In this document: positions 1 through 28,603 of the stretch, in pieces | How positions within the stretch are numbered: the stretch's first letter is position 1 | Layout of the letters: each line of letters starts with the position of its first letter | Translations under genes and position numbers: made by a program | Notes under the pieces: generated by a model | Told to the model about the DNA's origin: nothing | What the model saw: only the letters and a program-made list of their open reading frames with translations | Databases searched by the model: none | Origin: a virus | IMG/VR virus record: IMGVR_UViG_3300020215_000120 | Location: 1 to 28,603 of that record | Length of the DNA stretch: 28,603 nucleotides | Direction: 5' to 3' (one strand)

Positions 1-117
1 GAGGCGTTCCTGCGGGCCAGGCGGAAGCGGAAGCGGCTGGCGGCCTTCTGCGCCCGCCTGCTGGGGGAAGAGTCGGGAGAGGCGGAACCGGAAGGCCCTG
101 CGAGGGTAGCGGCATGA
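1..117 (+). CDS. Partial hypothetical protein (C-terminal end)
   Basis: The frame is open from the first base to a TGA at 115-117 and gives 38 residues rich in Arg, Lys and Glu. The stop overlaps the ATG of the next gene (ATGA at 114-117), the usual sign of translational coupling in this window. The start lies outside the window, so no function can be assigned. The basic stretch near its beginning (RARRKRKR) could bind nucleic acid, but that is only a guess. Confidence 0.5.
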   Translation, partial: EAFLRARRKRKRLAAFCARLLGEESGEAEPEGPARVAA

Positions 118-662
118 GCATGAGCGAGGAGAGGCTGGGAGGGATCGAGGCGCGGGTGGACGCGTCCTCGGCTTTCGTCATGGCCGACCTGCGGCCCGAG
201 TCGTGGGGGCTGGCCGAATGGGCGCTGGTGGACGACTGCCGCCAGGACCTGGCCGACCTCGTGGCCGAGGTGCGCCGCCTGCGGGCCGAGAACGAGGCCA
301 TGCGCAAGGTCTTCGCCGACGCCTGCCAGGAGCCGGGGGCGATGGGCGACGCCTTGGCCCTGGCGCGGCGGGAGGGGCAAGGCGACGGGCGGCTGGAGGC
401 GCTGCTGTGGTCGCTGCGGCACAAGGAGCCGGGCGAGGGCTGGCGGAGGCTGTGGGGCTGGGGCCGGACGGAGGGGCTGGACGCTTCCGCCGCCGGCTTG
501 CCGCCCGCCGTCTTCGACCTGCTGGAAGGCGGGGAATTGCACGACGGGATACGGCCCAGCCGCCACTACGCCACCCCCGCAGAGGCGATGGACGCCAAGC
601 GGCAGGCCGTCGCCAGGCTCGCCCGCAACGGATTCCCCACGCCCCCGGAGGCCAAGCCATGA
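114..662 (+). CDS. Hypothetical protein, 182 aa, with coiled-coil segment
   Basis: I do not recognise a family. A heptad-like acidic and basic stretch around residues 38-65 (DCRQDLADLVAEVRRLRAEN) suggests a short coiled coil. The C-terminal third has a conserved-looking block containing HYATPAEAMDAKRQAVARL. The start overlaps the stop of the preceding gene by ATGA, and the stop overlaps the start at 659 the same way, so three plus-strand genes appear to be cotranscribed. The strand is opposite to nearly all other genes in the window. Small early or accessory phage protein is the best description. Confidence 0.65.
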   Translation: MSMSEERLGGIEARVDASSAFVMADLRPESWGLAEWALVDDCRQDLADLVAEVRRLRAENEAMRKVFADACQEPGAMGDALALARREGQGDGRLEALLWSLRHKEPGEGWRRLWGWGRTEGLDASAAGLPPAVFDLLEGGELHDGIRPSRHYATPAEAMDAKRQAVARLARNGFPTPPEAKP

Positions 663-1027
663 GCGCGAAACGGTCCGTCCTGTCGATGACGCTCGACGCC
701 GTCGAGGCGATGCTGCCGCGCAACTGCCGCGAGCGGCTCGAGGAGCTGGAGAGGAGCGCGGCGGCGGAGCCGAGGCCCACGCCGAAAGGCCGGGCCAGGC
801 GGCAGCGCGAGCTGCTCGACGCCCTGGCCCGGGCCGCGAGGCTGGCGGCCCGCCTGGGGCCGCTCTGGCGCGCGGCGGGGGCGGGGATCGCCTACGCCCG
901 CCACGCCGCCGGGGAGGCCGCCAGGGGCACGGCGCTGGCCCTGCCGGAGACGCCGCCCAGGAAGCGGAAGGCCGAGCCGGCGGGGCAGCTGCGGCTCTGG
1001 CCGGAGCCGGAGGAAAAACCGGAATAA
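659..1027 (+). CDS. Hypothetical protein, 122 aa, basic helical
   Basis: The start is the ATG at 659, which overlaps the stop of the preceding gene (ATGA). The open frame extends further upstream, but only as a shadow of the previous gene. The product is Ala/Arg/Leu-rich and mostly helical. It ends in a charged tail with the segment GQLRLWPEPEE, which resembles a short hydrophobic peptide motif on an acidic tail. It is the last gene of the 1-1027 cluster and is followed by an AT-richer intergenic stretch. No family is recognised. Confidence 0.6.
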   Translation: MSAKRSVLSMTLDAVEAMLPRNCRERLEELERSAAAEPRPTPKGRARRQRELLDALARAARLAARLGPLWRAAGAGIAYARHAAGEAARGTALALPETPPRKRKAEPAGQLRLWPEPEEKPE

Positions 1028-1072
1028 TTCCCGTTTTCCCTTGCCCTGTAGTAACCATCCGGTTATTATTCC
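1021..1072 (+). promoter_or_regulatory. Candidate sigma70-type promoter with flanking inverted repeat
   Basis: In a locally AT-richer stretch, TTGCCC (1041-1046) is followed after exactly 17 bp by TATTAT (1064-1069), which matches the -10 consensus at five of six bases. An inverted repeat GGAATAAT (1021-1028) and ATTATTCC (1065-1072) brackets it and overlaps the -10, so a dimeric repressor could bind here. It would drive the gene at 1114. The XRE protein encoded at 1949 is a possible regulator, which is inference. Confidence 0.5.
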
Positions 1073-1113
1073 TGTGTCGGATGACACACAAGGGACACGA
1101 ACGGGAGACGACG

Positions 1114-1371
1114 ATGACGACCCGCACCGCCAAGGCCGAGACGCTGGCCCTGCTCAAGAGCGACATCCTGGCCGGCGGCGATGCAGCCTTCATGGCCCGG
1201 ATGGCCCTGGCCGACATGGCCGAGGAGCGGGGCTGGTGCGGGGCCGAGGTGCTGGCCGCCATCCGCACGCAGGCCGGCTCGCTGGTCGGGGCGGGCGACA
1301 AGGTCCGCTACGTCGTCCCCGGCGGCCCCGGACGCCGCAAGGCGGAATTCCGGCTGCGGACCACCAAGTGA
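1114..1371 (+). CDS. Hypothetical protein, 85 aa
   Basis: The chosen start is the ATG at 1114, preceded by GGGAGA at a suitable distance. An upstream in-frame ATG at 1081 would add 11 residues but has no Shine-Dalgarno sequence. The N-terminal half is helical (LLKSDILAGGDAAFMARMAL, then LADMAEERGW). The C-terminal half looks like a short beta element (VRYVVPGGPGRRKAEFRLR). It sits directly downstream of a candidate promoter. No family is recognised; a small phage protein is likely. Confidence 0.6.
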   Translation: MTTRTAKAETLALLKSDILAGGDAAFMARMALADMAEERGWCGAEVLAAIRTQAGSLVGAGDKVRYVVPGGPGRRKAEFRLRTTK

Positions 1372-1384
1372 TATCCACGGGACT

Positions 1385-1414
1385 CCGCGCCGTGCCCAGG
1401 CGCGGCCGCACAGG
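1385..1414 (+). other. Hairpin followed by CCGCA tail (outlying copy A)
   Basis: CCGCGCC (1385-1391) and GGCGCGG (1399-1405) form a perfect 7-bp stem with a 7-nt loop, immediately followed by CCGCACAGG. The same layout (GC-rich stem, then CCGCA) recurs four more times at 1683-1951. This copy lies in the leader of the gene at 1443, about 30 bases before its start. Its tail diverges after CCGCA, so it is the weakest member of the set. Confidence 0.4.
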
Positions 1415-1442
1415 TCGCCCGGAGGCAGGGGAGGGAAGGACG

Positions 1443-1655
1443 ATGACGGAGCGCGAGCGGGATCTGGCGTCGCTGGGCATCGAGTACGCCGAAGGCATCG
1501 AGTACGCCAGCGCGGTAGTCATCCCGGCGACGGGCCGCGAGGCGCGCAAGACGCCTCGCGGCACATGGGAGTCGCAGCCCTGGAACGACAACTACTGGAA
1601 GGAGTTCGACGACGTGGTGGACGCGATCAGGCACGGCACCCCGCCGAAGCCCTGA
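1443..1655 (+). CDS. Hypothetical protein, 70 aa, with internal 6-residue duplication
   Basis: The ATG at 1443 is preceded by a purine-rich ribosome binding site (GGGAGGGAAGG). The product is acidic in its first half and Trp-rich at the end (WESQPWNDNYWKEFDDVV). Residues GIEYAE are repeated immediately as GIEYAS, reflecting an 18-bp tandem duplication starting at about 1478. No family is recognised. The gene sits between outlying hairpin copy A and the hairpin array. Confidence 0.6.
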   Translation: MTERERDLASLGIEYAEGIEYASAVVIPATGREARKTPRGTWESQPWNDNYWKEFDDVVDAIRHGTPPKP

Positions 1656-1662
1656 TCGCCAT

Positions 1663-1680
1663 GCGTGCCCCTCGGCACGC
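1663..1680 (+). terminator. Hairpin after the 70-aa gene (terminator-like)
   Basis: GCGTGCC (1663-1669) and GGCACGC (1674-1680) form a perfect 7-bp stem with a CCTC loop, eight bases after a stop codon. No T-tract follows, so intrinsic termination is uncertain. It directly abuts the first unit of the hairpin array. Confidence 0.35.
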
Positions 1681-1682
1681 CT

Positions 1683-1951
1683 CCCGCACGGACGCGGGCC
1701 GCATCGAAGCAGGACCGAGGGAGGGGTGTCGTCGGCCACCCCGGACGATTCTCCAGGGCCGCAAGCCCTGGCCGCATTCAAGCCGATTCGGGATGAGGAC
1801 GGCCGCCGGTTGCTCATGGCCTTTCCCCGGCACAGGCCGGGGCCGCATTCAAGGAGTGCCCAGGGCAGGTTTTCGCCTCTTCCCCTCGCCTTTCTCCCCG
1901 GACGCGCGGCATGCCGCGCGTCCGGGGCCGCATTGCAGGAGACGCATCATG
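1683..1951 (+). repeat. Array of four hairpin + CCGCAT(T/C) tail units, about 71-bp period
   Basis: Four stems begin at 1683, 1753, 1825 and 1896, spaced 70, 72 and 71 bp. Stem sequences differ but each is perfectly self-complementary: CCCGC/GCGGG, CCAGGGC/GCCCTGG, CCCCGGC/GCCGGGG, and a perfect 32-bp palindrome at 1896-1927. Each stem is followed at once by CCGCATCGAAG, CCGCATTCAAG, CCGCATTCAAG and CCGCATTGCAG respectively. Pyrimidine runs ending in TCC precede the stems. Covarying stems plus a fixed tail suggest selection on RNA or single-strand structure. The last tail includes the ribosome binding site of the XRE gene. Confidence 0.65.
1896..1927 (+). promoter_or_regulatory. Perfect 32-bp palindrome upstream of the XRE gene
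   Basis: Bases 1896-1911 are the exact reverse complement of 1912-1927. The palindrome ends 21 bases before the ATG at 1949. It could act as an operator bound by the XRE dimer (autoregulation) or as an RNA hairpin in the leader. It is also the last stem of the hairpin array. Two roles are possible and the sequence alone does not choose between them. Confidence 0.45.
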
Positions 1952-2176
1952 GCCAAGCAGGAGACGCCGGGCGAGGTCGTCGCCCGGCTGCGGCAGGCGA
2001 AGGGCTGGACGCCCTACCGGCTGGCCAAGGAGGCCGGGCTGTCCGGCCCGGTGGTCTACCGGCTGGAGTCGGGCGAGCGCGGCCCGGCCTTCGGCACGCT
2101 CCAGGCCGTCTGCAAGGCCCTGGGGGCCAGCCTCGCCGAGTTCGACGGCTGCCCGCTGCCGGAGCGGCCCGGCTAG
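1949..2176 (+). CDS. XRE-family helix-turn-helix regulator, 75 aa
   Basis: This is a compact Cro/CI-type DNA-binding domain filling the whole protein. Residues 9-65 read VVARLRQAKGWTPYRLAKEA, then LSGPVVYRLESGERGPAF and LQAVCKALGASLAEF, the five-helix HTH_3 pattern with the recognition helix around LSGPVVYRLE. There is no C-terminal dimerisation or protease domain, so it resembles Cro-like or small standalone regulators. The ATG at 1949 has a good Shine-Dalgarno sequence (GCAGGAG, 7-base spacing). It converges on the giant protease gene (8 bases between stops). It may control lysis-lysogeny or the plus-strand cluster, which is inference. Confidence 0.85.
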   Translation: MAKQETPGEVVARLRQAKGWTPYRLAKEAGLSGPVVYRLESGERGPAFGTLQAVCKALGASLAEFDGCPLPERPG

Positions 2177-2184
2177 GCCCGGCC

Positions 2185-5100
2185 TCAATGGCTGTCGGTG
2201 CCGTAGGCCAGCGTCTCGTGGGCCACCGGGTCCACGTCGTGGAGCCTGCCCAGCTGGCCGATCCACTTCCCCGACTTGCGGTCCTTCCTGAACCCCGCCG
2301 CCTCCAGGTCGCCGGCCAGCATGTCGGCCCCCCTGCCGTGGACTTCCACGGTGCGGCGGTCCCTCTGGATGGCGTAGCGCACGCCGTCCCGCTTGCTGTA
2401 GTAGGCCGGCTCGCCGCCGGGGCCGGCCGTGTCCCCGTCTCCGGCCGAGGACCGCGGCAGGGTCTTCCGCTCCTCGGCCTTGCGGGCCGCCTCGGCTTCG
2501 GCCTCTTCCGCTTCCCTGGCCTTCTTGGCGGCGTCGGCCTTCCTGCCGGCGCGGTAGCGGGCATGGAACTCCCGCTCTTCCGGCGGCACCGCGACGAAAT
2601 CGCCGGGCACCCAGGCGATCCGCCGGCGGATCATCCCTTCGTCCAGCAGCGCCCCCGCCACGGCATCCGCCTCGTCGCGGCTGATGCCGGCGGATTCGGC
2701 GATGGCGTCGGTCGTGATGCCGCCCGATTGCTCGATGCGGCTTCGCAAGGCCGGGAGATGGCGGCGCACGGGGTCGGCGTCGTCCGCGCTGCCGCCCGCC
2801 GGAGCCTTCGGCGGCCCCTCGGGCGGCTTCGCAGGCCCTCCGGGAGCCGCCGGAGCCGGCGCATCGCCCTTCGCCCCGCCGCCCTCCTGCGGCCCGGCAG
2901 GGGCCTTCGCGGCCTTGATCGCGGCCAGCAGCCGCGCGGCCTCGCCCTTGTCGATCTTGCCGGCCTTGAGGCGGGCCAGCACGTCGTTGGCCGAAGGCGG
3001 CGCGGCAGGGGCGGGCGCGGAGGGAGCGGGGGCGGCGGGCTTGGCCGTGCCGCTCCCCTTCCCGCCGGCCGCCTCTTCGGGAAGCTGCTCGAGCTGCACC
3101 ACCTGGCGCATCGTCTTCTTGCCGGCCTGGACGAAGGGCACCTCCTTGATGCCGGCCACGCGGAAGCGCGAGCCGTGCGGCAGGATGAACTCCTTCTCGT
3201 TCTGCGCCGCGCCGATCTCGTCGGCGTCGATGCCGTGGCGGGCGGCGATCTCCAGCAGGACCGCCCCCTCGTTGCCCGGCCCCGCCGGGCCGAAGCCGCT
3301 GACGGCCATCGCCGGGCGGCGGCTGGCCGACTGGTGCCCGGCCAGCACGAGCGGGCCGCCCGAAGACAGGGCCTCCTGCGCCTGCCGCAGCACGTCCGCC
3401 CCGCCGCGCACGCCGCGCCAGACCATGACCGGCTCGGCCAGGGGCGGCGTCGCGGCGAAGGCCCGCAGCAGCCCCTCGTGGACCGCCCTGGCGTCCGCCG
3501 GCGGCTCCTTGCCCTCTCGCAGCGCCCTGTTCAATTCCTGGTAGACGGGCTTCTCCCCTGCCTCGTTGTCCTCGTCCACGGTGTAGCGCCGCACCGCTTC
3601 CTTGAGGCCCGCCGGCAGGGACAGGGCCGCCTGCCTGGCCGCCTCGGGCAAGGCCGACACGTCGAGCATCTTCCGCGCGGCCTTGTCGGACGGGAACGCG
3701 GGGGCCTTCGCCTTCGGGGCGGCCTCCGCCGGCTTCGCCTCCGCATGCTCGTCGTCCTTGCTCGACACCCAGCGCTTCGCCTGGTCGTCCCACTCCAGGC
3801 CGGGGCGGGGCGGGGGGCCGGGCGGGCCGGAGCGCTCGGGCGCGGCGGGCTTCTGCTTCGCCCGCTTGGCCTCCAGCGCCTCCACGGCCCGCCGCACGTC
3901 GTCGCCGGTCACGTCCTTGTCCGGCCCCATCGTGTAGTGGTAGAAGCGGTCGTCCTTGTGGATGCCGGCGGAAAGCCGCTGCGCCTCCGGGATCGACTGC
4001 ACCTCGTTGAGCTTGTGCAATTCGATCACGCCCGCCTGGTTGAGCGCGTGGATGGCGTCGAACGCCTCGCCCAGCGTCATCGCGCGGCCCGTCCTCCGCT
4101 GCACCTCCTGGCGCAGGTCGCGGGCCAGCAGCGGCACGGTGCCGCTGCCGCCCTTGTAGAGCCGGATCGTGTTGGCCGCCTCCGCCATCGCGTCGGCATG
4201 CTCCTTCGCCAGCGCGATGCCGCGCGGCTCGTCGATGGCGGTCTCGGGAACCGGGATGCCGTCCGGCCCCGGCTTTTCCACCACCCGCAGGCCGTCCTCG
4301 TCGTGCAGCACCTTGCCGGCGCTCGCGGCGGGCGGCGCGGGCTTCGCGGCCGCAGGAGCCGCCTTGGCGGGCGGAGCCTTCGCGGGGGCTGCCGCAGGCT
4401 GGTTCTCGGCGGCGATCTCGAGGTACCGGCCGATCTCCTCGGCCATGTCGGGGCGGGCGGCGATCATCGCCTCCGCCATCGCCTTCCGCCTCCCTTCGTC
4501 GCGGATGCCCTCGATGATGTCGAAGGCCCGCTCGCCGGTCAGCTTGGCGGGATCGCCGAAGGGCTTCGCCTTGCCGGCGGGCGCGTCGGCCTTCGCCGGC
4601 TTCGCCTCCGGCTCGTCGTCCCGCCTGGCCACCAGCTCGCCGTTCTGCCACTCGCGGCCCAGGCGGTCGGTGCCCGTGAAGCCCGGCTCGGGGGGCTTGG
4701 GCGGCCCGCCGGGGATCACCCGCCCCTCGGGGCTGGGCTTCGATAGGTCGGCAGGCTTGCCGGGCGCGGGCTTGCCGGCCTGCGGCGGCTTCGGGGCTTC
4801 CGCCGGGGGGAAGGCCGAGGCCTGCTCGTCGCGGGCCTGGACGTAGAAGCGCAGGCCGTGCGTGCCGATGCCGTCGCCGTAGGGCAGATGGAATCCCTCG
4901 CCGGCCCTCTCCTCGAGGTGCGGGTCGTTGGCGACCTGGAGCGTGAGCTTGTCCTCCTTCATCCACTGCTGCAAGGCGGCGTGGATCTCCTCCGTCGTCA
5001 GGCCGGGCACGGCGGCCTTCATCTCGTCCGCCAGCTCGGGGATCTTGACGATGCCGCCCAGGCGGGCCGTGGCATCGTGGAGCCGCCGGTAGGCGTCGCC

Positions 5101-7947
5101 GAACGCCGCCTGCACGTCGGGCCTGGAGGCGGCATCGGCGGGGGCGGCCTCCTTCGCCGGCTTCGGCGCTTCCTTGGGCTGCTCCTTGGGGGCCTTGGCC
5201 CGCACGGCCGCGACCAGCCGGTCGGCGACCTTGGCGGCCAGGTCCCACTTCACGCCCGACGCCTTCACCCCGTGCTCGGCCTTGATGGCCTTGATCTCCG
5301 CCACGGTGAGGCCGCGCAGGGTGCTGGCCAGGGCGTGGATGTCGTCGGCCGTCGCCGCGTCCCCCTTGGCGATGTGGGCCAGCACGGCCTCGCGGGCCTT
5401 GGCCGGGTCGCCCTTGGGGCGCTTCGGCCCCTGATGGCGCTCCTCCTGCCCGCGCTTCCACTCGGCGTGCTCGGCCTCCGTGCGCTTGGGCGAGTCCTTG
5501 CCGCCCAGCGGGGCGCGGCGGATCTTGCCGCCGACCTTGGTGTAGCGGTTGTTCCCGACCGTCCAGACCTCGCCTTCCTGCCGCGCCGTGCGGGCCTTCT
5601 CGCTGCACCACGACCACGACTTGCGGGCCAGGGCGGCGGCCCGGCGCTCCCCGGCGTCGGCCCAGGACCAGGCCTTGGAGCCGGACGGCTCCGGCTCCTC
5701 GGGCGGGCCGTCCATGTCGAGCCTGCCGTCGGGCGTCAGCTGCAGGACCGTGCCCTCGCCCCAGTATTCGTCGGCGTCCTCGTCGCTCCAGACCTCGACC
5801 CGCCTGTTGTCGGGGTTCAGGGCCAGCCGCACGCCCTCGTAGTCGCCGGCCAGCTCCCTGGCCCAGGCGGCGATCTCCTCCTGCGTGAGCTGGCCCCGGT
5901 TGAACAGCTGCGTGACCGCCGCCCCGTAATGCTCGCTCAGCTCCGGGTCGGCCTCGTCGGACAGCTCCATCCGCTCCGCCTCCTCGGCACGCTCGTCGTC
6001 GGTCATCATGACGACCTGGCCGGTGAGCGGGGACTCCCTGGCGAACGCCCTCCCGCCGAACTCGGCCTCGATGGCGTCGTCGTGCCAGATCTCCAGGCGG
6101 CCCGTCTCCGGGTTGATGCACGGCTCGTAGAAGAAGCGGTCCGACCCCAGCCCGCCCTTGTCGGCGCGGATAGCCTCGCGGATCTTGTCAAGGACCGCGT
6201 CGTTCAGCCCGCCCTGCTCCTCCCAGTCGCGGATCTCGGGCGTGATGAACCGCTCCGTCAGCTCCTCGTCGGGGCCGGAAGGGGCGTCGTCCTCGGCGTC
6301 CTCGTCCTCCTCGCTGTCCTCCGGCACGTCCTCGGCACCCGCTTCCGCCGGGGCGTCCTCCGCGAGCAGGCGCTCCAGCTCGGCGAGGGCGTCGTCCTCG
6401 GAGAGGCCGGTGTCCGCGCCGGGCGCGTCGGCCCCGCCGCCTCCGCCCCCGTCCGGGCTGACCCAGCGGCGCGTCTCCTCCTTCCACTGGAGGCCGGGAC
6501 GCGGGGGAGGCCCCGGCGGCCCCGCCTTGGCGGCCCAGCTCCAGGCCTTCTCGCCCGACGGCTCGTCCTCGCCGCTCTCGGCCAGGAGCCGCTCCGGTTC
6601 CGCCAGGGCGTCGTCGTCCTCCAGGGCCGCCGCCTCGGCCTCCAGGGCCTGGAGCGCCTGCTCGGCCTGCTCCAGGGCCAGCGAAGCGCCCTCCATCATG
6701 GCGAAGGCCTCCTCGGCGGCCTCCTCGGCGGCCTCGCCCGCGCCGCCGGCCTCGCGCCAGGACAGGTAGAGCGCCTCGACCGCGGAGGCGCTCCGCTCCG
6801 CCTCGCGCAGCCCGTTGGCGGCCAGCACCGCCGCCGCCGCCAGGTCGCCGGCCCGCGCCCGCTCCCAGGCCTCCGCCGGGTCCAGGCCCTGCTCCTCGGC
6901 CAGGGCAAGGGCGGCCTCCTCCAGGCGGTCGGCGTGGTCGCCGATGTCGCGCAGGGCCGACGCGGCGGCCTCCCAGGCCTCCTCGCCGGCGGGGACCTCC
7001 TTGAGCGCCGCCTGCAAGGCCGGCAGCGCGTCGGACAGGGGGGCCAGCGCCCCGGCCGCCGCGGATCGCGCCGGGGGCGGAGGCGGAGCCGGCCGGGCCT
7101 CCGGGGCGTCGGGCGATCCGGGACCGGAGGCGGGCGCGGCCTCCTCCTTGCCGCCCCCCTCGCGCGCCCAGCGGCGCGTCTCCTCGCGCCAGACGAGTCC
7201 CGGCCTGGGCGGAGGCCCCGGAGGGCCGGCCTTGCCCGCCCATTCCCAGGCCTTGGCCGCCATCCCCGCCGCGTCCCAGCCGCCCCGGACGGGCAGCGAG
7301 CGGCGGTCCGGCAGGAAAGGCCGCATGCTGTCCAGCAGCACGGGAGCCAGGGGGCGAGAACACCAACTCTTGCCGACGATGGCGCGGGCGGCCTCGCCGT
7401 TCACCGGGACGCTGGCGAAGCTGCACTCGACCAGCTCGGACCGCAGGATGAGCTTGCCCGCCGGGCCGTTCGCCGTGGCCCGGAAGCCCTGCTCGGGGTC
7501 GGGCGGCAACGCCTCCCACTCGATGGGGCGGAAGCCGGCGGAGCAGCCCGCCAGCATGCCCTCCTCGATCAGCGCGAACACCTGCTCGGCCATGAGGGAC
7601 CGCTGGGAAAAGTGGGCGGTGTGCCACATCTCGCCCGCCTCGGGGTCGCTCTCGACGGTGTAGACGCCCTCGGGAGTGCGGTCCACGGCGATGGGCAGCG
7701 GGTAGGCCCGGCCGTGGTCCCAGAGGCAGACCGGGTTGAGTTCGTGGGAGGAGGTGTCCATGCCGGCCACGGAGACCACGTCGCCCTGCCGGTCGCGCTT
7801 GGCCTCGCTGGTGAGCAGGGCGCGCACGGTCATCCGCCGCCCGTCGGCTTTCATGGGCCGCACGGGGGCCTGCATGCCCAGCATCAAGCCGGCCAGCCCC
7901 TGCCCCCCGGGGCCGGCGTCCTTGAGCGTGTACGCGAATTCGGCCAT
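2185..7947 (-). CDS. Giant prohead protease - ADP-ribosyltransferase polyprotein, 1,920 aa
   Basis: Residues 1-200 match HK97-type prohead (U35) serine proteases: His78 in WDHG, Ser136 in LAGCSAGF, and the strand ELVECSFASVPVN. A long low-complexity middle follows, with acidic coiled-coil stretches, three GPPGPPPRPG-containing linker repeats (about 241, 476, 1375) and several winged-helix-like segments. Residues 1440-1625 resemble the exotoxin-type ADP-ribosyltransferase fold: Arg1511 in VWRG, an STS-like S-A-S at 1540-1542, and catalytic E1584-K-E1586 in EKEFILP. The start at 7947 is preceded by AAGGAG; an upstream ATG at 7977 lacks a good site. The usual protease is about 200 aa, so this is extraordinary. 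It may be cleaved and the toxin domain packaged in the virion, which is inference. Confidence 0.85.
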   Translation of the reverse strand: MAEFAYTLKDAGPGGQGLAGLMLGMQAPVRPMKADGRRMTVRALLTSEAKRDRQGDVVSVAGMDTSSHELNPVCLWDHGRAYPLPIAVDRTPEGVYTVESDPEAGEMWHTAHFSQRSLMAEQVFALIEEGMLAGCSAGFRPIEWEALPPDPEQGFRATANGPAGKLILRSELVECSFASVPVNGEAARAIVGKSWCSRPLAPVLLDSMRPFLPDRRSLPVRGGWDAAGMAAKAWEWAGKAGPPGPPPRPGLVWREETRRWAREGGGKEEAAPASGPGSPDAPEARPAPPPPPARSAAAGALAPLSDALPALQAALKEVPAGEEAWEAAASALRDIGDHADRLEEAALALAEEQGLDPAEAWERARAGDLAAAAVLAANGLREAERSASAVEALYLSWREAGGAGEAAEEAAEEAFAMMEGASLALEQAEQALQALEAEAAALEDDDALAEPERLLAESGEDEPSGEKAWSWAAKAGPPGPPPRPGLQWKEETRRWVSPDGGGGGGADAPGADTGLSEDDALAELERLLAEDAPAEAGAEDVPEDSEEDEDAEDDAPSGPDEELTERFITPEIRDWEEQGGLNDAVLDKIREAIRADKGGLGSDRFFYEPCINPETGRLEIWHDDAIEAEFGGRAFARESPLTGQVVMMTDDERAEEAERMELSDEADPELSEHYGAAVTQLFNRGQLTQEEIAAWARELAGDYEGVRLALNPDNRRVEVWSDEDADEYWGEGTVLQLTPDGRLDMDGPPEEPEPSGSKAWSWADAGERRAAALARKSWSWCSEKARTARQEGEVWTVGNNRYTKVGGKIRRAPLGGKDSPKRTEAEHAEWKRGQEERHQGPKRPKGDPAKAREAVLAHIAKGDAATADDIHALASTLRGLTVAEIKAIKAEHGVKASGVKWDLAAKVADRLVAAVRAKAPKEQPKEAPKPAKEAAPADAASRPDVQAAFGDAYRRLHDATARLGGIVKIPELADEMKAAVPGLTTEEIHAALQQWMKEDKLTLQVANDPHLEERAGEGFHLPYGDGIGTHGLRFYVQARDEQASAFPPAEAPKPPQAGKPAPGKPADLSKPSPEGRVIPGGPPKPPEPGFTGTDRLGREWQNGELVARRDDEPEAKPAKADAPAGKAKPFGDPAKLTGERAFDIIEGIRDEGRRKAMAEAMIAARPDMAEEIGRYLEIAAENQPAAAPAKAPPAKAAPAAAKPAPPAASAGKVLHDEDGLRVVEKPGPDGIPVPETAIDEPRGIALAKEHADAMAEAANTIRLYKGGSGTVPLLARDLRQEVQRRTGRAMTLGEAFDAIHALNQAGVIELHKLNEVQSIPEAQRLSAGIHKDDRFYHYTMGPDKDVTGDDVRRAVEALEAKRAKQKPAAPERSGPPGPPPRPGLEWDDQAKRWVSSKDDEHAEAKPAEAAPKAKAPAFPSDKAARKMLDVSALPEAARQAALSLPAGLKEAVRRYTVDEDNEAGEKPVYQELNRALREGKEPPADARAVHEGLLRAFAATPPLAEPVMVWRGVRGGADVLRQAQEALSSGGPLVLAGHQSASRRPAMAVSGFGPAGPGNEGAVLLEIAARHGIDADEIGAAQNEKEFILPHGSRFRVAGIKEVPFVQAGKKTMRQVVQLEQLPEEAAGGKGSGTAKPAAPAPSAPAPAAPPSANDVLARLKAGKIDKGEAARLLAAIKAAKAPAGPQEGGGAKGDAPAPAAPGGPAKPPEGPPKAPAGGSADDADPVRRHLPALRSRIEQSGGITTDAIAESAGISRDEADAVAGALLDEGMIRRRIAWVPGDFVAVPPEEREFHARYRAGRKADAAKKAREAEEAEAEAARKAEERKTLPRSSAGDGDTAGPGGEPAYYSKRDGVRYAIQRDRRTVEVHGRGADMLAGDLEAAGFRKDRKSGKWIGQLGRLHDVDPVAHETLAYGTDSH
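3769..3831 (-). repeat. Collagen-like linker repeat 3 in the polyprotein
   Basis: It encodes SGPPGPPPRPGLEWDDQAKRW, the most diverged of three copies of a 21-22 residue linker with core GPPGPPPRPGLxW and a final RRW or KRW. It stands just before the ADP-ribosyltransferase domain, so it may mark a domain boundary or a processing site. Confidence 0.7.
6463..6528 (-). repeat. Collagen-like linker repeat 2 in the polyprotein
   Basis: This is a second copy of the GPPGPPPRPG linker, followed by LQWKEETRRW and preceded by KAWSWAAKA. It matches the first copy over nearly all of its 22 residues. Confidence 0.75.
7168..7233 (-). repeat. Collagen-like linker repeat 1 in the polyprotein
   Basis: This is the first copy of the linker, with LVWREETRRW after the GPPGPPPRPG core and KAWEWAGKA before it. 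It lies about 40 residues after the end of the protease domain, a plausible place for cleavage between protease and C-terminal cargo. Confidence 0.75.
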
Positions 7948-7998
7948 GCCGCGGCTCCTTGGTGGAACCGACAGCATGGCCGACGCTGGCCGCCGGGG

Positions 7999-8625
7999 TC
8001 AATCAGCCGAAAGATGTGCCCACCTGTTCCGGCATACGATGTTCTTGATGTGCCGCTCGCTGACGCCGAAAGCGACAGCAAGAGCTGCCGGACTGCTGCC
8101 CTCGGAGGCCAGCCGGCGGATTTCTCGGACCTTGTCCTCTGTCAGCTTCGCCGTGCCGCACGCTTCGCCCCGCTGGCGAGCCTGCCGGCCCTTCTGGTTT
8201 CGATCTGCCATGTTGTCTGCATGCGTGCCCAGGAACAGATGGGCCGGATTCACGCAAGGCGGATTGTCGCACTTGTGGCAGACAAGCATCCCCTCGGGGA
8301 TCGGCCCGCGGTGCAGCTCCCAGGAGAAGCGATGGACGAACACCCTGCCTTCGGGCAGGACCAGGCGGATATGCCCGTCCGGCCCGGGCGACCCCTGGAA
8401 AGGCCAGCAGTCGTCCGGCCCGCGACGATCCACCATCGCCCAGAAGCGGTCCGCGGGAGGCTGCGGCGGCCGCCCGCCTTGATGGCCGTTGATGTGCTTC
8501 GGGATGCCGTCGCGGACATGGTGCCACCGCAAGACGATCCGCTCGCCGCACCCGCAGGCGCATAGGATCGGATCGGGGTTGGCCTCGACAAGGGCACGGA
8601 ACTTAGTCCGGCGCGGCTTCGCCAT
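7999..8625 (-). CDS. HNH homing-type endonuclease, 208 aa
   Basis: The N-terminus has a small metal-site-like stretch (CACGCGE at 22-28). The central HNH_3 domain (about 58-145) shows His99 in VHRFSW, CHKC at 116-119, and CVNPAHLFLGTHADN with Asn126 and His129. This is the ββα-metal nuclease core of free-standing and intron-encoded phage HNH enzymes. The C-terminus (158-205) is a helix-turn-helix DNA-recognition segment (KLTEDKVREIRRLA, then FGVSERHIKNIV). The start at 8625 (MAKPRR) has GAGAGG upstream; an earlier ATG at 8679 would overlap a hairpin. The gene is visibly less GC-rich than its neighbours and splits the portal-protease pair, which suggests a mobile insertion. Confidence 0.85.
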   Translation of the reverse strand: MAKPRRTKFRALVEANPDPILCACGCGERIVLRWHHVRDGIPKHINGHQGGRPPQPPADRFWAMVDRRGPDDCWPFQGSPGPDGHIRLVLPEGRVFVHRFSWELHRGPIPEGMLVCHKCDNPPCVNPAHLFLGTHADNMADRNQKGRQARQRGEACGTAKLTEDKVREIRRLASEGSSPAALAVAFGVSERHIKNIVCRNRWAHLSAD

Positions 8626-8658
8626 GACGTTCGCCTCTCGACAGGTGGCGTCGTGGAA

Positions 8659-8693
8659 GGGGCCGCGAGACGCTATCAACGCCTCGCGGCCCC
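8659..8693 (-). terminator. Strong hairpin between the tRNA-like element and the HNH gene
   Basis: GGGGCCGCGAG and CTCGCGGCCCC form a perfect 11-bp stem with a 13-nt loop. On the minus strand it follows the tRNA-Met-like element by about 15 bases and precedes the HNH start by 34. It could terminate the tRNA transcript or act as a leader structure for the HNH gene. Only a short TTCC follows on the minus strand. Confidence 0.45.
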
Positions 8694-8707
8694 GTTCATT
8701 CTCTCAG

Positions 8708-8776
8708 TGCGGGAACCTGGTGTCGATCCAGGCTTCCAGAGCTTATGAGGCTCCAGCGGGCACCGGCCCTTCCCAC
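8708..8776 (-). tRNA. tRNA-Met(CAU)-like element with a shortened D arm
   Basis: Read 5' to 3' on the minus strand it has an acceptor GTGGGAA pairing with TTCCCGC (one G-U pair). A small arm GGGC-CGGT-GCCC stands where the D arm should be. The anticodon arm is GGAGC-CTCATAA-GCTCT, and CTCATAA is the loop of bacterial Met tRNAs (anticodon CAU). A 5-nt variable loop and a T arm CCTGG-ATCGACA-CCAGG follow, directly abutting the acceptor. The D-side region is 15 nt against the usual 17 or more, and CCA is not encoded. It is either a divergent phage tRNA or a tRNA-derived structure. Confidence 0.45.
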
Positions 8777-8965
8777 ATTCGGCACACGCCAGGCGGGAGA
8801 AGCAACCTCCCCACCGAAGCCTAGGTACTGCGGCGTGCTAACCCCGGCGTGCGCCTCGCAACCTTCGCCCCGTTCCTGCTCCCAGGGCAGGCGCTCGGGG
8901 CCGTCTTCGTTGATGATCGTACAGTAATCTACGGCCATCGCCCCGCCCGGATTCAGCCCGCCCCC

Positions 8966-8982
8966 GATTCCTATACGGAATC
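8966..8982. promoter_or_regulatory. Operator-like inverted repeat with TATA-type centre
   Basis: GATTCC (8966-8971), TATAC, then GGAATC (8977-8982) form a perfect 6-bp inverted repeat with a 5-bp AT-rich centre. It lies between a terminator-like hairpin and the tRNA-like element, where a promoter or repressor site for the insert would be expected. No convincing -35 is seen. Confidence 0.3.
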
Positions 8983-8988
8983 CCTCCG

Positions 8989-9015
8989 GCCCGTGCCGTC
9001 GCATCCCGCACGGGC
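8989..9015 (-). terminator. Hairpin downstream of the portal operon
   Basis: GCCCGTGC and GCACGGGC form a perfect 8-bp stem with an 11-nt loop, starting 11 bases after the stop codon of the 85-aa gene on the minus strand. No T-tract follows. The loop contains GGATGCGA on the minus strand; the same octamer is in the hairpin after the MazG-like gene (22515-22540), so the two may be related. Confidence 0.45.
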
Positions 9016-9026
9016 GCTACAGGGCG

Positions 9027-9284
9027 TCAGCGGGCGCGGGCGAACCCCGCCCGCTGCGGCTGCACGGGCTGCACAGGGGCCTGCGCAGCCGCCACGGACT
9101 GCAAGGCCGCGTGCAGGACGGCGAGGCCGACCGGATCGCGGCCCAGGCCCTTGAGGTAGGCCAGCAGGCCCGGCTCGACGATGCCGGGCACGGCCCCGGC
9201 CAGGGCCTCGAGGAAGCCCGCCACCTCGCCGGCGTCGCGGGCGAGGTCGTCCAGGGGGGAGGGTGCGTGGTCGTGCTGGCTCAT
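9027..9284 (-). CDS. Hypothetical protein, 85 aa, after portal
   Basis: Its ATG overlaps the portal stop by one base (TGATG at 9282-9286), so the two are translationally coupled. The product is acidic and helical in the first 60 residues (LDDLARDAGEVAGFLEALAG), then has a Gln/Pro-rich tail (APVQPVQPQ). No family is recognised. Its position suggests a head-assembly accessory or small structural protein. Confidence 0.65.
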   Translation of the reverse strand: MSQHDHAPSPLDDLARDAGEVAGFLEALAGAVPGIVEPGLLAYLKGLGRDPVGLAVLHAALQSVAAAQAPVQPVQPQRAGFARAR

Positions 9285-10825
9285 CAGTGCCCGTTCCTGC
9301 TAGTGCCGTTGGCGAGATACGACTTCAGCCGCGGCGGCAGGCTGCCTTGCCCCAGGCCGCCCGGGTCGGGCGTGCTGGCCGCCAGGCCGGCGTCCTGCGT
9401 GTCGCTGGCGTCCAGGCCGGCCAGGAGCGACTCCAGGCTGCCCGAGGCGGCGGAATCGCCTCCGGGGGCGTCCGGCGCTCCCGCCTGCGCCGCGGCGGCC
9501 TCGGCCTTCTGCATCTGCGCGGCGGCCTGGCCGGTCCAGGCCCGCTCCTTGCCCCAGTCGCCATCGACCGGGTCCATGTCGAGGCCGGCCCTCAATTCGT
9601 CGTAGGTCAGCGCCCCGACGCTCACCGCCAGCGAGAGGTTCTGGCGCCGCTGGTCCTTGTCGTCGATGGCGGCCGGGATGAACTCGACCGAATGGTCGTC
9701 GCCCCAGTGCGGCCACACCAGCTGGCAGTTGACGCAGTCCGCCAGGAGCTGCAGCAGCGGCGACATCGACAGCACGTTGAACTGCTTGAGCGAGGCGTAC
9801 AGGGCGGCGTAGCTCGAGGCCTCGGCCATGAACGCCAGGATCTTTGTCGTCCCGAAGGCGGAGAGCACGAAGTCCACCAGCTGGCTCCAGGCCTGCTCGA
9901 AGCCCATGTCGGTGCTGGAGCGGCTCCAGGGGGAGAGCTTGGCCCCGGGCGACATCACCGCCACCCGGCCCGTGTTCTCCGGGCCGCCGTACTTGGCGGC
10001 GAACTCCTCCTTGAGCCGGTCCAGCTCGTCCTGGTCGGGCATGTTCGCCTGCGGGTCCAGCTCGACGACGCCGGAGGGGTTGATCCCCTGGCGCATCATG
10101 TAGCTGCGCGAGCGGTCCACCGCCTCCAGGGCCTCGATCTGCAGGCCGACCGCCGTGAGCGGGCTGTAGCTGTCGTACTGCACCAGGGGATGGGGGAAAT
10201 CGACGCGCAGCACCTCGTCGGCGGGGATGACCACGCCGCCCGGCCTCATCAGGCCCGGCATGGCGGCGAAGGGGCCGTAGCTGAAGTAGGGCAGGACGCG
10301 GTAGGCCCCCTCGGGGTACTCGCCGGAGCGGAGCATCGGCTGCCAGGTGCCCGTGGGGATGCACCAGGCCTCGGCGGGCACGCCGTTGCCGTCGCGCAGG
10401 TGCCAGGCCAGGGCGGTGCCGGTCAGGCACAGCTGCTGCACCAGGCGGCGGCGCAGCTGGCCCCCCGTCTCCTTGCTGTTGGGCCGGCGCATCAGGCGGG
10501 CCAGGGGGTGGCTGCGCTCCACCGGCTCGGCGTCGCCGGAGCCGTCGGACATGGCCGAGCCGTCGCGGTGCCGCACGACGCGCACCTCGCAGGAGGCCGC
10601 CATGTCGGACAGCACCTTGATGGCGACGTGGACGGCCCCCAGCTGGTGCCGGGACTGCTCGAGGCGGTTGTCGGTCCACTGGCCCGGCGCCCAGGAGCGC
10701 AGGCTGCGCAGGTAGAGCGACTGCCCCTGCGCGTCGGCCTCGCGGCGGCCGGAGTCGGGGGACTGCCCCCCGGCCGGCTGCGGCCTCGCGTAGCTTCGTC
10801 CAGACCATCGGCGCGGCGCTGCCAT
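9284..10825 (-). CDS. Phage portal protein, HK97 family, 513 aa
   Basis: The portal forms the dodecameric ring at one capsid vertex through which DNA is packaged and ejected. The order of segments fits the HK97-type family (Phage_portal). After a basic N-terminus come VHVAIKVLSDMAASCEVRVV, a block with NSKETGGQLRRRLVQQLCLTG, VLRVDFPHP and SYMMRQGINPSGVVELD. Then follow FGTTKILAF and a C-terminal stem-like helix (LSLAVSVGALTYDELRAGL). Length is somewhat longer than the usual 400-450 because of an Ala/Gly/Asp-rich tail. It sits between the terminase and protease genes, as expected. Confidence 0.9.
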   Translation of the reverse strand: MAAPRRWSGRSYARPQPAGGQSPDSGRREADAQGQSLYLRSLRSWAPGQWTDNRLEQSRHQLGAVHVAIKVLSDMAASCEVRVVRHRDGSAMSDGSGDAEPVERSHPLARLMRRPNSKETGGQLRRRLVQQLCLTGTALAWHLRDGNGVPAEAWCIPTGTWQPMLRSGEYPEGAYRVLPYFSYGPFAAMPGLMRPGGVVIPADEVLRVDFPHPLVQYDSYSPLTAVGLQIEALEAVDRSRSYMMRQGINPSGVVELDPQANMPDQDELDRLKEEFAAKYGGPENTGRVAVMSPGAKLSPWSRSSTDMGFEQAWSQLVDFVLSAFGTTKILAFMAEASSYAALYASLKQFNVLSMSPLLQLLADCVNCQLVWPHWGDDHSVEFIPAAIDDKDQRRQNLSLAVSVGALTYDELRAGLDMDPVDGDWGKERAWTGQAAAQMQKAEAAAAQAGAPDAPGGDSAASGSLESLLAGLDASDTQDAGLAASTPDPGGLGQGSLPPRLKSYLANGTSRNGH

Positions 10826-10858
10826 GCCCGGCAGTCTGCGGCGGGCGGAGGCGGGGCG

Positions 10859-11179
10859 TCAAGCAGGGACGGAAGGCCGGGGGCCGCTGCCGTCGCCGGG
10901 GACGACATGGTCGGGCATCGGCGGCCTGTCCCCCTCGGCGGCCCGCATCGCCTCGATCCTGGCGTGCAGCACCAGCCGCGCGTCGAAGAGGGGCGGCAAG
11001 GCGATGCCGAAGCCGAACGGGTCGGGGTTCGGCACGCCGGCGTCGGAGATCAGCACCTCGATCTCCAGTGCGCCGATGCGCAGCTTCCCCCGCTGCCCTT
11101 TCAGCGAGAGGATCGTTTCCTCGTCCATGCCCCGGACGATCTCCAGGGCGGCATCCGCGAGCATCGGTCGGCTGGCCAT
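10859..11179 (-). CDS. Hypothetical protein, 106 aa, upstream of portal
   Basis: The ATG at 11179 is preceded by AGGAGG at 7 bases, one of the best ribosome binding sites in the window. The product has an N-terminal helix (ADAALEIVRGMDEETILSL), a central beta-like part (KLRIGALEIEVLISDAG) and a Pro-rich tail. No family is recognised. It lies 33 bases before the portal gene, in the packaging operon. Confidence 0.7.
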   Translation of the reverse strand: MASRPMLADAALEIVRGMDEETILSLKGQRGKLRIGALEIEVLISDAGVPNPDPFGFGIALPPLFDARLVLHARIEAMRAAEGDRPPMPDHVVPGDGSGPRPSVPA

Positions 11180-11223
11180 TCCTGATCCTCCTTTGTCGCC
11201 TTCGGGAATGCAAGGGCGGGGCG

Positions 11224-11451
11224 TCAAGCGGGGGCCTGCTCGCGGATCTTGCCGGCGACGGCGCGGCACGCCAGGGCCATGTCGTTGAGGAGGCAGTAGT
11301 ATTCGTCCCTGGTGTCGGACGGCAGCCCGCCCCATTTGGCGGAATGGCTGTCGCGTACCTGCTCGTGCGTCGCGGCCTCGGCCTCGGCGATCCGGGCGCA
11401 CCGCTCCCGCTCCGCCCTGACGGCCTCGACGAGCAAGTCGCGCTGGTTCAT
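11224..11451 (-). CDS. Hypothetical helical protein, 75 aa
   Basis: The start overlaps the stop of the 138-aa gene upstream by ATGA. The product is almost wholly helical, with the charged segment VRAERERCARIAEAEAATHE and a second helix YYCLLNDMALACRAVAGKI. Such ERERCARIAE segments are common in small phage proteins without known function. It lies in the packaging operon between TerL and portal. Confidence 0.65.
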   Translation of the reverse strand: MNQRDLLVEAVRAERERCARIAEAEAATHEQVRDSHSAKWGGLPSDTRDEYYCLLNDMALACRAVAGKIREQAPA

Positions 11452-11864
11452 GCCGCGGCCCTCCTGGCGGCCAGCACGGCCTCGATGCGCCCGCTGTCCT
11501 CCGCGCTGCCGTGCTGGCGGAACCATGCGGCCAGCTCCAGGGCCAGGGCGAGCCAGCCCGGATCGACCGCGCCGTCGGGCGGCATCTCGCCCAGGATGCA
11601 CCACCGGGGGCTGAAGGGGTACAGCTTGACCGGCTCGGAGTCCTCGCGGGCGGCCATGCGCTCGCGCGCCTCCAGGGAGGGCCGTCCGGGCCGGCACGCC
11701 TCGTCCGGGTCGCTCCAGCCGTCCACATGGCCGCCGTTCCAGTGCAGGCCGTTGCCGCCCACGCAGAAGACGTAGGCCAGCGCCTTGATCCGCCGAAGGG
11801 GGCCTCGCCCGAACAGGGCGGGCCAGCCGTCGGCCAGCCGCATGATGCATTCTTCCGCGTTCAT
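11448..11864 (-). CDS. Hypothetical protein, 138 aa
   Basis: The protein is rich in Trp, with motifs LHWNGGHVDGWSDPDE and FSPRWCILGEMPPDG and a helical C-terminus (LALALELAAWFRQHG). I do not recognise the family. The stop overlaps the next start by ATGA, and the gene begins 29 bases after the TerL stop, so it belongs to the packaging operon. Confidence 0.7.
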   Translation of the reverse strand: MNAEECIMRLADGWPALFGRGPLRRIKALAYVFCVGGNGLHWNGGHVDGWSDPDEACRPGRPSLEARERMAAREDSEPVKLYPFSPRWCILGEMPPDGAVDPGWLALALELAAWFRQHGSAEDSGRIEAVLAARRAAA

Positions 11865-11893
11865 GGCTCCATCCTACGCCACGGGGGAAAGGC

Positions 11894-13228
11894 TCACAGC
11901 ACATGGATGCCGAAAGGCGTCTTGCCGGCCAGGGAGAGGAACGCGCAGGTGGAAGCGTCGGCCTGGTCGTCGTTGGCCCCGCTGGGGAACATGGACAATT
12001 CGCCGATGTAGTCGTCGTTCCAGGGGGCGCGGACCAGCCGCACGTTGCCGGCCAGCACCTGCGCCGAGAACGTCTCGGCCCGGTCCTCCTTGTCCCCCAC
12101 GGGCCGCCAGGCCTGGGCCTTGTGCCCGGCCAGCAGGCGGATCAGGGATGCCGTCGTCTCCGTGCCCGCCCCCGGCGGCCTCTCGATGATCTGGAGGATG
12201 CGGCGGGCGGGATGCTTCAGGGCCAGCGGGCCGAGGGCGGCCCGGTCGTCGGCCTCCGCCGTGGCCTTGATGACCCGGTTGCGCTCGTCGGGGGCGCAGC
12301 GGACGCGCACCACGTCCTCGACGGTGAAGATCCCCTCGGCGGTCTTGGACATCAGCACGCCGACGGTCCAGTCTCCGGCGGCGGAATAGCCCTTGTCCCA
12401 GGCGCGGACGCGGGCGGCGACCTCGGCCGGGCGGGCGTCCACGAAGCGGGAGAGGGCGTGCGCCGGGAAGAGGATCGAGTCGGTGGCCGACCAGTCGCCG
12501 TCCTTGAGCCGCGCCCGCTCGACGGGCGGCAGCTCGTCCAGGGCCTTGAGGTAGGCCGCCTGGTCGATGTGGGGGTTGTCGGCCACCTTGGCGGGCACGA
12601 AGGCCCGCTCGCCGGCCTCGCGGATGTACCGCCGCCGGATGAACTCGTGGCCCGGCCCGCCGGGGTTGCTGGCCAGCCGGTAGCGCATCGGCACCGGGAT
12701 CTCGATGCGGCGGCGGAGGCGGCTGAACAGGTAGCGCAGCTGGAACTCGGTGAACTGCGTGGCCTCGTCCAGGCCGACGAACTGGAACTCCGAGGACATG
12801 TAGCGGTACACGTCCTTCTCCGCCTCGCAGTAGCCGAACTGGAGCGACGAGCCGGAGGGGAAGCGCCAGCGGTGCTCCTGGCTGTTCCACTTCGCCCCCG
12901 TCCCCTGGAGCCATTCGTGGGCGCGGTCCATGAGCGCGCCGGGCAGCTTGAGGTCGGCGAAGGTGCGGCGGAGGATGAGGGCGGAGTAGCCGGGCACCTC
13001 GGCGAAGAGCAGGGCCGCCATCAGCAGGGCGGAACTCTTCCCGCCGCCCGCCGCCCCGCCGTAGAGGGCGTCAAGGCACTCCAGCCGCAGGAACCGCAGC
13101 TGCGGCGTCGTCGGGGCCTGGCGGAGGTAGGGGCTGCCCGCCAGCAGGGCCTCCAGCACCGGCAGCGGCATGATCCGCGGCGTCGGCCTCGGCGTAGCGC
13201 TGGCGGAGGAGCAGGAGGAGGGGGTCAT
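11894..13228 (-). CDS. terL: Terminase large subunit, 444 aa
   Basis: This is the packaging motor and DNA-cutting enzyme. The ATPase domain has Walker A GGAAGGGKSS (57-66), Walker B FVGLDEA with Asp154 and Glu155, and the coupling segment LASNPGG (185-191). The C-terminal RNase H-like nuclease shows an acidic residue in AWDKGYSAAGDWTV (278 and 286), IIERP, and a final NDDQADA. Length is typical. The start at 13228 overlaps the TerS gene by 158 bases; a later ATG at 13171 (MPLPVLEALL) would still overlap by 101 and neither has a strong Shine-Dalgarno sequence, so the exact start is open. Confidence 0.93.
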   Translation of the reverse strand: MTPSSCSSASATPRPTPRIMPLPVLEALLAGSPYLRQAPTTPQLRFLRLECLDALYGGAAGGGKSSALLMAALLFAEVPGYSALILRRTFADLKLPGALMDRAHEWLQGTGAKWNSQEHRWRFPSGSSLQFGYCEAEKDVYRYMSSEFQFVGLDEATQFTEFQLRYLFSRLRRRIEIPVPMRYRLASNPGGPGHEFIRRRYIREAGERAFVPAKVADNPHIDQAAYLKALDELPPVERARLKDGDWSATDSILFPAHALSRFVDARPAEVAARVRAWDKGYSAAGDWTVGVLMSKTAEGIFTVEDVVRVRCAPDERNRVIKATAEADDRAALGPLALKHPARRILQIIERPPGAGTETTASLIRLLAGHKAQAWRPVGDKEDRAETFSAQVLAGNVRLVRAPWNDDYIGELSMFPSGANDDQADASTCAFLSLAGKTPFGIHVL

Positions 13229-13571
13229 GGCGCCTGTCGGCTATCTCCGTCGGCTCGCCCCGCAGCAGGCGGGCCTTGTCGATGGCGATGCCCATCGACG
13301 TGGCGACCTGGTTGAGGGGCGCGTCCTTGATCTTGCCGGGGATGGCGTCGAGCAGCCGCCAGGCCACCCGCTCCAGCTCGTCGGCCATCGGGCCTCTTTT
13401 TTCCTCGCCCATCTTGGCGGCCTCGGGATGGCGCTCGCCCTTGGCCCAATGCTCGAGCGTCTTGCCGGGGATGCCCAGCTGGCGGGCCGTCGCGGCCACG
13501 TTGCCGGCGTTGGCCGCCAGGGCCGCCAGGGCGTTGGCCCTCTCCTCGTCCGAATAGCGCCGCTTGGCCAT
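13071..13571 (-). CDS. terS: Terminase small subunit-like protein, 166 aa
   Basis: TerS recognises phage DNA and loads TerL. The N-terminus carries a helix-turn-helix (YSDEERANALAALAAN, then NVAATARQLGIPGKTLEHWA), typical of DNA-binding small terminases. The middle is helical (ADELERVAWRLLDAIPGKIK), for oligomerisation. The last 50 residues are Ala/Gly/Pro-rich and are encoded in the region overlapping TerL. It sits directly upstream of TerL. The start is one base after the KTSC gene stop, so translation is coupled. Confidence 0.8.
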   Translation of the reverse strand: MAKRRYSDEERANALAALAANAGNVAATARQLGIPGKTLEHWAKGERHPEAAKMGEEKRGPMADELERVAWRLLDAIPGKIKDAPLNQVATSMGIAIDKARLLRGEPTEIADRRHDPLLLLLRQRYAEADAADHAAAGAGGPAGGQPLPPPGPDDAAAAVPAAGVP

Positions 13572-13572
13572 C

Positions 13573-13833
13573 TCACGCGATCCGGGTGACGGGGTAGTCC
13601 TTGAGCCGCAGACGCCACCAGGCCTGGCCGTGGCTCGGCTCGCGCATCTGCATCCACACGAACCTGGGCACGTTGGCGTACATGTAGCGCTTGCCGTCCT
13701 TGGTCTCGATCAGCAGGCTGCCGTAGGTGCTGCCGGGCAGGGGCTTGAAGGCGATGGCTGCGAGCCAGCTGGAGGCCACGGGGGTCCAGTTGGCTTCGCC
13801 GGGCACCGACTGCGGACGCACGGGGAGGCTCAT
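13573..13833 (-). CDS. KTSC-domain protein, 86 aa
   Basis: The sequence VASSWLAAIAFKPLPGSTYG, followed by LLIETKDGKRYMYANVP, matches the KTSC domain, named for the C-terminal domain of some lysyl-tRNA synthetase fusions and common as small phage or bacterial proteins. Its biochemical role is not established. The end reads HGQAWWRLRLKDYP. The ATG at 13833 has no obvious Shine-Dalgarno sequence, so translation may depend on coupling or the leader. It leads directly into TerS. Confidence 0.75.
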   Translation of the reverse strand: MSLPVRPQSVPGEANWTPVASSWLAAIAFKPLPGSTYGSLLIETKDGKRYMYANVPRFVWMQMREPSHGQAWWRLRLKDYPVTRIA

Positions 13834-13866
13834 GCGGGCGAGGGTAGGGCGGGGCGCGGGCGGGCG

Positions 13867-14313
13867 TCAAGCGGCCCCGGCCAGTTTCTTCAGCCGCTCG
13901 CGGATGATGCCGGCGGCGATGCCGAGGCCGAGCGAGGTGGCCTCGTGGCGGATGAGGGCGTGATGGCTCACGGTGTCCTGGTGGGCCGTGGCCTTGGCTC
14001 CCCTGGCCCGGTCGTCATGCCCGGCCTTGCGGTCGAGCAGTTCCAGGGCGATGCCTTCCAGAGCCTCCTTGACGGCGACAGGCGCGGCCCCCGTCTTCTC
14101 CTCCTCGATCCGCTGCCGCAGGTAGACGGCCAGGTCGAGCGCCTCCTGGTAGGCGTCCACCAGGGCGTCGCGCCCGTTGTGCGGCTGGAGGGGCGTGCCG
14201 TAGCGCTGCCGCCCGACGCGGTCGCGCTCCTGCATGTCCTCCACCACCAGTTCCCACACGGGCCGCTTGCCGTTGGGCACGGGCGGCGGCTGGTCGATGA
14301 TCACGTCCGGCAT
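13867..14313 (-). CDS. Hypothetical helical protein, 148 aa, possible NTP-PPase-like
   Basis: The first half has ELVVEDMQERDRVGRQRYGT followed by DALVDAYQEALDLAVYLRQR. The E..xD..xYL pattern resembles all-alpha NTP pyrophosphatases (MazG-like), but the full metal-binding set is not certain. The second half is a different helical segment ending in IRERLKKL. If the assignment holds, it would hydrolyse nucleotides. It is upstream of the terminase genes. Confidence 0.55.
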   Translation of the reverse strand: MPDVIIDQPPPVPNGKRPVWELVVEDMQERDRVGRQRYGTPLQPHNGRDALVDAYQEALDLAVYLRQRIEEEKTGAAPVAVKEALEGIALELLDRKAGHDDRARGAKATAHQDTVSHHALIRHEATSLGLGIAAGIIRERLKKLAGAA

Positions 14314-14344
14314 GTCACTCCTCCTTGGCGTCCCGTCCTGTCCC

Positions 14345-14536
14345 TCACCCCTCCGCGCCGATGATCCGCACCACGGCCTTCCTCGGCTTGCCCTCCGGCT
14401 CCCCGTCCTCGCGCTTCGCCGGCAGCAGGGCCACGGCCACGGCGAGGCGGTCCTCGTGCTTGTTGCGGCCCCGCACCGCCACCTCGGCGTCCGCTGGGAA
14501 CTCCTTGAGGCGGAAGATCAGCTCGCGCGCGGTCAT
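14345..14536 (-). CDS. Hypothetical protein, 63 aa
   Basis: The start at 14536 (MTARELIFRL) gives a short protein with an N-terminal helix, a beta-like DAEVAVRG, and a final strand KAVVRIIG. The pattern of LKEFPADAEVAVRG is common in small phage proteins. It follows the 128-aa gene by 14 bases. No function is inferred. Confidence 0.6.
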   Translation of the reverse strand: MTARELIFRLKEFPADAEVAVRGRNKHEDRLAVAVALLPAKREDGEPEGKPRKAVVRIIGAEG

Positions 14537-14550
14537 GGCCTGCCCCTCCC

Positions 14551-14937
14551 TCACGCGGCCTGCCGGCCCTCGGGGGTGACGCGCCAGAGCGTCCCCTCGT
14601 TGACGAACCACGGATGCTCCAGCGCCCGCAGCATGCGCGTCAGCGGCACGCCGAGGGCGGAGGCCAGGTCGGGGCGGGTCTTGGCCCCGAAGCGGGCCAG
14701 GTGCTGCGCCGCCGCCTTGCGCCAGGCCTCCATCTGCTCGCTGGAGGCCCGCACGCCCTTGGGCGACGGCTTGGGCAGCGCCTCGGCCCGCACGCCCAGC
14801 TTGGCCCGCAGCAGCTTCGCCGCGGCCTCCATCGACGCCTGCTCGGCCTTGCAGGCCGCGATCCGCTCCTCGACGGCCCTCAGGTCGTCCGGCCCGGCCT
14901 CGGCCAGGGCCTCCAGCAGCTTGCTCCCGTTCTGCAT
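14551..14937 (-). CDS. Coiled-coil / winged-helix-like protein, 128 aa
   Basis: The N-terminal 50 residues form a coiled coil (LRAVEERIAACKAEQASMEA). The C-terminal 65 look like a winged helix: AWRKAAAQHLARFGAKT, LASALGVPLTRMLRAL, then a wing WFVNEGTLWRVTPEG. A DNA-binding role is plausible. The start at 14937 follows a 146-bp gap with a candidate promoter and two overlapping hairpins, so it may begin a separate transcript. Confidence 0.65.
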   Translation of the reverse strand: MQNGSKLLEALAEAGPDDLRAVEERIAACKAEQASMEAAAKLLRAKLGVRAEALPKPSPKGVRASSEQMEAWRKAAAQHLARFGAKTRPDLASALGVPLTRMLRALEHPWFVNEGTLWRVTPEGRQAA

Positions 14938-14980
14938 GCCTCGCCTCGCTCCCGCGTTCTCCGTGGAACATCGCCCGCCA

Positions 14981-15011
14981 ATAGTATTCCGAATAGCGGT
15001 GCATGGTGCAA
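14981..15011 (-). promoter_or_regulatory. Candidate promoter for the 128-aa gene
   Basis: On the minus strand TTGCAC (15011-15006) is followed by TACTAT (14986-14981) after a 19-bp spacer, somewhat longer than ideal. The stretch is AT-richer than its surroundings and lies just downstream of a strong hairpin, so the order is terminator then promoter. Confidence 0.35.
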
Positions 15012-15016
15012 CGGAA

Positions 15017-15067
15017 GACGCGCCATGCCTGCCCGCACGGCGCGTCCGGGAGCGGGGCCGTGCGGGC
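15017..15067 (-). terminator. Two overlapping hairpins (terminator/antiterminator-like)
   Basis: On the minus strand, a 12-bp stem (15046-15035 with 15028-15017, one G-U pair, 6-nt loop) follows the HAD gene. A second perfect 10-bp inverted repeat (15067-15058 with 15040-15031) shares bases 15040-15035 with it, so both cannot form at once. The 12-bp stem ends with TTCCGTT. It looks like an intrinsic terminator with a competing upstream hairpin. Confidence 0.5.
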
Positions 15068-15083
15068 TGGGCAAGGGGCACGG

Positions 15084-15680
15084 TCAGCCGTGGCTCCAGC
15101 GCGCCGGCTCCCGGCCCTCGGCCAGGTCGATCTTGCGCAGGTCCGCCGCGAGGCAGCCGACGGCGTCGTGCGCCTCGGCGTGCCTGGAGTTCCAGGGGCG
15201 GGGCAGGAGGACCGCCAGCCCGCCCATCTCGCGGAAGCGCTCGACGTTGCGGTCGGCGTCGTCCACCAGCAGGGCGTGCGGCCCGGCCACCTGGCCCTTG
15301 TCGGGGCCGAGGAGGTAGCGGCTGTGCAGGCCGGGGAGGTTCTTCCGCACCCAGCAGACCGTGCCGGCGAAGGCCGCCGGCTCCTGGCGCGGGCTGGACA
15401 GGAGGCAGAGGCTGCCGGGGAACCGCAGCTGGAGCATGGCCAGCACGGCGTGGCCGTCGGGCGTCCAGGGCAGGCCCGACCAGAACGCCTCGTGGCGCAG
15501 GCGGCTCCAGAAGGCGTCCTCGGTCAGGCCCATGAAGGGGTGCATGTCCCACTCCCCCGGCTTGGGCCACAGCCAGGGGGAGCGGTACCAGTCGGGAGCG
15601 GGGCCGTGCCCGTGGATCTCCCAGGCGGGGCGCGTGAAGCAACTCAGGACCCCATGCAAGTCCACGAACACCCGCATCAT
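15084..15680 (-). CDS. HAD-superfamily-like hydrolase, 198 aa
   Basis: Motif I is FVDLHGVL (nucleophile Asp7), motif II LLSS (93-96), a candidate Lys128 in GPDKG, and motif IV LLVDDADRN with Asp140 and Asp141. This fits small phage HAD proteins related to 5'-nucleotidases, which would dephosphorylate nucleotides. Motif I has His9 where most members have the acid/base Asp, so activity may be altered. The start at 15680 has GGGAGGG at 6 bases and overlaps the preceding stop by ATGA. Confidence 0.75.
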   Translation of the reverse strand: MMRVFVDLHGVLSCFTRPAWEIHGHGPAPDWYRSPWLWPKPGEWDMHPFMGLTEDAFWSRLRHEAFWSGLPWTPDGHAVLAMLQLRFPGSLCLLSSPRQEPAAFAGTVCWVRKNLPGLHSRYLLGPDKGQVAGPHALLVDDADRNVERFREMGGLAVLLPRPWNSRHAEAHDAVGCLAADLRKIDLAEGREPARWSHG

Positions 15681-16000
15681 GATCGGCCCTCCCTGGCCTC
15701 GACGATCTCCAGCCACATCTCATGCACGTCCATCTCGGCGGACCAGCGGCCAGCGAGGAAGCGGAAGTCGGGATCGTAGTAGCCGCCGGCCTGCCTGTAA
15801 TGCCGGACGCGGCACACCCGGCCCGGCTCGTACTCCAGGGCGAAGCCCTCGACTGCCGCCGAGGCGTAGGGGCGGATCACGCCGCCGGGGCTGGGCCGCA
15901 CCGAGACGACGGCGAACGGGCCGGGGGCGTGGATGACCCGCCAGGCAGGCGGCACGCCGGCTTTCCAGCGCACGGTGTCGCCGGGACGGATCTGCTGCAT
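15677..16000 (-). CDS. Hypothetical protein, 107 aa
   Basis: The N-terminus QQIRPGDTVRWKAG, PPAWRVIHAPG, and FAVVSVRPS is a beta-rich pattern like small SH3-type barrels, but I do not recognise a family. The C-terminal part is Tyr- and Trp-rich (RQAGGYYDPDFRF). The stop overlaps the HAD start by ATGA, so the two are probably cotranslated. Confidence 0.65.
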   Translation of the reverse strand: MQQIRPGDTVRWKAGVPPAWRVIHAPGPFAVVSVRPSPGGVIRPYASAAVEGFALEYEPGRVCRVRHYRQAGGYYDPDFRFLAGRWSAEMDVHEMWLEIVEAREGRS

Positions 16001-16034
16001 GGGCCGGCCCTCCTTGGCCGTCGGGGGTGAAGGG

Positions 16035-17045
16035 TCAGGACGCCTCGGGGTCGATCTCCAGCTGCGACACGCCCCCCGCCTGCTCGGCGGCGAGGCGGCC
16101 CGCCTCCTCCAGGTTCTTGACGGCCTGCCGGTAGTAGGCCGGCTTCAGCTCGATGCCGATGCCGCGCCGCCCGTTGAGGACCGCCCCGTAGACCTCGCTG
16201 CCGACGCCCATGAACGGCGTCAGGACCGTCTCGCCGGGATTGCTCCACATGACCACCGCCCGCTCGACCACGTCGAGCTGCAAGGGGTGCATGTGCTTCT
16301 CGTCGGCCTCGTCCTTGTCGGCCTTGGCGGCGGAGTAGAGGCTGGCCCCGCTGCCGAGCGTGCGGTCGATGCGGATGTCGTCCCAGAAGGCCGAGGCGTA
16401 CTGCCGCCAGCACCAGTGCGAGTATTCGTTCTTGATCTGGTTGCCCTTGTAGCCGCGCCACTTCAGCACGCTGTCGGGCGGCTGCCGCGAGCCGGCGTAG
16501 CCGGTCAGCCCGGAGGGGTGCGCCACCGGCACGGGGTTCTTGCCGCTCCTGCGGAAGATCAGCAGGTAGTCGGCGTTGGCGGCGCTGCACCGGGTCGAGT
16601 CCTCGCAGAAGGTCTTGTGGTGCAGCGAGCGGACCATCGTCCGGTTGCGGACCGTCAGCGGCTCCTTCCAGACGTGGTAGCGGGCGATGTACTTCCAGCC
16701 CTCGGCCTCGTGGCACTTGATGATGTCGCCGGGGAAGTCGATCAGGTGGTGCTCGCCGCCCCTGGTGACGGCCACGTCCTGGCAGTGGACGGCGCTCATC
16801 CGCCCCGGCACGGTCAGCCGGTGCAGCTCGCGGACGAAGAACGCGTACTGCTGGAAGAACTCGGCGTAGTCCTTGGTGTTGCTCAGGTCCTCGGGGGCCG
16901 AGCTGTACTGGTAGAGCATGCCGCCGAAGGGCGGCGAGTAGAGCGACAGGTGGACCGAGCCGCCGGGCAGGGTCGGCATCACCTGCATCGCGTCGCCGTT
17001 GTAGATCGCGTAGCGGTCGGCGATCAGCTGGTCATGGACAGCCAT
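16035..17045 (-). CDS. DNA N4/N6-type methyltransferase, 336 aa
   Basis: It transfers a methyl group from S-adenosylmethionine to adenine-N6 or cytosine-N4. Catalytic motif SPPFGG (37-42) precedes the SAM-binding motif TPFMGVGS (276-283), the order of beta-class enzymes. HPLQLDVVERAV (253-264) and the strand GIGIELKPAYY are also typical. SPPF is used by both N4 and N6 members, so the base is uncertain. No restriction enzyme is adjacent. The start at 17045 has GGAGGT at 6 bases and lies 22 bases inside the helicase gene. It may protect phage DNA. Confidence 0.85.
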   Translation of the reverse strand: MAVHDQLIADRYAIYNGDAMQVMPTLPGGSVHLSLYSPPFGGMLYQYSSAPEDLSNTKDYAEFFQQYAFFVRELHRLTVPGRMSAVHCQDVAVTRGGEHHLIDFPGDIIKCHEAEGWKYIARYHVWKEPLTVRNRTMVRSLHHKTFCEDSTRCSAANADYLLIFRRSGKNPVPVAHPSGLTGYAGSRQPPDSVLKWRGYKGNQIKNEYSHWCWRQYASAFWDDIRIDRTLGSGASLYSAAKADKDEADEKHMHPLQLDVVERAVVMWSNPGETVLTPFMGVGSEVYGAVLNGRRGIGIELKPAYYRQAVKNLEEAGRLAAEQAGGVSQLEIDPEAS

Positions 17046-18445
17046 GAGGGCACCTCCGTCTTCCTGGCGGGCCTGGGGGCGGAAAGGGAAAGCGAGTCGT
17101 TCATGTGGCGGATGACGCTGTCGAGCATCTGCGCGGCCAGGGCCTCCTTGCGCTCCATGTTCCGCTTGACGTTGACCTCGCCCTCGGTGGCGATCACGTC
17201 GAGCGTCACGGGCCGCTTCTGGCCGAAGCGCCAGCAGCGGCGGACGCACTGGTAGAACTGCTCGTAGCTGTGGGTGACGAAGGTGACGACGTGGGCGCAG
17301 TGCTGCATGTTGAGGCCGAGGCCGGCGATCTTCGGCTTGGTGACCAGCACGCGGGCCTGCCCGGACAGGAAGGCGAGGATCAATTCCTCCTTCTCGTCCA
17401 TGCCCTGCGATCCCTTGACCTCGACGGCCCCGGGCACGTCCTTGCCGATGCGCTCGGCCTCGTCGTTGAGCTGGCACCAGACCACGGCGGAGTCCGATTC
17501 CGCCGTCAGGGAGGCGACCAGCTCCGCCCGCTGCTCGATGGTGCGGCGGCGCTCGCCGCGCTCCTGGTTGAGGCCGAACGCCGGGACCGTGAACAGCCAG
17601 CCCGGAGGGGCCGTCTCCGGGACGACGACGTGGTCGCGGCGGACCAGCGGCGGCAGCGTGAACTCGCTGTCGTCGTAGCCGCCCAGGTCGGACGGCTTGC
17701 GGCAGGCCCGCGCCCACGACGACACCCATTTCCAGAACGGCTCGTGGGCGTGCGGGCGCAAGGCCCACTGCCCGAACCCCTGGATGACCCGCCAGGAGAG
17801 CCGCTTGGAATGGACGATGTCGGAGGCCGTGGCCTTGGCCTTCTTCTCGTCGTCGCTGATCTGGCGGAAGAACGTCTCGAGCATGGCCGAATGGGTCAGC
17901 TCGCCCAGCGCCTCCGACATCGTGCCCATCTCGACGTAGTCGTTGGGGCAGGGCGTGGCGGTGCAGAGCAGGCGGTAGGGCACCTTGGAGAGGAAGCGCG
18001 TGACGGCCTTCTGCGTGGCCCCCGACCAGTGCTTGAGGATGCTCGCCTCGTCGCACACCACGCCGGCGTAGCCGTCCGGGTCGAACAGGTGGAGCCGCTC
18101 GTAGTTGGCGACCGTCACGTCCCGCCTCGGCTTGCCGTCCGTCGAGCGGTGCGCCTCGACGCCGAACTTCGCCGCCTCTCGCACCAGCTGGTGCGAGACG
18201 CCCAGCGGGGCCAGGGCGAGGACGGGCTTGTTGGCGTGCCGGACGACGTTCATGGCCCACACGAGCGAGACGGGCGTCTTGCCCATGCCGCAGTCGGCGG
18301 CGATCATCGCCCGCCCGCGCCGCACGGCCCATTCGTCCAGGTGGGCCTGGAAGCCGCGCAGGAAGGAAGGCATCCACGTCGGGGCGAACCCGCACGCCTT
18401 CCCCTGCTGCGACTTGGAAGCCAGGAACGATCCGTAGTCCTTCAC
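17024..18445 (-). CDS. SNF2/DEAD-like helicase, 473 aa
   Basis: The start is a GTG at 18445 that overlaps the RusA stop (GTGA) and has GGAGG 8 bases upstream. Walker A is AADCGMGKT (49-57), motif II CDEAS (DEAS at 132-135), motif III TATP (162-165). The second RecA lobe has VVWCQLNDEAERIG, VLVTKPKIAGLGLNMQ and VRRCWRFGQKRPV, the SNF2-type pattern with QxxxRxxRxGQ-like motif VI. The last residues recall family members paired with a methylase in phage replication modules, as here. It would remodel DNA or displace proteins using ATP. Confidence 0.85.
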   Translation of the reverse strand: MKDYGSFLASKSQQGKACGFAPTWMPSFLRGFQAHLDEWAVRRGRAMIAADCGMGKTPVSLVWAMNVVRHANKPVLALAPLGVSHQLVREAAKFGVEAHRSTDGKPRRDVTVANYERLHLFDPDGYAGVVCDEASILKHWSGATQKAVTRFLSKVPYRLLCTATPCPNDYVEMGTMSEALGELTHSAMLETFFRQISDDEKKAKATASDIVHSKRLSWRVIQGFGQWALRPHAHEPFWKWVSSWARACRKPSDLGGYDDSEFTLPPLVRRDHVVVPETAPPGWLFTVPAFGLNQERGERRRTIEQRAELVASLTAESDSAVVWCQLNDEAERIGKDVPGAVEVKGSQGMDEKEELILAFLSGQARVLVTKPKIAGLGLNMQHCAHVVTFVTHSYEQFYQCVRRCWRFGQKRPVTLDVIATEGEVNVKRNMERKEALAAQMLDSVIRHMNDSLSLSAPRPARKTEVPSWLSMTS

Positions 18446-18831
18446 GCTTCGATCCTCCAGGCCCGGACGACGATCCGCCCTCCGGGATGCACGGGACGCC
18501 TGCGGATGTGCAGGTCGTCGATCTGCTCGTCGTCGTCGTAAAGCCCCGCCGCCTGCAACGAGTCGAGGACTCCCTTGAACAGGTTGTCCAGGTCCCTCCT
18601 CCGCCGGTCGGGCGGATGGGCGCAGATCTCCACGGCGAGGCGGCCGAACAGCTTGGGGCGGCCGCAGCCCAGTAGCAGCGCCCAGGCGGCCGTGCGGTAC
18701 GCCTTGCCCTCCTCGGCGACATACTTCTGGATCACCCATCTCGCGCCGCTGCGGACGACCCGCTCGCCCCAGTAGTGGTTGACGGACGGCGGCCACGGCA
18801 GCGGCAGCTCGACGGCTCCGGGCGGGGTCAT
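18442..18831 (-). CDS. rusA: RusA-family Holliday junction resolvase, 129 aa
   Basis: RusA cuts four-way DNA junctions. The motif RDLDNLFKGVLDSLQ, then LYDDDEQIDDL has acidic Asp80, Asp82 and Asp101 and Lys86, the same spacing as E. coli RusA Asp70, Asp72, Asp91 and Lys76. Length fits the family. The start at 18831 overlaps the DnaB stop by ATGA, and the stop overlaps the helicase start, giving a tightly coupled DnaB-RusA-SNF2 group. Confidence 0.9.
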   Translation of the reverse strand: MTPPGAVELPLPWPPSVNHYWGERVVRSGARWVIQKYVAEEGKAYRTAAWALLLGCGRPKLFGRLAVEICAHPPDRRRRDLDNLFKGVLDSLQAAGLYDDDEQIDDLHIRRRPVHPGGRIVVRAWRIEA

Positions 18832-20147
18832 GCCGCGCCTCCCGCCGCGAAGGGCGAAGCGTTGTCGCGGAACCGCAGCCGCTCCCGGTCGAACAGGCAC
18901 GACGCCTCGCCCGTGGGGCCGCTCCGCTGCTTGGCCACGATCAGGGACAGCTCGTCGCGCGTGCAGTCGGGCCGGTGCAGCAGGACGACCGTGTCGGCGT
19001 CCTGCTCCAGGCTGCCCGAGTCGCGCAGGTCGGAGAGGCGCGGCCTGCCGTCGCCCCGGCCCTCCAGCTCGCGGTTGAGCTGGGCCAGCAGCAGGACGGG
19101 CAGCTTCAGCTCCTTGGCCAGGGCCTTGAGCGACGCCGACACCTCGCCGACCTGCTCGTGCCGGGGCCGGCGCGGGTCGGCGGGCTTGACCAGTCCCGCG
19201 TAGTCCACCACCACCAGGCCCAGGCCGCGGCGGGCGGCGAGGCGGCGGGCGGTGCCGGCGATGCGCAGGGTGTCCTGGCTGGCCGCGTCGTCGATCCAGA
19301 CCGGCAGGCCGCCCAGCGCCTTGCGCGCCCCCATCAGGCGGTCCATGAGGGCGAGCGGCACGCGGCCCAGCCGCACCGCCTGGGCGTCCGCGCCCGCCTC
19401 GCCGGCCAGCAGGCGCTCGGCCAGCTGCTCCGCGGGCATCTCGAGGCTGCAGAAAAGCACGCCGTGCCCCGCCTCGGCGGCTCCCCGCGCCAGGGCCAGG
19501 GCCGCCATCGTCTTGCCCACGGCGGGCCTCGCCGCGAGGATGACCAGGTCGCCGGGCATGAAGCCGGGCACGACCGAGGAGAGGCCGGGCACGCACGGCT
19601 CGATGCCCGGCGTGCCGTCGGCGCAGGCCCGGCGGTCGTACTCCTCCTCCCAGGCGGCGAGGACGGAGTCCAGGTGCCGCTCGCCCTGCGAGCGCGACCG
19701 CTGGGCCACGGCGAAGACCAGCCGCTCGGCCTCGGCGACGATCTCCTCCGCCGTGCCCGTGCCGCCCTCGGCCAGGGCGCAGACCGCCTGCCCGGCGGCC
19801 AGCAGCCGCCGCAGGGCCGCGCGGCCGGCCACGATGCGGGCGTGGTGCCGGACGTTGAGGCCCGGCCCGCCGGCGTCCCACAGCTCGGCCAGGGCCACGG
19901 GGCCGCCGACCTCCGCGAGCGTGCCCTGCCGGCCCAGGTATTCCGCCAGGATGACCAGGTCCACGGGCCGGCCCTCCCGGCCGTGGATGTCCAGCACGGC
20001 CGCGTACAGCACCTGGTGCGCGTGCGTGCGCAGGTCGCCGGGGGCGCACACCGCCGCCGCCTCGTGGATGGCCGCGTTGCGGCGGAGCATGCCGCCCAGC
20101 ATCGCCCGCTCGGCCTCGTCGCCCGGCTCGCGCCGCTCATGCGTCAT
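18828..20147 (-). CDS. dnaB: Replicative DNA helicase, DnaB-like, 439 aa
   Basis: This ring helicase unwinds DNA ahead of the replication fork. The N-terminal domain (about 8-110) has EAERAMLGGMLRRN and VDLVILAEYLGRQGTL, typical of DnaB. The C-terminal RecA domain has Walker A ARPAVGKT (206-213), SLEMPAEQLAERLL (234-247), Walker B LVVVDYAGLV with Asp315, and RDSGSLEQDADTV. Length is normal for the family. It overlaps the 109-aa gene by 11 bases. A loader protein is not obvious nearby; the 355-aa initiator-like protein upstream may serve. Confidence 0.93.
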   Translation of the reverse strand: MTHERREPGDEAERAMLGGMLRRNAAIHEAAAVCAPGDLRTHAHQVLYAAVLDIHGREGRPVDLVILAEYLGRQGTLAEVGGPVALAELWDAGGPGLNVRHHARIVAGRAALRRLLAAGQAVCALAEGGTGTAEEIVAEAERLVFAVAQRSRSQGERHLDSVLAAWEEEYDRRACADGTPGIEPCVPGLSSVVPGFMPGDLVILAARPAVGKTMAALALARGAAEAGHGVLFCSLEMPAEQLAERLLAGEAGADAQAVRLGRVPLALMDRLMGARKALGGLPVWIDDAASQDTLRIAGTARRLAARRGLGLVVVDYAGLVKPADPRRPRHEQVGEVSASLKALAKELKLPVLLLAQLNRELEGRGDGRPRLSDLRDSGSLEQDADTVVLLHRPDCTRDELSLIVAKQRSGPTGEASCLFDRERLRFRDNASPFAAGGAA

Positions 20148-20466
20148 CGGTCCTGCCCTCCCCCTTCGCCTTCTTGATGGCCTCGCGGGCCATCCGCCGC
20201 CGCTCGTTCACCCAGGCCAGGAACTGCGCCGCGTCGAACTCCTCGCCCTCGGCGAAGCCCTGGTCCCACGCCTCGCATGCCGCGAGCAGGCTCGGCCCGG
20301 CGGCGATCAGGCGGGCGATGGCCAGCGACTCCTTCTCGTCGAAGCCCTGGAGGGAGGAGAAGGAGGCCATGTTGGCTCCGGTCGCATCCCTGACGTTGAT
20401 GACCCAGCCGGGCTTCCGCGCCCGGTATCGCTCCAGTTTCCAGGGCGAATTGATCCGGTCAGACAT
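20137..20466 (-). CDS. Hypothetical protein, 109 aa
   Basis: The N-terminus SPWKLERYRARKPGWVINVR is followed by a segment (LQGFDEKESLAIARLIAAGP) and helices with EEFDAAQFLAWVNERRRMAR. The IARLIAAGPSLLAACEAW pattern is common in small phage proteins of unknown role. It runs into the DnaB gene with 11 bases of overlap, so it is in the replication operon. Confidence 0.65.
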   Translation of the reverse strand: MSDRINSPWKLERYRARKPGWVINVRDATGANMASFSSLQGFDEKESLAIARLIAAGPSLLAACEAWDQGFAEGEEFDAAQFLAWVNERRRMAREAIKKAKGEGRTDDA

Positions 20467-20484
20467 GCCGTCCCTCCCAGCCTC

Positions 20485-21369
20485 TCACAGCCCGCACATG
20501 CCCACGCAGTCCTCCAGCCCGAACAGGTCGGGCTGCCTCCCCGCCTGCCGCCTCGCCTCCTCCCGCGCCGCACCCGCGTCGATGTCCACCAGGGGCAAGG
20601 GCGTGCAGGAGCGGTGCAGGTAGAGAGCGGCCTCCATCCCGCGAGCGCACGCGCTCGCGGGGTCGCGGATCGACTCGTCCACCTTGACCGCCTGCGCCCA
20701 GCCCTCCGGGTCGCTGTCGCGGAGGTGCTTCCATTCGGAGTCGCTGCGGTAGGGGCAGAACGTGCAGGCCGACCGCGGCACCTGATGGGGAACCCTCTTG
20801 GCCAGCCACGCCAGGCAGCGCTCGCGGGTCCAGCCGATCTCGGCCAGGGGGAACGCCGGCACGGCCCACGGGTGCCCCGCCATCCTGGCCTTGACGCTCT
20901 TGATCCGCGAACCCTCGTCGTCGTGCAGGCCGAACGACTGCACCACCCGCGTCCCCTTGGGCACGCGCCGCCCCTTGGCCACGCCCAGCAGCTCGCGGAT
21001 CGCCTGCTCGACCACGTCCACCTTGTACTCGCGGGTGCATTGCCGCCTGACCTGGCCCTCGCGGGCCTCGAGGTCGATGGGCGACGAGGTGTAGGCCGGG
21101 ATGGAGACGAAGCGCCGCGAGCCGCCCTTGCGCCCCTGTCCCGCGGCGTGAACGCCGCGGGACAGGTTCATGGCCAGGTCGCCGCGGCTGCGGACGGCGA
21201 TGCGCGGGCCGCCCAGCCCTTGCAGCCAGCGGAGGTGTTCGTAGACCGCTTTCGGCTCGCCCATCGTGTCCGCGAACACGGCATAGTCGATGGGATCGAT
21301 CAGCCCGTCCATCGCCAGGAGGTAGACCGTGGTCGAGCCGACGCCGGCCCCGAGGTTCAAGACTCGCAT
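20485..21369 (-). CDS. PP-loop ATPase, PAPS-reductase-like, 294 aa
   Basis: The PP-loop is LGAGVGSTT (6-14), followed by VFADTMGEPKAVYEHLRWL, as in phage PAPS-reductase-like proteins. Cysteines are at 111 (QCTREYK), 202 and 205 (CTFCPYRSD), and at the end (CVGMCGL), a likely metal or Fe-S site. The family adenylates a substrate and often handles sulfur, but its phage role is not known; DndC-type DNA sulfur modification is a remote relative, not shown here. The start at 21369 has GGAGG close upstream and overlaps the initiator gene by 13 bases. Two perfect palindromes lie inside the gene. Confidence 0.8.
   Translation of the reverse strand: MRVLNLGAGVGSTTVYLLAMDGLIDPIDYAVFADTMGEPKAVYEHLRWLQGLGGPRIAVRSRGDLAMNLSRGVHAAGQGRKGGSRRFVSIPAYTSSPIDLEAREGQVRRQCTREYKVDVVEQAIRELLGVAKGRRVPKGTRVVQSFGLHDDEGSRIKSVKARMAGHPWAVPAFPLAEIGWTRERCLAWLAKRVPHQVPRSACTFCPYRSDSEWKHLRDSDPEGWAQAVKVDESIRDPASACARGMEAALYLHRSCTPLPLVDIDAGAAREEARRQAGRQPDLFGLEDCVGMCGL
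20638..20661 (-). repeat. Perfect palindrome inside the PP-loop gene (10-bp stem)
   Basis: CCCGCGAGCG and CGCTCGCGGG flank a 4-nt CACG centre. It lies in codons 237-244 (DPASACAR). Together with the palindrome at 21135-21166 it makes two long perfect hairpins in one gene. Confidence 0.6.
21135..21166 (-). repeat. Perfect palindrome inside the PP-loop gene (14-bp stem)
   Basis: Bases 21135-21148 are the exact reverse complement of 21153-21166 with a TGAA loop on the plus strand. It lies in codons 68-79 (NLSRGVHAAGQG), between the PP-loop and the first cysteine motif. A 14-bp perfect stem inside coding sequence is unlikely by chance. Confidence 0.65.
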
Positions 21370-22424
21370 TGCCCCTCCTTCCGCTTCCTGAGCCTCTCCA
21401 GGGCCGCCGCCTTCTCTTCCGGCCCCGGAGGCGGCGGAAGGGGCGGCGGGGCCTTGGCGGGGCCGCCAGGGGCCTCGGCGGGCATAGCCTGGAGCCACAG
21501 CCGCCAGGTGCCCGTGCCGTAGAACGTGCCCGCCCCCTGCCGCTTGCCCGGCGGGGTGTCCTTGCGCTTGCAGTCCTCGCCGTACCGCTGCGCCGCGAGC
21601 AGCAGCACGCTCTCGGCGATGCCGTGGGCCATGAGGTTGACCGCCGCCGCGACCCCGTGCCCTTGCCGGTGGTCGCTGCCGACGAGCCGGCCGTACTCCC
21701 TGGCGACCCGCAAGGCCGCCGGGTGCAGGTCGGAGCGGTCGCTGGGCATGAACCGGCCCTCGGCCACCACCACCTGCGCCGCCTTCTCGGGGTCCGTGAT
21801 GCCCTCGCCTCCTCCTCCCCCCGGAGGGGGGGAAGGGGGGTTGATAGTTCTCTTCTCTTCTCTTCTGCCGTCACCGTTCGTCACCGTTCGTAACGTTTCG
21901 TCACGGGCCGCCGCAGCCGCCTCCGCCTTCTTCCGCGCCCGGTATTCCCGCTGCCTCTCCTTGCCGCTCTTGGCCGGGCCGCCGCGCAGGCATCGCGGCT
22001 CGTTGAACTCGCAGAAGTTGGGGAACACCAGGGAGTTGCGCTCTCCGTGCCTGACCCAGCCGGAGGCGAGCATGGCCTGGCCGAACCCGCCGAAGCCGGC
22101 CACGCCGTCGAGGTCGTCCAGGCTCATCGGGGCCATCACGGCATCGCTCCCGGACACCTTGGAATGGGCGTTGACGGCGCACCACACGCGGAGCAGCGTG
22201 ACGAGCGTGACATCGCGTAACGCCGCCTCCGTCACGCTTCGTAACGCGGCCGCCACCGGCCCGGCCTCGTCGGGCGGATGGACGCCGTAGGGCAGGGATT
22301 CCTCGGCGACGGCGTAGCGGATCAGCCCGTGGGGATCGTCCCCGTGCAGGAGCGCGGAGTAGAGCGCGAGGAACCTGGGGTGAGTCAGCAGCTCGCCCCT
22401 CATCTTGATCCACTCGCCGTTCAT
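21357..22424 (-). CDS. Phage replication-initiator-like protein, 355 aa
   Basis: The N-terminus (MNGEWIKMRGELLTHPRFLA) is typical of phage replication-initiation or replisome-organiser proteins, followed by a winged-helix-like region to about residue 140. A basic stretch KERQREYRARKKAEAAAAAR and a Pro/Gly-rich linker separate it from a C-terminal helical domain. That domain includes NLMAHGIAESVLLLAAQRYG, GTGTWRLWL and a basic end. Such proteins bind the origin and recruit the helicase. The start at 22424 has GGGAGG about 9 bases upstream. The gene carries iteron-like repeats in two places, as in phages whose origin lies inside the initiator gene. Confidence 0.7.
   Translation of the reverse strand: MNGEWIKMRGELLTHPRFLALYSALLHGDDPHGLIRYAVAEESLPYGVHPPDEAGPVAAALRSVTEAALRDVTLVTLLRVWCAVNAHSKVSGSDAVMAPMSLDDLDGVAGFGGFGQAMLASGWVRHGERNSLVFPNFCEFNEPRCLRGGPAKSGKERQREYRARKKAEAAAAARDETLRTVTNGDGRREEKRTINPPSPPPGGGGGEGITDPEKAAQVVVAEGRFMPSDRSDLHPAALRVAREYGRLVGSDHRQGHGVAAAVNLMAHGIAESVLLLAAQRYGEDCKRKDTPPGKRQGAGTFYGTGTWRLWLQAMPAEAPGGPAKAPPPLPPPPGPEEKAAALERLRKRKEGQCES
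21810..21910. other. Candidate replication origin: G/C tract, AT-rich tract, 10-bp iterons
   Basis: Three features stand in a row inside the initiator gene. A C6/G7/G6 tract (21812-21840) can form a hairpin or quadruplex. A TTCTC-repeat tract (21841-21866) is the most AT-rich stretch nearby. Four tandem 10-bp units follow: TCACCGTTCG, TCACCGTTCG, TAACGTTTCG, and TCACGGGCCG (21871-21910). Iterons beside an easily melted tract inside an initiator gene match the lambda-type plan. Function is inferred. Confidence 0.5.
22196..22247. repeat. Second iteron-like cluster
   Basis: GCGTGAC occurs at 22196-22202 and 22205-22211, GCGTAAC at 22215-22221, GTCACGC (the inverse) at 22231-22237, and GTAACGC at 22241-22247. 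TTCGTAACG is shared with the first cluster near 21891. Spacing is close to 10 bp, one helical turn, so an initiator could bind several units on one face. Confidence 0.5.
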
Positions 22425-22514
22425 GATCCGATGCCTCCCTGCATCCATTCTCATTGCCCGGGACCCGGCCCGCCTCCCCTCCCGGCGTCCCTGCCGAGGG
22501 GGAAGCGCCCGGCC

Positions 22515-22540
22515 CGGCCTCGCATCCGTGCGGGCCGGCG
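22515..22540 (-). terminator. Hairpin after the MazG-like gene
   Basis: On the minus strand GGCCCG and CGGGCC flank a loop containing GGATGCGA, a few bases after the stop at 22547. No T-tract follows. The octamer recurs in the loop of the hairpin at 8989-9015, which also follows an operon end. Confidence 0.35.
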
Positions 22541-22546
22541 CGACCG

Positions 22547-22819
22547 TCACTCCTTGGCCGCGAGGCCCGTGTCCTCGGCGCAGCGCTGGGCCATCGCCCC
22601 CAGCTGCACCAGCTCGCGGAGCATCGCGGCCCGGTCGCGGTCGCGGCTCTTCTTCTTCACCTCCTGCCAGAACTCGTCCAGCTCCTCGAGGATGACCGAG
22701 TAGCCCTCGTGCGTGCTGTTGATGGGCTTGTGCTGGCGGCGGGCCGAGGCGATCTCCTCGGCGACCATCGCCGGGAACGGGGCCGCCAGCGCCTTGATCC
22801 GGTCCACGTCCATCTGCAT
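22547..22819 (-). CDS. MazG-like NTP pyrophosphohydrolase, 90 aa
   Basis: Residues 37-57 (HEGYSVILEELDEFWQEVKK) carry the E-x2/3-E pattern of all-alpha NTP pyrophosphatases. The second helix LRELVQLGAMAQRCAEDTG (68-86) supplies the next acidic residue. The family hydrolyses (d)NTPs to monophosphates and pyrophosphate, cleaning the nucleotide pool or countering starvation signals. The full E-x2-D pair is not obvious in the second helix, so activity is uncertain. The start at 22819 has GGAGA at 6 bases; an ATG at 22813 is too far from it. Confidence 0.65.
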   Translation of the reverse strand: MQMDVDRIKALAAPFPAMVAEEIASARRQHKPINSTHEGYSVILEELDEFWQEVKKKSRDRDRAAMLRELVQLGAMAQRCAEDTGLAAKE

Positions 22820-22851
22820 CAGCGATCTCCTTTCGCTTCCTCGGGCGAACG

Positions 22852-22935
22852 GCCCCGCCAGGGAATCGAACCCTGCTCCCCGGCCGCGTGCCGGACGTTC
22901 GTGGGAGTCCCGCCAGAGACTCCGGGCCACGGGGC
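22852..22935 (-). tRNA. tRNA-like element with T arm and acceptor (84 nt)
   Basis: Read on the minus strand, GCCCCGT pairs with GCGGGGC (7 bp, one G-U), and a perfect T arm CAGGG-TTCGATT-CCCTG directly abuts the acceptor. Between them are an arm GGAGTC-TCTGGCGG-GACTCC and an arm TCCGG-CACGCGG-CCGGG. The T loop is canonical, but the D arm and anticodon loop (no U33) are not. It fills the 124-bp gap between two genes. It may be a degenerate tRNA, a tRNA-like RNA, or the tRNA 3' end kept in an attachment site. Confidence 0.4.
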
Positions 22936-22943
22936 AGCGGCAG

Positions 22944-23192
22944 TCAGCCACCGACGCCGTCGGTGACGATGCTTTCCTCGCCGGCCGCTCCTGTCGTCCG
23001 CCAGACGATCTCGCCGTCCGAGACGGCGGCGTCGATCTCCCCGCCGCGGAACAGGGCGAGGCACCCGGCGGCGACCTCGATCTCGGCGACGAGGCCGATG
23101 AAGCGCGAGATGGCCGCTTCCGTCGCGCCGGGGTTGCATTGGATGAACCGCAGGATGTCCGACTCCAGCGGGTCCAGGTCTTGGCGTCCCAT
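22944..23192 (-). CDS. Small winged-helix-like protein, 82 aa
   Basis: The pattern DPLESDILRFIQCNPGATEA, AISRFIG, then VAAGCLALFRGGEI, looks like a short helix-turn-helix with a wing. The C-terminus is a beta-like EIVWRTTG. It starts one base after the Sak4 gene stop (TGA-G-ATG) and so is coupled to it. A regulatory role is possible but no family is recognised. Confidence 0.6.
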   Translation of the reverse strand: MGRQDLDPLESDILRFIQCNPGATEAAISRFIGLVAEIEVAAGCLALFRGGEIDAAVSDGEIVWRTTGAAGEESIVTDGVGG

Positions 23193-23193
23193 C

Positions 23194-24264
23194 TCACCCT
23201 CCTCCGTTCTCGCGGATCGCCTTGCGCTCCTCCTCCTCGGCGGGGTCGGCCTCGGCGGCGGGCGCGGCCTTGGCGGCGGCGTCCTTGTGCGCCTGCATGG
23301 CCGCGCGGTACTCGGCCTCCAGCTGGGCGACGTGCGGCGTCAGCAGCCCGGCCTTCCTCGCCTTGATGTCCAGGCCGACGGCGTTGAGGTCCTTCAGCCC
23401 CTTCGCCTTGGCGATCCGCGCCATGAACTGCCCCAGCAGCACCTGCGAGGCCGCCTCCGTCTCCCGCCCCTGCCGGGCCAGCGCCTCGTGGTCCAGGGCC
23501 GCGGCGTCGTCCTCGCTCTGCGGCGCGGCGTGCCGCTCGCCCAGCAGGCCCAGCAGGGGCCGGGCCAGGGTGTCGAAGGAGGGCCACTCGATGCACGCCG
23601 GCAGCTTGCCGGTGCGGTCCTTCTCGACGTGGGCCAGGTGGACGACCTTGGCCCCCTGGCCCTTCCTGCCCGCCAGGGGCCTCGCCTCCAGCCTCAGCAG
23701 CACGTCCGGCTCGTAGGCCGTCTCGCCCTCGGCCTTCATCTTCACGCCCGCCAGCACCAGCTCGCCGCCGTCGCCCTCGGACCAGTCGTTGCCCTGCCGC
23801 CCGCAGAGCAGGACGTGCTGCGGCGTGGCCAGCATCCAGTGCATCAGCTCCTTCCAGGGCTTCTTGATCTGCCCCCACGCCTGCATGGGGATGCTGCCCG
23901 CCCGCGTCGTCCGGCCCGTGTAGGCCGCCCGCGCCGCCTCCCACAGGTGCGTGACGCTGTCGATCACCACCACCGGATGCTCCTCCGGCCGGCTCTCCCT
24001 GCACGCCTTGAGCGCCTCGGTGAGCGAGCGCGTCTCCAGCCGGTCGAAGTCGAACGCCGCGGGGTGGGCGGCCCGCTCAGGCACCTCCTGGCAGTAGAAG
24101 TCCGTGCCCCGCTCCGTGTCGATCATGGCCACCCGCCCCTTGCGGAGCGCCGCCAGCCCCTCGGCCACCATCAGGGCCGTCAGGGTCTTGCCGCTGCCCG
24201 TCGGCCCGTACAGGGCCATCTTCAGCGCCGCCTTCTCGGCGGCCGCCTTCCTGAATCCCGCCAT
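23194..24264 (-). CDS. RecA-fold ATPase, Sak4-like, 356 aa
   Basis: Walker A is GPTGSGKT (20-27) and Walker B VVVIDSVTHLWE with Asp102, followed by MQAWGQIKKPWKELMHWML and HVLLCGRQG. This is the AAA_24 / Sak4 type found next to phage replication genes, which promotes single-strand annealing and recombination. Residues after about 230 (CIEWPSFDTLARPLLGLLGE) belong to the family; the C-terminus is Ala/Glu-rich. No single-strand-binding protein is recognised nearby. The start at 24264 has GGAGGG at 8 bases. Confidence 0.85.
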   Translation of the reverse strand: MAGFRKAAAEKAALKMALYGPTGSGKTLTALMVAEGLAALRKGRVAMIDTERGTDFYCQEVPERAAHPAAFDFDRLETRSLTEALKACRESRPEEHPVVVIDSVTHLWEAARAAYTGRTTRAGSIPMQAWGQIKKPWKELMHWMLATPQHVLLCGRQGNDWSEGDGGELVLAGVKMKAEGETAYEPDVLLRLEARPLAGRKGQGAKVVHLAHVEKDRTGKLPACIEWPSFDTLARPLLGLLGERHAAPQSEDDAAALDHEALARQGRETEAASQVLLGQFMARIAKAKGLKDLNAVGLDIKARKAGLLTPHVAQLEAEYRAAMQAHKDAAAKAAPAAEADPAEEEERKAIRENGGG

Positions 24265-24409
24265 CGTGCAGTCCCTCCGCTTCGTCGGCCCGGCAGAGCA
24301 GATGCTGCGCGATGGCCCGCGCCTGCTCCGGCCGGAGCCGCACCACCCGCGACGGCAGGGCCAGGCAGGCCAGCCCTCCCGCCGCCCCGATGCACGCCTC
24401 GCCGTCCAT
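24077..24409 (-). CDS. Small protein overlapping the Sak4 gene, up to 110 aa
   Basis: The ATG at 24409 has a good Shine-Dalgarno sequence (AGGAG, 7 bases). The first 48 residues look real (LPSRVVRLRPEQARAIAQHL, then LCRADEAEG), resembling small phage proteins with an xLTPEQARxLAxxLL pattern. The rest lies inside the Sak4 gene in another frame and has the composition of a shadow frame, so the C-terminal half is doubtful. Either the overlap is real or the true gene lost its stop. Confidence 0.4.
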   Translation of the reverse strand: MDGEACIGAAGGLACLALPSRVVRLRPEQARAIAQHLLCRADEAEGLHDGGIQEGGRREGGAEDGPVRADGQRQDPDGPDGGRGAGGAPQGAGGHDRHGAGHGLLLPGGA

Positions 24410-24419
24410 GGCACGACTC

Positions 24420-24698
24420 CTAGGCCGCCCGCCGGAGGAACGCCGGCCGAAGCGCCATGTACTGCCGCAGCCGCAGCACCCCCTCGGGCGACTCCACCTT
24501 GCACGCCCCGACCTTGCCGCCCGGCAGCCGCAGGATCACCCGCGCCGTCACCGCCAGGACGTGGTTGCCGAACTTGCCCATCTCCGTGCGCGGCAGCCAC
24601 TGCACGGCGACGATGTCGTCCCCGACCACCGACCAGTCGGCCAGGTCGAGGTAGGCCGCCGGCACGTCCGCCACTTCCACTTCCGCTTCGCCTCGCAT
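24420..24698 (-). CDS. Hypothetical protein, 92 aa
   Basis: The start at 24698 (MRGEAEVEV) has AAGGAG upstream; the frame is open further back but only as a shadow. The sequence is beta-rich: YLDLADWSVVGDDIVAVQWL, then NHVLAVTARVILRLPGG. The MALRPAFL end may be helical. No family is recognised. It is between the 72-aa and Sak4-adjacent genes in the early cluster. Confidence 0.6.
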   Translation of the reverse strand: MRGEAEVEVADVPAAYLDLADWSVVGDDIVAVQWLPRTEMGKFGNHVLAVTARVILRLPGGKVGACKVESPEGVLRLRQYMALRPAFLRRAA

Positions 24699-24721
24699 CG
24701 CCCCTTCTCCTTCCGTGGATG

Positions 24722-24940
24722 TCAGGCCGGCCCCCGTTCCGCAGGGGCCGGTGCTGCCGCCTCCATCGCGTCCAGCGCCTGGAGGATCGCCTTGCACTCC
24801 TCGCGGCGGATGCGCAGCGCCAGCAGCCACACCGAACCCATGTTCCGGCTCCGGCCGCCCTTGCCGAGCTGGCGCTTCGTCTCGGCCTCGTGCAGCGCCA
24901 GCCTCGCCTCGACCAGCCGCCGCAGCGCCGCCGCGTCCAT
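24722..24940 (-). CDS. Hypothetical helical protein, 72 aa
   Basis: Mostly helical: ALRRLVEARLALHEAETKRQ, then SVWLLALRIRREECKAILQA. The Ala/Pro-rich end is probably disordered. The start is one base after the stop of the 104-aa membrane protein gene (24942). No function is recognised. Confidence 0.6.
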   Translation of the reverse strand: MDAAALRRLVEARLALHEAETKRQLGKGGRSRNMGSVWLLALRIRREECKAILQALDAMEAAAPAPAERGPA

Positions 24941-24941
24941 G

Positions 24942-25256
24942 TCAGGGTCTCCCGTTGCGGCCCGACAGCTGCCGCTCGACCCTGGCCGGGAACTCCTCCA
25001 TGCGCTGCATCAGCTCGCCGGCCTGCCCGCGCCGCTGCTCGCCGGCCTGCTCGTCCGCCTCGTCCCAGGCCAGGCGGGCGGCGTCGGTGCCCCAGGCGTG
25101 CAGCCCCCAGCCGGCCAGCACCCAGCCCAGCCCCGGCATCCAGGGCGGCGACGGCCCCGGCCACGCCGCCACGGCCAGCGACAGCCCCAGCGCCGGCAGC
25201 ATCCAGGCCGACGCCAGCAGCCAGTGGCCCCAGCCGATCTCCTTCCGCGACATCAT
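24942..25256 (-). CDS. Small membrane protein, 104 aa, two TM segments
   Basis: Two hydrophobic segments are seen: WLLASAWMLPALGLSLAVAA and GLGWVLAGWGLHAWG, separated by a Pro-rich turn. The rest is a charged helix (DEADEQAGEQRRGQAGELMQ). The start at 25256 overlaps the previous stop by ATGA. The layout of membrane hairpin plus cytoplasmic coiled helix recurs in the gene at 25474. Holin or spanin roles are possible but there is no adjacent lysis enzyme to support this. Confidence 0.6.
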   Translation of the reverse strand: MMSRKEIGWGHWLLASAWMLPALGLSLAVAAWPGPSPPWMPGLGWVLAGWGLHAWGTDAARLAWDEADEQAGEQRRGQAGELMQRMEEFPARVERQLSGRNGRP

Positions 25257-25477
25257 CGCCCTTTCCTTTCTCCCGAGCAGGACCAGCACCAGGCCGGCCC
25301 CGCGTGCCCTTCGACCGTCCATCCCCGCGCCTCGAGCCAGGCCCGGAGGGCGTCGGACGCGCCCTCCTTGTTGAGCGCCGGCCCCCGGAACGCCTCGCCG
25401 CCCTCCTTGCCGCAGCCGTCGCAATGGGCGACGAGGCGCGGCTGCCAGCCGGAGGGGACGCGCCTGTCCCGGATCAT
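25253..25477 (-). CDS. Zinc-ribbon protein, 74 aa
   Basis: CDGCGKEG (19-22 for the Cys pair) and CWSCSGERKGR at the end give two CxxC pairs, a zinc-ribbon-like arrangement. The middle, ALNKEGASDALRAWLEARGW, resembles DUF-type small phage proteins with a HAxxxLRxxGW element. Both ends overlap neighbours by ATGA, so it lies inside a coupled group with two membrane proteins. Confidence 0.65.
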   Translation of the reverse strand: MIRDRRVPSGWQPRLVAHCDGCGKEGGEAFRGPALNKEGASDALRAWLEARGWTVEGHAGPAWCWSCSGERKGR

Positions 25478-25773
25478 CCCGCCGTCCCCGGCCCGGTCAG
25501 GTTGCCGGCCGAAGCGGCGGCCTTGAGCCTAGCCTCGCGCTCGGCCTTCCGCCGCGCCTCGCCGGCGGCGATCCGGGCGGCCTTCTCGGCCTCCGCGCAG
25601 GCCGTGCGGCGCGCCTCCAGGGCCACCGACAGCCCCAGCAGCAGCCACGACAGGCCGAAGCCCCAGGCCCACGGCGATCCGCCCAGCCAGGCCGCCGCCG
25701 CCGAGGCAGCCAGCCCGACCGCCGCCACCGCCGCCGCGTGGGCGGCCAGCGAGTCCAGAACGTGCGTCACCAT
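25474..25773 (-). CDS. Small membrane protein, 99 aa, TM hairpin plus charged helix
   Basis: Hydrophobic segments AAVAAVGLAASAAAAWLGG and WGFGLSWLLLGLSVALEA are joined by a short turn. A highly charged helix with EAEKAARIAAGEARRKAERE follows. The shape resembles the 104-aa protein downstream. A role in the inner membrane is likely; holin or superinfection-exclusion functions are possibilities, not shown. Confidence 0.6.
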   Translation of the reverse strand: MVTHVLDSLAAHAAAVAAVGLAASAAAAWLGGSPWAWGFGLSWLLLGLSVALEARRTACAEAEKAARIAAGEARRKAEREARLKAAASAGNLTGPGTAG

Positions 25774-25807
25774 CCCTGGCCTCCTTGCTCCGGGCGACTG
25801 CTTGCGT

Positions 25808-26125
25808 TCACGCCTTGGGGCCGTCCCCCAACGCCTCCTTGGCGATCTTGTCCAGCCTCTCCGCCCAGCGGTCCCGGGTGTCGGCCGGCTTCGGCTCCGG
25901 CGCGGGCATCAGCTCGCACTCGGCGTAGTCGAAGCGCTCGTGCGGCGAACCCCAGCCGTCCTTGTGCCGGCAGAAGGCGATGCAGCGGTAGCACCGCTCG
26001 ACAGCGCCGCCGGCCAGCTCGTAGAGGATGCGGCCCGATACCGTCATGCGCACGCGGCCCTCGCTGTCGCCGTTGAGGCAGACCACGTCGCCCTGCTGGT
26101 ACTTGAAGTCCTTGAACGCGTCCAT
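25808..26125 (-). CDS. Hypothetical protein, 105 aa, Cys-containing beta-rich
   Basis: The N-terminus YQQGDVVCLNGDSEGRVRMT has the look of a small beta-barrel. CYRCIAFCRHKDGW has Cys and His that could bind a metal. The end WAERLDKIAKEALGDG is helical. I do not recognise a family. It lies alone between a membrane-protein gene and the 94-aa gene. Confidence 0.6.
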   Translation of the reverse strand: MDAFKDFKYQQGDVVCLNGDSEGRVRMTVSGRILYELAGGAVERCYRCIAFCRHKDGWGSPHERFDYAECELMPAPEPKPADTRDRWAERLDKIAKEALGDGPKA

Positions 26126-26137
26126 TCCCTTTCCTCA

Positions 26138-26422
26138 TCAGCTGAGGCCGGGGGCGATCCGCCGCCCGGCCAGGTCCACGATCACCGGGCGGCCCGCCGG
26201 CCACCCCTCCCGCTGTGCCAGGGCGCACGCCTCCGCGCACGCCCGCACCGCCTCCGCCATCGTCACCCGCGAGGCGACGCACGCCCCGCCCTCGGCCGCC
26301 TCGTCGGCCTCGGCGTCCCAGCCGCCGAAGGCGAACACCACCGACACCGGCTCCTCGGCCTTCGCCGCCTTCGCCGCCCGCGCCTCCGCCCAGGCGCGCA
26401 CCCTGTCCGCGAACGCCTTCAT
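26138..26422 (-). CDS. Hypothetical protein, 94 aa
   Basis: The start at 26422 (MKAFADRVRAW) begins an Ala/Lys-rich helix. The centre, VSVVFAFGGWDAEADEA, and end, GRPVIVDLAGRRIAPGL, look like short beta strands. It follows the second intergenic tRNA-like element. No family is recognised. An upstream open frame is only a shadow. Confidence 0.55.
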   Translation of the reverse strand: MKAFADRVRAWAEARAAKAAKAEEPVSVVFAFGGWDAEADEAAEGGACVASRVTMAEAVRACAEACALAQREGWPAGRPVIVDLAGRRIAPGLS

Positions 26423-26462
26423 GGGGCATCCTCCGCCGTCTCCTCGGTGCTGCGAAACCAGT

Positions 26463-26581
26463 CCTCCCGGCGGGCATCGAACCCGCTCCGCGCGGCAAGG
26501 CGGCCCCCGCCGCCCTCCACCCCAGGAACGCCGCGCCTCGGCCCTGCGGCGGCCCGACAAGGGCCGCCGCTGCTCGGGAGG
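26463..26581 (-). ncRNA. tRNA-like structure with T arm and acceptor (119 nt)
   Basis: On the minus strand CCTCCCG pairs perfectly with CGGGAGG, and the T arm GCGGG-TTCGATG-CCCGC directly abuts the acceptor. Inside are a 10-bp hairpin (26546-26570, TTGTC loop) and a stem GCGCGGC/GCCGCGC enclosing GGCGGC-GGGG-GCCGCC. The length, 119 nt, is far above a normal tRNA. It fills the gap between two genes. It may be a tRNA-like RNA or the remains of a tRNA that has gained a hairpin. Confidence 0.35.
26546..26570 (-). terminator. Hairpin after the 66-aa gene
   Basis: GCGGCGGCCC and GGGCCGCCGC form a perfect 10-bp stem with a 5-nt loop, 16 bases after the stop at 26587. No T-tract follows. It is also an arm of the tRNA-like structure at 26463-26581; both readings are possible. 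Confidence 0.4.
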
Positions 26582-26586
26582 CCCGC

Positions 26587-26787
26587 CTACTCGTCCGCGC
26601 CGGGGTGCGCCCCGATGGCCTCGATGCGGGCCTGCGCCTCCTCGACGATCTCCTCGAGCAGCTCCGCCGCCCGCCGCCGGTCCAGGCGCTGGTCGGAGTA
26701 GATGCGCCGGACCGCCCGCAGCGCCTGCTCCTTGTGGCCCAGCGCCGCCATCGGCCCGTTGGCCCCGTCCGCCGCTTCCATGTGCAT
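26587..26787 (-). CDS. Hypothetical helical protein, 66 aa
   Basis: Helical and charged: MAALGHKEQALRAVRRIYSD, then RRRAAELLEEIVEEAQARIE. The start at 26787 has GGAGGG at 7 bases. No family is recognised; its size and charge fit an early phage regulator or adaptor, but there is no direct evidence. Confidence 0.6.
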   Translation of the reverse strand: MHMEAADGANGPMAALGHKEQALRAVRRIYSDQRLDRRRAAELLEEIVEEAQARIEAIGAHPGADE

Positions 26788-26814
26788 CGCCCGTCCCTCC
26801 TGTCCGGTTCCCGG

Positions 26815-27042
26815 CTACGAACGCTTGCGGATCTCCAGGCCCTTCGGCAGCGGGCCGACGGCCTTCTTCAAGGCGGCCCGCGCCTCGCTCTTGGTGTTGG
26901 CCTGGACCGTCATGCCGTAGCGGGGGCATTCCCACGCCGGCTGGTTCCTGGCCGTGCTGCGCGGCTTCCGCTTGCGCACCGGCCCCACGTCGAATATCGC
27001 GTGCAGGAACGCGATCCCCAGGCCGTCCTTGGCTCTCGCCAC
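26815..27042 (-). CDS. Hypothetical basic protein, 75 aa (GTG start)
   Basis: It begins with GTG at 27042, preceded by AAGGAGG at 6 bases. Basic motifs VRKRKPRSTARN and CPRYGMTVQANTKSEARAAL suggest nucleic-acid binding. The end KGLEIRKRS is also basic. The segment TKSEARAALKKAVG resembles small phage proteins of unknown role. Confidence 0.6.
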   Translation of the reverse strand: MARAKDGLGIAFLHAIFDVGPVRKRKPRSTARNQPAWECPRYGMTVQANTKSEARAALKKAVGPLPKGLEIRKRS

Positions 27043-27056
27043 TGTCGTCCTCCTTG

Positions 27057-27353
27057 CTACTCCGTCTCGGCGAGGATCTCCCGCGCCTCGCCCAGCGCCT
27101 CGAACACGTCCGGCTCGGCGGGCGGGGCCACGGCCAGCAGCGCCGCCATCCGCCCCAGCAGCTCGCGCATCCGCTCGGCCTGGGCGAACAGCCGGGCGCG
27201 GCGCTCCAGCACCCGGTGGCCGACGACCTTGCTGCCCAGCAGGTGCGCCGCGTCGTACTGCACGCCCTCGGGCGTCTCGGCCACGAGCAGCAACATGCCC
27301 TGCCGCCGCGCGGGCTTCATGGCCCGCGCCTTCGCCTGCGCCTGCTCGCTCAT
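27057..27353 (-). CDS. Hypothetical protein, 98 aa
   Basis: Start at 27353 overlaps the preceding stop by ATGA. The N-terminus is basic (KARAMKPARRQG), then MLLLVAETPEGVQYDAAHLL, and a long helix ARLFAQAERMRELLGRMAAL. The C-terminal half looks coiled. No function is recognised. Confidence 0.55.
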   Translation of the reverse strand: MSEQAQAKARAMKPARRQGMLLLVAETPEGVQYDAAHLLGSKVVGHRVLERRARLFAQAERMRELLGRMAALLAVAPPAEPDVFEALGEAREILAETE

Positions 27354-27601
27354 CGCTTCGCCGCTCCTTCCGCGATCCAGCGGAGCAGCTCGCTGCCCAG
27401 GATCAGCCAGCGCTTGCGCCCGTCGCCCTCGTCCACCCGGCCCTTGATCTCGCCGGAGGCCAGCAGGCCCTTGAGCCGCTTCTCGTGCATGCGCAGCATC
27501 CTCGCCGCCTGGCACAGCCCGTAGGGCCAGGTACTCACGACCGCGGCCACATGCCGCTTCTTCCGCTTCGCGCCGGGCACGCGCTTCGCCGCCGTCTTCA
27601 T
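27350..27601 (-). CDS. Helix-turn-helix DNA-binding protein, 83 aa
   Basis: After a Lys/Arg-rich start (KRVPGAKRKKRH), residues 28-78 read GLCQAARMLRMHEKRLKGLL, then SGEIKGRVD and WLILGSELLRWI. This is the excisionase/MerR-type winged helix, where AARMLRMHEKRLKGLL is the recognition pair and the last helix supports it. It could be an early regulator or an excisionase, but no integrase is in view. The start has GGAG at 8 bases. Confidence 0.7.
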   Translation of the reverse strand: MKTAAKRVPGAKRKKRHVAAVVSTWPYGLCQAARMLRMHEKRLKGLLASGEIKGRVDEGDGRKRWLILGSELLRWIAEGAAKR

Positions 27602-27647
27602 GGATGGTCTCCAGGGGGTGTCGATGCCGTCCTCTCCTGGCCGCTCT

Positions 27648-27668
27648 CCCCGGCAGGCGTCGCCGGGG
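27648..27668 (-). terminator. Hairpin after the 34-aa membrane peptide gene
   Basis: CCCCGGC (27648-27654) and GCCGGGG (27662-27668) form a perfect 7-bp stem with a 7-nt loop, five bases after the stop at 27674. There is no T-tract. Confidence 0.35.
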
Positions 27669-27673
27669 GGCGG

Positions 27674-27778
27674 CTACTCGTCCTCGCCTTCGTGCGGCTG
27701 CAAGGCGAACACGCAGGCCGCGATGAACCACAGGGTCGCCAGGGCGACGGCGATCCAGGGGAACAGCTTCGCCATCAT
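27674..27778 (-). CDS. Single-span membrane peptide, 34 aa
   Basis: MMAKLFPWIAVALATLWFIA is followed by ACVFALQPHEGEDE: one hydrophobic segment of about 20 residues and an acidic tail. The start at 27778 has AAGGAGG at 3-4 bases and overlaps the previous stop (ATGA). Its size fits small phage membrane peptides; role unknown. Confidence 0.6.
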   Translation of the reverse strand: MMAKLFPWIAVALATLWFIAACVFALQPHEGEDE

Positions 27779-28290
27779 CCGCCTCCTTGCAGGGCCGCCC
27801 GGGCCGCCAGTTCCTTCCCGATCTCGATGAGCAGCTTGGCCCGGACGCGCTCGCGGTCGGTGTGGTCCCACCAGCGCCACAGCCAGCCGCACGCCGCCGG
27901 CTCGCCGAGGCGCGCGTCGATCTCGACGGCCCTCGCGGCGAAGGCGTCCTCGACCTGGCCCACCGTCTCCAGCCCGCGCGTCTTCCACGGGCCGAAGGCT
28001 GTCAGGCAGGCCGCCGCCACTGGCTCGCGCAGCGTGTGGGGGTAGGGGAGAGGCTCGGTCGTGAAGCCCTGGATCAGGTCGCGGTCGTCCTCGAGCAGCG
28101 CCTGCCGCAGCAGGGCCAGCTCCTCGCCGGACATGACCGGCAGCAGGCCCTTGCGCAGCACGCGCATGGCCGGCTCCTCGCTGGGCTTCCAGAACTCGTC
28201 CTGCTCCAGCCGGGCCAGCACCTCCTCGGCGTCCGGCGGGAACACCGCCAGGGGATCGCCCTGGCCGTCGATCTGCGTTGCCGTCGTCAT
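27775..28290 (-). CDS. Hypothetical protein, 171 aa
   Basis: Acidic, with helices such as DAEEVLARLEQDEFWKPSEE and GEELALLRQALLEDDRDL. A Trp-rich C-terminal block, ACGWLWRWWDHTDRERVR, is followed by a helix LLIEIGKELAARA. I do not recognise the family. The stop overlaps the membrane peptide start. Confidence 0.65.
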   Translation of the reverse strand: MTTATQIDGQGDPLAVFPPDAEEVLARLEQDEFWKPSEEPAMRVLRKGLLPVMSGEELALLRQALLEDDRDLIQGFTTEPLPYPHTLREPVAAACLTAFGPWKTRGLETVGQVEDAFAARAVEIDARLGEPAACGWLWRWWDHTDRERVRAKLLIEIGKELAARAALQGGG

Positions 28291-28303
28291 GGGGTCTTCT
28301 CCT

Positions 28304-28603
28304 CTAGCCGCGGCACCGGCAGGGCCGGGCCTTGGGTCTGGTCCGCTTCTCCTCTCCCGCCTCTTCCGCCGCCTCCGCCGCCCGCGCCCGGAACGCCGCC
28401 TGCCGGCACGCCTCGTTGCAGTACTCCGCCCGGGGGCGGTCCTGGATCGGCTTGCCGCAGCGGGCGCAGCGCCGGCTCTCGCGCTCCAGCAGGTGCCGCA
28501 GGCTCTCCGGCAGCATCGGCCCCAGCACGAACGCCAGGGCCTCCTCCTCCGCCGCCAGCCCGGTGTGCCGGCACGTCGCCCGCAGCCCCTCCAGCGTCTC
28601 CCT
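28304..28603 (-). CDS. Zinc-ribbon protein, partial (N-terminus outside window)
   Basis: The frame is open through the right edge, so the gene is incomplete. It has CARCGKPIQDRPRAEYCNEA, then CRQAAFRARAAEA, a CxxC...CxxxC ribbon seen in small proteins that resemble CGNR or ribosome-associated zinc fingers. The end is basic with KARPCRCRG. A possible internal start is GTG at 28528. Its neighbours are early-type genes. Confidence 0.65.
   Translation of the reverse strand, partial: RETLEGLRATCRHTGLAAEEEALAFVLGPMLPESLRHLLERESRRCARCGKPIQDRPRAEYCNEACRQAAFRARAAEAAEEAGEEKRTRPKARPCRCRG

Follow-up and report, generated by a model that had tools for sequence, protein, structure and literature searches.

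Reviews of CRISPR repeats in viruses describe solitary repeats and mini-arrays whose repeats are identical to those of the host (PMC11656645; PMC8616872). Repeat mimicry by solitary phage units has been proven in CRISPR subtypes other than I-G, and the survey that established these RNA anti-CRISPRs (Racrs) defined them as solitary and left out arrays as well as units flanked by partial repeats (Camara-Wilpert et al. 2023, PMC10651486). Viral mini-arrays that target rival viruses are also known (Medvedeva et al. 2019, PMC6858448), with further examples in Faure et al. 2019, as cited in PMC8616872. In the one type I-G system studied, the repeat has 36 nt and a 7-bp stem; the processing enzyme Csb2 cuts 4 nt 3' of the stem, leaving an 8-nt 5' handle, and stays on the hairpin with a KD of about 43 nM, the handle not being bound (PMC9638904).

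Here we describe an array of hairpins in a phage contig that resembles type I-G repeats yet differs from each of these forms. The window, the whole stretch of 28,603 nucleotides that we analyzed, is an entire IMG/VR virus record with a GC content of 73%, and its genes include a terminase, a portal protein, a DnaB-type helicase and a DNA methylase. Among the relatives of the terminase is a fragment in the planctomycete Zavarzinella formosa, which we took as an entry point to Planctomycetota rather than as identification of the phage host. The features discussed below are listed here; scores are those of R1, a covariance model trained on 22 host repeats and no window units, whose E-values the tool itself describes as rough.

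1041..1069, + strand: sigma-70-like promoter TTGCCC-17-TATTAT, called from a consensus match alone (0.0 expected in shuffles)
1073..1088, + strand: operator-like perfect palindrome TGTGTC-GGAT-GACACA just 3' of the -10 box, the site of a putative regulator
1081..1371, + strand: small ORF of 96 aa (or starting at 1113), first gene 3' of the promoter, without family match
1385..1411, + strand: u0, candidate outlying degenerate unit, CCGCGCC GTGCCCA GGCGCGG followed by CCGCAC, from the hairpin scan; a weak R1 match, 10.2 bits over model positions 5-26 only
1443..1655, + strand: small ORF of 70 aa, without family match
1679..1710, + strand: u1, I-G-like, stem CCCGC/GCGGG (5 bp), tail CCGCATCGAAGC; R1 10.2 bits over its full length, in register with u2
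1711..1748, + strand: spacer-like gap 1, 38 nt
1749..1783, + strand: u2, I-G-like, stem CCAGGGC/GCCCTGG (7 bp), tail CCGCATTCAAGC; R1 21.6 bits, E 7.5e-5 (rough); full-length, sub-threshold match to Rfam CRISPR-DR16
1784..1820, + strand: spacer-like gap 2, 37 nt
1821..1854, + strand: u3, I-G-like, stem CCCCGGC/GCCGGGG (7 bp), tail CCGCATTCAAGG; R1 19.9 bits, E 2.8e-4 (rough)
1855..1891, + strand: spacer-like gap 3, 37 nt
1892..1939, + strand: u4, I-G-like, lengthened stem, tail CCGCATTGCAGG, from the hairpin scan; R1 12.4 bits over its full length
1949..2176, + strand: XRE/Cro helix-turn-helix regulator of 75 aa (HTH_3, E 5e-12), in a putatively Aca-like position

A reading of the whole of positions 1-4200 and an exhaustive hairpin scan both place four perfect + strand hairpins, starting at 1683, 1753, 1825 and 1896, in an intergenic stretch of 293 bp, with CCGCAT directly 3' of every stem. 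This agrees with an earlier, sequence-only reading of the same DNA, as do the measured steps of 70, 72 and 71 bp between stem starts. Measured from tail to tail (CATCGAAGC, CATTCAAGC, CATTCAAGG and CATTGCAGG), the steps are 73, 71 and 85 bp, the last being larger because the stem of u4 is long (CCCCGGACGCGCGG/CCGCGCGTCCGGGG, at least 14 bp, with the loop CATG). The units fill the space between small + strand ORFs; the array ends 9 bp 5' of the start codon of the XRE gene, with whose ribosome-binding site the tail of u4 merges. Pairwise identity among u1-u4 is only 54-71%, and all four stem sequences differ while all remain perfectly paired, which bears out the earlier suggestion that the stem changes are compensatory and that structure is kept. 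Regular spacing and unique, spacer-like gaps of near-constant length are present, whereas identical direct repeats, a hallmark of CRISPR arrays, are absent from u1-u4. The outlying copy that had been proposed at 1385 does have a perfect 7-bp stem, but its tail (CCGCACAGG) opens with CCGCAC and its model match is weak, such that u0 is only plausibly a degenerate unit.

Of the nine CCGCAT copies on the window's + strand, only the four in the array are preceded by a hairpin. In none of 60 dinucleotide-preserving shuffles of the window did four nearby perfect hairpins share the next 6-mer. Similarly, the window has four occurrences of the motif consisting of a T, a CC..GG stem and CCNCAT; none of 150 shuffles had more than one, and 2.33 Mb of DNA from other phages and bacteria contained a single copy. 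We conclude from these comparisons that the four-hairpin array did not arise by chance.

Other structured elements were also noted in and around the array. A further perfect hairpin (1663-1680, GCGTGCC-CCTC-GGCACGC) lies just 3' of the stop codon of the 70-aa ORF and abuts u1; it has neither a CCGCAT tail nor a T-run. T-runs of the kind found in intrinsic terminators are likewise absent 3' of the array stems. No Rfam family reached its gathering threshold in the window. On the minus strand, a low-threshold hit to 'M23 RNA' covers two GC-rich hairpins and scores 34.8 bits, short of its cut-off of 41.2; we considered it fortuitous.

Several lines of evidence connect the units to type I-G CRISPR repeats. 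The phage contig L381, found with a pattern for two tandem tails, carries GTATCTCCACGGTGTCTCACCGTGGCCGCATTGAAGC in two identical copies 73 bp apart. For both u2 (19.4 bits) and L381 (18.6 bits), the best CRISPR family in Rfam is CRISPR-DR16 (RF01330), matched over its full length and with all pairs kept, but below the gathering score of 35. The consensus of this family, GGCCUCAUUGAAaC, yielded the search pattern GGCCNCATTGAAR, with which 33 of 392 Planctomycetota genomes were found to hold CRISPR arrays (0 with the reversed-pattern control). Their repeats are 36 nt long, have the form NTCTCC-stem-loop-stem-GGCC(C/T)CATTGAAGC and recur with a period of 71-76 bp, separated by spacers of 34-38 nt. 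Within host arrays the hairpin is identical (325 of 332 repeats); between species the stem of the consensus repeat varies around a fixed T-CC...GGCC(C/T)CATTGAAGC, with the two outer C-G pairs invariant and the remaining pairs covarying. Type I-G cas genes adjoin all three arrays that we examined (L656, L658 and L660) and encode Cas3g, Cas8g/Csx17, Cas7g, Csb2 and Cas4g-Cas1g.

With the host-trained model R1, the two top-ranking matches in the window are u2 and then u3, and u4, u1 and u0 are found as well, although neither u0 nor u1 is significant when taken singly. All of u1-u4 align to the model over its 36 positions; competing matches in the window, among them 21141-21160 with 16.3 bits, consist of a bare hairpin and lack the handle. 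Across 242 kb of DNA that included L381 and phages related through the terminase, L381 alone scored above 11.3 bits. A covariance search akin to the one that the sequence-only reading had proposed thus confirms I-G-like units, and the resemblance to a CRISPR array with diverged repeats that it had pointed out is matched by both the model and the I-G pattern. That reading knew of no CRISPR repeat that the tail would fit with certainty; the tail can now be recognized as a drifted type I-G end, CC(C/T)CATTGAAGC. A replication, packaging or generic regulatory RNA element, which it had also considered, finds no support, given that a model of host CRISPR repeats recovers the units.

All five window hairpins keep the C-C/G-G base of the stem. 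In addition, u1-u4 keep the T before the stem, a perfect stem of mostly 7 bp, the CCGC that follows it, the AT that starts the handle and a spacing of 71-73 bp. Drift has affected the stem sequence, the loop and the other positions of the 8-nt handle, the variants after AT being ATCGAAGC, ATTCAAGC, ATTCAAGG and ATTGCAGG. Relative to the I-G 3' end, the units therefore retain CCGCAT, with drift at the remaining handle positions and a G at the third base after the stem. This base is also G in L381, whereas it is C or T in the planctomycete arrays that we found, and a repeat-end pattern with G at this position matched none of the 392 Planctomycetota genomes; the G might mark a mimic or an unsampled host group. 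Exact searches for GGCCGCATTCAAG in 199 Planctomycetia genomes and for GGGCCGCATTCAAG in viral contigs gave no hairpin-preceded copies among the matches listed, and the best match between 785 host spacers and the window, 19 of 20 bases, is not convincing. Judging from sequence, we regard it as very probable that the window units are type I-G CRISPR-repeat-like, and the repeats that they resemble under R1 are those of planctomycetes.

The surroundings of the array have an organization of their own. In acr-aca loci, small ORFs and then a helix-turn-helix gene are expressed from a promoter accompanied by an inverted repeat. At the array, a promoter and inverted repeat are followed by small ORFs, the array itself and, last, the HTH gene, an order that appears to resemble such loci. 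The promoter is the sole one found between 600 and 2400, and the array is probably transcribed from about position 1076 as part of this small operon. We detected no cas genes among the window proteins scanned, saw no transposon genes in the window and found no relatives of the portal or XRE proteins in viral contigs. Near the start of the 70-aa ORF (1476-1508), GGCATCGAGTACGCC is tandemly duplicated with an 18-bp step. Elsewhere in the window, a 1930-aa ORF (2185-7977, - strand) begins like an HK97-type prohead protease, continues with long low-complexity regions and has no Pfam match, and an 895-aa protein (16035-18722, - strand) joins a C-terminal N6/N4 DNA methylase to a long uncharacterized N-terminal part.

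The sequence-only reading had named a lack of further copies in related genomes as what would overturn it; related arrays do occur in other phages. A search that demanded two intact handles returned 33 viral stretches with at least two I-G-like repeats, and for that reason would miss arrays drifted like that of the window. Some of these are ordinary identical-repeat arrays, possibly on host fragments in the case of L681, L698 and L702. In L686, L688, L675 and L697, stems differ from unit to unit while pairing is kept. L686 has the stems CCGGGCA/TGCCCGG, CCGTCTG/CAGGCGG and CCGCCCA/TGGGCGG, together with an outlying CCGCC/GGCGG 547 bp off, much like u0; L688 has three different stems and L697 several, and one unit of L675 has a 14-bp stem, like u4. 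Because a degenerate terminal repeat could explain a stem difference in two-unit arrays, the case rests on arrays with at least three units. Over 41 distinct model matches from 13 phage contigs, the window left out, stems pair in 98.4% of cells versus 73% in shuffles and show 56 double changes versus 13, in an alignment fitted to the model, which favors pairing. Proteins encoded near these arrays include tail, portal, terminase, Erf and exonuclease proteins, suggesting that most array-bearing contigs are true phages, and place the same kind of array beside unrelated genes. Most of the other diverged arrays still have an intact ATTGAA handle, their gaps measure 35-42 nt, and they do not share the acr-aca-like setting. 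Phages retrieved as terminase relatives contained no array of the window type. L705, whose terminase is 47% identical to that of the window over 273 aa, carries three identical intact I-G repeats and is an intact counterpart in a related phage.

Several other features came to light in these comparisons. An internal hairpin of at least 6 bp is comparatively frequent in the gaps of phage arrays, with 6 of 28 versus 44 of 565 host spacers. The phages L036, L046 and L048 carry a tandem array with an 84-bp period, two alternating hairpins and the fixed tails ACCGCG and AGTTGA. The clostridial contigs L240 (5110-5265) and L267 (2890-2950) have rows of perfect hairpins that differ from one another but have a tail in common (GAAATCCC; TCATAACT); the spacing of these hairpins is short and variable, and they look like a separate hairpin-plus-tail family. 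A direct repeat in L577 (3612-3705) is 40 bp or longer and ends in CCGCATTGAAGCAAC, with a period of 84 bp and without an I-G hairpin.

Most likely, as far as sequence can tell, the array units occupy or hijack the type I-G immune system of likely hosts. Our best reading, which we hold with barely more belief than doubt, is that the array is a transcribed decoy that titrates host Csb2 and Cas7, in other words an RNA anti-CRISPR. The host crRNA-processing Csb2 (Cas5-6g) would bind the array hairpins, cut 4 nt past each stem and remain on the hairpin; applied to the window units, this rule places the cut within CCGCAT, between CCGC and AT. The array would then offer several high-affinity dead-end substrates that draw Csb2 away from real crRNAs, and Cas7 settling on the short products might likewise be diverted, making this a multi-unit RNA anti-CRISPR. 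Stem diversity could bring more host Csb2 variants within reach and could prevent the loss of units by recombination. The invariant part of u1-u4 is the hairpin base, the four nucleotides CCGC and the AT, and conservation breaks in the handle. What is conserved is therefore the substrate of Csb2 and not the guide part, which suits a Csb2 decoy and is less than a good crRNA should keep, on the evidence of four units. Handle drift, the lack of a cas gene among the scanned proteins, the acr-aca-like operon and the precedent of solitary mimics led us to favor the decoy. Against it weigh the fact that proven Racrs are solitary, the intact ATTGAA of most other diverged arrays, the lack of a convincing match to the phage among host spacers, transcription that is predicted, and the scores of u0 and u1, neither significant singly. 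The host-length gaps (37-38 nt versus 34-38 nt) also weigh against a pure decoy, which has no need of such a length; descent from a true array would explain them.

These gaps can also be taken at face value. Host I-G machinery could make working crRNAs from the array, with the 37-38 nt gaps as spacers against competing phages and repeats that were diversified, structure being kept, so as not to recombine with one another or with a host array. Such a guide array would account for the 71-73 bp taken up by unit plus gap, as in host arrays, and for the 35-42 nt gaps and mostly intact handles of the other diverged phage arrays. The three identical intact repeats of L705 and the known rival-targeting mini-arrays (PMC6858448) point the same way. 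However, every window handle deviates from ATTGAAGC, and published mini-arrays have one or two spacers and host-identical repeats (PMC11656645). The comparison of gap sequences with phages that the sequence-only reading had called for, and that of the array with plasmids, gave no match: none of 28 phage-array gap sequences matched 50,697 phage records, a weak result given the few public planctomycete phages, and none had a convincing match in the other DNA compared. We consider a guide array unlikely, if clearly the leading alternative to the decoy. A captured host I-G array decaying by neutral drift would account for the imperfect handles and the 54-71% identity among units, but drift would break stems first, and the window has four perfect stems of different sequence, while phage-unit stems elsewhere are paired far beyond shuffles (98.4% versus 73%) with many double changes; we find this improbable. 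Marginally less credible still are cis elements unrelated to CRISPR, such as attenuators, XRE operator hairpins or replication and packaging sites, that converged on this shape. The units do sit in the leader of the XRE gene, with u4 ending in its ribosome-binding site, but a model that was trained solely on host CRISPR repeats finds them, they match I-G in period, stem base, cut-site nucleotides and the start of the handle, and the same kind of array stands beside unrelated genes in other phages.

Somewhat beyond an even call, we believe that phages, probably of planctomycetes, have repeatedly built I-G arrays that keep structure and diversify sequence, as multivalent anti-CRISPRs over Csb2 variants or as recombination-proof guides. 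If so, these arrays form a class overlooked by surveys that seek solitary units or identical repeats, and they make it testable whether mimics diversify to match the diversity of host Cas6 or stabilize stolen arrays. Our literature search, conducted outside subscription journals and preprints, returned no description of an array of mutually diverged repeats and, by repeat sequence, irrelevant matches only; nor did the literature searched contain a type I-G RNA anti-CRISPR, and the main text of the Racr paper does not include I-G (PMC10651486).

Compared with known systems, the window array is closest to planctomycete I-G arrays, with which it shares the 36-nt unit, the C-C/G-G base, the 7-bp stem, the 4 nt plus 8-nt ATTGAAGC-like handle and a period near 71-76 bp. 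Unlike them, its four hairpins all differ, its handles are imperfect, its third base is G and no cas genes were found. Like a Racr (Camara-Wilpert et al. 2023, PMC10651486), it is an intergenic phage repeat mimic without cas genes and with a promoter 5', but it consists of four mutually diverged units, with u0 at most one extra, instead of a solitary one. With mini-arrays (Medvedeva et al. 2019, PMC6858448) it has in common the repeat-spacer layout and a viral setting lacking cas genes; known mini-arrays have one or two spacers and repeats (nearly) identical to those of the host, whereas the window has three gaps, repeats that all differ and no protospacer found. Diverged repeats on a mobile element are also known from CRISPR-associated transposons of type I-F (Petassi et al. 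2020, as cited in PMC8616872), but as described there these flank a homing spacer in a cas-bearing transposon, and no transposon genes were seen in the window. The array thus fits neither a solitary RNA anti-CRISPR nor an identical-repeat mini-array, and arrays of this kind, which keep fold, cut site and spacing but not sequence, escape both types of search while recurring in unrelated phages.
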